From contig JAFDYD010000007.1 in NCBI GenBank assembly GCA_018267615.1, positions 1 through 55,016 of the forward strand: 55,016 nucleotides of DNA, given 5' to 3'. Made by a program: the position numbers and the translations under genes. Each line of letters starts with the position of its first letter. Within the stretch, counting starts at the first letter, position 1. Of the stretch, positions 1-55,016 are shown piece by piece. The notes under the pieces were generated by a model. It was given only the letters and a program-made list of their open reading frames with translations. It ran no database searches and was not told the origin of the DNA. Source of the stretch: Bacteroidota bacterium (GTDB lineage Bacteria > Bacteroidota > Bacteroidia > Chitinophagales > Chitinophagaceae).

Positions 1-291
1 GTCTTCGACCGCCGACGGGGTTTTGCGTTACATAAATAATTCAAAAATCTTTTTATATCGATGTATAACCGTTGTTTCGAATCCGCAGGTTGCATTTTAT
101 TCGGAAAGAAAATGTCGCACAAAGACACGAAGAACGACGAATCACGCACGGTGCATGAGTAATGATGGGCCTTATTCTGTTAAGCAATTTTGTATTCGTT
201 CTTTTATCGTCCCGCCATTCTATTTCTCATTCATCCTTTATGATTATCCCTTAACTTTAGAACCCTAATCATCAACTATAAAAAAAGGAAT
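1..291. other. leader region without a supported gene
   Basis: No convincing gene is seen before the oxidoreductase start at 292. An 81-codon open frame starting at 23 has no recognisable domain and ends before the next gene. Bases 110-150 contain a stretch like one arm of the interspersed repeats found elsewhere (CACAAAGACACGAAGAAC), but no partner arm is visible. TAACTTTAG near 250-258 is one base from the Bacteroidota -7 box and could be the promoter of the downstream gene. Confidence 0.4.
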
Positions 292-1692
292 ATGTCAAAC
301 AACACCCATGCATCTAGGAGAAAATTTTTGCAGCAGATAGGAAGTACAAGCCTGCTGTTGGCAGGTGCCCCGCTTGCAAGTTTAGCTGCGGCAGAAAAAG
401 CAGAACAACGCACTATATTTTATGAAAAACGAATTTCGCCAAATGATAAAGTTAGACTGGCCGTGATTGGTTTTGGTATCCAGGGACATTTTGATTTGGC
501 AACCGCACTGAAAGTCCCCGGTGTTGAACTGGCTGGCGTATGTGATCTATATAACGGTCGCTTAGAAAATGCAAAGGAATTATATGGCAAAGATGTTTTC
601 ACCACAAAAAATTACCAGGAGATACTTGACCGCAAAGATGTAGATGCGATCATCATTGCTACCAGCGATCATTGGCATGCACGTATTACCAAAGAGGCTT
701 TGAAAAAAGGTAAGGCCGTGTATTGTGAAAAACCAATGGTGCACAAAATTAGCGAGGGTATGGGTGTAGTAGAAGCGCATCGTGCGAGTGGAAAAGTAAT
801 GCAGGTAGGTAGTCAACGTGTAAGCAGTATCGTATATGCGAAAGCGTTAGAACTGATCAAAGCTGGAGAGATCGGGAAAATTAATATGGTGAACGCGGTG
901 TATGACAGGCAGAGTTCGATCGGTGCATGGGAGTACACGATGCCCAGCGATGCATCTCCAGAAACAGTTGACTGGAACCGTTACGTTGAAGCGATGAATA
1001 AAGTTTCATGGGATCCGAAAAAGTTTTTCTGGTGGCGCAACTACCGCGATTTCGGAACAGGTGTTGCCGGAGATCTTTTCATTCATCTTCTTTCCGGGAC
1101 GCATGTAATTACCGGATCAAAAGGACCGAATAAAATTTATGCAGGTGGTCAACTCTGCTATTGGAAAGACGGTCGCGATGTGCCCGATGTAATGACTGGA
1201 ATTCTACAATACCCGGATTCACCTGAGCATGCTGCATTCCAACTGACGCTGCAGGTTAATTTTATCAGTGGTACCGGCGGACAAGAAAGTATTAAAGTTG
1301 TTGGAGAAGAAGGCACAATGGAATTAAGAGGAAGTGGATTGAAAGTGCATCATAGTATTTTACCAAAGGCGCCGGGCTTTGGCGGATATGATGCAGTATT
1401 CACTTATCCGAAATCGATGCAGGATAGTTTGACAGAAACATATAAACAAAAATATACCGACGAAGAAAAGAAAGCTCCTCAAAAAGCGGATATCGATTTT
1501 CATGCGCCAGCGGGATATAGCGAACATTTGGATCATTTCACCAATTTCTTTGATTCTATCAGAACAGGTAAAGCAGTTGTAGAAGATTCTGTTTTTGGAT
1601 TGAGAGCTGCAGCACCTGCGCTCTCCTGTAATGAAAGTTATTTCTCACAAAAAATCGTGAACTGGGATCCTGAGAAAATGCAGTTGGTGTAA
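292..1692 (+). CDS. Gfo/Idh/MocA family oxidoreductase, Tat-exported
   Basis: A 466-residue NAD(P)-dependent sugar-type oxidoreductase. Residues 9-15 (RRKFLQQ) followed by a hydrophobic stretch and an Ala-rich cleavage region form a twin-arginine signal, so the enzyme is probably exported folded with its cofactor. The Rossmann motif GFGIQG lies near residues 60-65 and the family EKP motif at 146-148 (YCEKPM). The C-terminal half is the family's mixed alpha/beta substrate domain. The start at 292 is supported by AAAGGAAT just upstream. The substrate is not evident; exported relatives in Bacteroidota act on glycosides or keto-sugars. It is monocistronic here, followed by two inverted repeats. 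ThuA-like and GMC genes elsewhere in the window may belong to the same chemistry, which is an inference. Confidence 0.9.
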   Translation: MSNNTHASRRKFLQQIGSTSLLLAGAPLASLAAAEKAEQRTIFYEKRISPNDKVRLAVIGFGIQGHFDLATALKVPGVELAGVCDLYNGRLENAKELYGKDVFTTKNYQEILDRKDVDAIIIATSDHWHARITKEALKKGKAVYCEKPMVHKISEGMGVVEAHRASGKVMQVGSQRVSSIVYAKALELIKAGEIGKINMVNAVYDRQSSIGAWEYTMPSDASPETVDWNRYVEAMNKVSWDPKKFFWWRNYRDFGTGVAGDLFIHLLSGTHVITGSKGPNKIYAGGQLCYWKDGRDVPDVMTGILQYPDSPEHAAFQLTLQVNFISGTGGQESIKVVGEEGTMELRGSGLKVHHSILPKAPGFGGYDAVFTYPKSMQDSLTETYKQKYTDEEKKAPQKADIDFHAPAGYSEHLDHFTNFFDSIRTGKAVVEDSVFGLRAAAPALSCNESYFSQKIVNWDPEKMQLV

Positions 1693-1698
1693 GTTGGG

Positions 1699-1766
1699 CG
1701 AGTGGCAAGTGGTGAGTGGCTAGTGGGAAGTCCACTAGCCACTTGCTATTTGCGACTCGCCACTCG
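1699..1766. repeat. long inverted repeat, 'GTGGCAAGTGG' family
   Basis: The left arm starts CGAGTGGCAAGTGGTGAGTG and the right arm ends GCGACTCGCCACTCG; the arms fold back around GAAGT. The arm is itself built of repeated GTGGC/AGTGG units. It lies 7 bases after the oxidoreductase stop and could act as a terminator, although no T-tract follows. A related element lies at 5741-5809. Confidence 0.8.
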
Positions 1767-1825
1767 ATGATAAGTATGCCTTTGAAAAATAAAATTTCGT
1801 CAGACTGGTTTACTAAATAGGCCTC

Positions 1826-1917
1826 TTTCTTTGCGCTTTTGCGGCTTTGCGCGAAAATTTTACGCTCAAATATTCGGGAGATAAATTTTCGCGCAAAGCC
1901 GCAAAGGCACAAAGAAA
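1826..1917. repeat. long inverted repeat, 'GCGCAAAG' family with conserved loop
   Basis: The arms read TTTCTTTGCGCTTTTGCGGC and, on the right, the near-complement ending GGCACAAAGAAA. The loop contains CAAATATTCGGGAGA, nearly the same as the loop of the element at 20946-21045. Related arms occur at 10757-10826 and 11838-11897. No coding potential is seen. Confidence 0.8.
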
Positions 1918-1963
1918 TAATCTTGAAATCGAATTAATTTTTAAATCAAACTAATTAGAACTT

Positions 1964-2731
1964 ATGAGCAACTATGAAATTTTTCACCAATTGCATTATC
2001 GGAACAAACCGGTTATTATAGGCAACGCCTGGAATGCATATAGTGCGCAGTTGTTTGAGAAAAACGGATTTAAAGCTATCGGCACATCGAGCGGTGCCAT
2101 TGCTTCCTCTCTCGGTTTTGAAGATGGAGAGAAAATTTCTTTTGATGATTTGTTATTTGTTGTTGCTAAAATAATCTCAGTAATAAAAGCTCCATTGACA
2201 GTGGATTTGGAAACCGGTTTTGGATCGACTGCGGAAAAAATTGTCGACAATCTCGAAAGGCTGAGCGAGCTTGGTGTTGTGGGTGTCAATATCGAGGATT
2301 CTGTTCGTGGAAACAGCCGCGAATTAATTCCTGTCGATGTGTTTAGCAAAAAATTGAACGATATTAAATCCGGGCTTCTGAAAAAAAATATAAAGATGTT
2401 TATCAACGCGAGAACAGATGGCTATTTAATGAATCTGCCTTCTCCGCTTGCTATTACACTGGAAAGAATCAGGGCTTATGAAAATTCAGGTGCCGACGGA
2501 ATCTTTGTTATTTTTCTTAAGGAAGAAGAATCTATCAAAAAAATAACAGCTTCCACTTCTTTGCCGATAAATGTGGTGAGTATGCCGGGATTACCCTCTT
2601 TCGAAAGTCTAACGGAGTGGGGCATACGAAGAATCAGTTTGGGAAGTGCGGTGTTCAGAGCATCTTATAAAAAGACAGATGAATTGATAAAAGGACTGAT
2701 TAAAGATCAGTCGGTAGAGGGGCTTTTTTGA
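1964..2731 (+). CDS. isocitrate lyase/PEP mutase superfamily protein
   Basis: A 255-residue cytoplasmic TIM-barrel enzyme of the isocitrate lyase / phosphoenolpyruvate mutase superfamily. Visible hallmarks are NAWNAYSAQLFEKNGF near the N-terminus, the metal-site region VDLETGFG around residue 80, and GVNIEDSV around residue 105. It is short like carboxy-phosphonoenolpyruvate phosphonomutase-type members and lacks the KKCGH lyase signature, so it is not an isocitrate lyase of the glyoxylate shunt. Likely chemistry is C-C or C-P bond cleavage of a small 2-oxo or 3-hydroxy acid; the exact substrate is unknown. The last codons and stop lie inside the inverted repeat at 2726-2798, shared with the convergent DinB gene. 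Confidence 0.85.
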   Translation: MSNYEIFHQLHYRNKPVIIGNAWNAYSAQLFEKNGFKAIGTSSGAIASSLGFEDGEKISFDDLLFVVAKIISVIKAPLTVDLETGFGSTAEKIVDNLERLSELGVVGVNIEDSVRGNSRELIPVDVFSKKLNDIKSGLLKKNIKMFINARTDGYLMNLPSPLAITLERIRAYENSGADGIFVIFLKEEESIKKITASTSLPINVVSMPGLPSFESLTEWGIRRISLGSAVFRASYKKTDELIKGLIKDQSVEGLF

Positions 2732-2798
2732 AGAGTGGAGAAACAGAGCGGAGAGCGTTAACCCTCCGCTCCCCGCTCTGTTTCTCCACTCTTCAAAA
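2726..2798. repeat. long inverted repeat, 'GAGTGGAGAAACAGAGCGG' family
   Basis: The left arm TTTTGAAGAGTGGAGAAACA pairs with a right arm ending TCTCCACTCTTCAAAA, around a short central loop. It sits exactly between two convergent genes and contains the stop codon of one and the last 13 or so codons of the other. With T-runs on both sides it could be a bidirectional terminator. Near-identical copies lie at 26122-26197, 36283-36371 and 41265-41323. Confidence 0.85.
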
Positions 2799-3279
2799 TC
2801 CGCACGGTAACTAACAGCTGGCCTGTATGTCTCATCGTATGTTCCGCCGCGTGAAATAATAAACCCATCACGGTAGATGGCAATTGTTTTCTTCCCACGC
2901 CGCGAAAATCGGTAAGCGTTTTTTCATTAATAGTTGACAATTGTAAAAGTGAAATATCGATCTGTTTATTCAATCGATCCAGCAGCATGTGAAGTTTGAT
3001 ATCCGGATTATTTTTTCCTTCTGACGAAAGATCTTGTAGTTGTTCGGAGCTTAGCGATTCTGATTTTGCATAAGTAAATAATCTGTCCAACACGCCGCTG
3101 ATATGTTGCACATGAAATGCAGGTGATGCAACGCCACCAGGTTTTTCCCATAACAAATTTTCCGGGAACTCATTCATTAGCTCGTTGATTTCTGCGCGCG
3201 CCTGCAACAATGTATGTGCAACGGGTTGAAGCAATGCAGGAATATTCTCAACGGGTCCGCGTTGCCAGTATTCAATCAT
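2758..3279 (-). CDS. DinB family protein
   Basis: A 173-residue four-helix protein of the DinB/YfiT superfamily, members of which bind a divalent metal through three histidines and often act as thiol-dependent transferases or hydrolases. Candidate ligands are His56/His59 in AFHVQHI and the histidines of HAAEHTMRHTGQL near residue 145. The C-terminal tail SGETERGAEG is encoded by the inverted repeat at 2726-2798, so the ancestral protein probably ended about ten residues earlier. It converges on the PEP-mutase-like gene. No specific substrate can be named. Confidence 0.85.
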   Translation of the reverse strand: MIEYWQRGPVENIPALLQPVAHTLLQARAEINELMNEFPENLLWEKPGGVASPAFHVQHISGVLDRLFTYAKSESLSSEQLQDLSSEGKNNPDIKLHMLLDRLNKQIDISLLQLSTINEKTLTDFRGVGRKQLPSTVMGLLFHAAEHTMRHTGQLLVTVRILKSGETERGAEG

Positions 3280-3344
3280 GAGAAAATAGTTGAGGTTAAG
3301 TTATAAGTTATGGAATAGATACATTTAGATGGTCGGGAGTAATA

Positions 3345-4121
3345 TCATTTCTTGCGCTCACCCAGCCACAACACTGCATCTTCAATCATCCGGTTTTGGG
3401 TAGAGTCACTCATCACAAGATCGCCATGGCCCATATTCATATAAAGCATTTTATATTTGGTGTTGGTCCATACCACCGGCAAATCCCCGTCACGAATAAT
3501 ATCTTTTTTCCCAAGTGGATAATTGGATGAATCCAACGATACTAAAACATGAACATCTTTATTAAGCCTTGGACTCGGTTTCCATTGATACCATTCATTA
3601 ATCGGCGAAATAAAACTTGCCGGAACATGTTTGGTAACAGGGTGATTTCTATCATCCACAATTAATTTTGCGCGCAATGGTGGCCAGTTATTATTATGAA
3701 AAACGGCTCCTCCCAAAAAATCGACAAACCATGGCCATTGCGTTTCCTTATCATTATAACCTGAAACATGGAAGCCAAGCCACGCACCACCATGCTCCAT
3801 GTATTTTCTAAAAGCGTTGCGCTGGACTTCATTATGTGGAAATTCATTTACCCAAATCACCAACTGGTAATTTTTTAAATAATCATCCGTCATATTCTCC
3901 CATTGCGTTGTAGAGTCAATAGAAAAATGATCTTTCGCAGAAATATAACTGAAGAAATGCAAAACATCTCTTGCAAAATTGACATGATCTCTTTCTACTG
4001 TCGTCGTATAGAAAGCAATGGCTTTGAATTTTTGCTTTTGTGACCAGGAAGTGTATGAAAGAATTCCTGCAAATACAATTACAAGACAAAGTCGAATGAT
4101 CACGAGACAATTTTTTCTCAT
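3345..4121 (-). CDS. ThuA-like domain protein (first of three)
   Basis: A 258-residue secreted ThuA-like protein. An N-terminal hydrophobic segment (residues 7-26) ends in a signal-peptidase-type TSWSQ. The class-I glutamine-amidotransferase-like fold is indicated by GAWLGFHVSGY, NEWYQW and DLPVVWTNTKYKMLYMNMGHGD. The two other copies have GDHP where this one has GDLP, so a conserved histidine is lost here and activity may differ. ThuA takes its name from rhizobial trehalose use, where it works with a Gfo/Idh enzyme on 3-keto-sugars. It follows the gene at 4147-4905 by 25 bases in the same direction, so the two are probably co-transcribed. Confidence 0.85.
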   Translation of the reverse strand: MRKNCLVIIRLCLVIVFAGILSYTSWSQKQKFKAIAFYTTTVERDHVNFARDVLHFFSYISAKDHFSIDSTTQWENMTDDYLKNYQLVIWVNEFPHNEVQRNAFRKYMEHGGAWLGFHVSGYNDKETQWPWFVDFLGGAVFHNNNWPPLRAKLIVDDRNHPVTKHVPASFISPINEWYQWKPSPRLNKDVHVLVSLDSSNYPLGKKDIIRDGDLPVVWTNTKYKMLYMNMGHGDLVMSDSTQNRMIEDAVLWLGERKK

Positions 4122-4146
4122 ATCGATTGATTATGGCAATGACAAT

Positions 4147-4905
4147 TTATTTTCCAGCCGCCCAAAAAATACTATTTCGTAACAGTGTGGTGTAAGCGCT
4201 GTTTTCAAAAAGCTCGGGAGAATGGCCCATAAAAATATAAATATTACGCGCCTTGTAATGATCGTTGGTCCAGATAACGGGATGATCACCCATTTTTATT
4301 TTTGAATCCGGTTCATAGGAAGATTCGTCTGCGCTCGCAATCACGTGAACATTCGGACGTGGACTTTTATCATACGTGTACCACTCGTCTTTTTGAATAG
4401 TGAAAGTACCGGAAATATTTTTTACAGATGGATGCAGGCTGTCTTCAATGTGCACATTTGCTTTTGCAAATTCGGCGATATAATTTTTCCAGCGGATACC
4501 GCCGAGAAAATTTGAAAACCACTGCCACATTGGGTAACCGTCAAATTCACCAAGCAAGCTTGCGTGATGCAAACCGATCCATCCACCTTTTCCTTTTTCT
4601 ATATAATTTGTAAAAGCTTTTTCCGCTTTTTCTCCCCATGCATAAGGAGGAAAATCGAGTTGTAAAAAAAGTTGATATTTTTTTAGAAAGTTTTCATCGA
4701 TCGACGAAGTGCTTTGGATATAGTCGACGGAGAAATTACTGTCGGCGGCCAATTTATCCAGCCACGGGATGGCTGCTTTGGAAAATAAAATATGGTGCCC
4801 TCCATTTTCGTAGAGCACCAAGACGTTAAATCTTTTTTTGGGAGGAGCAGTATGTGCAGACAAAAAAAATGCTGCAACAGCCAGCATATATATGAAATGT
4901 TTCAT
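4147..4905 (-). CDS. ThuA-like domain protein (second of three)
   Basis: A 252-residue secreted ThuA-like protein, upstream partner of the copy at 3345-4121. The signal peptide is MKHFIYMLAVAAFFLSAHTA. Family motifs are GGWIGLHHASL, KDEWYTY and MGDHPVIWTNDHYKARNIYIFMGH; the GDHP histidine is retained. The two adjacent copies are clearly related but diverged, so the duplication is old. A role in periplasmic keto-sugar or disaccharide processing is inferred from the family name and from the GMC and Gfo/Idh genes in the same window; no activity can be read directly from the sequence. Confidence 0.85.
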   Translation of the reverse strand: MKHFIYMLAVAAFFLSAHTAPPKKRFNVLVLYENGGHHILFSKAAIPWLDKLAADSNFSVDYIQSTSSIDENFLKKYQLFLQLDFPPYAWGEKAEKAFTNYIEKGKGGWIGLHHASLLGEFDGYPMWQWFSNFLGGIRWKNYIAEFAKANVHIEDSLHPSVKNISGTFTIQKDEWYTYDKSPRPNVHVIASADESSYEPDSKIKMGDHPVIWTNDHYKARNIYIFMGHSPELFENSAYTTLLRNSIFWAAGK

Positions 4906-4946
4906 AACAGTCAGCTACTTCATTTTTTCCGCCCCGATTGTGGAGA

Positions 4947-5297
4947 TTAATAACGGTTGCGATCTCTGTTGAATCCGCCGCCACCTTTATTATAACCGCC
5001 GCGATTGCCACCGCCACCGCCGCCACGGTATCCACCACCACCGCCACCAGACGGCTTTCTTTCTTCGGCAACTTTCACAGTAAGTTTTCTTCCTTCGAGA
5101 GAAGCTTCATTTAAAGCCTGGATCGCTTTTTGGCCTTCTGCCTCATCAGGCATTTCTACAAATCCGAAACCACGACTTTTGCGGGTTTCTTTGTCGAGAA
5201 TAACTTTAGCAGAACCAACAGTTCCATATTCTTCAAATATCTGTTGCAATTCCTGGTCATCAACATCATAAGGTAAGCCAGCTACGAAAAGATTCAT
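4947..5297 (-). CDS. RRM-domain RNA-binding protein with Gly/Arg-rich tail
   Basis: A 116-residue cytoplasmic single-RRM protein. RNP2 is LFVAGL (residues 3-8) and RNP1 is KSRGFGFV (40-47), both with intact aromatic residues. Residues 82-116 are a low-complexity glycine tail with GYRGGGGG and NRGGYNKGG blocks ending in RDRNRY. This is the layout of the cyanobacterial and Bacteroidota Rbp family, which bind single-stranded RNA. A second copy lies at 7459-7788 and a DEAD-box helicase at 7941-9209, so this neighbourhood is rich in RNA-remodelling proteins. It is transcribed away from the repeat-rich gap at 5298-5812. Confidence 0.92.
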   Translation of the reverse strand: MNLFVAGLPYDVDDQELQQIFEEYGTVGSAKVILDKETRKSRGFGFVEMPDEAEGQKAIQALNEASLEGRKLTVKVAEERKPSGGGGGGYRGGGGGGNRGGYNKGGGGFNRDRNRY

Positions 5298-5421
5298 GTA
5301 ATTATAATTTTGGTAAAAATAAGGTAGTGTGTTTGAAATGAGAAATAAGATATTTTGAGGATTTTCACTTAGTAGGGATTAATGTGAAAAATGTGGAAAT
5401 ATGAAAATGTGGGCGCAATAC

Positions 5422-5486
5422 CTTGGCGCCTTAGTGTCTTTGTAGTTTAATTTTACTTTCAACCACAAAGACACGAAAACACCAAG
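5422..5486. repeat. inverted repeat, 'ACAAAGACACGAA' family
   Basis: The left arm CTTGGCGCCTTAGTGTCTTT pairs with a right arm ending CACGAAAACACCAAG. Arms of this type (accACAAAGgCACgAA) recur at 43913-43976. It lies within the 515-base gap 5298-5812. Confidence 0.75.
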
Positions 5487-5497
5487 AAAAAAAATTT

Positions 5498-5560
5498 ACT
5501 TCTGATATATTCGGGCGGAAGTCAAAACTCCTATCAGAATATATTAGAAATATCAGAAGT
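5498..5560. repeat. inverted repeat with TTCGGG loop element
   Basis: The ends ACTTCTGATATAT and ATATCAGAAGT are complementary. The interior holds ATATTCGGGCGG, similar to the loop motif (AATAYTCGGGAG) of the elements at 1826 and 20946. Its right end touches the stop codon of the small frame at 5560-5652 and may serve as that gene's terminator. Confidence 0.55.
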
Positions 5561-5652
5561 TAACCCTTCCCAATTAAACTCCACATAATAGTCGCGACGA
5601 TGAGCAGGCCAATGGTAAGTTGAATAGCCTTGATGATTTTTTCTGTTTTCAT
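5560..5652 (-). CDS. possible 30-residue single-pass membrane peptide
   Basis: A short frame starting ATG (5652-5650) encodes MKTEKIIKAIQLTIGLLIVA followed by TIMWSLIGKG and stops at TAA. A charged Lys-rich head, one 17-residue hydrophobic segment and a short tail are what a small membrane protein would look like. It lies alone in a 515-base gap, with an inverted repeat directly downstream. No homologue can be named and no clear ribosome-binding site is seen, so this is a candidate only. Confidence 0.45.
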   Translation of the reverse strand: MKTEKIIKAIQLTIGLLIVATIMWSLIGKG

Positions 5653-5740
5653 AGCTTTGGATTTGCAGTGAGTTAATAAAATACGAATAATTGCCGGCTG
5701 TTGCAACCGTATTTTATCAACATTTTTACGATCCTGATTT

Positions 5741-5809
5741 GGTGAATATCGGCGAGCAGGAAGTGGCTAGTACCGAGAGGAAATTCCCACTCGTCACTCG
5801 CCATTCACC
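5741..5809. repeat. imperfect inverted repeat, 'GTGGC' family
   Basis: The left part GGTGAATATCGGCGAGCAGG pairs imperfectly with a right part ending CACTCGCCATTCACC. The central units (AGTGGCTAGT, CCACTCG) match the element at 1699-1766. It ends 4 bases before the stop of the GNAT gene. Confidence 0.6.
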
Positions 5810-5812
5810 TTT

Positions 5813-6298
5813 TTATAATATCAAACCCATCAAATATTCATCATAATATTGGCCCGTACTGGCAAGGCGATAATTTTTTCTAATAACACCTTCTACTTCA
5901 AATCCCATTTTCTCGTAGAGCGCTATTGCGCCTAAATTATTCATATCGACGGTAAGCTCGATTCTTTTTTTCTTTTTTGTTGCTGCATCTTTTTTGATTG
6001 CTGATAATATTTCTTTCGCCAATCCTTTTCCCTGCATTTCTTTTTTGATGGTGAATGATCCGAGGTAATAAATATGAGCCTGGCGGTCGGTTTTGGCGAC
6101 CAACTGATAAGTGCCGACGATCTGATCGTTTTCTTTCGCTACATATAGAGTACCTCTTTTCAATAATCCGTTATATATCGGTTTGAAATTTTCCCTGCTC
6201 ATTAAATCATAGGTCAGGTATTTGTTGAAGTCATTGTCCATATACATGTCAAAAACTTCATTAAAATCATTTTCAGTTGCAAGATGGTAGGTCATCAT
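5813..6298 (-). CDS. GNAT family N-acetyltransferase
   Basis: A 161-residue cytoplasmic acyl-CoA-dependent acetyltransferase covering a single GNAT domain. The acetyl-CoA loop is MQGKGLAKEIL (motif A, near residue 90), followed by RIELTVDMNNLGAIALYEKMGFEVEG (motif B region). The order matches RimI- or SpeG-like members, but the acceptor is unknown. An adjacent second Met offers a start one codon later. It stands apart from the lipoprotein esterase upstream by 32 bases in the same direction, so co-transcription is possible. Confidence 0.88.
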   Translation of the reverse strand: MMTYHLATENDFNEVFDMYMDNDFNKYLTYDLMSRENFKPIYNGLLKRGTLYVAKENDQIVGTYQLVAKTDRQAHIYYLGSFTIKKEMQGKGLAKEILSAIKKDAATKKKKRIELTVDMNNLGAIALYEKMGFEVEGVIRKNYRLASTGQYYDEYLMGLIL

Positions 6299-6330
6299 TG
6301 ACAGAAATTTTTTAATAGGAGATGCCGAAA

Positions 6331-7197
6331 TTAAGGTGTATTTATTATCACAAAGTTTTCAATCTTTGGAAGAACATCCAGCCAATTAATACCGATCAGG
6401 TCGTGATCAACACCATTCAGCGTTTCCAATTGAGCAATACCGCCGGCATTTTTTAATTTGTTGTAAGCAGATACCGATTGTTGATATGGCACTGTATGAT
6501 CGTTGGTGCCATGAATAAAAAATGTAGGAGGAGACGCAGATGAAATATAATTAATAGGGCTTGCTTCCTGCCATGCTTTTATATCGGTTGTAATTTTTGC
6601 ACCAATGAATGATTCAATCACTTCTTCAATTGTTAAATCGCCCAGGTTATTGGTTCGTATAGCCGAATCCGTTAGATCGGTGGGACCTGCTATTGAAATA
6701 ACCGCCTTGATTTTTTTTGCACCATCATATTTATAAGCGTAGAGCATTGCCATGTGCGCGCCCGCACTTCCTCCAAAAAGGACAATGCGATTATTCGTTA
6801 AGGTCCATTCTTTATTTTTTTGTCCGATAAAATCAAGCGCCTTGCCGATATCTTCAATTTGAGCAGGATGAATATTATTTTCCGGAGTTCTTGTCAGCCG
6901 ATAATTGATACTGATGAATGCATATCCTTGCTTTTGAAAATAAGTTGCTCCGTCCCGGCCATCGGCTTTGTCGCCGCTAAACCAACCACCGCCATGAATA
7001 AAAACAATAATTCTCGTATTTGCCGTCCTGTTTTTTGGGAGATACACATCCATTTTTTCCAGCGGATGATTTCCATAGGAAACATCATTCAGCGTTGTTT
7101 CTTCGTTAGGAATTGGCGGAGTTGCACTTTGTTGCTCCTGTTTGCAACCGCATAACATAACCATTGCAACCGAAAAAAATAAAGCGACACGAAGCAT
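6331..7197 (-). CDS. lipoprotein alpha/beta hydrolase (esterase type)
   Basis: A 288-residue lipid-anchored hydrolase. The signal peptide ends in a lipobox (LCGC, Cys18). The oxyanion motif HGGGW is at 68-72, the nucleophile elbow GGSAG has Ser144, and the rest of the triad is probably Asp233 (GTNDHTVP) and His265 (GVDHDL). This is the hormone-sensitive-lipase/carboxylesterase (BD-FAE-like) subgroup, acting on short acyl or feruloyl esters at the cell envelope. The gene precedes the GNAT gene in the same direction. The region upstream, 7198-7458, separates it from the divergent RRM gene and should hold both promoters. Confidence 0.9.
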   Translation of the reverse strand: MLRVALFFSVAMVMLCGCKQEQQSATPPIPNEETTLNDVSYGNHPLEKMDVYLPKNRTANTRIIVFIHGGGWFSGDKADGRDGATYFQKQGYAFISINYRLTRTPENNIHPAQIEDIGKALDFIGQKNKEWTLTNNRIVLFGGSAGAHMAMLYAYKYDGAKKIKAVISIAGPTDLTDSAIRTNNLGDLTIEEVIESFIGAKITTDIKAWQEASPINYISSASPPTFFIHGTNDHTVPYQQSVSAYNKLKNAGGIAQLETLNGVDHDLIGINWLDVLPKIENFVIINTP

Positions 7198-7458
7198 GAT
7201 TAAATTTTAAAGAGTGATCGATAATAAAGAGCGAAATCCCGGATGCCTGGTATAATGTGATCGTATTTTCACGGTCTTGATCTCAGATTTTACGTTTCAT
7301 GATTTCTCCCGGTTATCTCTTTATTAAATTAATTTATTTTCATAAAACGGGCCAATAATTATAAATCAGCTATATTTAGTTAAATCCATGAAATTAATGC
7401 CAGATTCTGGCGCTATTCTACATGGTCTTTGTAAATTTACTTTCTTAAAAATGTTAAC

Positions 7459-7788
7459 ATGAAGCTTTTTGTAGCAGCACTTCCTTATGATTTTGATGAT
7501 GTTGATCTAAAGGAGATGTTCGAATTGTATGGCGAAGTGAATTCCGCCAAAGTTGTTCTCGACAAAGAAACCGGCAAAAGTCGTGGTTTCGGATTTGTAG
7601 ATATGCCAATAGAGGCCGATGCAAAATTGGCGATAGAGACACTTGATGGTGCGGGAATCAAAGGGAAGAAATTGTCTGTGAAAGAAGCAGAAGAACAATC
7701 CCGCGGCGGAGGCGGTGGTGGATTTCGTCCCCGCGACAGTCGTCCTCCCGGACGAGATAGAGACAGCCGTCCTCCGAGAAGATATTAA
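7459..7788 (+). CDS. RRM-domain RNA-binding protein (second copy)
   Basis: A 109-residue single-RRM protein, paralogue of the one at 4947-5297. RNP2 is LFVAAL (3-8) and RNP1 KSRGFGFV (40-47). The tail differs: after a short glycine run it is rich in Arg, Pro and Asp (FRPRDSRPPGRDRDSRPP), so the two copies may bind different partners. It converges with the DEAD-box helicase across a near-perfect inverted repeat at 7813-7895. The leader upstream of 7459 is AT-rich; a cold-shock-type control is plausible for this family but nothing in the sequence proves it. Confidence 0.92.
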   Translation: MKLFVAALPYDFDDVDLKEMFELYGEVNSAKVVLDKETGKSRGFGFVDMPIEADAKLAIETLDGAGIKGKKLSVKEAEEQSRGGGGGGFRPRDSRPPGRDRDSRPPRRY

Positions 7789-7812
7789 CGCTCACATCTC
7801 ACACAGCTTTAT

Positions 7813-7895
7813 ACTTGAACATTGAGTGTTGAATATTGATTATTGAATATTAAAAAAATATTCAATAATCAATATTCAACACTCAATGTTCAAGT
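7813..7895. repeat. near-perfect inverted repeat between convergent genes
   Basis: The arms ACTTGAACATTGAGTGTTGA... and ...TCAACACTCAATGTTCAAGT are perfectly complementary over about 38 bases with a short A-rich loop. The arm contains repeated TTGAATATTGA units. The same family occurs at 44289-44363. It is placed to stop transcription from both the RRM gene and the helicase gene. Confidence 0.9.
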
Positions 7896-7940
7896 AAGAA
7901 ATACTCAATGTTTTAATGTAGAAATGAAAATCGACTTGAC

Positions 7941-9209
7941 TTACCTCGCAAATGATCCTTGTGTAAACGTTCTTCCATAACGCTTACCACCACCTGGAGA
8001 TCTTTTCCCCCTGAATGATGAAGATGATGATGCAGTTGTTTGCCCCTCGGGTTTTGCGCTGCTATGCATCAACGGAACATTATAAGGATGATCACTGATA
8101 ACAGGGATAGATTTACTGATCAGCGTTTGGATATCTTTCAAATAAATTTTCTCTTCAAAATCGCAAAATGATATTGCTAATCCTTTTGCGCCGGCTCTGC
8201 CTGTTCTTCCAATACGATGCACATATGTTTCGGGAACATTCGGCAATTCGAAATTGATCACGTGAGAAAGTTCGTCGATATCAATACCGCGTGCAGCAAT
8301 ATCAGTAGCAACCAACACTCTTGTTCTTTTCGATTTGAAATTTTGCAGCGCTGCCTGTCTTGCATTTTGGGATTTATCGCCATGTATTGCTTCAGCACGA
8401 ATTCCGGCGCGATTCAGATCTTTGCTTACTCTGTCGGCGCCATGCTTGGTGCGTGTAAAGACCAATGCATTTTGTATCGCATTGTCTTTTAAAAGATGGA
8501 TCAATAAAGATCTCTTGTTGTTTTTTTCCGTGTAGTATAAAGACTGTTGAACCGTTTCTGCTGTCGTTGAAGCAGGAGTCACTTCCACTTTTGCGGGATT
8601 TGTCAATAATATTTTTGCAAGATCACGAATTTCAGGTGGCATCGTTGCCGAGAAAAAAAGCGTTTGTCTTTTTGATGGAAGTTTCGAAATGATTCTTTTT
8701 ACATCATGAACAAAACCCATGTCCAGCATTCTGTCTGCTTCATCCAATACAAAATATTTAATATCCTGTAAAGAAATATGACGTTGATTTACGAGATCGA
8801 GTAATCGACCCGGTGTTGCCACTAAAATATCAACACCACGGCGAATTGCATTCACTTGGTTTACCTGCGACACACCACCGAATATTACAAGATGTTTTAA
8901 GTCGAGATATTTACCATACGCTTTGAAACTCTCTTCGATTTGTATGGCGAGTTCACGTGTTGGTGTAAGCACCAGTGCTTTTATTTTGCGTGGACCCGGA
9001 TGTATGTTTTCGGGATGCGACATCAATTGCAAAATCGGAATAGCAAATGCTGCTGTTTTACCGGTACCAGTTTGTGCGCAACCCAGCAGGTCGCGTTTTT
9101 GTAAAATGATTGGAATAGCTTGTTCCTGGATAGGAGTGGGTACGGTATAACCCTCCTTGTCCAATGCTTTGAGCACAGGCTCAATGAGCTGTAAATTGTT
9201 AAATGACAC
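7941..9209 (-). CDS. DEAD-box ATP-dependent RNA helicase (RhlE-like)
   Basis: A 422-residue RNA helicase with all core motifs: Q motif around residues 1-30, Walker A AQTGTGKT (45-52), PTREL (83-87), TPGR (132-135), DEAD (156-159), SAT (187-189), [17 protein letters not shown] and HRIGRTGR. The C-terminal 45 residues are Ser-, Gly- and Arg-rich ([19 protein letters not shown]), typical of RNA-contacting tails. The N-terminus [16 protein letters not shown] resembles RhlE, but the subfamily is not certain. It probably remodels structured RNA in ribosome assembly or decay. Two RRM proteins nearby are natural functional partners, which is an inference from context. Confidence 0.93.
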
Positions 9210-9524
9210 TTAAAATAATAATTTGATTAAAAAATGTGGTAAGGCTACCTAGTTATTCACTGATACTTTACCTGCCTTACGTTAAGCCTTTCACGAAATT
9301 TGAGTGGGATTCACTAAAGAAACGAGGAGAGCAATAACATATAGAACGCCAAAGGTAGGTAATAAAAGTGAGAGTATGCGAAAAATGTCTGAACCAGGAT
9401 TTTGAACGATTTTACTGATCGAATTTATTTCGCGCAGAGTACGCAGAGAAAAAGAGTGCGCAGAGGGAAAATTCCTCTACGCACTCTTTTTCTCTGCGTA
9501 CTCTGCGCGAAACCTTAACCTTAC
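9210..9524. other. 315-base gap upstream of the helicase
   Basis: The helicase leader should lie between about 9210 and 9400. No gene is seen. The only clear structure is the inverted repeat at 9428-9512, directly after the DUF2911 gene's upstream neighbour boundary. A long 5' leader is common for cold-regulated helicases, but no defined riboregulator could be recognised. Confidence 0.4.
9428..9512. repeat. near-perfect inverted repeat, 'CGCAGAGTACGCAGAG' family
   Basis: The left arm TTTCGCGCAGAGTACGCAGA pairs with a right arm ending TGCGTACTCTGCGCGAAA, about 38 bases each with a short AT loop. The arm is made of repeated CGCAGAG units. It lies 12 bases past the stop of the minus-strand gene 9525-10613. 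Confidence 0.88.
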
Positions 9525-10613
9525 TTAATTCGCTGCGAGTTGGGCTAAAAATTTTTCTGAATTGGCTTTAACAAGTGGCGGAGGATTTAAGGTCAATGCT
9601 TTTTTAAAACTGGCAATCGCATTTTTCTTATCACCTTTTGTCGCATATGCCTCACCGAGACTATCCCAAGTGTTTGCACTCGTAGGATGTTTTTTTGTGT
9701 TCATCGACAAAACTTCGATGGCTTTATCATATTCCTTATTGCCCAACAGCGTATAACCATAGTTGTTAAGTTCGTTTTCAGTGGCAACTCCAAGTGCATC
9801 ATTCATTGCTTTATCACTTTCAGCATTTTTGCCTTGCTCCTTTAAGATATTTGCTTTTGTACTGATTGTGTTAAAACTGTTGTTCATGCCAATGGCTTTA
9901 TCTTCCCATATCAAAGCCTGGTCGAGATTTACTCTATTCTGCAATGCATAATTCGCTGCAGTGAAATATCCAATCCAGTTAAAACCAATTGCTCCATTCA
10001 ATTCTTCAGCAGCATTGGTCATCACGATATCATCAACTGCAAATTCTACCTTCACCGGAAATTGTTTCTTTTCCCAATTGAGCACCAGCTCTCCAGAATT
10101 TTTTGTGAGATTTTGAAAATCATACGTGAGCATTTCAGTTGATGTCGGAACGTCGCGGATTTTTATCGGCGCTCTCAGTTCGTCTTTTTTTGGATCATAG
10201 AAAAAACTTCCCCATGATTTAGTATCCTTCGATAATATTACCTCGCCGGTATTATCATTGTTGATTACAAAAAATAATCCATACGTGCCTGCGGGTACGG
10301 CATGCCCTTCGAATGTTACTGGATGCGAAAATTTGACAATCGTATTTTCATTGGCGCCCGCTCTCCATGGAGCTGAATTGCCTAAGCCAAATTGCTGCAC
10401 ATTCCATCCGTATGGAACCAGTTTGCCCCAAACCTCCCGGCCTTTCACTGAAGGTCTTGAATAGTTGATGGTGATGGTAGATATACCGATGGTTTGTGTA
10501 ACAGAAGCGGCCGGACTCGGCACGCGTGGTGTGGTTACTTGCGTCCATGCGCTGGTTGATATGAGCGCAATCAAAAAAGCCGTAGCAAATCTTACAGAAA
10601 ATTGCCTAAGCAT
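9525..10613 (-). CDS. DUF2911 domain protein with TPR repeats
   Basis: A 362-residue secreted protein. Residues 1-24 are a signal peptide. Residues 40-190 are the DUF2911 domain (SRPSVKGREVWG, VPYG, WRAGANENTIVKFSHPV, VPAGTYGLFFVI, WGSFFYDP), a Bacteroidota family of unknown biochemical function. The C-terminal third has tetratricopeptide-type helices (NNYGYTLLGNKEYDKAIEVL, NTWDSLGEAYATKGDKKNAI), which suggests protein-protein contacts in the periplasm. It is monocistronic, flanked by two long inverted repeats. No function can be assigned beyond the domains. Confidence 0.88.
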   Translation of the reverse strand: MLRQFSVRFATAFLIALISTSAWTQVTTPRVPSPAASVTQTIGISTITINYSRPSVKGREVWGKLVPYGWNVQQFGLGNSAPWRAGANENTIVKFSHPVTFEGHAVPAGTYGLFFVINNDNTGEVILSKDTKSWGSFFYDPKKDELRAPIKIRDVPTSTEMLTYDFQNLTKNSGELVLNWEKKQFPVKVEFAVDDIVMTNAAEELNGAIGFNWIGYFTAANYALQNRVNLDQALIWEDKAIGMNNSFNTISTKANILKEQGKNAESDKAMNDALGVATENELNNYGYTLLGNKEYDKAIEVLSMNTKKHPTSANTWDSLGEAYATKGDKKNAIASFKKALTLNPPPLVKANSEKFLAQLAAN

Positions 10614-10756
10614 CGTGTAATAGTTTGGTTAACAAAAAATATTATCGGTATTAATGTACGATTTGCAGTTGGTCACAGGTGAATGAATCTACTCAAACGG
10701 TTATTGTGAATGCTGAAGGGTGTATTTGAAGGTTCAATGTAGATGCGATGACGTTG

Positions 10757-10826
10757 ATTATTCTTTGCGCCCTTGCGTCTTTGCGAGAAAATTCTCTCGC
10801 AAAGACGCAAGGGCGCAAAGAATAAT
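10757..10826. repeat. perfect inverted repeat, 'GCGCAAAGACGCAAGG' family
   Basis: The arms ATTATTCTTTGCGCCCTTGC and the exact complement ending GCGCAAAGAATAAT pair over about 33 bases with a very short loop. It is located 13 bases past the stop of the acetamidase gene and could form its terminator. Confidence 0.9.
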
Positions 10827-10839
10827 CAAAATAAATTAC

Positions 10840-11814
10840 TCAAAAATTCAAAAACTTCTTCCTGATCTTCGCTATCACTTCAACTTTTGGATCCGCAACT
10901 TCGGCGATTGTATATTCAGCAACAGATCCAAGAAATATAGTTACTTCTTCATAGCTAAGATGATAATTTTTTTGCAGCCAGCTCATCATTCCTGCATTGG
11001 CAATTTTCAAAGCATTATCAAGACTTTTATCCAATCCAGCGCACATGATATACATTGAATCTTCGACCATCGGCATAGAGATTTTATGTTGCTCGTCTCT
11101 TAAAACACGCGTGGTAAATTCAATATCCATCGAGGTTTCTAAAGCATCTCCATTTAATTCCGCATCGGCTTGCATCGCATGTCCATCACCGATATATAAT
11201 AGCCCGCCCTGGTGAAATACTGGTAAATATATTGTCGCGCCTTGCGCTATGCGGCTAAAATCCATATTGCCGCCAAACGGACCTGCATCAAACGTTAATA
11301 TTTTTTTATTGCCTGCTGATGCGAGTCCGACACATCCTAACATTGGGTTTAGCGGAACTGTCAAATGCTGCAGATGTTCATGTTTTACTTCGGGAGTTGC
11401 GGTCATTTTTTGCAAATCAAAATTCCATTTCACGATTGTCACTTTTTTTGATTTCACAAGATCTGATTTCGGCAGCGCCCTCGGCACAAATCCTTCCGCA
11501 CTGTTGGCGTAGCTTCTGTTGAGAGATAATTTTGTCAGCGTGATCGCGATCACATCGCCCGGTTCCGCCGTCTCTATATAAAATGGTCCGGTCAGAGGAT
11601 TGCCGCTTCGCACACGACGCACACCATGCTTATCAATACCCATTGCGTCTACACTTTCTGTATGTACGGTATCGCCGGGAGATATTTTTAGAACAGGCAG
11701 TGTGTCTCCTGAAAAAATATGATAAAATAAAGTAGGCGTGAAGTCGATTCGCTTCTGTGCAGATGATGATAGAAAAAATAATAGAAATAAAAAAGGAGCT
11801 ACAAAGTGTTTCAT
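10840..11814 (-). CDS. acetamidase/formamidase family protein, secreted
   Basis: A 324-residue amidase of the acetamidase/formamidase family, which hydrolyses short amides to ammonia and the acid using a metal site. It carries a signal peptide (residues 1-19, ending SSSAQ). Family signatures visible are PGDVIAITL, the metal-region GPFGGNMDFSRI, and YIGDGHAMQADAELNGDALETSM. Length matches the family. Export is typical of Bacteroidota members, so the substrate is probably met in the periplasm. It is divergent from the third ThuA gene; an inverted repeat (11838-11897) lies between them. Confidence 0.9.
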   Translation of the reverse strand: MKHFVAPFLFLLFFLSSSAQKRIDFTPTLFYHIFSGDTLPVLKISPGDTVHTESVDAMGIDKHGVRRVRSGNPLTGPFYIETAEPGDVIAITLTKLSLNRSYANSAEGFVPRALPKSDLVKSKKVTIVKWNFDLQKMTATPEVKHEHLQHLTVPLNPMLGCVGLASAGNKKILTFDAGPFGGNMDFSRIAQGATIYLPVFHQGGLLYIGDGHAMQADAELNGDALETSMDIEFTTRVLRDEQHKISMPMVEDSMYIMCAGLDKSLDNALKIANAGMMSWLQKNYHLSYEEVTIFLGSVAEYTIAEVADPKVEVIAKIRKKFLNF

Positions 11815-11837
11815 GTTGTGGGGTTTTGTATTTATCG

Positions 11838-11897
11838 CTTTGCGACTTTGCGTCTTTGCGCGAAAACTCTTTCACGCAAATACGCAAAATCGCAAAG
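11838..11897. repeat. inverted repeat, 'GCGCAAAG' family, between divergent genes
   Basis: The outer arms CTTTGCGACTTTGCG and CGCAAAATCGCAAAG are complementary with one mismatch; inner CTTTGCGCG/CACGCAAA also pairs. Unlike most copies it lies upstream of genes on both sides, so simple termination does not explain its position. Confidence 0.75.
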
Positions 11898-12013
11898 GTT
11901 CGCAAAACATCATTTAATCAACTATTCAACTTGTAAAGTAAAATCGCACAAATTCGCGGTTCAGACAAATTCTTTATCTTGAACAAGCATTCCCTTCACT
12001 GAAAAATCGTACT

Positions 12014-12784
12014 ATGAGAAAATTAATTAAGCCATTATTTATTCTTTCTTTGATTACGTTAACCTTGATATCGTTGTCATATAAAATGCATCGGGCTCCT
12101 GCCTACAGGGTACTGGTTGTTGCTTCTCTCGCCAAAGATCATGTGCGCATGATCGATAGCGCCAGACCCATGTTTGAAAGATTGGCTGCTGAAAATAATT
12201 TTGCTTTTGATTTTACAAAAGATACAAGTGTGATCAATGACGCAAATCTTGCCAATTACCAGGTGTTTGTGATGCTCCATCTCGCGCCATTCGATATGTC
12301 GTATGCGCAACAAGACGCGCTCCAGAAATTCATAGAGCAAGGCAAAGGCTGGGTTGGTATCCATGCAGCGGGACTAACACGAAGACAATTCAAACCGAAT
12401 CAGAAATATTGGGAATGGTTTGAACATTTTATGGGAGATGTAACCTATTCTCCACATCCTCCATTTCAAAAAGCAACATTGATCTTTGAAGATAGAAATC
12501 ATCCGGCCACGAAAAATATGCCGCCTTCAATCGTCATCTCCGACGAATGGTACGAGTGGAACCGTAGCGTGCGCGGATCAGTACGTGTGCTTGCCCGTGC
12601 AGACGAATCTACATACACACAAAAAATACCGATGGGAGATCATCCCCTGATATGGACCAATGAGAAATACAATATGATCTATATCGGTGTTGGTCACGAT
12701 ACTTCACTATGTGTAAATCACGATTACCAGGTCCTGGTCAGGGATGCCATTGCATGGACAGCCTCCAATGCCAAAGGCAAATAG
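12014..12784 (+). CDS. ThuA-like domain protein (third of three)
   Basis: A 256-residue ThuA-like protein with an N-terminal hydrophobic anchor or signal (residues 6-24). Motifs are KGWVGIHAAGL, SDEWYEWNRS and MGDHPLIWTNEKYNMIYIGVGHD; the GDHP histidine is retained. It stands 88 bases upstream of a GMC oxidoreductase on the same strand. A GMC oxidase feeding 3-keto-sugars to ThuA-type and Gfo/Idh-type enzymes is a known scheme in other bacteria. The pairing here supports that role, but it remains an inference. Confidence 0.85.
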   Translation: MRKLIKPLFILSLITLTLISLSYKMHRAPAYRVLVVASLAKDHVRMIDSARPMFERLAAENNFAFDFTKDTSVINDANLANYQVFVMLHLAPFDMSYAQQDALQKFIEQGKGWVGIHAAGLTRRQFKPNQKYWEWFEHFMGDVTYSPHPPFQKATLIFEDRNHPATKNMPPSIVISDEWYEWNRSVRGSVRVLARADESTYTQKIPMGDHPLIWTNEKYNMIYIGVGHDTSLCVNHDYQVLVRDAIAWTASNAKGK

Positions 12785-12797
12785 CTGGATAAAAAAC

Positions 12798-12829
12798 TTT
12801 CACGAATAATAGCTGATTTTGTACCTTTC
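12798..12829 (+). promoter_or_regulatory. possible promoter of the GMC gene
   Basis: TTTC at 12798-12801 and TACCTTTC at 12822-12829 are spaced by 20 bases, close to the Bacteroidota TTTG / TAnnTTTG arrangement with one mismatch in each box. Transcription would start near 12836, about 37 bases before the ATG. If real, the GMC gene is not only read through from the ThuA gene. Confidence 0.4.
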
Positions 12830-12872
12830 TTTTTAATGTCATATTGACGAATAAAAAATAAAAAATCAGATC

Positions 12873-14585
12873 ATGCCAGGCGATTCGCTCCATATTAATA
12901 ATAAAGCAGCAAAAGAAAATACATACGATGCTATTGTTGTTGGTTCCGGTATCAGCGGCGGCTGGGCGGCAATGGAACTTTGCAAGAAAGGTTTGAAGAC
13001 AATCGTGCTGGAAAGAGGAAGAAATGTAGAGCATATCAAAGACTATCCGACTGCAACCAAAGCGCCTTGGGAATTTGAACATCGCGGAACCAGTACGCAG
13101 CAGATGTACAAAGAACAACATATCCAGGTGCGCGGTTTCTGCAATGAAACAAATAAGCATTTTTTTGTAAACGACCTGGAGCATCCATATACGCAGGTGA
13201 AACCATTCGACTGGATCCGCGGATATCATGTTGGAGGAAGAAGTCTCATGTGGGGCCGCCAGTGTTATCGCTGGAGCGATCTCGATTACGAAGCAAATGC
13301 AAAAGATGGCCACGGTGTTGACTGGCCCATTCGTTATAAGGATATTGCTCCCTGGTACAGTTATGTTGAAAAATTTGTGGGCATCAGCGGTTCGAAAGAA
13401 GGATTACCACAATTGCCCGACAGCGAATTTCTTCCGCCGATGGAAATGAATTGCCTGGAGAAACATGTTGCTGAAAGTTTGCAGAAAAATTTTTCCGATG
13501 GAAGAAGAATGATTATCGGACGCGTTGCGAATCTTACAAAAGGATGGAATGGACGTGGGCCCTGCCAGTTCAGAAATTTATGTGATCGTGGTTGTCCCTT
13601 TGCCGGATATTTCAGCAGCAATGGTGCAACATTGCCTGTCGCAAAAAGCACCGGCAATCTTACATTAAGGCCGTTCTCGATTGTCGTTGATGTGATCTAT
13701 GATAAGGATTCAAAAAAAGCAAAAGGCATTCGAATCATCGACGCGGAAACAATGAAGACGGAAGAGTTCTACGCAAAAATTATTTTTCTCAATGCATCAA
13801 CCATTGGATCGACATCTATATTACTCAATTCAGTTTCCGATGCACATCCAACAGGCTTAGGCAATAGCAGCGATCAACTCGGCCGCAACCTGATGGATCA
13901 CCATTATCATGTGGGTGCAACCGGTAACTATGACGGCTTCCAGGATAGTTATACTTATGGTAGAAGAGCAAATGGAATTTATATTCCGCGCTTCAGGAAT
14001 ATCAATGAACAAACAAAACAAAAAGAGTATGTGCGCGGTTTCGGTTACCAGGGCGGAGGCTACCGGGGACGTGTAAGCGATTTGGAAGGAATTGGTGAAT
14101 CATTAAAAGCAAAGCTGACGGAAACAGGTGATTGGAACATGTGGATCGGAGGATGGGCAGAACATTTACCGCATCCGGATAATAAAGTAACATTAAGCAA
14201 AGACAAAAAAGATAAATGGGGATTGCCACTACTTGATATCGATTGTAAATGGAGAGAAAATGAACTCGCGATGAGAAAAGATATCATGAACAGCGCGGCA
14301 GAAATGTTGGAAAAATCAGGGATAAAAGATATCAAAACATTCGACGATCCGCAAGCCAACCCAGGGCTATGCATTCATGAAATGGGAACTGCAAGGATGG
14401 GAAAAGATCCAAAAACATCCGTCCTCAATGCGCATAACCAGGTATGGGATGCAAAAAATGTTTTTGTCACAGATGGCGCATGCATGACTTCCAGCGCATG
14501 CCAGAATCCTTCATTAACTTATATGGCTATTACTGCAAGAGCCACAGACTTCGCGGTGAATGAATTGAAGAAAGGAAATATTTGA
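12873..14585 (+). CDS. GMC family FAD-dependent oxidoreductase
   Basis: A 570-residue glucose-methanol-choline oxidoreductase. The FAD-binding motif GSGISG is at residues 24-29, followed by VLERGRNVEHI. Near the C-terminus the catalytic region reads HEMGTARMG (His502) and CQNPSLTYMAITARA. It has no obvious signal peptide; many Bacteroidota GMC enzymes are exported with a small gluconate-2-dehydrogenase subunit-3-like partner, but no such gene is adjacent here. It is likely to oxidise a sugar or sugar alcohol hydroxyl. Its placement after a ThuA-like gene favours glycoside C3 oxidation, which is an inference. Confidence 0.92.
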   Translation: MPGDSLHINNKAAKENTYDAIVVGSGISGGWAAMELCKKGLKTIVLERGRNVEHIKDYPTATKAPWEFEHRGTSTQQMYKEQHIQVRGFCNETNKHFFVNDLEHPYTQVKPFDWIRGYHVGGRSLMWGRQCYRWSDLDYEANAKDGHGVDWPIRYKDIAPWYSYVEKFVGISGSKEGLPQLPDSEFLPPMEMNCLEKHVAESLQKNFSDGRRMIIGRVANLTKGWNGRGPCQFRNLCDRGCPFAGYFSSNGATLPVAKSTGNLTLRPFSIVVDVIYDKDSKKAKGIRIIDAETMKTEEFYAKIIFLNASTIGSTSILLNSVSDAHPTGLGNSSDQLGRNLMDHHYHVGATGNYDGFQDSYTYGRRANGIYIPRFRNINEQTKQKEYVRGFGYQGGGYRGRVSDLEGIGESLKAKLTETGDWNMWIGGWAEHLPHPDNKVTLSKDKKDKWGLPLLDIDCKWRENELAMRKDIMNSAAEMLEKSGIKDIKTFDDPQANPGLCIHEMGTARMGKDPKTSVLNAHNQVWDAKNVFVTDGACMTSSACQNPSLTYMAITARATDFAVNELKKGNI

Positions 14586-14656
14586 ATTTAATCGAAACGT
14601 CTACAAGAAGGGTAGTGGTACAGTTTGAAAATTAATTTCATTATCAGCGATTCTCT

Positions 14657-14739
14657 CTATGTGTAACTATGTGCCTACTGTGCCTATGTGGTGAAAAAGA
14701 ATTACCACATAGGCACAGTAGGCACATAGTTACACATAG
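14657..14739. repeat. near-perfect inverted repeat, 'TATGTGCCTACTGTGCC' family
   Basis: The left arm CTATGTGTAACTATGTGCCT and a right arm ending GTAGGCACATAGTTACACATAG pair over about 36 bases. The units TATGTG/TGTGCC repeat inside the arm. It is located 71 bases after the GMC stop. Confidence 0.9.
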
Positions 14740-14896
14740 CAAAATCATACCGTGCCGCATATATAAAACTGCATTTTGTAAAAGCTTAAAAAAAATGCAA
14801 CCCCTTATCGACCAATCGACTCATCACTAATCGACTAAATTCCTCATACCGTAAACCGTTTTCCCGAATCTGTAAGTCATTCCATGCAGGTTACAA

Positions 14897-14904
14897 TAGT
14901 TTTG
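14897..14904 (+). promoter_or_regulatory. possible -7 box of the iron-type operon
   Basis: TAGTTTTG is a perfect match to the Bacteroidota TAnnTTTG -7 consensus, 22 bases before the first ATG of the operon. No good -33 TTTG is seen at the usual distance, so the call is tentative. Confidence 0.45.
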
Positions 14905-14925
14905 CTGCCAACTAATTGATACAAT

Positions 14926-16041
14926 ATGAAAAAAAATTTCGCACCGGCAGCGATATTGGCTGTTGGGATGATCGCCTTTTCCTCCATTGGATGTAAGAAA
15001 GATAATAGTGGGAGCAATCCTCCAGTCTATACAGTTCCTGACACATATAATTTTAGTGATGCAGATTCTATCAAAGCAAAAACAATTTTGTCGATGTTCG
15101 CTGAAATAGAAATTGCAATCAACAAAGGAAATACATCAGGCAACACCGTTAGTGCGGCGCAGTTAAAAGGAATGTATGCAAACCAGGGTAGCTTTTTTAC
15201 GGACACAACTTTTAACGGTGTCACGCTAAATTTGAATGCATCGGGAATACAATTACAAAGCAGCACTTTCACTGCTGCTCAAGCTGTGATGTTGACCGTG
15301 ATGGATAGCATTGGAATAGCAAGCGCAACCGGGCTTCCTGCATCAAATGGCGTAGCCGGTGTGAGCACGAGAAAAACTTTGTTATCTGCACATGGGATTT
15401 ATTGGCGCCAGTTTTTTACAAAAACCATGATGGGCGTTTTGCTCGGTCATCAAATAACTGATATTCTTCTCGGAGATTCTTTGAACAGCGCAGTTCCAAA
15501 TGCTGCAAAAATTCATGCATGGGACCAGGCTTTCTACCTGTGGTGCGTACCCGCTAATTTTCCCGCAAATAGAACTGGTGTGAAATATTGGGGTTCTTAT
15601 ACAAGCCAGATCGATTCGGGAATTACAAAACCAGTAACAATACTCACCGGCATCAATGCAAATACAACTCTGCTGAATGCATTTTTGAAGGGAAGAGCCG
15701 CACTTTCTGCAGGTGATAACGCAACTGCGCTACAACAAGCCGCCATCATCATTCCAATTTTTGAAACGATGGAGGCTGCGGCAGCACTGCATGAATTGAA
15801 TGAAGCAAAAGGAAATTTGCCAAATGGCGCAGCAGCAGTATGTGGTAATCTTTCAGAGTCGTTGGGATTCTGGACTGCTCTTAAATTCAACACGCATAAA
15901 AAAATCAGCGATGCAGATTACCAGTCGGTGTTGAGTTTGTATGGCGATAATTTTTATAATATCACGCCCGCCGGCATCGATGCGATTCTTGATAAGATCA
16001 GCACGATCTATGGCTGGGATGCAATCAAATCGAATTTATAA
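14926..16041 (+). CDS. DUF4856 domain lipoprotein
   Basis: A 371-residue lipoprotein (lipobox IGC, Cys23). After a short linker the sequence VPDTYNFSDADSIKAKTILSMFAEIE begins a helical domain characteristic of DUF4856, an imelysin-related Bacteroidota family. It is first in a four-gene operon: 10 bases separate it from the imelysin-like gene, which overlaps the HTTM gene, which overlaps a TonB-dependent receptor. Families of this type are iron-regulated and thought to bind a metal or metal complex at the cell surface or periplasm; the exact ligand is unknown. Confidence 0.85.
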   Translation: MKKNFAPAAILAVGMIAFSSIGCKKDNSGSNPPVYTVPDTYNFSDADSIKAKTILSMFAEIEIAINKGNTSGNTVSAAQLKGMYANQGSFFTDTTFNGVTLNLNASGIQLQSSTFTAAQAVMLTVMDSIGIASATGLPASNGVAGVSTRKTLLSAHGIYWRQFFTKTMMGVLLGHQITDILLGDSLNSAVPNAAKIHAWDQAFYLWCVPANFPANRTGVKYWGSYTSQIDSGITKPVTILTGINANTTLLNAFLKGRAALSAGDNATALQQAAIIIPIFETMEAAAALHELNEAKGNLPNGAAAVCGNLSESLGFWTALKFNTHKKISDADYQSVLSLYGDNFYNITPAGIDAILDKISTIYGWDAIKSNL

Positions 16042-16051
16042 AATTTCAATT

Positions 16052-17176
16052 ATGAAGAGGAATCGAATATTGATATCGTTGCTAAGCATCGTTGTCTGCA
16101 CAACTATTATATTGATATCATGTAGTAAATCGAATAATAATAGTTCAACGCCTCCGCCGGCTGGAAATTCCGATCCGGTATTGACAAATCTCGGCGCTAA
16201 TATCATCGTACCGGCGTATCAACAGTTTGCAACCGATGCAACAAATCTGAACAACGCTGCAACTGCTTTTGTAAATGCGCCAACTGCAAATTCATTATCG
16301 GATTTGCGAAATGCATTTAAAGTAGCTTATAAATCCTGGGCAGCAGTGAGTGAATTTGAATTTGGTCCCGCTGCAGATTTATTTATGACAACACATTTTA
16401 CAAACGCATTCCCTACGGATACGGTTACTATTAATAATAATATCAATGGCGCGAGTTATGCCATCGACGGACTTGGCAATTATGCCGCGCAAGGATTTCC
16501 CGCGTTGGATTTTATGCTCTTCGCGTACGGCGATGATGCATCATTGGCGCGGTTTACGACAAACGCAAATTCGAATGGTGCGAAACAATATCTCACCGCG
16601 TTGACAGGTTCTTTGAAAGACAAATCCGGTAAAGTGTCGTCAGCCTGGACTTCCGGTCAAAATTATCTTGACAAATTTGAAAAGGCGACGGGCGTGAATG
16701 CAGGAAGTTCATTGAGTCTTTTGGTAAATGCTTTCGTGTTGGATTTTGATGTGAACCTGCAGAATTATAAGATCGGAATTCCGATTGGCATTTATGGTCC
16801 GTCTACGTTGCCGAAATCTCCGGCAAAAGTAGAAGGCTATTACAGTGGAACCTCTTCCGAATTATTGATCGCGCAAGTGCAGGCACTGCAACATCTTTAT
16901 ACGAGCGGTGCACCCAATGCGCTCGCAGATAAAGTGGCCGCAACAAACGCGCAAAAAAATGGCGGCTCCTTAAATGATGCAATCAAAAGTCAATGGGCTA
17001 CGCTCGTTTCCAAAATGCAGGCACTGCCTGAGTCGCTTTCTACAGGAATCACTATGGATGATCCGACCATTACTGACGCTTTCACCGAAGTTCGAAAAAT
17101 GACTGTGTTGCTGAAAGTGGATATGAGTTCAGCGCTCGGTATAAAAATATCTTTTCAGGATGATGATGGGGACTAA
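16052..17176 (+). CDS. imelysin family lipoprotein
   Basis: A 374-residue lipoprotein (Cys24 in LISCS). The ATG at 16052 is chosen because it opens the lipoprotein signal; an in-frame ATG at 15941 would overlap the previous gene and lack a signal. The helical imelysin domain follows. The position of the GxHxxE motif of imelysin peptidases reads GFPALDF, so His and Glu are replaced, as in many Bacteroidota members; it is probably a binding protein rather than a peptidase. It lies between DUF4856 and HTTM genes and is likely co-expressed with them for iron uptake. Confidence 0.88.
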   Translation: MKRNRILISLLSIVVCTTIILISCSKSNNNSSTPPPAGNSDPVLTNLGANIIVPAYQQFATDATNLNNAATAFVNAPTANSLSDLRNAFKVAYKSWAAVSEFEFGPAADLFMTTHFTNAFPTDTVTINNNINGASYAIDGLGNYAAQGFPALDFMLFAYGDDASLARFTTNANSNGAKQYLTALTGSLKDKSGKVSSAWTSGQNYLDKFEKATGVNAGSSLSLLVNAFVLDFDVNLQNYKIGIPIGIYGPSTLPKSPAKVEGYYSGTSSELLIAQVQALQHLYTSGAPNALADKVAATNAQKNGGSLNDAIKSQWATLVSKMQALPESLSTGITMDDPTITDAFTEVRKMTVLLKVDMSSALGIKISFQDDDGD

Positions 17177-18527
17177 CTTTTTAACCCGGTATCGTCACAT
17201 AGCCCCGTTAGCAGTGTTCAGAATTGCATTCGGGGCTGTACTATTCTATAGTACTGTCCGCTTTATTGCTAAAGGATGGGTCTATGATTTCTATATCAAA
17301 CCAAAATTTCATTTCCCATTTTTTGGGTTTGAATGGCTGCATCCTTTGGAAAGCGGTTATATGTATGCGTTATATGTGATGATGGCGATTGCTGCATTAT
17401 TTATTTGCCTCGGTCTTTTCTACCGGTTAGCCACACCTGTTTTTTTTCTTTGTTTTTGCTACGCAGAGTTATTGGATAAAACTTATTACCTGAATCATTA
17501 TTACCTGGTCACGATTATTTCGTTCCTATTGATATTCGTTCCGGCCAACAGGTATTTTTCGATCGATTTATTACGTGAACCTTCATTGGAAATAACACAG
17601 GTTCCCGCATGGACGATCTGGATATTCAAACTTCAACTTTGCATCATTTATTTTTTTGCAGGATTATCAAAGCTAACCAGCGACTGGCTTCTGCACGCGA
17701 TGCCGCTTAAGATCTGGCTCCTTGCAAAAGCAAACGTTCCTCTGATTGGTCCGCTCCTCGCACAAAGTTGGACAGCATATTTTTTTAGTTGGGCCGGAGC
17801 GCTGTTTGATTTGTCAATCCCTTTTTTGTTATTGAATAAATCGACAAGAACCATAGGCTATTTGCTTGTATTGATTTTTCATTCGCTGACGGCAGTTCTT
17901 TTTCAAATCGGAATGTTTCCTTACCTGATGATCAGCGCCACACTTATTTTCTTTTCGGAAAATTTTCATGTTCTACTCATTAATAAAATAAGATCCTTAT
18001 TCAATGCATCACATGAATCCAGTTCGCGGATTATATTTTTACCGGTTCATCCGAACAGGCAAAAATTGATATTGGGGTTATTGACTGTTTATTTTTTTAT
18101 ACAGTTACTGATGCCTGCCAGGTTCCTTTTATATCCCGGCAAATTATTATGGACGGAAGAAGGTTATCGATTTTCCTGGCGTGTGATGCTGATGGAAAAA
18201 AGCGGGGCGGCATTTTTCTATATCAAAGATCCGGCTAGCGGAAGAAAATTTGAGGTGAATACCGCAAACTTTCTGACAGCATACCAGGAAAGAATGATGG
18301 AGACACAGCCGGACATGATGCTTCAATATGCGCATATCCTGCAACGTGAGTATCAAAAGCAGGGCATACAAAATCCGGAAGTAACCGTGCAGAGTTATGT
18401 TTCGCTCAATGGATCAGGCAGTATGCTCTATATCGACAGCACGGTGAATCTTGCCAATGAAAAAGAAAGCTGGTTCGGGCACAAATCATGGATTCTGCCT
18501 TTTACGGATAAACGAAAATTACGATGA
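17160..18527 (+). CDS. HTTM domain membrane protein
   Basis: A 455-residue protein with several membrane segments in the first 300 residues (for example FRIAFGAVLFYSTV, LYVMMAIAALFICLG, HYYLVTIISFLLIFVP) and a soluble C-terminal domain. The motif DKTYYLNHYYLVTIISFLL and VPANRYFSID are typical of the HTTM family, membrane relatives of vitamin K-dependent gamma-carboxylase. It overlaps the imelysin gene by 17 bases and the receptor gene by 4 (ATGA). Three consecutive ATG codons leave the exact start open by two codons. Its role in this operon is unknown; the constant pairing with imelysin and a TonB receptor suggests metal uptake. Confidence 0.88.
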   Translation: MMMGTNFLTRYRHIAPLAVFRIAFGAVLFYSTVRFIAKGWVYDFYIKPKFHFPFFGFEWLHPLESGYMYALYVMMAIAALFICLGLFYRLATPVFFLCFCYAELLDKTYYLNHYYLVTIISFLLIFVPANRYFSIDLLREPSLEITQVPAWTIWIFKLQLCIIYFFAGLSKLTSDWLLHAMPLKIWLLAKANVPLIGPLLAQSWTAYFFSWAGALFDLSIPFLLLNKSTRTIGYLLVLIFHSLTAVLFQIGMFPYLMISATLIFFSENFHVLLINKIRSLFNASHESSSRIIFLPVHPNRQKLILGLLTVYFFIQLLMPARFLLYPGKLLWTEEGYRFSWRVMLMEKSGAAFFYIKDPASGRKFEVNTANFLTAYQERMMETQPDMMLQYAHILQREYQKQGIQNPEVTVQSYVSLNGSGSMLYIDSTVNLANEKESWFGHKSWILPFTDKRKLR

Positions 18528-20944
18528 AATTTATTTCGACTTTATTATTGCTAGTTTGTTTTTTAGGGGCAAACGCCCAGCGGGTACAGATCTCCGGTAG
18601 TGTTGGTTATGGCAAACAACCTGTCGCCGGCGCATCCGTGTCGTTGCAGCATTCTTCTTATATGACGATTACCGATGAGAACGGAAGATTTATTTTACAA
18701 AATGTTGCACCTGGTGAATACCAATTGGAAGTAAGTTCGGTTGGTTATGTGAAGATCATCAAGAGCATCAAAGTGGAGAACAGCAACCTGCTGATACATG
18801 TACCTCTTTCCACCGATATCAAAACACTCGACAGTGTTACGGTTCAACCCGATGAAAAAATAAATTCAGGATTTACACGACTGCACGATGTTGAAGGAAC
18901 ATCAATCTATGCTGGAAAAAAAACAGAAGTAGTTGTGATGAAAGATGTAATCGCCAACAAAGCCACTAACAATAGCAGGCAGGTATATGCGAAAGTTGCG
19001 GGATTAAATATTTGGGAGAATGATGGTGCAGGAATACAACTTGCTATTGGTGGGAGAGGACTCAGCCCCAATCGTGTTTCGAATTTCAACACAAGACAGA
19101 ACGGGTATGATATCAGCGCAGATGCATTGGGATATCCCGAAAGTTATTACACGCCACCGGTAGAAGCAATCGAGCGTATTGAAATTGTTCGCGGCGCTGC
19201 TTCTCTTCAATATGGAACGCAATTCGGTGGTATGATCAATTTCAGAATGAATCGCGGAGTGGATACAGAAAAATTTTCCATCACGACAAGACTCACCGGT
19301 GGTTCATGGAATTTTATAAATACATCAACCAGTATCGGCGGCACCGTAAACAAATTGAATTACTATGCATTTTACCAACATAAATCCGGCGACGGCTGGA
19401 GGCCAAATGCAGAATTCAATACCAACACCGCTTACGCTTCCGCAATATATAATCTGAATGAAAGATTATCTCTCACGTTGCAATACACGTATATGGATTA
19501 TCTCGAGCATCAGCCAGGTGGATTAACGGACGCTGATTTCGCAAAAGATCCGCGTCAATCGGTTCGCGCGAGAAACTGGTTCAAGGTCAAATGGAATTTA
19601 GGTGCGGCTTCGCTGGATTATCATCTCGGCCGCCAACTTGTATTTAACACCAGATTTTTTGGATTGCAGGCGTACCGGGATGCGCTGGGTTTGCTGACGT
19701 TTATCAATCGTGCAGATGACGGATCAGACAGAAATCTTTATAAGGACCATTACAATAATTGGGGAAATGAAAGCAGGCTACTATATCAATATCATATTGG
19801 AAACACTTCTTCAACGGCGCTTATTGGTTTCCGTTATTATAGTGGCCACACACATCGGCAGCAGGGCTATGGGAATAATGGATCGGGTGGTACAACGGAT
19901 GATTTTAATTTCAAACCAAAAGATTCGCTGCGCTATTCAGATTATAAATTCCCCAATCACAATACCGCGATCTTCGCAGAAAATATATTTCGCGTAACAA
20001 GCAGACTAAACATTATTCCCGGAATTCGTTTTGAAACCATCACCACCAAAGCAGATGGCAATTATACCAATGCAATCTATGATCTTTCCGGGAATCCCAT
20101 CAACCCGCAAAAGATCACAGACCATATTGAAAATACGCGCCATTTCTTATTGGGAGGAATTGGAGTTACTTATAATATCACGCTGCCGATTCAACTGTAT
20201 GCTAATTTTTCACAGAATTATAAGGCGATTAATTTTAATGACTTGCGTACACTGAATCCGAATCTTCGTGTCGATAGCGCCTTACATGATGAAAAGGGAT
20301 ATTCTGCTGATATCGGCATTCGTAAAAGCACCGGTATTTTTAATTTCGATGCAAGTTTTTTCCTGATCAACTACGATAATAAGATCGGGAATATTCTTTC
20401 TTATGATACGAGCACTTTTCTAATCTATAATTTGCGCACCAACGTGGCGCGCTCGGTGCATATCGGATTTGAAACCTATGCAGAAGTGGATATCTGGAAA
20501 TGGATATATGGTGTGAAATCCAAAACGGGTCTCGCCATTTTTTCAAATTTTTCTTTGATCAATGCAAAATATGTTGATAGCAAGGATCCGTCTATTGAAA
20601 ATAATAAAGTCGAATTCGTTCCGGATATTATTTTCAAAACCGGACTTGCTTTTCGCAAACCGAAATGGTCAGTTACTTATCAATTCTCATATACTGGCAA
20701 ACAATTTTCAGATGCAACAAACGCCACTTACACCGACAACGCAATCGATGGAATTGTTCCTGCCTACAGCATTATGGATATTTCTGCGGAATATAGATTG
20801 AATAAGCATTTTAGTTTTTTTGGTTCAATCAACAACCTCGCAAATGAAAAATATTTTACACGAAGAGCCGACAGTTATCCCGGTCCCGGTATTGTTCCTT
20901 CCGATGCAAGAGGATTTTATTTGACGTTGCAAGCCAGGTTTTAA
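18524..20944 (+). CDS. TonB-dependent receptor, siderophore/iron-citrate type
   Basis: An 806-residue outer-membrane receptor. Signal peptide 1-18 (ending GANAQ), a carboxypeptidase-regulatory-like domain at about 22-95 (GKQPVAGASVSL, TDENGRFIL, GEYQLEVSSVGY), a plug at about 110-240 with AIGGRGLSPNR and IERIEIVRGAASLQYGTQFGG, then a beta-barrel ending in an aromatic residue (LQARF). It looks FecA-like rather than SusC-like: no SusD partner is present and length is short. It is the last gene of the operon, translationally coupled to HTTM by an ATGA overlap. Confidence 0.93.
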   Translation: MKFISTLLLLVCFLGANAQRVQISGSVGYGKQPVAGASVSLQHSSYMTITDENGRFILQNVAPGEYQLEVSSVGYVKIIKSIKVENSNLLIHVPLSTDIKTLDSVTVQPDEKINSGFTRLHDVEGTSIYAGKKTEVVVMKDVIANKATNNSRQVYAKVAGLNIWENDGAGIQLAIGGRGLSPNRVSNFNTRQNGYDISADALGYPESYYTPPVEAIERIEIVRGAASLQYGTQFGGMINFRMNRGVDTEKFSITTRLTGGSWNFINTSTSIGGTVNKLNYYAFYQHKSGDGWRPNAEFNTNTAYASAIYNLNERLSLTLQYTYMDYLEHQPGGLTDADFAKDPRQSVRARNWFKVKWNLGAASLDYHLGRQLVFNTRFFGLQAYRDALGLLTFINRADDGSDRNLYKDHYNNWGNESRLLYQYHIGNTSSTALIGFRYYSGHTHRQQGYGNNGSGGTTDDFNFKPKDSLRYSDYKFPNHNTAIFAENIFRVTSRLNIIPGIRFETITTKADGNYTNAIYDLSGNPINPQKITDHIENTRHFLLGGIGVTYNITLPIQLYANFSQNYKAINFNDLRTLNPNLRVDSALHDEKGYSADIGIRKSTGIFNFDASFFLINYDNKIGNILSYDTSTFLIYNLRTNVARSVHIGFETYAEVDIWKWIYGVKSKTGLAIFSNFSLINAKYVDSKDPSIENNKVEFVPDIIFKTGLAFRKPKWSVTYQFSYTGKQFSDATNATYTDNAIDGIVPAYSIMDISAEYRLNKHFSFFGSINNLANEKYFTRRADSYPGPGIVPSDARGFYLTLQARF

Positions 20945-20945
20945 A

Positions 20946-21045
20946 TCTTTTTCTTTGCGGCTTTGCGCCTTAGCGTGAAAATTTCACTCTCGAATACTCG
21001 GGAGGCTAATTTTCACGCAAAGACGCAGGGGCGCACAGAAAAAGA
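20946..21045. repeat. inverted repeat, 'GCGCAAAG' family with conserved loop
   Basis: The arms TCTTTTTCTTTGCGGCTTTG and the complement ending GGGCGCACAGAAAAAGA flank a loop with CGAATACTCGGGAGG, nearly the loop of the element at 1826-1917. It follows the receptor stop by 1 base. Confidence 0.8.
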
Positions 21046-21141
21046 TTTTTAAATTTCGTTCTTTCGGAATTAAATTTTTTGCAACGATCCATTTTTCTCT
21101 CACTTCTTATTATTTTTATCATTCATAAATCAAAATAATAA

Positions 21142-22113
21142 ATGCAATACAGAACTTTTGGTCGCACTGGCTGGGAAGTAAGTGAAATAGGATATGGCAT
21201 GTGGGGAATGGCGGGTTGGACCGGCTCCGAAGAAAATGAAATCAAAATCGCATTGGATCGATCAGTAGAATTAGGTTGTAATTTTTTTGACACGGCCTGG
21301 GCTTATGGAAATGGTTTGAGTGAAAAAATTTTAAATGATTTGTTGAAGCGGCATAAGAACAAACGCCTTTATGTTGCGACAAAAATCCCTCCCAAAAATC
21401 GCAAGTGGCCATCAAAACGCGGTTTCACACTCGATGAAGTTTTTCCTGCAGATTATATCGTTGAATACACGGAAAAAAGTTTGAAGAATCTCGGAGTAGA
21501 TTCAATCGACCTGCAACAGTTTCATGTTTGGGAAGATAGCTGGGCCGCAAATGATGAATGGAAAGAAGCAACTACAAAGTTGACGAAACAAGGCAAAGTA
21601 CGTGCATGGGGTGTTAGCGTGAACAGGTGGGAGCCGGATAATTGTTTGCATACATTGCGAACAGGTTTGATTGATGGTGTGCAGGTGATCTATAATATTT
21701 TTGACCAGGCACCGGAGGATAATTTATTTCCGCTGTGCAGAGAATTAAAAATCGGAATCATCGCGCGCGTTCCATTTGATGAAGGCACATTGACCGGTAC
21801 TTTCACGAAGTCTACTACATTCCCCGCGAATGATTGGCGTGCTTCTTATTTTGTTCCTGAAAATTTAAAATCAAGCGTTGATCATGCAGATGCCTTGAAG
21901 CCATTGATACCGACAGGAATGTCGATGCCAGAAATGGCGCTGCGATTTATTTTAGCGAATCCCGATGTTGCTACAACGATCCCGGGTATGCGAAAATTAA
22001 AAAACGTTGAAATCAATATGGCTAGTAGTGATGGCAAAGCACTGCGGGAATCTTTGTTGAGAGAATTGAAACATCATCGTTGGGATCGTGAGCCAACAGC
22101 ATGGTCGCAATAG
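21142..22113 (+). CDS. aldo/keto reductase
   Basis: A 323-residue NADPH-dependent TIM-barrel reductase. The catalytic tetrad is visible: Asp50 and Tyr55 (FFDTAWAYG), Lys81 (ATKIPP) and His128 (QQFHVWED). The C-terminal cofactor region has TIPGMRKLKNVEINM. It resembles the L-glyceraldehyde-3-phosphate/YajO-type branch acting on small aldehydes or sugars, but the substrate is unknown. The start at 21142 aligns with the family (MQYRTFGRTGWEVSEIG). It is preceded and followed by inverted repeats. Confidence 0.92.
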   Translation: MQYRTFGRTGWEVSEIGYGMWGMAGWTGSEENEIKIALDRSVELGCNFFDTAWAYGNGLSEKILNDLLKRHKNKRLYVATKIPPKNRKWPSKRGFTLDEVFPADYIVEYTEKSLKNLGVDSIDLQQFHVWEDSWAANDEWKEATTKLTKQGKVRAWGVSVNRWEPDNCLHTLRTGLIDGVQVIYNIFDQAPEDNLFPLCRELKIGIIARVPFDEGTLTGTFTKSTTFPANDWRASYFVPENLKSSVDHADALKPLIPTGMSMPEMALRFILANPDVATTIPGMRKLKNVEINMASSDGKALRESLLRELKHHRWDREPTAWSQ

Positions 22114-22138
22114 GGAGAGATTTCGCATTGAATTTTTA

Positions 22139-22243
22139 GACGTGAGACGTGAAACGTCAGACGTGAGAAGTTGATGAACAAGTTTTTATTTTTATCTGAA
22201 GTCAGATATAGTAGGTCTCACGTTTCACGTCTGACGTCTCACG
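22139..22243. repeat. inverted repeat, 'GACGTGAGACGTGAAACG' family
   Basis: The left arm GACGTGAGACGTGAAACGTC and right arm CACGTTTCACGTCTGACGTC pair imperfectly, because the ACGTGA/ACGTCAG units come in a different order on the two sides. The 48-base spacer has no structure seen. It is the only member of its family in the window. Confidence 0.8.
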
Positions 22244-22274
22244 ACTCGACAATCATTTCAAAAAAAATATTTCT

Positions 22275-22730
22275 ATGTCGTATACATCACTGATCAACGT
22301 CATTCAGCAAATCATCGAAGAGTCGGAAAAGCTGATGCCGGAGTATATGCAAAATGAAGATGATAAAAGAATAGCGAATGGGAATTGTGCCGTTTGTATT
22401 ATTGATCCACATGGAGGTATTCATGGAAGAATTTTCGGGACAAATAAAATAAGAAACCGCGAAGCATTTCGAGTTGCGTGGACAAAAGCCAGCCAGGTTT
22501 ATATTACCGGAATGAAAACGGGTGATTATGAAAAGCTCGCATTCAACAATGAGATCGATGAAAGAAAATTTGGAATAGAACGTCCCGACTATATCGGATG
22601 GCAGGGTGGGCAACCCATTACATTAAAAGACGGAACTATTCTATCAGTAGGTTTCAGCGGATTCAGGGGAATTGTTGATTTGGAGATTATCGTTCGTGCA
22701 CTTGATATAGTCAATCGGAAAAACGCTTGA
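22275..22730 (+). CDS. GlcG/HbpS-like (DUF336) protein
   Basis: A 151-residue cytoplasmic protein. The pattern CAVCIIDPHGGIHGR near residue 40, AWTKASQVYITG, GWQGGQPITLKDGTILSVGFSG and the final helix matches the GlcG/HbpS fold, whose members bind haem or small corrinoid/cobalamin-like ligands or act as adducts in propanediol and glycolate pathways. Sequence identity is low, so the family call is moderate. No pathway genes are next to it. It converges with the minus-strand hypothetical gene at 22758-23402. Confidence 0.65.
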   Translation: MSYTSLINVIQQIIEESEKLMPEYMQNEDDKRIANGNCAVCIIDPHGGIHGRIFGTNKIRNREAFRVAWTKASQVYITGMKTGDYEKLAFNNEIDERKFGIERPDYIGWQGGQPITLKDGTILSVGFSGFRGIVDLEIIVRALDIVNRKNA

Positions 22731-22757
22731 TCATAAAATCAAGATAATTACTATTTA

Positions 22758-23402
22758 TTATCCTGCTGCTGATTGACGAATAAAAATAAGTTTTTGTCCG
22801 TCAAATTTAAATTCCCACGAAATGGAATACTCGCCGCAGTATTCATCTTCTGAATTCCCTGTTTTGCTTTGAAAATTGCCATTTGTATTTCGGCCGTAGG
22901 TAAACAGTATCGTATTTTCTTCTACGACAATTATTTCGTATTGCATATAACAAGGCTGCGTTTTCTTTAGCGTTTCAAAATTAATTGTGTCCTTTCGTTG
23001 AAGCCCAGTCGGATTTAAATAGTCAAAGAGTTTTCTGAATTCGCCCCACTTAAGCCCCGTGGAGATGGTACTAAAATATTGGTCGAATAACTTTTTTGAG
23101 AGCAGATTATTGTTCCTGGATTTTGCATGTTCAAAAGCTGTATCAGTTATGAAAGGGCTGAATACTTCGTCCGAAATAGGAAAGGTAAAAATCGATTCAA
23201 TCCTGCTTTTGTCGTTCGAAGCAATTGTTTGGCCGAGATTTTTTATTGCCAATATTAATCGTCGACGTTCGCCGTCCGAAGTATCGTTTTGTTTTCTTAG
23301 AATAGTGTGCGCCGAATCTTTCACGCGCAAAATTTCAGCGAGAGAGATGGTAGCCATTTTATTCGTCGCTGCCAGTAAAAGTATGAGCGGGACTAATTTC
23401 AC
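22758..23402 (-). CDS. hypothetical secreted protein
   Basis: A 214-residue protein that I do not recognise. A hydrophobic N-terminus (MKLVPLILLLAATNKMATIS) suggests a signal peptide. The middle is helical and charged; the C-terminal 70 residues look beta-rich (YEIIVVEENTILFTYG, YSISWEFKFDGQKLIFI), as in DUF4348-like proteins of Bacteroidota, but this resemblance is weak. It converges with the GlcG/HbpS-like gene and is 246 bases from the divergent outer-membrane protein gene. Confidence 0.7.
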   Translation of the reverse strand: MKLVPLILLLAATNKMATISLAEILRVKDSAHTILRKQNDTSDGERRRLILAIKNLGQTIASNDKSRIESIFTFPISDEVFSPFITDTAFEHAKSRNNNLLSKKLFDQYFSTISTGLKWGEFRKLFDYLNPTGLQRKDTINFETLKKTQPCYMQYEIIVVEENTILFTYGRNTNGNFQSKTGNSEDEYCGEYSISWEFKFDGQKLIFIRQSAAG

Positions 23403-23648
23403 TCTTCGGGCTGTTTGAGGTTTGAGTTTGCCAATTCAAAATACATTTTTTCTTTTTTCAAAATGCCAAAATCATCGAAGTGTATCAAAACCGTACACAT
23501 TTATTTTTGCATTCCTACATTTGAAATAACCGTACCTTTATTTTTACCAATTACAATCCAATCTCTCCCTCTATCCAATTTTAGGTTTTTATTTCAATAA
23601 ATGATTTCAAAATTCGTTTTCTGATCTTCAAAAACCCAAGCTGATTGT

Positions 23649-26111
23649 ATGAGAGTTTTAACCCTCGTTTTTTTATTGCAGATTTTTGTTTCCTTCTCCT
23701 TCGGCCAGGCCAACAATGGAAAAATAAAAGGCTTGGTAAAAGACGCTACGGGAAAATCTCTAGATGCAGTCACCGTATCTCTCCTTAAAGGCGCTGATTC
23801 TTCGGTTTCGTCGGTTACTACTTCGGATAAAGCGGGTACTTTCTTGTTTGAAAATGTTCCTTTTGGTAAATATATATTGTCAGTGACCCATGTCGGTTTT
23901 AGCGCTTTGTATAAACCGCTTGAACTAAATGCCAGTCACGCTTCTCTCGCACTTCGTGATATTTCTCTCGCATCTTCTGAAACTTCACTTGGGCAAGTAA
24001 CGGTGGTGGGTAAGCGCCCTTTGATAGAAAATAAAATTGACAAGACGGTCGTGAATGTGGATGCGTCGCCATCGAATGGTGGATTGAATGCGCTTGAAGT
24101 ACTGGAGAAATCTCCGGGCGTTACCGTCGATAACGATGGCAATGTAAGTCTGAAGGGTAAAGCGGGTGTTATAATTATGATCGATGGCAAGCCAACTTAC
24201 CTAAATGCTGCCGACCTGGCGAATTATTTAAAAAATATGCAGTCAAACCAGATCGACCAGATAGAGATCATGAGCCAGCCACCTGCAAAATATGATGCGG
24301 CCGGAAATTCAGGAGTTATCAATCTCATCACGAAAAAAAACCGCAACAACGGATTTAATGGATCGATTACCACGAATGCAATCGTTGCGATATATTTTAA
24401 GAACACAAATAATTTCACATTCAATTGGCGCCAGGGCCGCACAAATATTTATGGTAACTATGGATATGCATATTGGGAAGGATTCAACGAGGGCAATCTC
24501 ACCAAGAGCCTGAGGGAAAATTCGAATGAATTATTTAACAGGTACACAGAACAAAATACATTTGGAAGATATTCCGATCGTGGACACAGTTGGCGAGCAG
24601 GAATTGATTTTTTTGCCGATAAGAAAACCACGATCGGATTTTCAGTTAACGGTAACTACGATAAGGAACAATTCACATCAAAATCACGCGCTGATTTTTA
24701 CGATAGCTTGCACAATTTTGTTCAATATAATATTGCAGAATCGCAAAATAAAACGCCGCAACTTCGCGTCGGATTCAATGGAAATTTTTTGCGTAAGCTA
24801 GATGAAAAAGGAAGTGAGATTTCCGTTGATGCCGATTATATCTATTATAATACAAAAGGAACTGCTTATTCCAATAATTATCTATACAACGCCGATAAAG
24901 TTCCGTCGGAAGATCCTTATTTGTTGAATGGATTGCTTCCATCGAAAATAGATATCTACAGTCTGAAAAGTGACTATAAAAAAATAGTATCACCGGATAT
25001 CACGCTGGAAGCAGGTATTAAAACAAGTTTTGTGAAAACAGATAACGATGCGGCATATACGTTGTACAACAGCGCGAATCAAAAATGGGAAACGGATACA
25101 TCGATCAGCAATCACTTTATCTATACGGAGAATATCAATGCGGCTTATGTAAACTGGTCGCAAAAGATCAAGAAATTTTCCATGCAGCTCGGATTGCGTA
25201 CCGAACAAACAAATGCAACCGGAGATCAGACCGTCAAGAGCGTGAGTTTTAAAAAGAATTATATCCAACTTTTCCCGACAGCTTATTTTACTTATAAGCC
25301 GAATGATAATAACACGTTCGGATTATCTTTTGGACGAAGGATTGAAAGACCCGATTATCAAAGTCTGAATCCTTTCCGTTGGCAGTTGGACAGGTATACT
25401 TACCAGGTAGGTAACCCCAATCTACAACCGCAGTTCAGTAATAATATTGAAGTAAGCTGGAATTATAAGGGACAGTTGAATATCAGTGCCAACTATACAA
25501 AGACTACCGATATCATCAGTGACGTACTCATCACCGTTAGAGAGCCGTTAGATTCTAACTATACTACCTATCAAACAAGTCAGAATGTAGCTTCTCTCAG
25601 GAATATCGGTCTCTCTATCAACTATAGCAAGCAATTGACCAAGTCGTGGATGATGAATGCTTTTTTCAATGTTTATAATAATCATTATCTCGGTGTGATC
25701 GATAGCACCAATATTGATGTATCGTTTGTTTCTTTTAATGCAAACTTCAATACGCAGTATTCTTTCAAAAAAGGATGGGTTGCGGAGTTGAGCGGATTCT
25801 ATTATGCGAAAGATTATATCAGCGGAGCATTGCTTGCAGACGGGCGTGGCATGTTCTCATTATCGGGATCGAAACAGGTACTGAGTGGCAAAGGCTCGAT
25901 TAAATTAAGTTTGCGCGATCCTTTTTACCTGATGAGTTTTACCGGCAATACAAACCTGAATAAAGGAATTACACGAAGTCATTTTGTGTGGGATAACCGA
26001 AGAATCATTCTCACATTAGTATATCGTTTCGGAAAAAATAATAATCAACCTCAAGGCCGTCGGGCAAACGTGGACGAAACGAACAGGGTAGGCGGACACG
26101 GACAGCAATAA
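23649..26111 (+). CDS. outer-membrane beta-barrel family protein
   Basis: An 820-residue outer-membrane protein related to TonB-dependent receptors. Signal peptide 1-20 (ending SFGQA), carboxypeptidase-regulatory-like domain at about 23-110 (GKIKGLVKDATGKSLDAVTV, FENVPFGKYILSVTHVGF), a plug (GNVSLKGKAGVIIMIDGKPTY, IEIMSQPPAKYDAAGNSGVI) and a long barrel. The plug wording with IDGKPT and PPAKYDAAG is typical of the OMP_b-brl_3 subgroup, whose ligands are mostly unknown. No SusD-like or transport partner is adjacent. The C-terminal end is Arg/Gln-rich rather than aromatic (QGRRANVDETNRVGGHGQQ), an extension past the barrel. Confidence 0.92.
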   Translation: MRVLTLVFLLQIFVSFSFGQANNGKIKGLVKDATGKSLDAVTVSLLKGADSSVSSVTTSDKAGTFLFENVPFGKYILSVTHVGFSALYKPLELNASHASLALRDISLASSETSLGQVTVVGKRPLIENKIDKTVVNVDASPSNGGLNALEVLEKSPGVTVDNDGNVSLKGKAGVIIMIDGKPTYLNAADLANYLKNMQSNQIDQIEIMSQPPAKYDAAGNSGVINLITKKNRNNGFNGSITTNAIVAIYFKNTNNFTFNWRQGRTNIYGNYGYAYWEGFNEGNLTKSLRENSNELFNRYTEQNTFGRYSDRGHSWRAGIDFFADKKTTIGFSVNGNYDKEQFTSKSRADFYDSLHNFVQYNIAESQNKTPQLRVGFNGNFLRKLDEKGSEISVDADYIYYNTKGTAYSNNYLYNADKVPSEDPYLLNGLLPSKIDIYSLKSDYKKIVSPDITLEAGIKTSFVKTDNDAAYTLYNSANQKWETDTSISNHFIYTENINAAYVNWSQKIKKFSMQLGLRTEQTNATGDQTVKSVSFKKNYIQLFPTAYFTYKPNDNNTFGLSFGRRIERPDYQSLNPFRWQLDRYTYQVGNPNLQPQFSNNIEVSWNYKGQLNISANYTKTTDIISDVLITVREPLDSNYTTYQTSQNVASLRNIGLSINYSKQLTKSWMMNAFFNVYNNHYLGVIDSTNIDVSFVSFNANFNTQYSFKKGWVAELSGFYYAKDYISGALLADGRGMFSLSGSKQVLSGKGSIKLSLRDPFYLMSFTGNTNLNKGITRSHFVWDNRRIILTLVYRFGKNNNQPQGRRANVDETNRVGGHGQQ

Positions 26112-26121
26112 ATAATTCCCG

Positions 26122-26197
26122 AAAGATAAGAGCGAAGAAACAGAGCGGGGAGCGGATAATCCTCCGCTCCCCGCTCTGTTTCTTCGCTCTTATCTTT
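26122..26197. repeat. near-perfect inverted repeat, 'GAGCGAAGAAACAGAGCGG' family
   Basis: The left arm AAAGATAAGAGCGAAGAAAC pairs with a right arm ending TTTCTTCGCTCTTATCTTT, about 34 bases each. Same family as 2726, 36283 and 41265 but with GCGAAG where others have GTGGAG; both arms changed together, so pairing is kept. Confidence 0.9.
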
Positions 26198-26241
26198 TTG
26201 TTGCTAGGAAAAATGTACCTTCCAATCCCAAAAAACATAAA

Positions 26242-27378
26242 ATGAAATTAAGAGTACTCGTATTAGGTGCAGGTTTTGGAGGATTGGAATTGACTTCCAT
26301 ACTTTCCGAAAAAATCGGCGACAGACTTGACCTCACACTAATCGATCAGCACGATTCATTTTATTTTGGATTTTCAAAACTCGATGTGATGTTTGGGCGT
26401 AAGTCGCCGGACTCCGTAAAAATTCCTTACCGCAGTATCGTAAAACCGGGCGTAAAATTTTGCCAGGAAACAATTACTGCTATTGATCCGGTGAAAAAAA
26501 TGGTTACTACAAAAAATAAGACATACGAGGCAGATGTATTGGTAGTGGCATTAGGCGCTAATTATGATTTTAATGCCACACCCGGGCTCACAACACATGG
26601 CAATGAATATTATTCTTTCGAAGGGGCAGAAAAATTGAGAGGAGTGATTCCGAAATTTAAAAAAGGTAATGCCATTGTGGGTGTTTGTGGCGCTCCGTTT
26701 AAATGTCCGCCTGCACCCAGTGAGGCTGCACTGATGTTACATGATTATCTCATAGAAGCCGGCGTGCGCGATGTGTGTACAATCAGCCTGATCATACCGT
26801 TTGGTTCTCCCATTCCTCCTTCTCCGGATTCGTCAAAAGCATTGGTGAAAAGTTTTGAAGAAAGAAATATCAGGTTCATAGCACAAAGAAAAGTGAGTTC
26901 GATCGATGGTTTGAAAAGAGCGGCCATTCTTGATGACGGAACAGAAATGCCATTTGATTTATTTCTCGGCATTCCAAAACATGTGGCGCCGGATGTTGTT
27001 CTGCAAAGTGGACTGGCAGAGAATGGCTGGATACCGGTTGACAGAGCAAACCTATTAACAAAATTTTCAGACGTGTATGCAGTCGGTGATATAACAAGTG
27101 TGGGCACACCAAAGGCAGGTGTATTCGCAGAAGGCGCGGCAAAAATTGCAGCGGCTTCGATCATTGCCTCATTCGAAGGAAAAGAAAACGGTTCGCCATA
27201 TACGGGCGCAGGATCATGCTATATAGAATTTGGTAAGGGCCAGGTAGGACGAGTAGATGTAGATTTTTTCTCCGGTCCCAAACCTTTCGGAATTCATCAT
27301 GATGCTTCGGAAGCATTGACTGCAGATAAGGAATATTTCGGTTCGAGCCGGCGAGAACGTTGGTTCGGTTTAAAATAA
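26242..27378 (+). CDS. FAD-dependent pyridine nucleotide-disulfide family oxidoreductase (SQR-like)
   Basis: A 378-residue flavoprotein. The FAD motif GAGFGG is at 9-14 and the second FAD contact is VYAVGDITSVGTPKAGVFAEG near residue 275. Cys149 and Cys155 in CGAPFKCPPAP lie where sulfide:quinone oxidoreductases and flavocytochrome c sulfide dehydrogenases have a conserved cysteine region, and GSCYIEFGKGQ holds another Cys near residue 317. No haem partner or membrane anchor is seen. The enzyme may oxidise sulfide or a sulfur compound and pass electrons to quinone, but an NADH dehydrogenase-like role cannot be excluded. Confidence 0.85.
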   Translation: MKLRVLVLGAGFGGLELTSILSEKIGDRLDLTLIDQHDSFYFGFSKLDVMFGRKSPDSVKIPYRSIVKPGVKFCQETITAIDPVKKMVTTKNKTYEADVLVVALGANYDFNATPGLTTHGNEYYSFEGAEKLRGVIPKFKKGNAIVGVCGAPFKCPPAPSEAALMLHDYLIEAGVRDVCTISLIIPFGSPIPPSPDSSKALVKSFEERNIRFIAQRKVSSIDGLKRAAILDDGTEMPFDLFLGIPKHVAPDVVLQSGLAENGWIPVDRANLLTKFSDVYAVGDITSVGTPKAGVFAEGAAKIAAASIIASFEGKENGSPYTGAGSCYIEFGKGQVGRVDVDFFSGPKPFGIHHDASEALTADKEYFGSSRRERWFGLK

Positions 27379-27432
27379 AAAAGAAAAACTTTTAATAGTA
27401 ATTTCATTTTATAAAATATTAAATCGATACAA

Positions 27433-27704
27433 ATGCCAACATATTTAATTGAGATACCACATTCCGAAAATACTTTTGAATGCAAGTAGGTTATCAAGTT
27501 GTTTGTCGAATCCGGATCACATCTATTAGCAAATGCACATTGGGTTGCAAATCGGGCGTACACAAATCCTGGTTCATCAGTGATTTTAATAACAAGGAGG
27601 AAGTGTTTCAAATTATCCCGCCTTTTTTAAGACATAATGCGAGTATTATTGAATTGACTACGTTCAGTAAAAGCGATATTCAGCAGTTTGCTGGCAATCA
27701 CTAA
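27433..27704 (+). pseudogene. broken small gene (in-frame stop plus one-base loss)
   Basis: Reading from ATG 27433 gives MPTYLIEIPHSENTFECK, then TAG at 27487-27489, then VIKLFVESGSHLLANAHW in the same frame. After TGGGTTGC at 27541 the sense continues in the +3 frame as GCKSGVHKSWFISDFNNKEE and ends QFAGNH at 27704. Adding one G to the TGGG run restores a continuous product of about 90 residues. The restored product looks like a small Bacteroidota/Proteobacteria family with SGSH, WGC and WxIxDxDxKEEA features and no assigned function. Both lesions could be sequencing error only if two independent errors occurred, so real decay is more likely. Confidence 0.75.
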
Positions 27705-27723
27705 TTAAACTTTTGTATTTAGA

Positions 27724-28164
27724 TCAGGGGATTTTCGTAAAAATCATATTCCTTCCGAATATGGAGAGATGCCAAAATCCGCGAACGTTTAGCAGGTTAT
27801 CTTTTATGAGCCATACCGAAGAGTCCCATTCTTTCCCTGAAGTGCAATCGTAAATTTTTCCGTTCTCCCAAATATTATTACTCGGATTAAATACCAGCCG
27901 TGTCAACACCACGAGATTCAAAACTTTTCGGTTTTGCAAATATTTATCCGGGTTATGAACATCCATTCGTTCGGTCATGGGCACTTGATCACCCTGATCA
28001 AACCAAACAATCTTGCCACGGAATTCTGAATTGTATTTGTAAACTTCTACGATTAAAGTATTTTCCTGATTTCTCCATTTTCCCAATATCGCATCGGGTT
28101 TTTTTTCGAGCAACGGATGGTCAGTAAATAAAATAAGACACAATATAAATGCTGGTACATTCAT
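27724..28164 (-). CDS. DUF2147 domain protein
   Basis: A 146-residue secreted protein. A hydrophobic N-terminus (residues 2-13) may be a short signal peptide. DUF2147 features are GKWRNQENTLIVEVYKYNSEFRGKIVW, NGKIYDCTSGKEWDSSVWL and the closing NVRGFWHLSIFGRNMIFTKI. The domain is an extracytoplasmic beta-barrel of unknown ligand. It is monocistronic and converges with the broken gene 27433-27704. Confidence 0.85.
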   Translation of the reverse strand: MNVPAFILCLILFTDHPLLEKKPDAILGKWRNQENTLIVEVYKYNSEFRGKIVWFDQGDQVPMTERMDVHNPDKYLQNRKVLNLVVLTRLVFNPSNNIWENGKIYDCTSGKEWDSSVWLIKDNLLNVRGFWHLSIFGRNMIFTKIP

Positions 28165-28292
28165 AGACGAGTTCCCCGTTGTACAACAAAAATAAAAAGT
28201 ATCGGATACGATGTTTGTCGCCCGTGTTACAGTTTTTTATTTTTATTAAACGGCAGGATACTAACTCGATAGGAGAAAGCAGAAAATATATC

Positions 28293-28619
28293 TTATCTTA
28301 TTTTCATTTCTCTCACTTCAATTGGAAACTGCTCAATCAACGGACATGATTTAGCAATGCTCACGGCTTCCGCGAAATCATTTGCTTTAATGATCAGGTA
28401 ACCACTCACCAATTCTTTAGCTCGCGAAAAGTAACCTTCGGTAAGCGCTTCTGTTTCTGAAATAACCAGGGTCGATGCATCTTGCAAAGGTTGTCCTTCC
28501 CTAAACTTTCCCTTTGAAACCAAATTGTGCATCCAGGATTCATAGGCGCCCAAACGTTTTGATAATTCTTCCGGGGAAATCGCATCCTTGCCTCTTACGA
28601 GAAACATAAATTCTTTCAT
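28293..28619 (-). CDS. YCII-related (DGPF) domain protein
   Basis: A 108-residue cytoplasmic protein of the YCII-related/DGPF group, a ferredoxin-like fold found beside ECF sigma factors and in small dimeric enzymes. It begins MKEFMFLVRG, has SGYLIIKANDFAEAVSIAKSCP and ends VREMKIR. No sigma factor is adjacent. A decayed fragment of another member of the same family lies at 47727-47852. The function is unknown. Confidence 0.85.
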   Translation of the reverse strand: MKEFMFLVRGKDAISPEELSKRLGAYESWMHNLVSKGKFREGQPLQDASTLVISETEALTEGYFSRAKELVSGYLIIKANDFAEAVSIAKSCPLIEQFPIEVREMKIR

Positions 28620-28764
28620 TTTGATTGATTTTTACGATGAATAAATTTCTTTAGACATCTTAAAGACAGTTCGACGCTAATAAAAGGGACGTGCTGAAGA
28701 ATTTTTTTTATCTGGATTTTCGTAAATATCGAATTCCATAACTTTAAATGCCAAAGCCTGCTTC

Positions 28765-30123
28765 ATGAAAAATATTCTATTGTTTGTTTTAGCGCTCGCA
28801 ATTATGCCAGGAACAAAAGCGCAATCGATCATTTCAAATAATAGTAGCGCAACTGATGTCATAAATTCAACTTCCGAGAAAAATTTTCTTGACTTAGCTA
28901 ATCATTTTCTTTTCCTCAATACCGATTCAAGTATCAAATATGTAGAGCGTGCGTTATTGACCGCAAAAAAAATGAAGTCAGAAAAATTTGAAGCGGATGC
29001 ACTTTATCTTTTTGCAGGTAATTATTGGATCACGGGCGACTATAGTCATGCGCTTAACGCTGCTATTGATGCGTTGCGCATTTATGAAAAGCTGGGTAAC
29101 AAAGAAGATATCGCCAATGCATATCGTGCGATGGCTTCGATATTCAGGGACCAGGGCGATTATGACAATGCGATTCTTTATTCATACAAATGCAAGGAGC
29201 TCGCTGAAAATATTTATCCTGCCACTATTTATACAATCATAGGTAGCATCTATGAAAAATTTGATCACTACGATTCAGCGATGCGATATATGAATGCAGC
29301 AAACGAAAAAGATATTTCTGTTAATGGAAAGAATAGTTATGGATATATCCCATATATCCTGGGAAATATTTATGCAAAAAAGGCAAATTATGATACGGCT
29401 ATTGAATGTTACAAAAAAGCAGCAACACTTACCGCCGAACAAAAAATGTATAAGGACCTGATGGAAATATATAATGGAATGGCGAAGCTTTATCGAAATA
29501 CCGGGAAGCTTGATTCGTCTATCTATTATGCAGAGAAAACACTCGAAACAGGAAGAGCGACTCCTTTTCTCTTGGGTATGTTGACCACAAGTTCGCTATT
29601 GACTGAAATTTATAAATCGAAAAAAAATAATGATAGTACAATTAAATACCTGGAGCTAAATGCGGCGCTCAAAGACACACTTTTTAACCAGGAAAAAAGC
29701 CGGCATTTTCAATACATCGCGTTCACTGAACAAATGCGCGAGCAAGAATTGGAAGAAGAGAGATTGAAGCAGGCTGAAACCCGAAAACACAATCTTCAAT
29801 TAGCCGGCATTGCAGCCTTCATCCCAATTTTCTTTCTGATTATTTTGGCGCTCAGTCGAAAAAAAATTAAGTCATGGGTGATAGAGATGATGGGCATTAT
29901 CGGGTTGTTGTTGCTTTTCGAATTTATTTCATTGTTACTACACCCAAAATTAGAAGCCATAACCAATGAAACTCCAATCCTCATGATTCTTGCGCTCACC
30001 GCAATCGCAGGTGTCCTGGTACCGATGCATCACCGTCTTGAAAAATGGTTCAAGAAAAAATTGATGATGCGAAATACAGTTGTGAAGGAAGAACAATCAA
30101 CATCCGAAAATCAATCAGAATGA
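28765..30123 (+). CDS. TPR protein with C-terminal membrane segments
   Basis: A 452-residue protein: signal peptide (1-19, TKAQ), then tetratricopeptide-type repeats from about residue 75 to 300 (YLFAGNYWITGDYSHALNAA, YRAMASIFRDQGDYDNAILY, GNIYAKKANYDTAIECYKKA, GMAKLYRNTGKLDSSIYYA). A coiled-coil follows at about 325-350 (EQELEEERLKQAE), then three membrane segments and a short cytoplasmic tail. This is the sensor half of Bacteroidota TPR histidine kinases, but no kinase or DNA-binding domain follows. It may be a truncated sensor or a scaffold; no partner kinase is adjacent. Confidence 0.85.
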   Translation: MKNILLFVLALAIMPGTKAQSIISNNSSATDVINSTSEKNFLDLANHFLFLNTDSSIKYVERALLTAKKMKSEKFEADALYLFAGNYWITGDYSHALNAAIDALRIYEKLGNKEDIANAYRAMASIFRDQGDYDNAILYSYKCKELAENIYPATIYTIIGSIYEKFDHYDSAMRYMNAANEKDISVNGKNSYGYIPYILGNIYAKKANYDTAIECYKKAATLTAEQKMYKDLMEIYNGMAKLYRNTGKLDSSIYYAEKTLETGRATPFLLGMLTTSSLLTEIYKSKKNNDSTIKYLELNAALKDTLFNQEKSRHFQYIAFTEQMREQELEEERLKQAETRKHNLQLAGIAAFIPIFFLIILALSRKKIKSWVIEMMGIIGLLLLFEFISLLLHPKLEAITNETPILMILALTAIAGVLVPMHHRLEKWFKKKLMMRNTVVKEEQSTSENQSE

Positions 30124-30275
30124 TGAATGTTGAATTGTGACTTTTGTTGGTCGGGTGTTAGCGTAGTATTTATGCGGCGAATTCGTGTGAGTTGCTGTTG
30201 ATGCCGGTTGTTGCTGCAAGAGTAGGCTGGAAACTCGCATTTACAGATGCTATCATCGGGCGAACCTGTTTTAAA
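30124..30275. repeat. possible degenerate repeat copy A
   Basis: Between the TPR gene and the VOC gene. Bases about 30194-30245 (TTGTTGCTG, then AAACTCGCATTTACA) resemble about 32617-32650 near the other end of the accessory segment, apart from an insertion of about 14 bases. No coding potential is seen. Confidence 0.35.
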
Positions 30276-30668
30276 TTATCTGCTTGGCTCTATCAAGTCC
30301 CATAAATTTCCGTACAAATCCGCGAACACGACGACCGTTCCATAAATTTCAACAACAGGCGGCCGTACAATTTCTATTTTTTGGTCAATGAGATTTTGGT
30401 AATCCCCGCTGAAATCGTCGGTGTATAAAAAAAGAAAAACACGTCCGCCCGTCTGGTAGCCGACAAATTTTTTTTGTTCTTCCGTTGCGGCTTTCGCCAG
30501 CAACAGAGAACAACTGCCCGCACCTTGGGGCGTCACCAGCACCCATCTTTTTGTTTCCGACAGAATGGTATCTTCGGTCAAAGTGAAATGCAATTTATTT
30601 ACATAAAAATCGATGGCTTTGTCGTAGTCATCTACCACCAACGAAATATGGGCCAAGCGTTGCTGCAT
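30276..30668 (-). CDS. VOC/glyoxalase family protein
   Basis: A 130-residue member of the vicinal-oxygen-chelate superfamily. The ATG at 30668 is preferred because it opens the first beta strand (MQQRLAHISLVVDDYDKAI); a longer frame from 30770 adds 34 residues with no domain content. It has one complete VOC module pair with FYVNKLHFTL and a closing VVVFADLYGNLWDLIEP, where metal ligands usually lie. The substrate is unknown. It is divergent from the Crp/Fnr gene, with a 380-base AT-rich intergenic gap. Confidence 0.85.
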   Translation of the reverse strand: MQQRLAHISLVVDDYDKAIDFYVNKLHFTLTEDTILSETKRWVLVTPQGAGSCSLLLAKAATEEQKKFVGYQTGGRVFLFLYTDDFSGDYQNLIDQKIEIVRPPVVEIYGTVVVFADLYGNLWDLIEPSR

Positions 30669-30924
30669 CTGTTTATTTTTATTTTGGGCGGAGAAATTGA
30701 ATGAGCCAGTCTCTCGCATTTTGTCTTCAGTAAAGCTTTTGTTCGCCGATGAGTCTCCGTAGCCACTCAAAGGCCTCTTAATAGGAAAGTCTATTAATTA
30801 TTATTTCCGGAGTTTGTAATCTAACGGCAACATTTTTTTTTGAAATGATATTTTTCCAATTTTGGATTAAGCACCCTCTAGTCAAATTTGGAACAACAAG
30901 TAATCCAATTTTTTTAAAAGTCAG

Positions 30925-30940
30925 ATTTAAACTATTTTAC
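30925..30940. repeat. 16-base direct repeat, left copy
   Basis: ATTTAAACTATTTTAC occurs here and again at 33115-33130 in the same orientation. The 2.2 kb between them carries a Crp/Fnr regulator, a sterol-desaturase-like gene and a DoxX gene. AT-rich 16-mers can repeat by chance, so significance is limited. Confidence 0.4.
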
Positions 30941-31048
30941 TTTTTATATCAAAAAACCAATAAAACTAGCTTTGATATGATAAAACCCTACTTATTCTCC
31001 TGGCACATTTCTAACCAATCGATGACGTAATTCGCTACAAAATACTAA

Positions 31049-31624
31049 ATGAAACCTGACATAATAGATATTATTTCAGCAGACTTTGTTTTAAGCGACG
31101 CTGATATTCTGCTTTGCAAAAAATATTTCCAAGAAATTACCGTATCGAAAAACGAGATTTTGGAACACGAAAATAAAATACCCCGAAATTTATATTTTCT
31201 ATCATCTGGATTTATGAGGTTGTTTTATCATAGTGCGGAAGCAGAAGAAATCACGACTTATCTCTGCGAGTCAGGACAATTCATAGCCCCCTTTTTAAGT
31301 CTTGTAAAAAAAACAAAGTCCAAAGAAAATGTTCAATGCATCACCAACTGTTCAATTCAAAAAATTGAAAGATCAGATCTCGAAAAATTGATAATGCAGA
31401 GCGAGTCATTTAAAAATTTTAGTCTGACCATATTTGAGCAAGCTATTAACTACAACGAAACGCGGGCCAATGATCTTGCTGTGTTGAGCGCCGAACAGAG
31501 GTATGTTAAACTTTTGAACAATCACCCCGCCATTATTCAAAATGTCCCCATTCAGTATATCGCTTCTTTTCTTGGTATAACTCCAGAAAGTCTTAGCAGA
31601 ATTCGCCGTCAGATTACCAATTAA
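31049..31624 (+). CDS. Crp/Fnr family transcriptional regulator
   Basis: A 191-residue regulator. Residues 20-125 form a cyclic-nucleotide-binding-like beta-barrel (EITVSKNEILEHENKIPRNLYFLSSGFMRLF, TTYLCESGQFIAP). The C-terminal helix-turn-helix contains NVPIQYIASFLGITPESLSRIRRQI, the usual recognition helix of Bacteroidota Crp-like regulators. The cAMP-contact arginine-serine pair is not evident, so another signal, or none, is likely bound. It is 62 bases upstream of the sterol-desaturase-like gene on the same strand and may control it. Confidence 0.9.
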   Translation: MKPDIIDIISADFVLSDADILLCKKYFQEITVSKNEILEHENKIPRNLYFLSSGFMRLFYHSAEAEEITTYLCESGQFIAPFLSLVKKTKSKENVQCITNCSIQKIERSDLEKLIMQSESFKNFSLTIFEQAINYNETRANDLAVLSAEQRYVKLLNNHPAIIQNVPIQYIASFLGITPESLSRIRRQITN

Positions 31625-31686
31625 CTATCAAATGGTAACCGCCTTGACAAATCGATTGTCGAACTTTGGTCGATAAAACCTACTGT

Positions 31687-32490
31687 ATGCAAGCAATTTC
31701 AGATATTTTAAAATACTTACCTTCTGGCATGTTAACCGCCTTGTTTTTAAATGGCACACTCATTACATTGACCTATTTTCTATTTTGGAAAAAATTCAAA
31801 AACCAACTCCGGAATTACAAAATCCAAATAAAACAAAGGGTAAACAACAAACAAATTGCACACGAACTGAAAAATGCTGTCACGACTATTATTGTCGGTT
31901 CCTCATTTAGCGCCGTCGTAATTTATTTAAGCTCGAAAGGGTACACAAAAATTTACTCGAATTTTTCTGAGCATAGCCCTTGGTTTGCAATTACAGGATT
32001 TTTTATGCTTCTTGTTTTGGACGATACCTGGTTTTATTGGTGCCACCGTTTGTTGCATCATCCGAAAATTTTTCGCTATGTTCATCTTGAACATCACAGA
32101 AGCATCGACGTAAATCCTTTTACTTCCCTGTCATTCTTTTGGATTGAACCTTTCCTGTTGACAGTTTGGATTTTTCCGGTAGCGTTTTTTATCCCGATTT
32201 ACGCACCTGTGCTTGGTGTTGTGCAACTTTGGGGGCTTTTAGACAATATTAAGTCACATTTAGGTTATGAAATTTATCCGGCAAATTTTAATAAGGGATG
32301 GCTTCGGTTTCTCACGACCAGTACTCACCACAACATGCATCATAGTAAATTTAACGGAAACTATGGCGTGCACTTTAGAATATGGGATCGATTATTGGGA
32401 ACAGAATTTGAAGATTATGAAAAAGTCTTCAACGAAATACAACAGCGCAAAAAAATAAAACCGAAAATCGAAAGTCAAGGCGCGCACTAA
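31687..32490 (+). CDS. sterol desaturase/fatty acid hydroxylase family protein
   Basis: A 267-residue integral membrane di-iron enzyme. The ATG at 31687 is preferred over an upstream TTG at 31666. The histidine clusters are HRLLHH (HxxxHH), HLEHH (HxxHH) and HHNMHH, the eight-histidine arrangement of the fatty acid hydroxylase superfamily. Membrane segments flank them (YLPSGMLTALFLNGTLITLTYFLF, FAITGFFMLLVLDDTWFYW). It should hydroxylate or desaturate a lipid in the membrane using O2 and reduced ferredoxin or cytochrome. The likely Crp-type regulator lies just upstream. Confidence 0.9.
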   Translation: MQAISDILKYLPSGMLTALFLNGTLITLTYFLFWKKFKNQLRNYKIQIKQRVNNKQIAHELKNAVTTIIVGSSFSAVVIYLSSKGYTKIYSNFSEHSPWFAITGFFMLLVLDDTWFYWCHRLLHHPKIFRYVHLEHHRSIDVNPFTSLSFFWIEPFLLTVWIFPVAFFIPIYAPVLGVVQLWGLLDNIKSHLGYEIYPANFNKGWLRFLTTSTHHNMHHSKFNGNYGVHFRIWDRLLGTEFEDYEKVFNEIQQRKKIKPKIESQGAH

Positions 32491-32656
32491 TCAATATTTT
32501 TTTCTACGCCGAAGAATCTCCGCAGCAGCGATTGAAATTTTGTTGATCCGCCGGACTAGTCGGTTTACTAATCGTGTTGCACTTGTATGGTGAGTCCGCG
32601 CTGCTCTCTGCTAATGCTAGTTGTTGCTGTTAAACTCGCCTGTAAAATCAGGCTGG
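32491..32656. repeat. possible degenerate repeat copy B
   Basis: Between the desaturase-like gene and DoxX. Bases about 32617-32650 (AGTTGTTGCTGTTAAACTCG) resemble about 30194-30245. Together the two copies bracket the accessory segment. No coding potential is seen. Confidence 0.35.
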
Positions 32657-33070
32657 TTATTTCCTACGGTTGAACTTTTCATCCAAAGAAATTTTCCCAG
32701 CACCATTCAAAAGAATGAAAATCGAAATCGCCCATATTGACCATGCAGGAAAAGCCTTTTCAAAACCAGCGTAAATATCAATAAATACAATTGCGACCGT
32801 AAAAGTAAAAACCATAATTAGAGCTGCTTGGCGAGCCCAGAGTCCTATAATAAATAATATTCCACAAATAAGTTCCGCACAAACGGCAGAATATGCACTG
32901 AACAGCGGAAAAGGTATATGGTTGTCTGAAAAAAAACCGGCGAGGCCATGGATTTGCTTATTGGATATTACGGTCACCATGCCTTCTATAAGTCGGTATC
33001 CGAAAATCAATCTTATGATAAGAATTCCGAAATCTTTTTTTGATTCAAGAAATTTATTGGGATCACGCAT
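32657..33070 (-). CDS. DoxX family membrane protein
   Basis: A 137-residue four-helix membrane protein (IIRLIFGYRLIEGM, AVCAELICGILFIIGLWAR, AALIMVFTFTVAIVFI, WAISIFILLNGAG) of the DoxX/SURF4-like family. The E-L-x-x-G pattern in AELICGILFIIGLWAR is typical. The function of such stand-alone members is unclear; relatives take part in thiosulfate oxidation or redox stress. It converges with the desaturase-like gene, separated by 166 bases. Confidence 0.88.
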   Translation of the reverse strand: MRDPNKFLESKKDFGILIIRLIFGYRLIEGMVTVISNKQIHGLAGFFSDNHIPFPLFSAYSAVCAELICGILFIIGLWARQAALIMVFTFTVAIVFIDIYAGFEKAFPAWSIWAISIFILLNGAGKISLDEKFNRRK

Positions 33071-33114
33071 ATATGGAGTTTTAAACCATTTCTTTTGTCT
33101 GTGTTGATGTTTGA

Positions 33115-33130
33115 ATTTAAACTATTTTAC
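33115..33130. repeat. 16-base direct repeat, right copy
   Basis: ATTTAAACTATTTTAC, identical to 30925-30940. It lies between the DoxX start and the tRNA/GIY-YIG unit. Confidence 0.4.
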
Positions 33131-33158
33131 CGAGCGAGCAACCAGACTAACAGCGGCA

Positions 33159-33191
33159 TAAAAAATGCCTGCATTCAACTTGCAGGCATTT
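33159..33191 (-). terminator. intrinsic terminator after the tRNA 3' fragment
   Basis: On the minus strand AAATGCCTGCA and TGCAGGCATTT form an 11-base stem with a 7-base loop, followed by TTTTTT. It lies 24 bases past the duplicated tRNA 3' end, the same arrangement as at the intact tRNA. The T-tract runs into ATGCC, exactly as at the other terminator. Confidence 0.8.
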
Positions 33192-33214
33192 GACATCTTT
33201 TGAATATGACTTTC

Positions 33215-33240
33215 GTGGAGGATATCGGAGTCGAACCGAC
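33215..33240 (-). repeat. duplicated 3' end of tRNA-Ala
   Basis: Matches bases 33574-33599, which are the T-arm and acceptor 3' strand of the intact tRNA-Ala, at 25 of 26 positions (A/G difference in the T-loop side). No 5' half, D-arm or anticodon arm accompanies it, so it is not a functional tRNA. The distance between copies is 359 bases, and a GIY-YIG gene lies between. This is the geometry of an element integrated at a tRNA 3' end. Confidence 0.85.
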
Positions 33241-33241
33241 G

Positions 33242-33267
33242 AGCTTCCCGACATGCGTCGGGACGCT
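33242..33267. repeat. short hairpin between GIY-YIG stop and tRNA fragment
   Basis: AGCTTCCCGAC and GTCGGGACGCT are complementary at 10 of 11 positions around the loop ATGC. It begins one base after the GIY-YIG stop codon and ends one base before the tRNA 3' fragment. The palindrome AGCGATCGCT lies just upstream within the coding end. The position suggests an element end or recombination site. Confidence 0.75.
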
Positions 33268-33519
33268 TTAGAGCGATCGCTGAATGAGACATTCAATATA
33301 TCGTCGGCTCTTTTTCTTTTTTATTTCCATTTCCCTTTTCATGGCATCAGATCTTGTTTGAAAAGTCTCCATAGAAACCAAATTCCAATCCTTTGCTTTT
33401 TTAGTTGATTTGCTTCCAGAATTTATATGACGAAATAAGCGATCTTCAAAATTTTCGGAGTGACCAACATAATATTGATCTTGTGATGATGAGTAAATAA
33501 CGTAAACGCAAAAGGGCAT
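33268..33519 (-). CDS. small GIY-YIG nuclease domain protein beside tRNA-Ala
   Basis: An 83-residue single-domain GIY-YIG protein. The first motif is VYVIYS (5-10), the second YYVG (16-19), followed by Arg27, His31 and the conserved acidic region KREMEIKKKKS (61-71), so the catalytic set looks complete. Stand-alone members of this UvrC/YhbQ-like family cut DNA; some are homing nucleases. The ATG at 33519 is chosen because upstream in-frame sequence is translated tRNA. It directly abuts the T-tract of the tRNA terminator, so expression would need terminator read-through or an unseen promoter. The last residues IQRSL run into a palindrome. Confidence 0.85.
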   Translation of the reverse strand: MPFCVYVIYSSSQDQYYVGHSENFEDRLFRHINSGSKSTKKAKDWNLVSMETFQTRSDAMKREMEIKKKKSRRYIECLIQRSL

Positions 33520-33547
33520 AAAAAAGGCTCTACTTTTAGGAGCCTTC
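33520..33547 (-). terminator. intrinsic terminator of tRNA-Ala
   Basis: On the minus strand AAGGCTC, CTAAAAGTA and GAGCCTT form a stem-loop followed by TTTTT, 28 bases after the tRNA 3' end. The next three bases are the ATG of the GIY-YIG gene. Confidence 0.85.
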
Positions 33548-33574
33548 TCGTGAAGAAAAATTGTGTCAGAATTG

Positions 33575-33648
33575 TGGAGGATATCGGGGTCGAACCGACG
33601 ACCTCTAGCGTGCCACGCTAGCGCTCTAGCCAACTGAGCTAATCCCCC
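33575..33648 (-). tRNA. tRNA-Ala (anticodon GGC)
   Basis: The minus strand folds into a full cloverleaf: acceptor GGGGGAT/ATCCTCC with the G3:U70 pair that identifies alanine tRNA, D-arm GCTC/GAGC, anticodon stem CTAGC/GCTAG with loop GTGGCAC (anticodon GGC), T-arm GTCGG/CCGAT with TTCGACC, discriminator A. CCA is not encoded (CCACAA follows). A -7 box lies at 33664-33671 and an intrinsic terminator at 33520-33547. The 3' end is duplicated at 33215-33240. Confidence 0.96.
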
Positions 33649-33663
33649 TTTTTTATCGGATTG

Positions 33664-33671
33664 CAAATATA
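33664..33671 (-). promoter_or_regulatory. -7 box for tRNA-Ala
   Basis: TATATTTG on the minus strand matches TAnnTTTG exactly and lies 15 bases before the tRNA 5' end. A good -33 TTTG is not seen. Confidence 0.6.
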
Positions 33672-33706
33672 GAATTTTCAAAACTATTTCGAATGTTGCC
33701 TGTTTG

Positions 33707-33714
33707 TATCTTTG
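33707..33714 (+). promoter_or_regulatory. -7 box for the 57-residue membrane protein gene
   Basis: TATCTTTG on the plus strand matches TAnnTTTG exactly, 17 bases before ATG 33732, giving a very short 5' leader. It forms a divergent pair with the tRNA box at 33664-33671. Confidence 0.6.
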
Positions 33715-33731
33715 AAACACAAATATATTTT

Positions 33732-33905
33732 ATGGGAGTATGGCGACAGATAGCAGAATATCTTTACATAAAAAAACGTGATCCGAATGCTCCGCACAGC
33801 AAATGGATGAGCTATATGCATGGCATCAACCGCATTTCGATTTTTATGTTTTTACTTGCAATGATTATCATCGCAATCAGGGTGATTTTTTTCAAACGAC
33901 ATTAG
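33732..33905 (+). CDS. 57-residue single-pass membrane protein (DUF6728-like)
   Basis: The ATG at 33732 follows a clear -7 box and gives MGVWRQIAEYLYIKKRDPNA, a short basic linker HGINRIS and one membrane segment (FMFLLAMIIIAIRVIFF). The pattern KKxDPNxP...MHGINRISIxMFLxAM is conserved in a small Bacteroidota family that I recall as DUF6728; the number is given with reserve. The function is unknown. Its stop overlaps the stop of the convergent lpxB by 3-4 bases. Confidence 0.75.
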   Translation: MGVWRQIAEYLYIKKRDPNAPHSKWMSYMHGINRISIFMFLLAMIIIAIRVIFFKRH

Positions 33906-35044
33906 TGCTTTAAAAACTCGACAATACTTTTGGCTGCATTGGCAGATGCATGTCCGCCGCGACTTAATATCTCTTTCAAATCTTCATAATCTTTTTTCAA
34001 TTGCTGTTGCCGCTGCGGATTATTCAGCAGGTCATTTAATTCACGCTGGAGATTTTCTATGGTAAGATCGTCTTGTATCAATTCTTTCACCACCAATTTA
34101 TCCATGATCAAATTCACCAAAGAAATATATTTCACCTTGATAAGTCGCTTGGCAATTTGATAAGAGATGGAACTTCCTTTGTAACAAATAACTTCGGGAA
34201 CGCCGAACAACGCAGTTTCCAAAGTTGCAGTTCCTGAAGTAACGCATGCTGCTTTTGCACGCATTAATAAATTATAGGTTTGATTTTTTACCGATAACAC
34301 ATTGTCGTAATTGCCGATGAGATTTTTATAAAAAGAATCATCTTGTCCCGGCGCCTGTGCCACCACGAATTGATAACCGGGAAATAATTTACTTACCTCA
34401 AGCATCACCGGTAGTTTCTTCATGATTTCCTGTTTGCGGCTTCCGGGAAGAAGAGCGATCAGTGGTTTTGAGGTGGAGGTTAAGGTTGAGGTTGAGACTG
34501 GGGATGAGCCCTCAATCTCATTCTCCGCTTTCTCCTTCGCTTTCTCAATCACTTCCACCAGCGGATGTCCAACATATTCCGCGTCGTAATCCCATTTTTT
34601 ATAAAATTCCTTTTCAAAAGGAAGAATCACCAGCATTTTGTCAACACATTCGCGGATCAACTTCACGCGGCTTTCTTTCCATGCCCAAACCTGCGGAGAA
34701 ATGTAATAGATGATTTTATATCCTTTCGATTTTCCCCATTCTGCAATGCGCAGGTTGAATCCGGGATAATCGATTAATATCAGCGCATCGGGTTGAAATG
34801 ATTCAATATCTTTTTTACAAAATTTGATATTGCGTAAAATGGTGGGAAGATTTTTTATAACTTCTGCAAAACCCATAAAAGCAAGATTCTTGTAATGCTT
34901 TACCACTGTAGCGCCCGCCTGTTCCATAAGGTCGCCACCCCAGCAGCGAATCACCGCTTGTTGATCTGATTTTTTTAATTCTTTGATGAGATTACTTCCA
35001 TGAAGATCTCCTGAAGCTTCTCCGGCAATGATATAATACTTCAT
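33902..35044 (-). CDS. lpxB: lipid-A-disaccharide synthase
   Basis: A 380-residue GT-B glycosyltransferase that joins UDP-diacylglucosamine and lipid X in lipid A synthesis at the inner membrane. Signatures are GEASGDLHG (residues 8-16), WGGDLMEQAG, DYPGFNLRIAE, YISPQVWAWKESR, GHPLVE and LLPGSRKQEI. Before LLPGSRKQEI there is a Ser/Thr-rich stretch (IEGSSPVSTSTLTSTS) of roughly 15 extra residues encoded by quasi-repetitive, partly self-complementary DNA at about 34463-34543. It is transcribed from its own -7 box at 35061-35068 and lies downstream of surE and a small membrane protein gene. Confidence 0.95.
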   Translation of the reverse strand: MKYYIIAGEASGDLHGSNLIKELKKSDQQAVIRCWGGDLMEQAGATVVKHYKNLAFMGFAEVIKNLPTILRNIKFCKKDIESFQPDALILIDYPGFNLRIAEWGKSKGYKIIYYISPQVWAWKESRVKLIRECVDKMLVILPFEKEFYKKWDYDAEYVGHPLVEVIEKAKEKAENEIEGSSPVSTSTLTSTSKPLIALLPGSRKQEIMKKLPVMLEVSKLFPGYQFVVAQAPGQDDSFYKNLIGNYDNVLSVKNQTYNLLMRAKAACVTSGTATLETALFGVPEVICYKGSSISYQIAKRLIKVKYISLVNLIMDKLVVKELIQDDLTIENLQRELNDLLNNPQRQQQLKKDYEDLKEILSRGGHASANAAKSIVEFLKH

Positions 35045-35060
35045 GAATAAATGGTGGAGG

Positions 35061-35068
35061 CAAAGATA
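35061..35068 (-). promoter_or_regulatory. -7 box for lpxB
   Basis: TATCTTTG on the minus strand matches TAnnTTTG, 16 bases before the lpxB ATG. It touches the inverted repeat 35070-35176, so the repeat separates lpxB from the upstream surE unit and lpxB has its own start. Confidence 0.6.
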
Positions 35069-35069
35069 C

Positions 35070-35176
35070 GAACCATGATTTAGCTGATTAAAAAAGATTA
35101 AGCTGAGAATTAAATCGTGAGATGCGAAAGATTTAATTCTCAGCTTAATCTGTTTTAATCAGCTAAATCATGGTTC
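35070..35176. repeat. long inverted repeat, 'GAACCATGATT' family
   Basis: The left arm GAACCATGATTTAGCTGATT pairs with a right arm ending ATCAGCTAAATCATGGTTC, about 45 bases with small bulges. Units GATTAA/TTAGCTGA recur. The outer GAACCATGATT is shared with 38075-38187. It includes the stop codon of the gene at 35175-35483. Confidence 0.88.
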
Positions 35177-35483
35177 AACTAACAAGCTTATAAACCAGCA
35201 CCGCTATTCCATAGGCCAATGTGGCTACAAAAATTCCTTTTGCTGTTTTGTCGCGGTGCGTATTGATATAAATGGTGAAGAAAATTGCGTTTGCAATTAA
35301 GGAAATGCTGCTGACTCCGGTAAGTAATTGTTTATTGGTGACAAGCAGGTTAAAATATTCTGACATCGTCATCGCCCTGGAAAAATTCCAGTAATAATAA
35401 ATAATCATTGCAACGAGGGGAGCAACTAATCCGATGCCGATGCCGATTTTGAGATTGTCTTTTTTGAATATCACAATTTCCAC
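35175..35483 (-). CDS. small three-helix membrane protein
   Basis: A 102-residue protein with three hydrophobic segments (IGIGLVAPLVAMIIYYYW, SLIANAIFFTIYI, GIFVATLAYGIAVLVYKL). I do not recognise the family beyond its frequent place after surE in related genomes. It overlaps the surE end by 13 bases, so the two are translationally coupled. Its stop codon lies at the edge of the inverted repeat 35070-35176. Confidence 0.75.
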   Translation of the reverse strand: MEIVIFKKDNLKIGIGIGLVAPLVAMIIYYYWNFSRAMTMSEYFNLLVTNKQLLTGVSSISLIANAIFFTIYINTHRDKTAKGIFVATLAYGIAVLVYKLVS

Positions 35484-36256
35484 GTTTTTTCGAGTTTGCC
35501 CTTAAGAACGTAATTTGTCAGATCAAATTGTACCGGTACCACGCTGACAAAGTTGTGTTCCAACGCCCATACGTCTGTGTCTTTTCCTTTATCAAAATTC
35601 ACGAATTTGCCAGTCAGCCAATAATATTTTTTTCCCGACGGATCATTGCGTTCCATAAAATCTTCTTCATATTTCGCATATGCTTGCCTGCAAATTTTCA
35701 TCCCGGCTATCAACTCAGATGCAACAGCGGGAATATTTACATTTAAAACAAGATGTTTATCAAACGAATTTTTCAAAAGATGTTCTACGATAATCCGGGC
35801 ATACTTGCGTGCGCCTTCAAAATTGGCTTCTACACTATAATCCAACAGCGAAAATCCGACAGATGGAATACTTTCGATGGCCGCTTCAACAGCCGCCGAC
35901 ATCGTTCCCGAATAAATCACATTGATGGAATGATTTGCGCCGTGATTGATCCCGCTCAGGCACAGATCCGGTTTGCGTCGTAATATTTTATCGACAGCAA
36001 GCTTTACGCAATCGACCGGTGTGCCCGAACATTGCCATGCTTCTACACCTTCAAAAATGGAAACCCGGTGAAGACGCAGTGGAACGCCAATGGTGATGGC
36101 GTGTCCCATGCCCGACTGCGGCTTATCCGGCGCCACGACAACAATTTTTCCAAGATCTTTTACTGCTTCTACCAGGTTGAGTATGCCGGGCGCGGCAACT
36201 CCATCATCATTGGTTATCAGGATTACAGGCTTCTCTTTGTTTTTTGCTTTTGCCAT
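35471..36256 (-). CDS. surE: 5'/3'-nucleotidase SurE
   Basis: A 261-residue metal-dependent nucleotidase. The start ATG at 36256 (MAKAKNKEKPVILITNDDGV) is preferred: a longer frame to 36400 would translate the inverted repeat at 36283-36371. The metal-binding NDDG and the motifs APDKPQSGMGHAIT, CSGTPVDCVKLA and SGINHGANHSINVIYSGTMSAA are all present. It dephosphorylates nucleoside monophosphates. It is divergent from atpG and coupled to the small membrane protein gene downstream. Confidence 0.95.
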   Translation of the reverse strand: MAKAKNKEKPVILITNDDGVAAPGILNLVEAVKDLGKIVVVAPDKPQSGMGHAITIGVPLRLHRVSIFEGVEAWQCSGTPVDCVKLAVDKILRRKPDLCLSGINHGANHSINVIYSGTMSAAVEAAIESIPSVGFSLLDYSVEANFEGARKYARIIVEHLLKNSFDKHLVLNVNIPAVASELIAGMKICRQAYAKYEEDFMERNDPSGKKYYWLTGKFVNFDKGKDTDVWALEHNFVSVVPVQFDLTNYVLKGKLEKTWKL

Positions 36257-36282
36257 GAGGAGAGCAAAAATAGGATTATTTC

Positions 36283-36371
36283 GGGTGAGGCGAAGAGAAG
36301 AGTGGAGAAACAGAGCGGAGGGTTGATCACCCTTCGCTCTCCACTCTGTTTCTCCGCTCTTCTCCTCACCC
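36283..36371. repeat. long inverted repeat, 'GAGTGGAGAAACAGAGCGG' family
   Basis: The left arm GGGTGAGGCGAAGAGAAGAG and right arm ending GCTCTTCTCCTCACCC pair over about 38 bases. It lies between the divergent surE and atpG genes, close to where surE's promoter must be, so a pure terminator role does not fit here. Confidence 0.88.
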
Positions 36372-36425
36372 AAAAAGCCTCCCGCAAATTTTCCCCACAC
36401 TACTGGAATTTCACCCTCTTTCCGC

Positions 36426-36433
36426 TACCTTTG
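36426..36433 (+). promoter_or_regulatory. -7 box for atpG
   Basis: TACCTTTG matches TAnnTTTG exactly, 22 bases before ATG 36456. This supports an independent promoter for atpG. Confidence 0.6.
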
Positions 36434-36455
36434 CAGCCGATTTTAAACACTCTTT

Positions 36456-37337
36456 ATGGCAGGACAACTGAAGGAGGTTCGCCTCCGGATCAAATCCATT
36501 CAAAGTACCCAGCAGATCACAAAGGCGATGAAAATGATCAGCGCCACGAAATTGCGTAAGGCCCAGGAAGCAATCACTCAGATGCGCCCTTATGCAAAAA
36601 AATTGCAACAACTGCTAAGTAATATCGTAAGCAACGCCGAAGGAAGTGTGAGTTCCGGACTTTCTGTGGCAAGGCCCGTTGAAAAAGCTTTATTGATCGT
36701 TATCACAAGTGACCGATCTTCCTGCGGTGCTTATAATTCCAATTTGATCAAGCTCGCCAAAGCCACAATCAAAGAAAAATATGCTGCGCAGCATGCCAAA
36801 GGAAATGTGCAGATATGGAGCATCGGAAAAAAAGGATACGAACATTTTTTAAAAAATAATTTTAAAGTTGATAGTACGTTCAAAGATATTTTCCTGCACT
36901 TGAATTTTGAAAGCGTACAAGAATGTGCACAAGCTGCAGTAAAAGCTTTTGAAAGCAAAGAATTCGATGCGGTGGATATCGTGTACAGCGAATTTAAAAA
37001 TGCGGCTACACAGCGTTTTGTCGTTGAACAATTTTTGCCGATCAAAAAAATCGAATCAAAGGCTGGCGCGAAAAAAAGCGATTTTATTTTTGAACCTGCA
37101 AAAGAAGAACTGATTGCTGAATTGATGCCGAAAATTCTGAATACTCAATTGTACAAAGCAGTGCTGGACGCCAATGCTTCCGAACACGGAGCGCGCATGA
37201 CCGCGATGGACAAGGCAACAGAAAATGCAAACGAAATTTTGCGCAGTTTGCGTATTTCTTATAACCGCGCAAGACAGGCAGCTATCACAACTGAATTAAC
37301 AGAAATCGTGAGTGGAGCGGCAGCATTGCAGGGCTAG
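36456..37337 (+). CDS. atpG: ATP synthase F1 gamma subunit
   Basis: A 293-residue central rotor subunit of the F1Fo ATP synthase. The N-terminal helix LKEVRLRIKSIQSTQQITKA and the C-terminal helix EHGARMTAMDKATENANEIL with ending ELTEIVSGAAAL are the conserved coiled-coil ends. Length is normal. No other atp genes are beside it: surE lies upstream (divergent) and scpB downstream, so the usual atpHAG order is broken and the gene has its own promoter. Confidence 0.96.
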   Translation: MAGQLKEVRLRIKSIQSTQQITKAMKMISATKLRKAQEAITQMRPYAKKLQQLLSNIVSNAEGSVSSGLSVARPVEKALLIVITSDRSSCGAYNSNLIKLAKATIKEKYAAQHAKGNVQIWSIGKKGYEHFLKNNFKVDSTFKDIFLHLNFESVQECAQAAVKAFESKEFDAVDIVYSEFKNAATQRFVVEQFLPIKKIESKAGAKKSDFIFEPAKEELIAELMPKILNTQLYKAVLDANASEHGARMTAMDKATENANEILRSLRISYNRARQAAITTELTEIVSGAAALQG

Positions 37338-37392
37338 GCGTCTTATTAATTCCGTTCACCATTGAGACAGCCTCAATGAAAAAAACCATCAA

Positions 37393-38070
37393 ATGGAAAT
37401 TCCTAATCTTATTCCCCATATAGAAGCGTTAATCTTTGCGAGCGACAAGCCATTGACAACAGCAGAAATTACAGAATTGCTGAATCACGCTTTGGGATTT
37501 ATGGAAGATAAACTGACACTCGAACAGATTGAAACTTCACTAGAAGATATTTTAAAAAAATATGAAGACGAAGTATATCCGTTTGAAATAAAACAGAGTG
37601 GCGGCGGCTGGCAGTTTCTTACAAAAAAAGAATATCATAAAACGGTAGCACAACTGAATGGTGAAAAATTCCTGAAGCGTTTATCGACGGCGGCTTTGGA
37701 AACATTGGCGATCATTGCCTACAAACAGCCAGTTACTAAAGGAGAAATTGAATCCATCCGCGGTGTCAATAGCGATTATTCCATTCAAAAATTATTGGAG
37801 AAAGAATTGATCGTTATTACCGGTCGCAATGAAGACATGCCCGGCAAGCCACTCGTATATGCTACGTCAAGATTATTCATGGATTATTTTGGAATCAACT
37901 CATCAGCAGATCTCCCTAAGCTGAAAGAAGTTTTTGGTGAAAATATTGTTGAACCCACTGTCATCAATCACACAACCTCCGCCGAAGAATCAGAACCCGC
38001 ATTTATTGTTAGTGAAGAAGGAGAATTGGTAGAGAACGAGGATAATGAAGAGAAGAAGGAAGAAGAGTGA
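37393..38070 (+). CDS. scpB: segregation and condensation protein B
   Basis: A 225-residue winged-helix protein of the SMC-Scp condensin-like complex that organises and segregates the chromosome. Typical stretches are IEALIFASDKPLTTAEI at the start, FLKRLSTAALETLAIIAYKQ and PVTKGEIESIRGVNSDYSI in the second winged helix, and the acidic C-terminal tail (EDNEEKKEEE). It follows atpG by 55 bases on the same strand. The partner scpA is not in the window. Confidence 0.94.
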   Translation: MEIPNLIPHIEALIFASDKPLTTAEITELLNHALGFMEDKLTLEQIETSLEDILKKYEDEVYPFEIKQSGGGWQFLTKKEYHKTVAQLNGEKFLKRLSTAALETLAIIAYKQPVTKGEIESIRGVNSDYSIQKLLEKELIVITGRNEDMPGKPLVYATSRLFMDYFGINSSADLPKLKEVFGENIVEPTVINHTTSAEESEPAFIVSEEGELVENEDNEEKKEEE

Positions 38071-38074
38071 AGAA

Positions 38075-38187
38075 TGTGGGAATGTTTGAACCATGATTAA
38101 AGGATTGAAGGATTAGCATGAAATTGTTCTTTACGAAACTTCATGCTAATCCTTCAATCCTTTAATCATGGTTCAAACATTCCCACA
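38075..38187. repeat. near-perfect inverted repeat, 'GAACCATGATT' family
   Basis: The left arm TGTGGGAATGTTTGAACCAT and right arm ending CATGGTTTGAACATTCCCACA-type complement pair over about 48 bases; units GGATTGAAGGATT recur. It starts 4 bases past the scpB stop. The core GAACCATGATT is shared with 35070-35176. Confidence 0.9.
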
Positions 38188-38223
38188 TTTTCATATTTCC
38201 ACATTTGTTATATTCGCAAACTT

Positions 38224-39438
38224 ATGTCACAGCAACTAACAAACGAATATCTCACAGGACTGGCTAAGGAGTTTGGAACACCACTTTATGTATATCACGC
38301 GGAAAAAATACAAGAGCAGTATAACAAGCTCACCAAGGCATTCAATAATAGTAATACCGTTTTTTTCTACGCGTGCAAGGCGCTCACCAATATCAATATT
38401 CTTCGTTATATAAAATCATTGGGTGCAAATGTTGATTGTAGTTCTATCAATGAAGTGAGACTTGCATTATATGCAGGCTTTCCTCCTGCAAGAATTTTAT
38501 ATACTTCGAATGGAATTGGTTTTAGTGAAATAGAAGAAGCGCAGGCGCTCGGTGTTATCATCAATATCGACAGTCTCTCCAATCTTGAAAAATTCGGAAA
38601 GAAATTTGGTCGAAGTTATCCTGTTGGAGTACGATTGCGTCCGAATATTATGGCTGGTGGAAATCTAAAGATATCAACGGGGCATGACAAAAGTAAATTC
38701 GGTATCCCGGTTGACCAGATCGAAAAAGTATTGGATGTTGTTCGCCGTTATGATATGAATATCGCTGATCTGCATATTCATACCGGAAGTGAAATAAAAG
38801 ATGCGGATGTTTTTGTGAAAAGTATAGAAATATTGTTTGATATCATTCCACATTTTAAGGAATTAAAATTTATTGATCTCGGCGGCGGGTTTAAAGTTTC
38901 CGATAGAAGAGATTTTACAGAAACAGATATCGACGCGATTGCAAAAAAAGTAAACGAATCATTTGCATCACACACACAACCCGGTGCAAGAAATTTCCAG
39001 GTTTGGTTTGAACCGGGAAAATTTTTAGTGAGTCAATGTGGATATTTTGTTACCCAGGTGAACGTGATCAAGGAAACGTCTTCTGCAACATTTGTAAGCG
39101 TTGACAGCGGCTTTAATCATTTAATACGCCCGATGTTTTATGATGCCTATCATCATATAGAAAATATCAGCAATCCTTCCGGCCCGGAGAAAAAGTATTC
39201 TGTAGTAGGAAATATTTGTGAAACGGACACTTTTGCCTGGGATCGTACACTCAATGAAGTGCGCGAAGGAGATCATCTTGTATTTCATAATGCCGGAGCA
39301 TATGGATTTGAAATGTCGTCCAATTTCAATTCCCGTTTCAAACCTGCAGAAGTAATGGTGAAAGACGGCAAAGCATTCCTGATAAGAAAAAGAGATGTGT
39401 TTGAGGATTTGCTGAGAAGCCAGGTACTGGTGGATTAG
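38224..39438 (+). CDS. lysA: diaminopimelate decarboxylase
   Basis: A 404-residue PLP enzyme that makes L-lysine from meso-diaminopimelate. The ATG at 38224 is chosen because upstream in-frame codons translate the inverted repeat. Visible motifs are FFYACKALTN (PLP lysine), HIHTGSEI, LGGGFKVSD, VWFEPGKFLV and GNICETDTFAWDR with the active-site cysteine. It is the last step of lysine synthesis; neighbouring genes do not belong to the pathway. Its stop codon lies inside the next inverted repeat. Confidence 0.94.
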   Translation: MSQQLTNEYLTGLAKEFGTPLYVYHAEKIQEQYNKLTKAFNNSNTVFFYACKALTNINILRYIKSLGANVDCSSINEVRLALYAGFPPARILYTSNGIGFSEIEEAQALGVIINIDSLSNLEKFGKKFGRSYPVGVRLRPNIMAGGNLKISTGHDKSKFGIPVDQIEKVLDVVRRYDMNIADLHIHTGSEIKDADVFVKSIEILFDIIPHFKELKFIDLGGGFKVSDRRDFTETDIDAIAKKVNESFASHTQPGARNFQVWFEPGKFLVSQCGYFVTQVNVIKETSSATFVSVDSGFNHLIRPMFYDAYHHIENISNPSGPEKKYSVVGNICETDTFAWDRTLNEVREGDHLVFHNAGAYGFEMSSNFNSRFKPAEVMVKDGKAFLIRKRDVFEDLLRSQVLVD

Positions 39439-39606
39439 TTGAGAAGTTGATCGGTTGAATAGTTGAGAAGTCGATAAGTCGATAAGTCGATTGGTCGATA
39501 AGTGAAACGCAAATGTCGTTACCAGCTGCTAAAAACCTTGCCGACTTATCGACCAATAGACTTATCAACTTATCGACTTCTCAACTATTCAACCAATCAA
39601 CTAATC
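39433..39606. repeat. very long inverted repeat, 'GTCGATAAGTCGAT' family
   Basis: The longest element of the set, 174 bases. The left arm starts GATTAGTTGAGAAGTTGATC and the right arm ends AACCAATCAACTAATC; arms of about 70 bases contain many GTCGATAA and GTTGA units and flank a 35-base loop. The stop codon of lysA is inside. Single-armed relatives occur near 14806-14842. Confidence 0.9.
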
Positions 39607-39646
39607 AAAGAACTTTCCTAATTTTAATCAAACAAACTTTTTTCCT

Positions 39647-41248
39647 ATGCCAGTACGTATGGTTGACGATCCCGATCAACAGGATGATGGTGGTTCCGAT
39701 AGTGGTGGTAGAGGTGGCGGTTTTGGTGGAGGTGGTGGTGGCGGCCTGTTCAATTTACTTCCTTTATTATTGATGTTATTTCGCGGTCCAAAGAGTTTGC
39801 TTTTGATTGTTGTCATTGGCATCGCTGCTTATTTTTTCTTTGGACGAGGAGGATGCAACAGTGCAATCGTGCAGAATGTAGCACAGCTTGCCACTGGCGG
39901 CTTCCTGGATCCTAAACAATTTGACAAGGCAAAAATTTATGAATCGTTGTCGGATGATGATGGAAAAAATCCATTGCCTGAATCTGCGAACTTGCAAAAA
40001 TTTGCTCCTGCTGTTGGTGACCAGGGACACCAGGGTAGTTGTGTTGCGTGGAGCAGTGCTTACGGTGCAAGAACGATTCTTGAAGCTGCGCGTTCCGGCG
40101 AAGACCCGAACAGTTTAAAATTCAGTCCCTCGTTTTTATATAACCAGATTGGACTCGATGGATGCGAAGGTTCTTATATCGTACGCGCGATGGAATTTAT
40201 GACGAAGAAAGGATCGGTTCCTTACGATAAATTTCCATACTCCGATGCGGACTGTAGCCGCCAACCCGATCAGCAATTGGTGAGCGACGCACAGCAATTC
40301 AGAATGCGTGGAGCAAATCGTTTAACCATAGGCGATAGAACGGATGCGATAGATCTCCGTGCTATCAAGGAAAATCTATCACAAGGCGCTCCCGTTGTCA
40401 TCGGTATGATGGTTGGAGGAAGTTATATGCAACCGATGATGGGGCAGGATGTATGGACGCCAACAGCCGATGATCAAAGCATGATGGGATTCGGCGGTCA
40501 CGCGCAATGTGTGGTTGGATATGACGACGCCAAATATGGTGGTTCGTTTCTGATCATGAATAGTTGGGGACCGCAATGGGGCAACAATGGATTTGCATGG
40601 GTGCGTTACCGTGATTTCAAATATTATGTTCGTGAAGCATATGGATTGGAGCCCATGCAAAAAATGGGAACTGCTGCTAAAGCGCCATTCGATTGCGAAG
40701 TTGGATTAGTGCAGGTGAATTTTGATGGAAAGAAAACGGTAGCGGGCGCATATATTCCACTTAAACTTTCAGGTAATAATGTTTTCGAAACAGTTTCAAG
40801 CGTACAAAAAGGAAGTAAGTTCAAGATGGAGATCAGAAATACAACTGAATGTTATGTTTATGTATTTGGCAAAGAAACTGACGGTACCAGCTATACGCTG
40901 TTTCCTTATCCAAATCCAGAGGATCCGACAAAAACAAAATATTCTCCGTTTTGTGGAATTGCAGGGTATCGATTGTTCCCAAAAAATAAATCGATGTCGC
41001 CGGACAGTATCGGCACAAAAGACTTCATAGCAGTTTTAGTCAGCAAAGACACTTTAAATTGGTATGATATCAACCGCCAGATCAGCCAGAATCCGAATCA
41101 GGATTATGCCGAAAGATTTAATGCAGTATTGGGCAATAAACTAATTCGCAACGTGCATTTCCAAACTTCTTCGAAAGGAAATATGCAATTCAAGACCGAA
41201 GAAGATAATAATAGTGTAGTTGCTTGTATTGTTGAAATAGACAAATAA
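39647..41248 (+). CDS. membrane C1 family cysteine peptidase with DUF4384 domain
   Basis: A 533-residue protein: Asp/Gly-rich head, two membrane segments at about 34-66 (LFNLLPLLLMLF, LLLIVVIGIAAYFFFG), a papain-like C1 domain at about 110-330 and a DUF4384-type beta domain at about 355-440 (KMEIRNTTECYVYVFG, SYTLFPYP). The catalytic set is complete: Gln126, Cys132 (QGSCVAW), His285 (GGHAQCVVGYDD) and Asn305 (MNSWGPQWG). It is therefore likely an active peptidase at the membrane, with the C-terminal domain binding ligands or partners. The DUF4384 domain is often linked to caspase-like and surface-signal proteins, so a regulated proteolysis role is possible. Confidence 0.9.
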   Translation: MPVRMVDDPDQQDDGGSDSGGRGGGFGGGGGGGLFNLLPLLLMLFRGPKSLLLIVVIGIAAYFFFGRGGCNSAIVQNVAQLATGGFLDPKQFDKAKIYESLSDDDGKNPLPESANLQKFAPAVGDQGHQGSCVAWSSAYGARTILEAARSGEDPNSLKFSPSFLYNQIGLDGCEGSYIVRAMEFMTKKGSVPYDKFPYSDADCSRQPDQQLVSDAQQFRMRGANRLTIGDRTDAIDLRAIKENLSQGAPVVIGMMVGGSYMQPMMGQDVWTPTADDQSMMGFGGHAQCVVGYDDAKYGGSFLIMNSWGPQWGNNGFAWVRYRDFKYYVREAYGLEPMQKMGTAAKAPFDCEVGLVQVNFDGKKTVAGAYIPLKLSGNNVFETVSSVQKGSKFKMEIRNTTECYVYVFGKETDGTSYTLFPYPNPEDPTKTKYSPFCGIAGYRLFPKNKSMSPDSIGTKDFIAVLVSKDTLNWYDINRQISQNPNQDYAERFNAVLGNKLIRNVHFQTSSKGNMQFKTEEDNNSVVACIVEIDK

Positions 41249-41264
41249 TAATACGATTGAAATA

Positions 41265-41323
41265 GAGTGGAGAAACAGAGCGGAGAGCGTTTATCCCTTC
41301 GCTCTCCGCTCTGTTCCTTTCAC
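41265..41323. repeat. inverted repeat, 'GAGTGGAGAAACAGAGCGG' family
   Basis: The left arm GAGTGGAGAAACAGAGCGGA pairs with right arm CTCTCCGCTCTGTTCCTTTCAC, with the outer end less perfect than in the other three copies. It lies between the C1 peptidase and DUF4442 genes. Confidence 0.85.
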
Positions 41324-41344
41324 CCTTAAATCTCATTCCAAATA

Positions 41345-41860
41345 ATGACGCCCCACACCGATTCATTTATTGCACTCGCAAAACATCCTTTCAAGTTCAG
41401 GGTGTTTTTATTTTATAAATTACCGAGTGCGTTTTTTTCGGGGGTAAGAGTTAAGGATATTGATACAAACAAGTGCGTGGTAACGGTGCCGTATAAATGG
41501 TTCTCGCAAAATCCATTCAGATCAACTTATTTTGCTTGTCTCAGTATGGCTGCGGAAATGAGCACGGGTTTGTTAAGTCTCGCTCATGCCCATAAAAATA
41601 AACCAGACATTTCCATGCTCGTAACAAAAGTGGATAGCAGCTATTTCAAAAAAGCAACGGGCATAACGACGTTTGTTTGTGAGGATGGACAGTTGATCAG
41701 TGAAACAATTGCCAAAGCAGTTACTACCGGTGAAGGACATTCGATCATTGCAAAATCTATTGGCAAAAATGATACGGGTGAATTGGTTGCTGAGTTTTTT
41801 ATTACCTGGTCATTTAAAGTGAAAAAAAGCACCTACCCCGTCAGCGGTCGAAGAGCCTGA
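41345..41860 (+). CDS. DUF4442 (hotdog-fold) protein
   Basis: A 171-residue cytoplasmic protein matching DUF4442, a family related to acyl-CoA thioesterases. Indicative stretches are VRVKDIDTNKCVVTVPYKW, NPFRSTYFACLSMAAEMSTG and VAEFFITWSFKVKK. The last residues STYPVSGRRA run into the repeat 41838-41921, which supplies the stop codon, so the original end was probably near the KKS. It is followed by the MBL/beta-CASP gene on the same strand after a 116-base gap. Confidence 0.8.
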   Translation: MTPHTDSFIALAKHPFKFRVFLFYKLPSAFFSGVRVKDIDTNKCVVTVPYKWFSQNPFRSTYFACLSMAAEMSTGLLSLAHAHKNKPDISMLVTKVDSSYFKKATGITTFVCEDGQLISETIAKAVTTGEGHSIIAKSIGKNDTGELVAEFFITWSFKVKKSTYPVSGRRA

Positions 41861-41921
41861 CGGCGGTGAATGCAAAGATTATTTTTTTGCAACCGCCATC
41901 GGAGCCTTCGATGGCTGACGG
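41838..41921. repeat. inverted repeat overlapping a gene end
   Basis: The left arm CCGTCAGCGGTCGAAGAGCC and right arm GGAGCCTTCGATGGCTGACGG pair, with an inner TTTGCA/TGCAAA pairing. The arm starts inside the DUF4442 coding sequence and provides its last codons and stop. Confidence 0.75.
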
Positions 41922-41976
41922 AGTAAAACCAATCTTAAATCGATTATCTTACATGTAATTCATTCAAATCAACAAT

Positions 41977-43380
41977 ATGAAAATTGCTTTTCATGGTGCT
42001 GCACGCACGGTTACTGGATCAAAACATTTACTGACACTTTCGAATGGGAAAAAATATTTGCTCGATTGCGGCATGTTCCAGGGATTAGGAACTGATACGG
42101 ACACGCTCAACAGGACCTGGGGTTTCGAACCCTCCGAGGTTGACTTTCTGATCCTTTCACATGCGCATATTGATCACTGTGGTTTAATTCCCAAGTTGGT
42201 GAAAGATGGTTTCCACGGAAAGATATATTGCACGCCTGCTACTAAAGAACTCACAGCAATATTGCTTGAAGATTCCGCTTCAATTCAAAAAGAAGACATC
42301 CGGTACGCAAATAAAAAAAGACTTGTAGAAGGGAATTCCTACCTGGCACCATTATACGATGAAGAAGATGCAAAACGTGCGTTCGATTTTTTTCAAACAG
42401 TAGAATATGATCAATGGCTTACTATAGATGAAAATGTGCAAGTGATGTTTGCTGATGCGGGACATATTGTAGGCAGCGCTTCTGTTCATCTTATCATCAA
42501 GGAAAATGGTAAGGAAAGCCGGCTGACATTCAGCGGGGACGTTGGACGTTACCGGGATATGATTTTGAGATCTCCGGAAAATTTTCCGCAAGCTGATTAT
42601 ATTTTAATTGAATCTACGTACGGCAACAGCTTGCACGATCCGGACGTAAACACGCCTGATTTATTATTGCCTTGGATTGTAAAAACATGTTTGGATAAAA
42701 AAGGAAAACTGATCATACCGGCATTCAGTGTTGGTCGTACACAGGAAATTCTGTTTTCGCTCAATCAACTCGAATTGCAAAATCGCCTGCCGCCAGTTGA
42801 TTATTTTGTAGATAGTCCGCTGAGTACTGCCGTTACACAAACAGTAAAAAAATTCAGTAATCTTTTCAATAAAAATATTCAGAAAATATTGGAGACGGAC
42901 AAAGATCCATTTTCGTTCAAGGGGCTCAAATACATTCAATCGGTTGACGAATCAAAATCGCTCAACTACAGGAATGAACCCTGTGTAATTATTTCTGCGA
43001 GCGGCATGGCAGAAGCTGGTCGCGTGAAACATCATATCAGTAATAATATCGAAAACAGTAGAAATTCAATTTTAATGGTGGGTTATTGCGAACCAAATTC
43101 GTTGGGCGGGCGACTAATTGCTGGCGCAAAAGAAGTGCATATTTTCGGGGTGCTTCATGAAGTGAATGCAGAGATCGGAAGCATCCGAAGCATGAGTGCC
43201 CACGGCGATTATCAAGATCTCAGTCAATTTCTCGCGTGTCAAGATCCACGAAAAGTAAAAAAATTATTTATTGTGCATGGCGAGTATGATGTGCAATTGG
43301 CATTCCGGGAACGGCTCCTCAAAAAAGGATTTCTTGATGTGGAAATTCCGGAAAGGCATTATGAAATCGGGCTCACCTGA
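41977..43380 (+). CDS. MBL-fold beta-CASP RNA-processing-type hydrolase
   Basis: A 467-residue metallo-beta-lactamase-fold protein with beta-CASP and RNA-specificity segments, as in CPSF-type ribonucleases. Metal ligands appear in SHAHIDHCG (residues 60-68), ADAGHIVGSASVHL, FSGDVGR and SAHGDYQDL; the C-terminal HGEYDV closes the site. The beta-CASP part includes IIPAFSVGRTQEILFSLNQL and SASGMAEAGRVKHHI. It should cut RNA endo- or exonucleolytically in the cytoplasm. It is one of several RNA-handling genes in the window and is followed by a 1 kb gene-poor stretch. Confidence 0.92.
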   Translation: MKIAFHGAARTVTGSKHLLTLSNGKKYLLDCGMFQGLGTDTDTLNRTWGFEPSEVDFLILSHAHIDHCGLIPKLVKDGFHGKIYCTPATKELTAILLEDSASIQKEDIRYANKKRLVEGNSYLAPLYDEEDAKRAFDFFQTVEYDQWLTIDENVQVMFADAGHIVGSASVHLIIKENGKESRLTFSGDVGRYRDMILRSPENFPQADYILIESTYGNSLHDPDVNTPDLLLPWIVKTCLDKKGKLIIPAFSVGRTQEILFSLNQLELQNRLPPVDYFVDSPLSTAVTQTVKKFSNLFNKNIQKILETDKDPFSFKGLKYIQSVDESKSLNYRNEPCVIISASGMAEAGRVKHHISNNIENSRNSILMVGYCEPNSLGGRLIAGAKEVHIFGVLHEVNAEIGSIRSMSAHGDYQDLSQFLACQDPRKVKKLFIVHGEYDVQLAFRERLLKKGFLDVEIPERHYEIGLT

Positions 43381-43402
43381 ACAACTTAACTAAAAAAAAT
43401 GA

Positions 43403-43560
43403 TCGTCATTTCGAATCCGCCCGTAGTGGTTTATAATATCATGTTTATATGGCGGATGAGAAATCCCCAGCTGTTTGTCAGAAATTTTCCCCGCCAAATA
43501 GCTGGGGATTTCTCTCTTCGTCTCTTCGCTTCGCTACGAGACTCCGTTCGAAATGACGAT
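43403..43560. repeat. nested inverted repeat, 'CGTCATTTCGAA' family
   Basis: Outer arms TCGTCATTTCGAA (43403-43415) and TTCGAAATGACGAT (43547-43560); inner arms GAGAAATCCCCAGCTGTTTG and CAAATAGCTGGGGATTTCTC around 43458-43516. The outer motif is a known type of dispersed palindrome end in several bacterial groups. It may be a non-autonomous mobile unit, but no target duplication is evident. Confidence 0.8.
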
Positions 43561-43577
43561 AAAAATCTAAATAAAAG

Positions 43578-43601
43578 AAAAGCTACCATCAGGTAGCTTT
43601 T
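43578..43601. terminator. bidirectional intrinsic terminator
   Basis: AAAAGCTACC and GGTAGCTTTT pair perfectly with the loop ATCA. A T-run follows on the plus strand (TTTTTC) and on the minus strand (TTTTCTTTTATTT), so it can end transcripts from both sides. On the plus strand it would end the MBL gene transcript. Confidence 0.85.
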
Positions 43602-43912
43602 TCAAATCTGTTGTTCGGGCCGTCAATCTGATTTTCCGTCATCAGGGCACAGATTTTAAAGGGAGAAAAAGGTTTTTTCGATACTGGATTTTTTGCTTTT
43701 CAAGGATAAGGATCAGGGTTAAGGGATTATCAACTTTTTCGGGTATTGGATTATTTTTTCATAGGTTTTGTATCTTCTATCGGGCTAGTGTTCTGTTATC
43801 ATCCGTTTGACATAACAAAGATTGTCATTGTTTCCCTCTATCCATAACTTATTCGACAAAGGCATAAAAAGCTTCGTTTTTTGGGATGAAAATAACGATG
43901 ATCTATCCCCAA

Positions 43913-43976
43913 CTTTGTGTATTCGTGCCTTTGTGATTCAAAATAAATTAAACCACAAAGGCACGAATACACAAAG
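43913..43976. repeat. near-perfect inverted repeat, 'CACAAAGGCACGAA' family
   Basis: The left arm CTTTGTGTATTCGTGCCTTT pairs with right arm AAAGGCACGAATACACAAAG, with a 15-base loop. Same family as 5422-5486. Confidence 0.88.
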
Positions 43977-43989
43977 GAATGCAGCTAAT

Positions 43990-44017
43990 AAAAAAGCCGG
44001 GCTTAGTTGCCCGGCTT
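43990..44017 (-). terminator. minus-strand intrinsic terminator
   Basis: AAGCCGGGC and GCCCGGCTT pair perfectly with a 6-base loop; a run of six T follows on the minus strand. No T-run follows on the plus strand. There is no minus-strand gene in the 360 bases upstream, so it must end either a read-through from the LytTR gene or a non-coding transcript. Confidence 0.8.
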
Positions 44018-44018
44018 C

Positions 44019-44200
44019 GCATGAGTTTGAAATCTCAAAAGGTAAGATGCGTATGTGGAACTGATAGGTTTAGGACGAAAGTTCCAGGTTTCATAGCATT
44101 CGGATTTCATTTCATAGTACTAGGTTCGAGTTTTTCGGATTACCATCACTAAGAAGGTTAGGATACGGACTTCAGGACTTGGTTTGCAATAGTAAAGATG
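44019..44200 (-). ncRNA. possible untranslated transcript ending at a terminator
   Basis: A stretch of about 180 bases on the minus strand ends in the strong terminator 43990-44017. A weak -7-like box (TACTATTG, minus strand, near 44187-44194) could start it. The sequence has no open frame of note and local self-complementary pieces (GGAACT/AGTTCC), but it does not fold into a known RNA that I recognise. Support is limited to terminator without gene. Confidence 0.25.
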
Positions 44201-44288
44201 ATAAATAAGAAGAGAGAGCGGAAATTTTTTGGATAGACGAGCGCTTTCTTTCGATTTTCGGATTAAAATCTTCGATAAACAGGAACAC

Positions 44289-44363
44289 ACTTGAGCATTG
44301 AATATTGATTGTTGAATATTGAATATTTCGCAAAAAGGGATATTCAATATTCAATGCTCAAGT
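44289..44363. repeat. inverted repeat, 'TTGAGCATTGAATATTGA' family
   Basis: The arms ACTTGAGCATTGAATATTGA and the complement ending ATTCAATGCTCAAGT pair, the left side having extra TTGAATA units. Same family as 7813-7895. It lies 18 bases past the LytTR stop. Confidence 0.88.
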
Positions 44364-44381
44364 TCTGTCCTAATTTGGGAA

Positions 44382-45077
44382 TTAGATGATGTTAAGTCTT
44401 TTGAAAACGTCTTGCTTATTCGCCTTGCTTACAGGAATTTCATTCCCCTTAATGAATAGCATATTTTCCCTCATATCGTCGATCTTGTGGAGGTTTACGA
44501 TATAGGAGCGGTGTACTTTGAGGAAATGTTGTTTGCTTACTTTTTCTTCGAGGTTTTTGATTGTATTATGCGTGATATATCTTTTATTATCGGCAGTGAC
44601 AAATTTTACGTAATCACCCATGCTTTCGATATATAAAATCGCATCGTTATTCAGCCTGATTAATTTTCCATCCGCTTTTATATAAATATGATCAGATGCG
44701 CTATTGGTAGAAACAGTTTCGCCAGATGGCTGTATTTTTTGTAGCGCTTCCATGAAACGCTGATAGGTAAATGGCTTCATCAAATAGTCGGAAACATTAT
44801 ATTGAAAAGCATTATAAGCGTATTCTTTTTTTGCAGTTGTAAGAATCACCTTTGGAGAAAAAGCAATCTGGTCGAGTAATTCAAAGCCATTTGCGCCCGG
44901 CATTTCTACATCGAGAAAAATCAGGTCAACCGTATTTTCATTCAAATAGGCAAGTGCATCAGGAACGTTTACAAAATGTCCTTTCACCGCTACCTGTCCG
45001 CTTTTTTCACAGCATTTTTCGAGGTAGTTGGCCGCTACTTGCAAATCTTCAACAATAATACACGCGAGGCTACTCAT
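44382..45077 (-). CDS. LytTR family response regulator
   Basis: A 231-residue two-domain regulator. The receiver domain has Asp56 as phosphate acceptor (IFLDVEMP), acidic Glu10/Asp11 (VEDLQ) and the conserved Lys in YLMKPF. The C-terminal LytTR DNA-binding domain runs from about 130 to 230 (IYIKADGKLIRLNNDAILYIESMGDYVKF, HRSYIVNLHKID, IPVSKANKQDVFKRL). The gene overlaps the Hpt gene by 4 bases, so both are made together. The phosphate probably comes from the divergent hybrid kinase through the Hpt protein. Confidence 0.94.
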   Translation of the reverse strand: MSSLACIIVEDLQVAANYLEKCCEKSGQVAVKGHFVNVPDALAYLNENTVDLIFLDVEMPGANGFELLDQIAFSPKVILTTAKKEYAYNAFQYNVSDYLMKPFTYQRFMEALQKIQPSGETVSTNSASDHIYIKADGKLIRLNNDAILYIESMGDYVKFVTADNKRYITHNTIKNLEEKVSKQHFLKVHRSYIVNLHKIDDMRENMLFIKGNEIPVSKANKQDVFKRLNII

Positions 45078-45478
45078 GCACGTTGGTTATTAAAAAGTTC
45101 TAATTTCTTCTTTTCTTCTTCTATTAATGATTTGCTTTTTATCAGGCTATTTTTTAATGAACCGAATTCATCTACTACTGATTCAAACGCCGTAGCAGAA
45201 TGACAAGTATTTTCAAATTGCTGGCATTGCTGCTGCACTTTGAGTAATCCTACAAATCCAAAAATTGGTTTTATTTTATGCACTGCTGCTTTCAGTACCG
45301 GAGTATTTTTTGAATCATAAGCAGCAATAATATTGTTAGTGAGAAGTTCGTATTCTTTTAAAACCGTATCAAACACTTCCTCAATATATGCGTAGTCGTC
45401 GCCGTATAATTCGTTTATAGATTGAACATTAATTTCACCATTGAAAATGAATGGCTTGTCATTGGCATAATTACTCAT
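45074..45478 (-). CDS. Hpt domain phosphotransfer protein
   Basis: A 134-residue single-domain histidine phosphotransfer protein. The phospho-accepting His67 lies in KAAVHKIKPIFGFVGL, matching the HxLK-like helix of Hpt domains (Ile in place of Leu). A long C-terminal helix follows. It is translated just before the LytTR regulator (ATGA overlap) and is divergent from a hybrid kinase, so it probably relays phosphate from that kinase's receiver to LytTR. Confidence 0.88.
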   Translation of the reverse strand: MSNYANDKPFIFNGEINVQSINELYGDDYAYIEEVFDTVLKEYELLTNNIIAAYDSKNTPVLKAAVHKIKPIFGFVGLLKVQQQCQQFENTCHSATAFESVVDEFGSLKNSLIKSKSLIEEEKKKLELFNNQRA

Positions 45479-45572
45479 AGAAATTTGGATTCCTTCAGTA
45501 ATATATAACGTTTTAAATAATAATTATTATACGTTACCGTTTTAATATTTCATAATTAATGGTTCTACCTCT

Positions 45573-47708
45573 GTGAAAAAAAGACTATCACCTGTCCTAT
45601 GGTCTGCTTACCAGGATATCGCTTTTTCAGGGTTGAATGATATTGTTTCACCAACCCAAAGGAAAAAGATAATCCGGTTCAACCAGTTTATCATTCTCAC
45701 CTTATGCGGTAATTTATTATCCGTAGTCAGCTATTTTACGCTTAGTCTTTATATCAGTGCGCTTATCAACCTCACAGCGGGTTATATTTTTATTCTTGCA
45801 TTTCATCTCAACGCGCGAAAGAGATATGAATTGGCCAGGATCATCTCGATCGTCAATCTCAATCTATACCTGATCGTAATGAATTATATGGAAGGATTGA
45901 AGGCTGGCGAATACCTTTTATATTTTCCTTATTTCCTGGTGATGACTTTTGTGATAAGCGTCCAGGAAAATTTCCGCGAACTTAAGTTTGTATACCTGAT
46001 CACGATCGTTTCCGTATTGATTTGTTTGAATGTAAGCCCTTATGAAAATTATTACCAGGTAAGTATCGTGGGCATGTTCACCAGGTTGTACAATAGTAAC
46101 CTCGCAATTTCATTGGTGCTTACTACATTTTTCTCATATGCAATTCTTCGGGTGAACCGGGATAATGAAGAAGCCATCTTGCAGGAAAAGCAATTTGTGG
46201 ATACCATTTATAATACATCATTGGACGGTGTATTTATTATGGATGCTAAAAAAAGAATTATCGCTGGATGTAATAACCGTGCGGTCGAACTTTTCGAGTT
46301 AGAAAGCAAAAGAGAAATCGAAGGAACAAATATCGAAAACTGGTTTTTGGAAGATCATATCAAACTATTCAATAGTATCGAAGAAAATCTTGCACGTGAA
46401 ACGAGTAAAAACTGGCAAGGTGAATTGGCTTTTGCTGCAAAGCGTAGAACTTTTTTTGCATTCGTAAATATTGTTCCGTTCCTCGATCGTGGTAACCAGT
46501 TTTTAAAAATCAGTGTCCTGGATATCTCCGAAATCAAGAGCGCGCAGTTTGAATTGATGAAGGCAAAACAAAAAGCAGAAGTTGCGTCGCAGGCAAAATC
46601 GAGATTTTTGTCAAACATGAGCCATGAATTGAGGACACCTTTGAATGGTATTATCGGCGCATCTAATTTATTATTACAGGAAACACATCTGCAGGAGCAA
46701 ATATCACATCTCGAAATATTGAAGTATTCATCGGAGCATATGATGATGCTGATCAATGAAATTCTCGACTTCAACAAAATCGAAGCGGGTAAATTGGAAC
46801 TGGGCGTGGCGCCGGTTGATATGAGGGAATTCCTGAAAAAAATAACCGTTCAGTTTGCCGCGCAGGCGCATGCGAAAGGTCTTAAATTCACCACTGATAT
46901 TGACAGTCTCGATATGGAGTTCATGACGGATGAAACAAGACTGAACCAGGTATTCAGCAATCTTTTATCCAACGCGATCAAATTCACTCACCAGGGAGGC
47001 ATCACATTGGTTGCAAGAAAAATATTTTCAACAAGTCAGAAGGCAACGATACAATTCATGGTGAAGGATACCGGCATCGGTGTTCCTGCAAATAAGAGGC
47101 AGGAAATATTTGAGAGCTTCACCCAGGCAGATGTAAATACAACACGCAAATATGGCGGCACCGGTTTGGGTTTATCCATCACGAAAAAACTGGTAAATCT
47201 TTTTCATGGCGACCTAATGCTTGAGAGCGAAGAAGGAAAAGGAAGTACTTTCCATTTTACATTGAAACTTGATATCAATGAAAACAGGAAGCATTATATC
47301 AACGAAGAAAAAGTGAAACATCTTGCGATGTTCAATGGTGTGAAAGTTTTGGTGGCGGAAGATAATGCGATCAATATGTCTATCGCACGTCGATTTCTTA
47401 CAAAATGGGGTATTGACGTGAAGGAAGCTTATAATGGTAAGGAAGCAGTTGACCTCTTTAGCAAACATCAGTTTGACCTGGTATTAATCGACCTTGAAAT
47501 GCCCGAAATGGATGGACTCACTGCACTTGGCGAAATAAAAAAAATAAATCCCGCAATTCCTGCAATTGCGTTTACGGCAGCCGTGTATGATAATATGCGC
47601 GCTGATTTGATACAAAAAGGATTCAAAGAATTTGTTCCAAAGCCATTCCGCCCAGAAGATCTTCACAGCAAAATATCTACCTTAATTACAGTTCAAAACA
47701 GGGCATGA
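45573..47708 (+). CDS. membrane hybrid sensor histidine kinase with receiver domain
   Basis: A 711-residue protein starting with GTG at 45573. Order: six or so membrane segments up to about residue 195 (FIILTLCGNLLSVVSYF, FLVMTFVISV, LAISLVLTTFFSYAIL), a PAS domain at about 205-320, a HisKA domain with His351 (FLSNMSHELRTPLN), an HATPase domain (NLLSNAIKF, DTGIGVP, GGTGLGLSITKKLV) and a C-terminal receiver with Asp640 (VLIDLEMPEMDG). It should autophosphorylate, pass phosphate to its receiver, then via the Hpt protein to the LytTR regulator encoded divergently. The membrane module suggests a lipid-soluble or membrane signal. Confidence 0.94.
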   Translation: MKKRLSPVLWSAYQDIAFSGLNDIVSPTQRKKIIRFNQFIILTLCGNLLSVVSYFTLSLYISALINLTAGYIFILAFHLNARKRYELARIISIVNLNLYLIVMNYMEGLKAGEYLLYFPYFLVMTFVISVQENFRELKFVYLITIVSVLICLNVSPYENYYQVSIVGMFTRLYNSNLAISLVLTTFFSYAILRVNRDNEEAILQEKQFVDTIYNTSLDGVFIMDAKKRIIAGCNNRAVELFELESKREIEGTNIENWFLEDHIKLFNSIEENLARETSKNWQGELAFAAKRRTFFAFVNIVPFLDRGNQFLKISVLDISEIKSAQFELMKAKQKAEVASQAKSRFLSNMSHELRTPLNGIIGASNLLLQETHLQEQISHLEILKYSSEHMMMLINEILDFNKIEAGKLELGVAPVDMREFLKKITVQFAAQAHAKGLKFTTDIDSLDMEFMTDETRLNQVFSNLLSNAIKFTHQGGITLVARKIFSTSQKATIQFMVKDTGIGVPANKRQEIFESFTQADVNTTRKYGGTGLGLSITKKLVNLFHGDLMLESEEGKGSTFHFTLKLDINENRKHYINEEKVKHLAMFNGVKVLVAEDNAINMSIARRFLTKWGIDVKEAYNGKEAVDLFSKHQFDLVLIDLEMPEMDGLTALGEIKKINPAIPAIAFTAAVYDNMRADLIQKGFKEFVPKPFRPEDLHSKISTLITVQNRA

Positions 47709-47726
47709 TAAACGGTTTTATTTTGT

Positions 47727-47852
47727 GGCTTTAAGATAATTATGATTAATGTAATATCGATGGATGATTTGCATGATATCGCCGCTAAATGTCCAATATT
47801 CGAATTCGATGGAAGTGTTGAAATAAGGCCGTTGATGGATAAGGCCAATTAA
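47727..47852 (+). pseudogene. 3' remnant of a YCII-related gene
   Basis: The plus strand reads GFKIIMINVISMDDLHDIAA, then KCPIFEFDGSVEIRPLMDKA and N before TAA at 47850-47852. This matches the C-terminal third of YCII-related/DGPF proteins (compare the intact gene 28293-28619: IIKANDFAEAVSIAKSCP). The N-terminal two thirds are missing: the upstream sequence is the end of the hybrid kinase gene. It overlaps the stop of the GNAT gene on the other strand. Confidence 0.65.
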
Positions 47853-48487
47853 TATTTGCGATCTTCCCAATCCCAAACCACTACATTCCATTCATCCTGC
47901 TGATCGCGATATGTATGAATTGTTTTGAATCCAATTTTCTCATGTGCTTTTTGAGATCGTATATTGGAAGTTGATATTTCGGTGACCAGTAATTGATAAC
48001 GGTCGCCATAAACTTCTTTGTGTTTTTGGTAAAGCATATTTACCAAACCCAATCCGCGATAATTTTTGTCGATACAAATTTGCCCCATGCAATAAAAACT
48101 AAAATCGGAGAGTGGCTGATTTTTATATTGAACTCTTGAAAGATGAGAAAATAATGTTTGCAGGTCGGCATGAAAGGCAATCATTTCTTTCGAGGCTACT
48201 AGTGCATATCCGGCAATTTTATTATCATCTTTAACAACGATGCTCGGAGCGAGTTCATGCATCTGTTTTAAAAGCTGCGGTGGATACAACCAGCTTACAA
48301 ATCCTTCTTTCTTTTGCTCCTCCGATTTTGTTATTGATCTGAGATTTTCTTTATTGAGTTGATGGATTTGTAATAATTCTTCTTCTGAGCGAACGACGGA
48401 TGAAATCAGATTGTTCAAACGATATTTTTTTATTGAAAAATTATTTAACAACAATTCCGTAATGATCCGCACCGTTAGAGCTCCCAT
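47849..48487 (-). CDS. GNAT family N-acetyltransferase
   Basis: About 212 residues. The start is uncertain: ATG 48487 overlaps the kinase gene by 46 bases, while a TTG at 48418 lies just past the kinase stop; frames further upstream only translate the kinase gene out of frame. Domain features are SIVVKDDNKIAGYALVASKE, the acyl-CoA loop NYRGLGLVNMLYQKH and STSNIRSQKAHEKIGFKTI. The substrate is unknown. As the last gene of the sugar operon it may acetylate an amino-sugar produced by the DegT enzyme, which is an inference from position only. Confidence 0.8.
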   Translation of the reverse strand: MGALTVRIITELLLNNFSIKKYRLNNLISSVVRSEEELLQIHQLNKENLRSITKSEEQKKEGFVSWLYPPQLLKQMHELAPSIVVKDDNKIAGYALVASKEMIAFHADLQTLFSHLSRVQYKNQPLSDFSFYCMGQICIDKNYRGLGLVNMLYQKHKEVYGDRYQLLVTEISTSNIRSQKAHEKIGFKTIHTYRDQQDEWNVVVWDWEDRKY

Positions 48488-49832
48488 CGAATAAATAAGG
48501 GTTTCCAAATCCAGCTTCCTTGTAGTGATTGAATATTTTCGCAATCGTATCGTCCGCTTTTGTTTCTGCAAGAATTGCAACCGTGCCGCCAGCGCCGCCG
48601 CCGGTTATCTTCGCGCCGTATATTCCATGAGCAACTCCATATTTTCTGCAAAGATTTACGAGGAAGTCCGTTGCTTTCGCTCCCAATCCACATTCGGTAT
48701 AAGCATAGTGTGATTGATACATCAATTCTCCCATCAATGTAAATGAGCGAATAGAAGATGACAAAGATGCACCCCGCGAAAGCTCAGAAAATAATTGCAC
48801 ACGTTGATTTTCTTCCACTGCATAGCGTGTATTCGCGCGGACATTATACACCACATTATCTTTTAGCGGAGTAAAAGGATCGGTATGCTCTTTATATTTT
48901 TCAAGATATTCCTGTCGACTTAAATGTTGGGGAAGTGCATGTTCATATTTTTCATAAAAAAGCGAGCGCGGAAGATTTGCAAGATATCCGTTCCACTCAG
49001 GGTCGATATAACGCGGGATATCATTTCGCTCATCGCGTGTTACGGGGATATTTTCCATGTCGCAAATTATTTTATATCCCATGAAAGCCGCTGCTCTTGC
49101 GGCTTCGTATTCAATACCGGAAACCTGGTGACTTACACCGGAATCAATGCCCCAAATTTTTAACTGCGAGGGGAGCTGGATCAGATCTTCGGGTATGCAT
49201 GGCTGACAGACCAATGGAAGAATATATCCTTCCCGTCCACTCACAACTGCTATTTGATCCATAATGCCACAAGCGGAATTCGCAATGACGTTTTCAACCC
49301 ACTGACATGCCAGTGCCAGTTCCGTTCCACTCAAATCAATTCCATAAGCTGCAGCCGACGCTTTCATCACAGCCACTTCAATAGCAGCGGATGAACTGAC
49401 TCCTCTATTAAGTGGAACATCAGATTCCATATATATTCGAATTCCGCTATTTATTTTACCCGGAAATCTTTTGAGCAGGAAATGGATATTGCCCAACACA
49501 TAGGCGGTCCATCGAACACCGGGAGATCTGTTTACAATTTCGCGGACTTTATCTTCCTCATATAATTCATCTATGTTGATCGTGACATCCCCTTGCCATC
49601 CCGCGTCGCTAACAGTTTTATTTTTCAATTCCACTACACGTGCATCACACAATTGTGCGGCAGCATAAGTCGCTTCGCGAATCGTGGATTCAAATACAAG
49701 ACCACCTGTGTAATCATCATTTCCGCCCATTACATCAAGACGTCCGGGCGACCTTGCAATAAATATATTGTCGTTGTCATTGAAAAAATATTTTTCCGAT
49801 TTAAATTTCTCGATTGTCTTTTCAAATTGCAT
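48441..49832 (-). CDS. GHMP kinase resembling the L-arabinokinase kinase domain
   Basis: A 463-residue sugar kinase. The N-terminal signature is RSPGRLDVMGGNDDYTGG, the phosphate loop PLNRGVSSSAAIEVA, and motif 3 KITGGGAGGTVAI. In galactokinase the first motif is GRVNLIGEHTDY; here VMGG replaces LIGE. VMGG..DYSG and the stretches ACQWVENVIANSACGIMDQ and IWGIDSGVSHQVSG are instead like the kinase domain of plant L-arabinokinase, as I recall it, without the plant N-terminal glycosyltransferase-like domain. It should phosphorylate a monosaccharide at C1. The neighbours (aminotransferase, RmlD-like reductase, FHS permease) suggest a sugar uptake and activation operon. Confidence 0.85.
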   Translation of the reverse strand: MQFEKTIEKFKSEKYFFNDNDNIFIARSPGRLDVMGGNDDYTGGLVFESTIREATYAAAQLCDARVVELKNKTVSDAGWQGDVTINIDELYEEDKVREIVNRSPGVRWTAYVLGNIHFLLKRFPGKINSGIRIYMESDVPLNRGVSSSAAIEVAVMKASAAAYGIDLSGTELALACQWVENVIANSACGIMDQIAVVSGREGYILPLVCQPCIPEDLIQLPSQLKIWGIDSGVSHQVSGIEYEAARAAAFMGYKIICDMENIPVTRDERNDIPRYIDPEWNGYLANLPRSLFYEKYEHALPQHLSRQEYLEKYKEHTDPFTPLKDNVVYNVRANTRYAVEENQRVQLFSELSRGASLSSSIRSFTLMGELMYQSHYAYTECGLGAKATDFLVNLCRKYGVAHGIYGAKITGGGAGGTVAILAETKADDTIAKIFNHYKEAGFGNPYLFDGSSNGADHYGIVVK

Positions 49833-49855
49833 CGTTCGTTTTTAAGAATTAGATA

Positions 49856-51046
49856 TTATGATCTCACGTCTTTAAAACTTTTTACGAGATATGCGAGCGC
49901 TTCTTCTGATTGTCGCGGGTTGATAGGAAGCGTAACTAATCTTTCTCCAATTTTTTCGGCATTTGGAAATTGTCCTTTTTTGAACCCGCGTTTTTTAAAT
50001 GCGGTAGAATAATGTAACGGTATGTAATGAAAACCCAGTTTGATCCCGAATTTGTGGAGCATATCGTAAATCAAATCTTCTTTTGTCATTCCAAATTCTT
50101 TGGGATCTACCATTACCGGGTAAAGATGAAAGACATGTTTATTATATGGACGCACTGTCGGTAATTTCAGACCGGGAATATCTTTCAATCCCCAAGATAG
50201 ATAATCGGCATTTTTTATTCGTTGTTGGTTAAGCGCATCTACTTTCTTTAATTGTTCGATTCCGACTGCAGCCTGGATATCCGTCATACGAAAATTATAA
50301 CCGCAATCATCGAAATCCTGCCACCAGAATTTTTTTCCTATTGGAAATTTTTCTTCATCCAGTTTGCAATATTTTGTGCTTTTGCCGTGCACGCGCGTGC
50401 ACTGCGAGCGGTAAAGAGAAGTGGTTTCAAAAATATTCGCATCATTCGTCGTTATCATTCCGCCTTCACCCAAGGTGGAAATATTTTTTTGTTCATGGAA
50501 ACTGAAGCAGCCTGTTGCGCCGAACCCGCCAACTTTTCGGCCTTTATATTCCGCGCCGATCGCGTGTGCAGCATCTTCTACTACTGCAAAATGATGTTTG
50601 TGTGAAAGCGCCATGATCTCATCCATTTCGCAAGGTTGTCCATACAAATGCACCGGGATAACGGCTTTTGTTTCTGATGTAATTTTTTCTTCAATTTGTT
50701 TTGGATCGATATTGTAAGTATCCAAATCAACGTCAGCAAAATCAACTTTCGCACCCAATGTTGCAGGAGCGGCTGCTGTAGCAATCCAGGTAATCGGAGT
50801 TGTTATAACATGATCACCCGGTTTGATACCAATCGCAATCATTGAAAGAAATAAAGCGTTAGATCCGTTACTGACAACGCGCGCATGCGTGGTTCCGCAA
50901 TAAGCGGCATAATTTTTTTCGAATTCAATACAAGCATCTCCGCTGGTCGGCGCGTTGTTGCGCAACACACGCAGCACGGCCTCTTCTTCTTCTTTCCCAT
51001 ATTTTGTTCCGAATTTTATTTCGAGATCAAACTTGATATTGCTCAT
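49856..51046 (-). CDS. DegT/DnrJ/EryC1/StrS aminotransferase
   Basis: A 396-residue PLP-dependent sugar aminotransferase. The cofactor lysine is Lys187 (FHEQKNISTLGEGG), with Asp158 in VVEDAAHAIGAEY and the substrate loop RMTDIQAAVGIEQL. Such enzymes transfer an amino group to a keto-sugar nucleotide, usually at C3 or C4. It lies 17 bases after the RmlD-like gene and 23 before the kinase gene, all on the minus strand. Its presence in an operon with a permease and a sugar kinase is unusual, as these enzymes normally serve surface polysaccharide synthesis. Confidence 0.92.
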   Translation of the reverse strand: MSNIKFDLEIKFGTKYGKEEEEAVLRVLRNNAPTSGDACIEFEKNYAAYCGTTHARVVSNGSNALFLSMIAIGIKPGDHVITTPITWIATAAAPATLGAKVDFADVDLDTYNIDPKQIEEKITSETKAVIPVHLYGQPCEMDEIMALSHKHHFAVVEDAAHAIGAEYKGRKVGGFGATGCFSFHEQKNISTLGEGGMITTNDANIFETTSLYRSQCTRVHGKSTKYCKLDEEKFPIGKKFWWQDFDDCGYNFRMTDIQAAVGIEQLKKVDALNQQRIKNADYLSWGLKDIPGLKLPTVRPYNKHVFHLYPVMVDPKEFGMTKEDLIYDMLHKFGIKLGFHYIPLHYSTAFKKRGFKKGQFPNAEKIGERLVTLPINPRQSEEALAYLVKSFKDVRS

Positions 51047-51063
51047 ATTGATTGACTTTTCAA

Positions 51064-51951
51064 TTAAAATTTTCCTGACAAAATTAATTCCAATCCTTCT
51101 TCCAGTGAAAGCATCGGCGTTTTCAAAACGTTGCGTGCTTTGTTATTGCTTAAAGATACGTCGTTCGATCTCGGTGCCCTCCCTGGTATATCACTCGAAT
51201 CGATGGCGATGATTTTTTCTTCAGAAAATCCTGTCTTGCGCGCAATTTGTTTTCCCATTTCATAGCGGTTGATGCGTGTATTACCCGAAAGATGAATGAT
51301 GCCGCCGAAATCGCCGGCAGCGAGTTCATTCAATGCAGCTCCCAATGTAATCACGTCAACAGGTGTTCGTATTTCGTTTGCCGGAAATTTAACCGCTTCC
51401 CCTTTTTTTAATTTTTCTATCATCTCTGCCAGGAAAGAATTTCCTTTCCCCATAATCGGTAGTCCGATTACAAGCGCAAGCCTTGCTGCAATATTTTTTT
51501 TGCTTGCGGACAATACAATTTCTTCCGCTCTTATCTTCGTGGATGCATAATAGTTAATTGCATTGGGAGTATCATCCTCGGTATAATTTTTTTTATGTCC
51601 ATCGAATACTGCATCGGTTGAACAAAAAACCAATTTTGTATCTATCTCTTTGCATATGTTCGCGAGATCAGCAGTTGCGCTTACATTAATCGCTTCGGCT
51701 TCCGTTTTGTGCTGCTCGCAGTAATCTATATTCGCAATGGCGGCAGTATGAATAACAGCGTCGGGCATGATTTTCTTGAGTGAATTTCTCAGGTTTATTT
51801 TATCAAGCAAATCCACCTGGTGATAGAAAATATTCCGGCCGTCGGCAGGAATTGTTGATCTACCGATACCATGCACTTCCCAATCCTTTGGAACTTGCGC
51901 TAAGATGCTTCCCGCTACAAATCCATTAAATCCTGTTACTAATAATTTCAT
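51064..51951 (-). CDS. RmlD-like NAD(P)-dependent sugar reductase
   Basis: A 295-residue extended short-chain dehydrogenase. The nucleotide motif is GFNGFVAG (residues 7-14) and the catalytic pair is in YYASTK (YxxxK). AVIHTAAIANIDYCEQH and LVFCSTDAVFDG are typical of dTDP-4-dehydrorhamnose reductase relatives. It overlaps the permease gene by 4 bases (ATGA) and precedes the aminotransferase. It probably reduces or epimerises a keto-sugar made or used by its neighbours; rhamnose synthesis itself is unlikely, as rmlABC are absent here. Confidence 0.88.
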   Translation of the reverse strand: MKLLVTGFNGFVAGSILAQVPKDWEVHGIGRSTIPADGRNIFYHQVDLLDKINLRNSLKKIMPDAVIHTAAIANIDYCEQHKTEAEAINVSATADLANICKEIDTKLVFCSTDAVFDGHKKNYTEDDTPNAINYYASTKIRAEEIVLSASKKNIAARLALVIGLPIMGKGNSFLAEMIEKLKKGEAVKFPANEIRTPVDVITLGAALNELAAGDFGGIIHLSGNTRINRYEMGKQIARKTGFSEEKIIAIDSSDIPGRAPRSNDVSLSNNKARNVLKTPMLSLEEGLELILSGKF

Positions 51952-53186
51952 CGTGCGGAATTTTTGATAGAACCATCAACATAAGAAGCGGCTTGCGATG
52001 CCTGTTTTCGTTTTAACAATGGTTCACGTGTGAAAAAGAAAGCGTACAATGTTAGCATGATACAACAAACCAACGGAATGGTATAAGAAACCTGTACTCC
52101 ATGTGCATCGGCGATCAATCCCTGGATCGGCGGGAATACCGAACCGCCAATGATTGCGAAATTCAACAATGCAGATCCTTTCCCGGTGAAGCTTCCTATG
52201 TCTTCAATCGCGAGACTAAACAGTGTTGGAAACATGATTGATAGAAACAACCCCAGTGCCGCTAAAAAAAATGCATTGTAGTTTGTATGAAAAAAAATGC
52301 AGACGATAAAAAGAAAAATCATTCCCATTCCATAGCCGCCTACAAGTTTGTATGCTTTTATATATTTAAGGAGGAACACGGCGATCATCCCCATCACCGC
52401 AGTAAAGACATAATATAATGTAAGATAGCTCGCGGCCTTAGTATCGTCGTAACCCATGACGGTTTTCAAATAAGGAATAAAAAATCCTGCGGTGCATGAT
52501 TCAAGCCCCATATAAAAAAACATGGCAAACACACCATAGAACAAGTGACGGTGCGCCATGCCTTCCGATATAATTCCTTTCAAGCTGAATTTTTCGTCAG
52601 CCCCAGGTTTCATGGCGGGAATATGCGAGAAGAAAAATAATATGGCAATTAACCCGAGCACACCAGCCAACAACAAGTAAGGGAAATGAAAACGGATTTC
52701 ACCGCTTTTATTGTATATAAGCGCTGTCGCAACAAGCGGTGTAACGGCATAGCCTATGCGCGAAAATACCTGGACGAAATTTATGCGTTGATGTGCGCCC
52801 TCCGGATCACCCAACATAGCGGCAAAAGGATTTGCAGCCACATTAATGATAGTGATGCCGGTCGAAATAATAAAAATGGCAATCAGTACCAGTGAATAGG
52901 AATTAAAAAATTTAGCGGGGAGAAAAAAAGCACAACCCGCTGCACAGGCAAGCAACGCGGTCAACAAGCTGACCTTATATCCATATTTATGAATCATCCA
53001 TGCAATTGGTATCGGAAAAATGATATAGGTCAGGTAAAAAGTAAATTGGATCATGGTGGCCTGTGCATAATTCAGTTTAAACCATGTGATCAGCGATGGT
53101 AGCAAAATATCATTCATGCAAAACAATGCACCTACCATGAGGAACATTAAAGAAAGTAAGAGTAATGGCTTATATTGATGTTTCAT
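51948..53186 (-). CDS. MFS sugar permease, FHS (FucP/GluP) type
   Basis: A 412-residue transporter with about twelve membrane segments. The pattern STGITIINVAANPFAAMLGD with RINFVQVFSRIGYAVTPL is typical of the fucose/galactose/glucose:H+ symporter (FHS) family. It is first in the minus-strand operon, coupled to the RmlD-like reductase by a 4-base overlap. It probably imports the monosaccharide on which the GHMP kinase acts; the sugar is not known. No dedicated regulator is adjacent. Confidence 0.92.
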   Translation of the reverse strand: MKHQYKPLLLLSLMFLMVGALFCMNDILLPSLITWFKLNYAQATMIQFTFYLTYIIFPIPIAWMIHKYGYKVSLLTALLACAAGCAFFLPAKFFNSYSLVLIAIFIISTGITIINVAANPFAAMLGDPEGAHQRINFVQVFSRIGYAVTPLVATALIYNKSGEIRFHFPYLLLAGVLGLIAILFFFSHIPAMKPGADEKFSLKGIISEGMAHRHLFYGVFAMFFYMGLESCTAGFFIPYLKTVMGYDDTKAASYLTLYYVFTAVMGMIAVFLLKYIKAYKLVGGYGMGMIFLFIVCIFFHTNYNAFFLAALGLFLSIMFPTLFSLAIEDIGSFTGKGSALLNFAIIGGSVFPPIQGLIADAHGVQVSYTIPLVCCIMLTLYAFFFTREPLLKRKQASQAASYVDGSIKNSAR

Positions 53187-53302
53187 AAGCTCATATATTG
53201 TGACGATTCATTAATTGATATGAAAATGTGATCAGGAAAGCAGTGTTCTGTTACTTGTACAAATGTGCGTTTTTTTTACGATTTTTAAGAAGTCAAAGAA
53301 AA

Positions 53303-54469
53303 ATGAAAATTACCACGGCAGTTTTTGTGCTTTCCTCCGTCCTGTTTGCATGTTCAAAAAAAAGCAGCAACCAGGCTTTGCCTGGCATAAGCATGAGCGA
53401 TATTGTTTTTCAGAGAACAAATGCAAATGGTAATATTCGGTTTTATATTAATCTGAGTGATGTCTCCAACAATCAGCCAAGTATAAATTATACAACAGTG
53501 GCCGGAACAGCAATAGCCGGTACTGATTTTATTGCACAATCGGGTACATTGAGTTTTTCACCCGGTCAGAAACAAGTCTACATTGATATTGTGATAACGG
53601 GTGATAGCTTGCGACGTGCAAGCCAGGATTTTTTTGTGCAGTTGAGCGATCCGCAGCATTGCACGCTGTTGTCATCAAAAAATAAAATAACAATCGTCAA
53701 TGATGGCATTTATCTTCCTACAGATATGAGTGGATATACGACGCCGATGAACTACGCCGGGTATAATTTAATTTGGAATGACGAATTCGATGGCACTACA
53801 CTTAATACCCAAAACTGGAACTATGAAACCGGTGGAGGTGGCTGGGGCAATAATGAATTGGAAAATTATACTTCGAGACCGCAAAATGTTTTTGTTTCCA
53901 ACGGCAATCTCGTTATCGAAGCGAGACAAGAAAGTTATGGCGGAAATAATTTTACATCAGCCCGACTAACGACAGCGGATAAACGACAATTTCAATTTGG
54001 CCGGATTGATATCCGCGCAAAACTTCCTGTTGCAAAAGGAATGTGGCCGGCACTATGGATGCTGGGAAGTAATATTCAACAAGTAGGATGGCCGGGATGT
54101 GGGGAAACAGATATTATGGAATTGGTCGGCACCAATCCAAAAGAAGTTGTCGGATCTTTTCATTGGAAAAGACAAGATGGCACACATACATATGTCAGCC
54201 ATTCTTACGATGCTCCGTCGGAAGATTTCTCACAGAAATTTCATGTATTTAGTTTGATATGGAAGCAGGACAGTCTGCAAATTTTGGTCGATGATCAGTT
54301 GTATAGTGCAGGCGGTAGTCAGTCACTGTTGAATGGCCCTTACCCATTTAACGCTCCGTTTTTTTTTATTTTTAATGTTGCCGTCGGCGGCGACTGGCCG
54401 GGGCCGCCGGATAATACGACTGTTTTCCCGCAGCATTTGTTTGTAGATTACATAAGAGTGTTTCGGTAA
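53303..54469 (+). CDS. GH16 family lipoprotein (beta-glucanase) with Calx-beta-like domain
   Basis: A 388-residue surface lipoprotein (Cys17 in FACSK). ATG 53303 is chosen because it opens the lipoprotein signal; a frame from 53228 adds 25 residues without one. A Calx-beta-like domain spans about 30-130 (YTTVAGTAIAGTDFIAQSGT, FFVQLSDP). The GH16 catalytic domain follows with Glu268, Asp270 and Glu273 in GETDIMELVG, plus GMWPALWML and GSFHW. It is a laminarinase-type endo-beta-1,3-glucanase by motif. It is divergent from the sugar permease operon; a shared polysaccharide is possible but unproven. Confidence 0.93.
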   Translation: MKITTAVFVLSSVLFACSKKSSNQALPGISMSDIVFQRTNANGNIRFYINLSDVSNNQPSINYTTVAGTAIAGTDFIAQSGTLSFSPGQKQVYIDIVITGDSLRRASQDFFVQLSDPQHCTLLSSKNKITIVNDGIYLPTDMSGYTTPMNYAGYNLIWNDEFDGTTLNTQNWNYETGGGGWGNNELENYTSRPQNVFVSNGNLVIEARQESYGGNNFTSARLTTADKRQFQFGRIDIRAKLPVAKGMWPALWMLGSNIQQVGWPGCGETDIMELVGTNPKEVVGSFHWKRQDGTHTYVSHSYDAPSEDFSQKFHVFSLIWKQDSLQILVDDQLYSAGGSQSLLNGPYPFNAPFFFIFNVAVGGDWPGPPDNTTVFPQHLFVDYIRVFR

Positions 54470-54515
54470 TATGTCAGTCGCGGAATGCAGAAATGTGTAA
54501 GATCTTCGTTACTTT

Positions 54516-54947
54516 TTATTTTGCATGCACCATTTTATTAAATCTTTTCAGATCGTCCATTTCCATTGCAGAAAGAGGCTCGTTGTTTTCATATTTGGCT
54601 TTTAGAAAAAGCGCTCTTTTGTGTTCGGGATATTTGGAAAGAATTTCATCCAGCATTTTTCCTGTCACAGGATCTTTTTCAAATAAAGGTTTGGGTTCGG
54701 GTTTTTCGGATTTATATCTTGTCGGCATTCGTTTAATAATTGCTTCGAGCGTTGCCAGTTTGTTTGGCGCCAGTCCCTGAATTTTTGAAGCTTTATCATA
54801 AAGTCCTATTAGCTGTTTCTTGCTCAGGCTGCCCATTTTTTGATATCGCTGGTACAAGCTAATAATAAATGAAGAAACCGGGAATGCAAGAATACATTCT
54901 TCCAGCACTTCATTGATAATATCGATTCTTGGTTTCTGACTTTTCAA
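54516..54947 (-). CDS. hypothetical protein
   Basis: A 143-residue cytoplasmic, mostly helical protein that I do not recognise. Features: an N-terminal helix PRIDIINEVLEECILAFPVS, a YQRYQKMGSLSKKQLIGLYDKA helix-turn-helix-like stretch near residue 35, a Pro/Lys linker (KSEKPEPKPLFEKDP) and a C-terminal helix pair. No signal peptide or membrane segment. It converges with the GH16 gene. The helical profile fits a nucleic-acid or protein binding role, but nothing specific can be claimed. Confidence 0.7.
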   Translation of the reverse strand: MKSQKPRIDIINEVLEECILAFPVSSFIISLYQRYQKMGSLSKKQLIGLYDKASKIQGLAPNKLATLEAIIKRMPTRYKSEKPEPKPLFEKDPVTGKMLDEILSKYPEHKRALFLKAKYENNEPLSAMEMDDLKRFNKMVHAK

Positions 54948-54973
54948 GGAATAAACTTAGCGAAATATTTTGT

Positions 54974-55016
54974 GCTAAACGCTAAACGTTAAATGCTAAA
55001 CGCCGAACGCTAAACG
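54974..55016. repeat. left arm of another tandem-unit element, cut by the window end
   Basis: GCTAAACGCTAAACGTTAAA is followed by further GCTAAACG and GCCGAACG units up to the last base. The unit GCTAAACG occurs about five times. No right arm is visible because the window stops, but the architecture is like that of the other long inverted repeats. Confidence 0.6.

Follow-up and report, generated by a model that had tools for sequence, protein, structure and literature searches.

Integrase elements that insert at tRNA 3' ends regenerate an intact tRNA and displace the original 3' end. In fungal mitochondria, organellar GIY-YIG genes carry with them a second copy of their target gene's 3' end. 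UPF0213 (YhbQ-like) and SLX1, the nearest proteins to the one studied here by sequence profile and fold, are to our knowledge not known as parts of a tRNA-embedded unit, and a literature search on UPF0213 found nothing related. In GIY-YIG homing nucleases the catalytic domain is linked to a separate region for DNA binding (PMC2988022); Table 1 of that paper places SegB of phage T4, a homing nuclease of this type, in a tRNA region. REPs, the palindromes associated with RAYT (Y1 HUH) transposases, usually exceed 100 copies per genome (PMC2817692).

The locus described here resembles each of these systems in part. With SegB and other free-standing GIY-YIG homing endonucleases it shares the GIY-YIG catalytic domain, a gene in a tRNA region and a lineage tied to one target; unlike them, it occurs in bacterial genomes, encodes 83 residues that are almost the catalytic domain alone, and has a duplicated tRNA, an arm palindrome and an intact target tRNA. 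As in REP/RAYT systems, a nuclease gene has flanking palindromes that co-vary with it, and gene-less copies lie nearby; however, the nuclease is GIY-YIG rather than a Y1 transposase, and the palindromes lie within tRNA copies and are not high-copy in this genome. An intact tRNA with a displaced 3' end is the geometry of integrase elements, but there is no integrase, a mirror layout with a 5' fragment occurs, and the place of the break varies by lineage. Organellar GIY-YIG genes likewise keep the target functional through a supplied 3' part, whereas their targets are protein-coding organelle genes and they have no palindrome.

The window, the whole stretch of 55,016 nt that was analysed, holds the unit on the minus strand. 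Read from 33648 to 33163, its parts are as follows.

33574..33648, minus strand: intact tRNA-Ala(GGC) (ARAGORN; Rfam RF00005, 61 bits)
33520..33546, minus strand: terminator-like hairpin with T-run, in the interval from tRNA to gene (from sequence; fold z -2.87)
33268..33519, minus strand: GIY-YIG nuclease gene, 83 aa, one domain (PF01541, E = 5.6e-15, 55.8 bits, residues 3-72)
33264..33271, minus strand: vestige of tRNA nt 20-27 that borders the palindrome on the left (CTAAAGCG against CTAGAGCG; from sequence)
33246..33263, minus strand: 18-nt palindrome TCCCGACGCATGTCGGGA, at the anticodon-arm place of the displaced copy (from sequence; -7.4 kcal/mol, z -4.59)
33215..33245, minus strand: displaced tRNA-Ala 3' part, nt 45-75 (29/31 identical to the intact copy)
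33163..33191, minus strand (stem, then TTTTTT): second terminator-like hairpin, beyond the displaced copy (from sequence)

This is the arrangement that an earlier, sequence-only reading of the DNA had noted (intact tRNA, hairpins, 83-residue GIY-YIG gene, second 3' end), and ARAGORN, Rfam and PF01541 bear it out. The 3'-end repeat it described, matching at 25 of 26 bases 359 bases apart (33215-33240), can be extended to 31 nt with 29 matches. The displaced copy is called as a tRNA by neither ARAGORN nor Rfam. The first hairpin is absent from the output of a consensus terminator scan, which lists the inverted repeat at 33163..33191 with a T-rich tail on the plus strand. The nuclease ATG follows immediately after the T-run of the first hairpin. 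At the other end of the gene, the remnant of tRNA nt 20-27 matches at 7 of 8 bases and overlaps the stop codon; this left flank falls below the threshold of our border-scoring script, and nt 27 is also the left palindrome edge in other tRNA-Ala members of the family. From 33271 to 33215 the minus strand thus reads CTAAAGCG-TCCCGACGCATGTCGGGA-AGCTCGTCGGTTCGACTCCGATATCCTCCAC, followed by the second hairpin with its T-run. The net geometry is tRNA nt 1-44 / nt 45-75, terminator, gene, nt ~20-27, palindrome / nt 45-75, second terminator. As the sequence-only reading held, there is no integrase: the GIY-YIG ORF is the sole recognisable gene between the two tRNA-Ala copies, and no site-specific recombinase is found there. 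Nor does a group I intron account for the layout, the tRNA being the only Rfam match in the window; in a check for intron-type homing nucleases, the TIGR01453 match lay under its cut-off.

The general palindrome motif is in itself unremarkable for a window of this size: TCCCGN{2,14}CGGGA occurs once against 0.19 expected, and it is present in 17 of 100 shuffles. The full 7-bp arms occur in none of 100 shuffles, for a pattern derived from the same sequence. What makes the palindrome notable is its position, exactly at the missing anticodon arm of the displaced copy, likewise in relatives. The second tRNA-Ala copy is not a chance match, since among 51 distinct tRNA sequences examined from the genome only this tRNA-Ala and one tRNA-Met have an uncalled partial copy (score >30) within 500 bp. 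A third in-genome case is a tRNA-Phe pair of which both copies are called as tRNAs. A 150-aa open frame (33268-33720, minus strand) runs from upstream of the tRNA through the tRNA and terminator into the nuclease gene, and such through-tRNA frames may mislead the annotation of these nuclease genes.

To see how far the association extends, related genes were collected. With the window protein as sole query, matches were found in 22 of 58 genomes at 43 places; 30 of these places were examined, and a tRNA lies within 100 bp in 19 of the 30 loci, the tRNA-Ala unit included. This count is the fairer estimate of linkage, as profile A1, built from 22 proteins that are mostly tRNA-linked, enriches for tRNA-linked genes. 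Profile A1 matches in 139 of 198 genomes of one order. Among its matches listed there, 132 of 155 genes lie in a locus with a tRNA, and in all 132 the closest tRNA is on the gene's strand. The tRNA is no more than 100 bp away for 96 genes (upstream in 72, downstream in 22 and overlapping in 2), and 19 regular anticodon labels are represented among these; 23 of the 155 are without a tRNA in the locus, some of them at contig ends. This 155-gene set was drawn from the best matches listed, with G509:C5 and G435:C28 left out, and G053:C2 and G057:C5 (L022, L030) enter only the later sets. ARAGORN at times calls a palindrome-bearing copy a tRNA (e.g. L110, L113, L115, L172, L004, L173), so a few tRNAs labelled intact are in fact broken copies.

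Across the phylum Bacteroidota, 268 of 392 genomes have a match. Among 27 new phylum-wide loci a tRNA lies within 100 bp in 19 and in the locus in 25, the nearest being on the same strand in 25/25. A palindrome of the classes defined earlier, in whose definition these loci had no part, was found near the gene in 21 of the 27. In contrast, only 4 of the 30 best PF01541 matches of the phylum have a tRNA in the locus.

Two layouts were observed. In the first, an intact tRNA is followed by a terminator, the gene and a tRNA 3' part; in the second, its mirror, a tRNA 5' part precedes the gene and the intact tRNA lies downstream. The sequence-only reading had seen the geometry of an integrated element: the displaced 3' fragment stands, and the picture is amended in that the hairpin is central and the mirror layout exists as well. 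In 77 of 114 loci the copy on the far side scores above 40 when aligned to the intact tRNA, compared to 11 of 342 mismatched controls, while 37 of the 114 have no second copy above that score. A motif palindrome, most commonly of the form TCCCG...CGGGA, is present in 87 of 125 far-side flanks, whereas shuffling yields one in 6 of 1244 cases and distal regions have one in 1 of 231, the remaining 38 far sides being without one; the five classes (A-E) were set after the first loci had been viewed and are descriptive, the controls using the same patterns.

The displaced copy is interrupted by the palindrome and the intact copy is uninterrupted. Counting a border as tRNA at a local score of at least 14, the palindrome has tRNA sequence on both borders in 75 of 87 loci; shuffled borders reach this score on either side in 320 of 1740 cases and on both in 20 of 1740. 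The border at nt 27/28|45/46 is exact in 31 loci (tRNA-Ala, Val, Met, Pro, Arg, Leu) and in 0 of 1740 shuffled borders, and at 27|45 the palindrome stands instead of the anticodon arm. Which region is broken depends on the lineage (D-arm, anticodon arm, variable region or T-arm), and further borders lie at 38|51 in five tRNA-Asp loci, at ~37|48 in seven loci that belong to a single tRNA-Met lineage, and at 22|23 or 23|24 in four tRNA-Arg and Leu loci, where the palindrome is a pure insertion and nothing is lost. A further copy beyond the intact tRNA, with no gene between, was found in 31 of 125 loci (28 when other full tRNAs were masked), and 23 of the 28 carry a palindrome.

Comparison with unoccupied sites bears directly on whether gene and copy belong together. 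Three sites were read in the genus, at tRNA-Ala (lpxB), tRNA-Asp (accA) and tRNA-Phe (recQ), leaving out loci without a called tRNA (contig ends, lost synteny). A second copy is present at 5 of 5 loci that carry the nuclease gene (L041 and L045 at tRNA-Ala, L244 and L248 at tRNA-Asp, and the tRNA-Phe of the window's own genome) and at 0 of 61 without it. The gene-free loci comprise 18 Ala, 23 Asp and 20 Phe, with best copy scores of 18, 20 and 24, four of the Phe loci having less than 30 bp of downstream flank. At the lpxB site the gene occupies 2 of 20 tRNA-Ala loci. Gene and second copy are thus together present or together absent at the sites compared. In L045 (G018) a palindrome-bearing copy lies upstream of the tRNA, with its palindrome 58 bp away, and after the gene, which is 650 bp downstream, comes a further truncated copy that also bears a palindrome. 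The gene-free L058 has TCCCG...CGGGA, in the terminator and with no tRNA copy.

These counts contradict the view of the second fragment as a leftover from an ancient tandem tRNA that has nothing to do with the gene. Decay of such a duplication beside a GIY-YIG gene that is nearby by accident would fit the truncation of the second copies; however, the copy is confined to gene-bearing loci (5/5 against 0/61), the nearest tRNA is on the gene's strand in 132 of 132 cases among the matches listed, and the palindrome borders are base-exact. We regard this explanation as scarcely credible.

The protein itself is small. The PF01541 match spans residues 3-72 of 83 and the remainder is one further helix (model pLDDT 88). 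Y6, Y17, G19, R27, H31 and E63 are invariant in 32 homologs, so that the conserved Y, R and E are all present; a conserved Arg, Glu and Asn take part in GIY-YIG catalysis (PMC2988022). The protein is probably an active DNA nuclease. Ten pairs of homologs lay within the identity limits for dN/dS, of which two without a finite dS and two with dS >1 were omitted; the six close pairs with dS <1 gave values of ~0.12, 0.03, 0.19, 0.15, 0.04 and 0.16. The protein is under purifying selection. No phage or plasmid vehicle was found: relatives of the protein turned up in none of the phage, plasmid or viral collections searched.

By sequence, the closest solved relatives are UPF0213 and SLX1 (profile A1 against 1zg2, a UPF0213 structure: E 1.3e-14). 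With the predicted model as query, UPF0213 is also the best fold match (E 3.6e-4, rmsd 7.1) and the sole one with E <0.001; matches to SLX1 begin at E 6.8e-3, and the I-TevI catalytic domain ranks lower. SLX1 acts on branched DNA, according to the title of structure 6seh. The sequence-only reading had named a homing-type nuclease fold; this is amended in that the nearest relatives are UPF0213 and SLX1 and the separate DNA-binding part of GIY-YIG homing endonucleases is absent. The lack of an extra DNA-binding part, together with the presence of the palindrome, suggests that the nuclease recognises hairpin or branched DNA.

To relate nuclease, tRNA and palindrome, we built a tree of 146 proteins over 78 columns by a quick method that leaves many forks unresolved; 141 of the 146 rows are labelled, odd labels were dropped before changes were counted, and one protein per locus leaves 124. 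On this tree the amino acid of the tRNA changes 36 times, compared to a mean of 89 when shuffled (minimum 82, 500 shuffles), and the nearest relative from another host family sits at the same tRNA in 77 of 123 cases (10% expected). Host family changes 63 times against 79 in shuffles (minimum 72). Palindrome class changes 14 times against 36.3 (minimum 32, 1000 shuffles), and the nearest relative at a different tRNA shares the palindrome class in 79 of 102 cases (41.8 expected). This sharing across tRNAs holds for classes A (59/64), B (12/12) and C (8/9), and is absent in D (0/5) and E (0/12), the latter being a mixed bin. The change and nearest-relative counts together tie the nuclease lineage to its tRNA and the palindrome to the nuclease.

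Such a pattern invites comparison with sequence-specific homing, in which the nuclease would cut the arm in unoccupied copies of the tRNA gene and repair would copy the unit in, the palindrome conferring immunity only and going unrecognised. Nuclease lineages do track tRNA identity across hosts, the palindrome edges within the tRNA are fixed by lineage, as expected of a cut site, and the GIY-YIG homing nuclease SegB offers a precedent in a tRNA region (PMC2988022, Table 1). Yet palindrome class tracks the nuclease lineage across different tRNAs, which would be superfluous under pure immunity, and the protein is scarcely more than a GIY-YIG domain. Furthermore, sequence-specific cutting of the arm would cut the unit's own locus, because the intact tRNA there keeps the target arm and is unprotected; its sparing would be explained if the palindrome, and not the plain arm, were recognised. 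Sequence-specific homing is possible, though rather unlikely.

We instead favour, with moderate confidence, the reading of the tRNA-Ala unit as a minimal selfish element comprising one nuclease gene, a palindrome and duplicated tRNA sequence, which would spread via nuclease action and recombination. The nuclease, as predicted, would act on hairpin DNA at one tRNA arm; the break would be repaired through recombination between the tRNA halves; and recombination would thereby place a copy of the element in the corresponding tRNA gene elsewhere, leaving one intact tRNA. The nuclease would have as its substrate or recognition site either the palindrome or the tRNA arm whose place the palindrome takes, and repair or recombination would presumably move the unit. 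The duplication probably serves to keep a needed tRNA from destruction at insertion. A very small selfish unit lacking an integrase, as proposed by the sequence-only reading, accordingly remains the best account of the locus, with the T-arm as target giving way to the anticodon arm, which is the marked site in this lineage.

Two further explanations start from the intact tRNA and from a role in the host. In a cleave-and-rescue scheme, the nuclease would destroy the native tRNA gene while the unit supplies a resistant, recoded tRNA, such that loss of the unit kills the cell. The intact tRNA usually adjoins the gene, and the anticodon arm of the tRNA-Ala unit is CTAGCGTGGCACGCTAG against the genus-usual CTTGCATGGCATGCAAG, with L037 and L038 also differing. 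However, seven distinct tRNA-Ala members (L035, L036, L103, L131, L141, L174, L204) keep the usual arm, ruling out recoding as a general feature of the tRNA-Ala units inspected, and altered arms also occur in element-free genomes (e.g. L042, L054), which makes the scheme highly improbable. As a separate observation, the tRNA-Ala(GGC) anticodon arms of this genome (33574-33648) and of G026 (L042) both show paired changes relative to the genus-usual arm.

Alternatively, the nuclease and the palindrome-bearing tRNA-like copy might serve regulation or defence as a module linked to transcription of the tRNA. The gene begins a short way past the tRNA, in many cases following a T-run (of at least five, in 67 of the 81 loci with a tRNA upstream within 100 bp), so transcription from the tRNA promoter is possible, and the purifying selection on the protein would also be in keeping with a host function. 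Presence is patchy, though, both across the order (139 of 198 genomes) and at the lpxB site (2 of 20 loci); the differing tRNAs by host, the tandem arrays and the decayed or gene-less remnants suit a selfish element better; and the best PADLOC match reaches just E 0.002. We consider a host function improbable.

Extending the selfish-element reading from this locus to the family, we judge the chances about evenly balanced that a class of mobile element a few hundred bases long, so far undescribed, parasitises tRNA genes throughout Bacteroidota. The nuclease, a structure-selective GIY-YIG protein of one domain, would travel with its cognate palindrome through hairpin-directed cutting and recombination across tRNA halves, the host would always keep one working tRNA, and the gene-less copies would be non-autonomous derivatives. 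For each of homing nuclease genes, REP/RAYT and integrase elements, a defining feature that was tested is absent here. A search of the literature other than subscription papers and preprints found no description of bacterial GIY-YIG genes with duplicated tRNAs, and the element is likely undescribed so far. If the reading is correct, these would be among the smallest autonomous mobile elements, parasites that inhabit tRNA genes with neither integrase nor intron, and would account for many genes annotated merely as 'GIY-YIG nuclease family protein'. The family also provides a nuclease and a palindrome that can be tested as a pair, and dozens of natural variants across tRNAs and arms.

The window's own genome contains a second unit at tRNA-Phe (G000:C44:74029-74449, L004) with a decayed nuclease gene, in which a stretch is missing between the YIG part and the conserved Arg; in its second copy TCCGCCGCGGCGGA takes the place of the D-arm. 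A gene-less scar is found at tRNA-Met (G000:C17 near 51144, L315), in which a terminator is followed by ~90 bp, a degenerate palindrome of the GGCGGA type and the final 30 bases of the tRNA. The palindrome gives 31 matches per strand in the genome against 4 for a control pattern; it is enriched and not high-copy, and REP-like dispersal in this genome was not found. Palindrome counts across the genus bear no relation by eye to gene presence. Tandem GIY-YIG arrays with identical scores occur in other genomes, with five units spaced 450 bp apart (G292:C1:120132-122135), three units spaced 317 bp apart (G188:C1:1733881-1734727) and a spacing of 315 bp (G350:C1:2945597-2947087).

Beyond tRNAs, one GIY-YIG gene (L089, 979-1701) abuts the 5' end of an RNase P RNA gene on the same strand, with ~10 bp overlap; the RNase P RNA gene is possibly another structured-RNA target. 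Several of the 30 loci L071-L100 have GIY-YIG genes away from tRNAs and amid palindromic repeats on both flanks (e.g. L076, L079, L083, L099). These repeats are CTTCGACAAGCTCAG-like or CGAGCGCAGTCGAG-like, the others of the 30 loci being without them, and the wider GIY-YIG family may serve other palindromes in the fashion of RAYT and REP.
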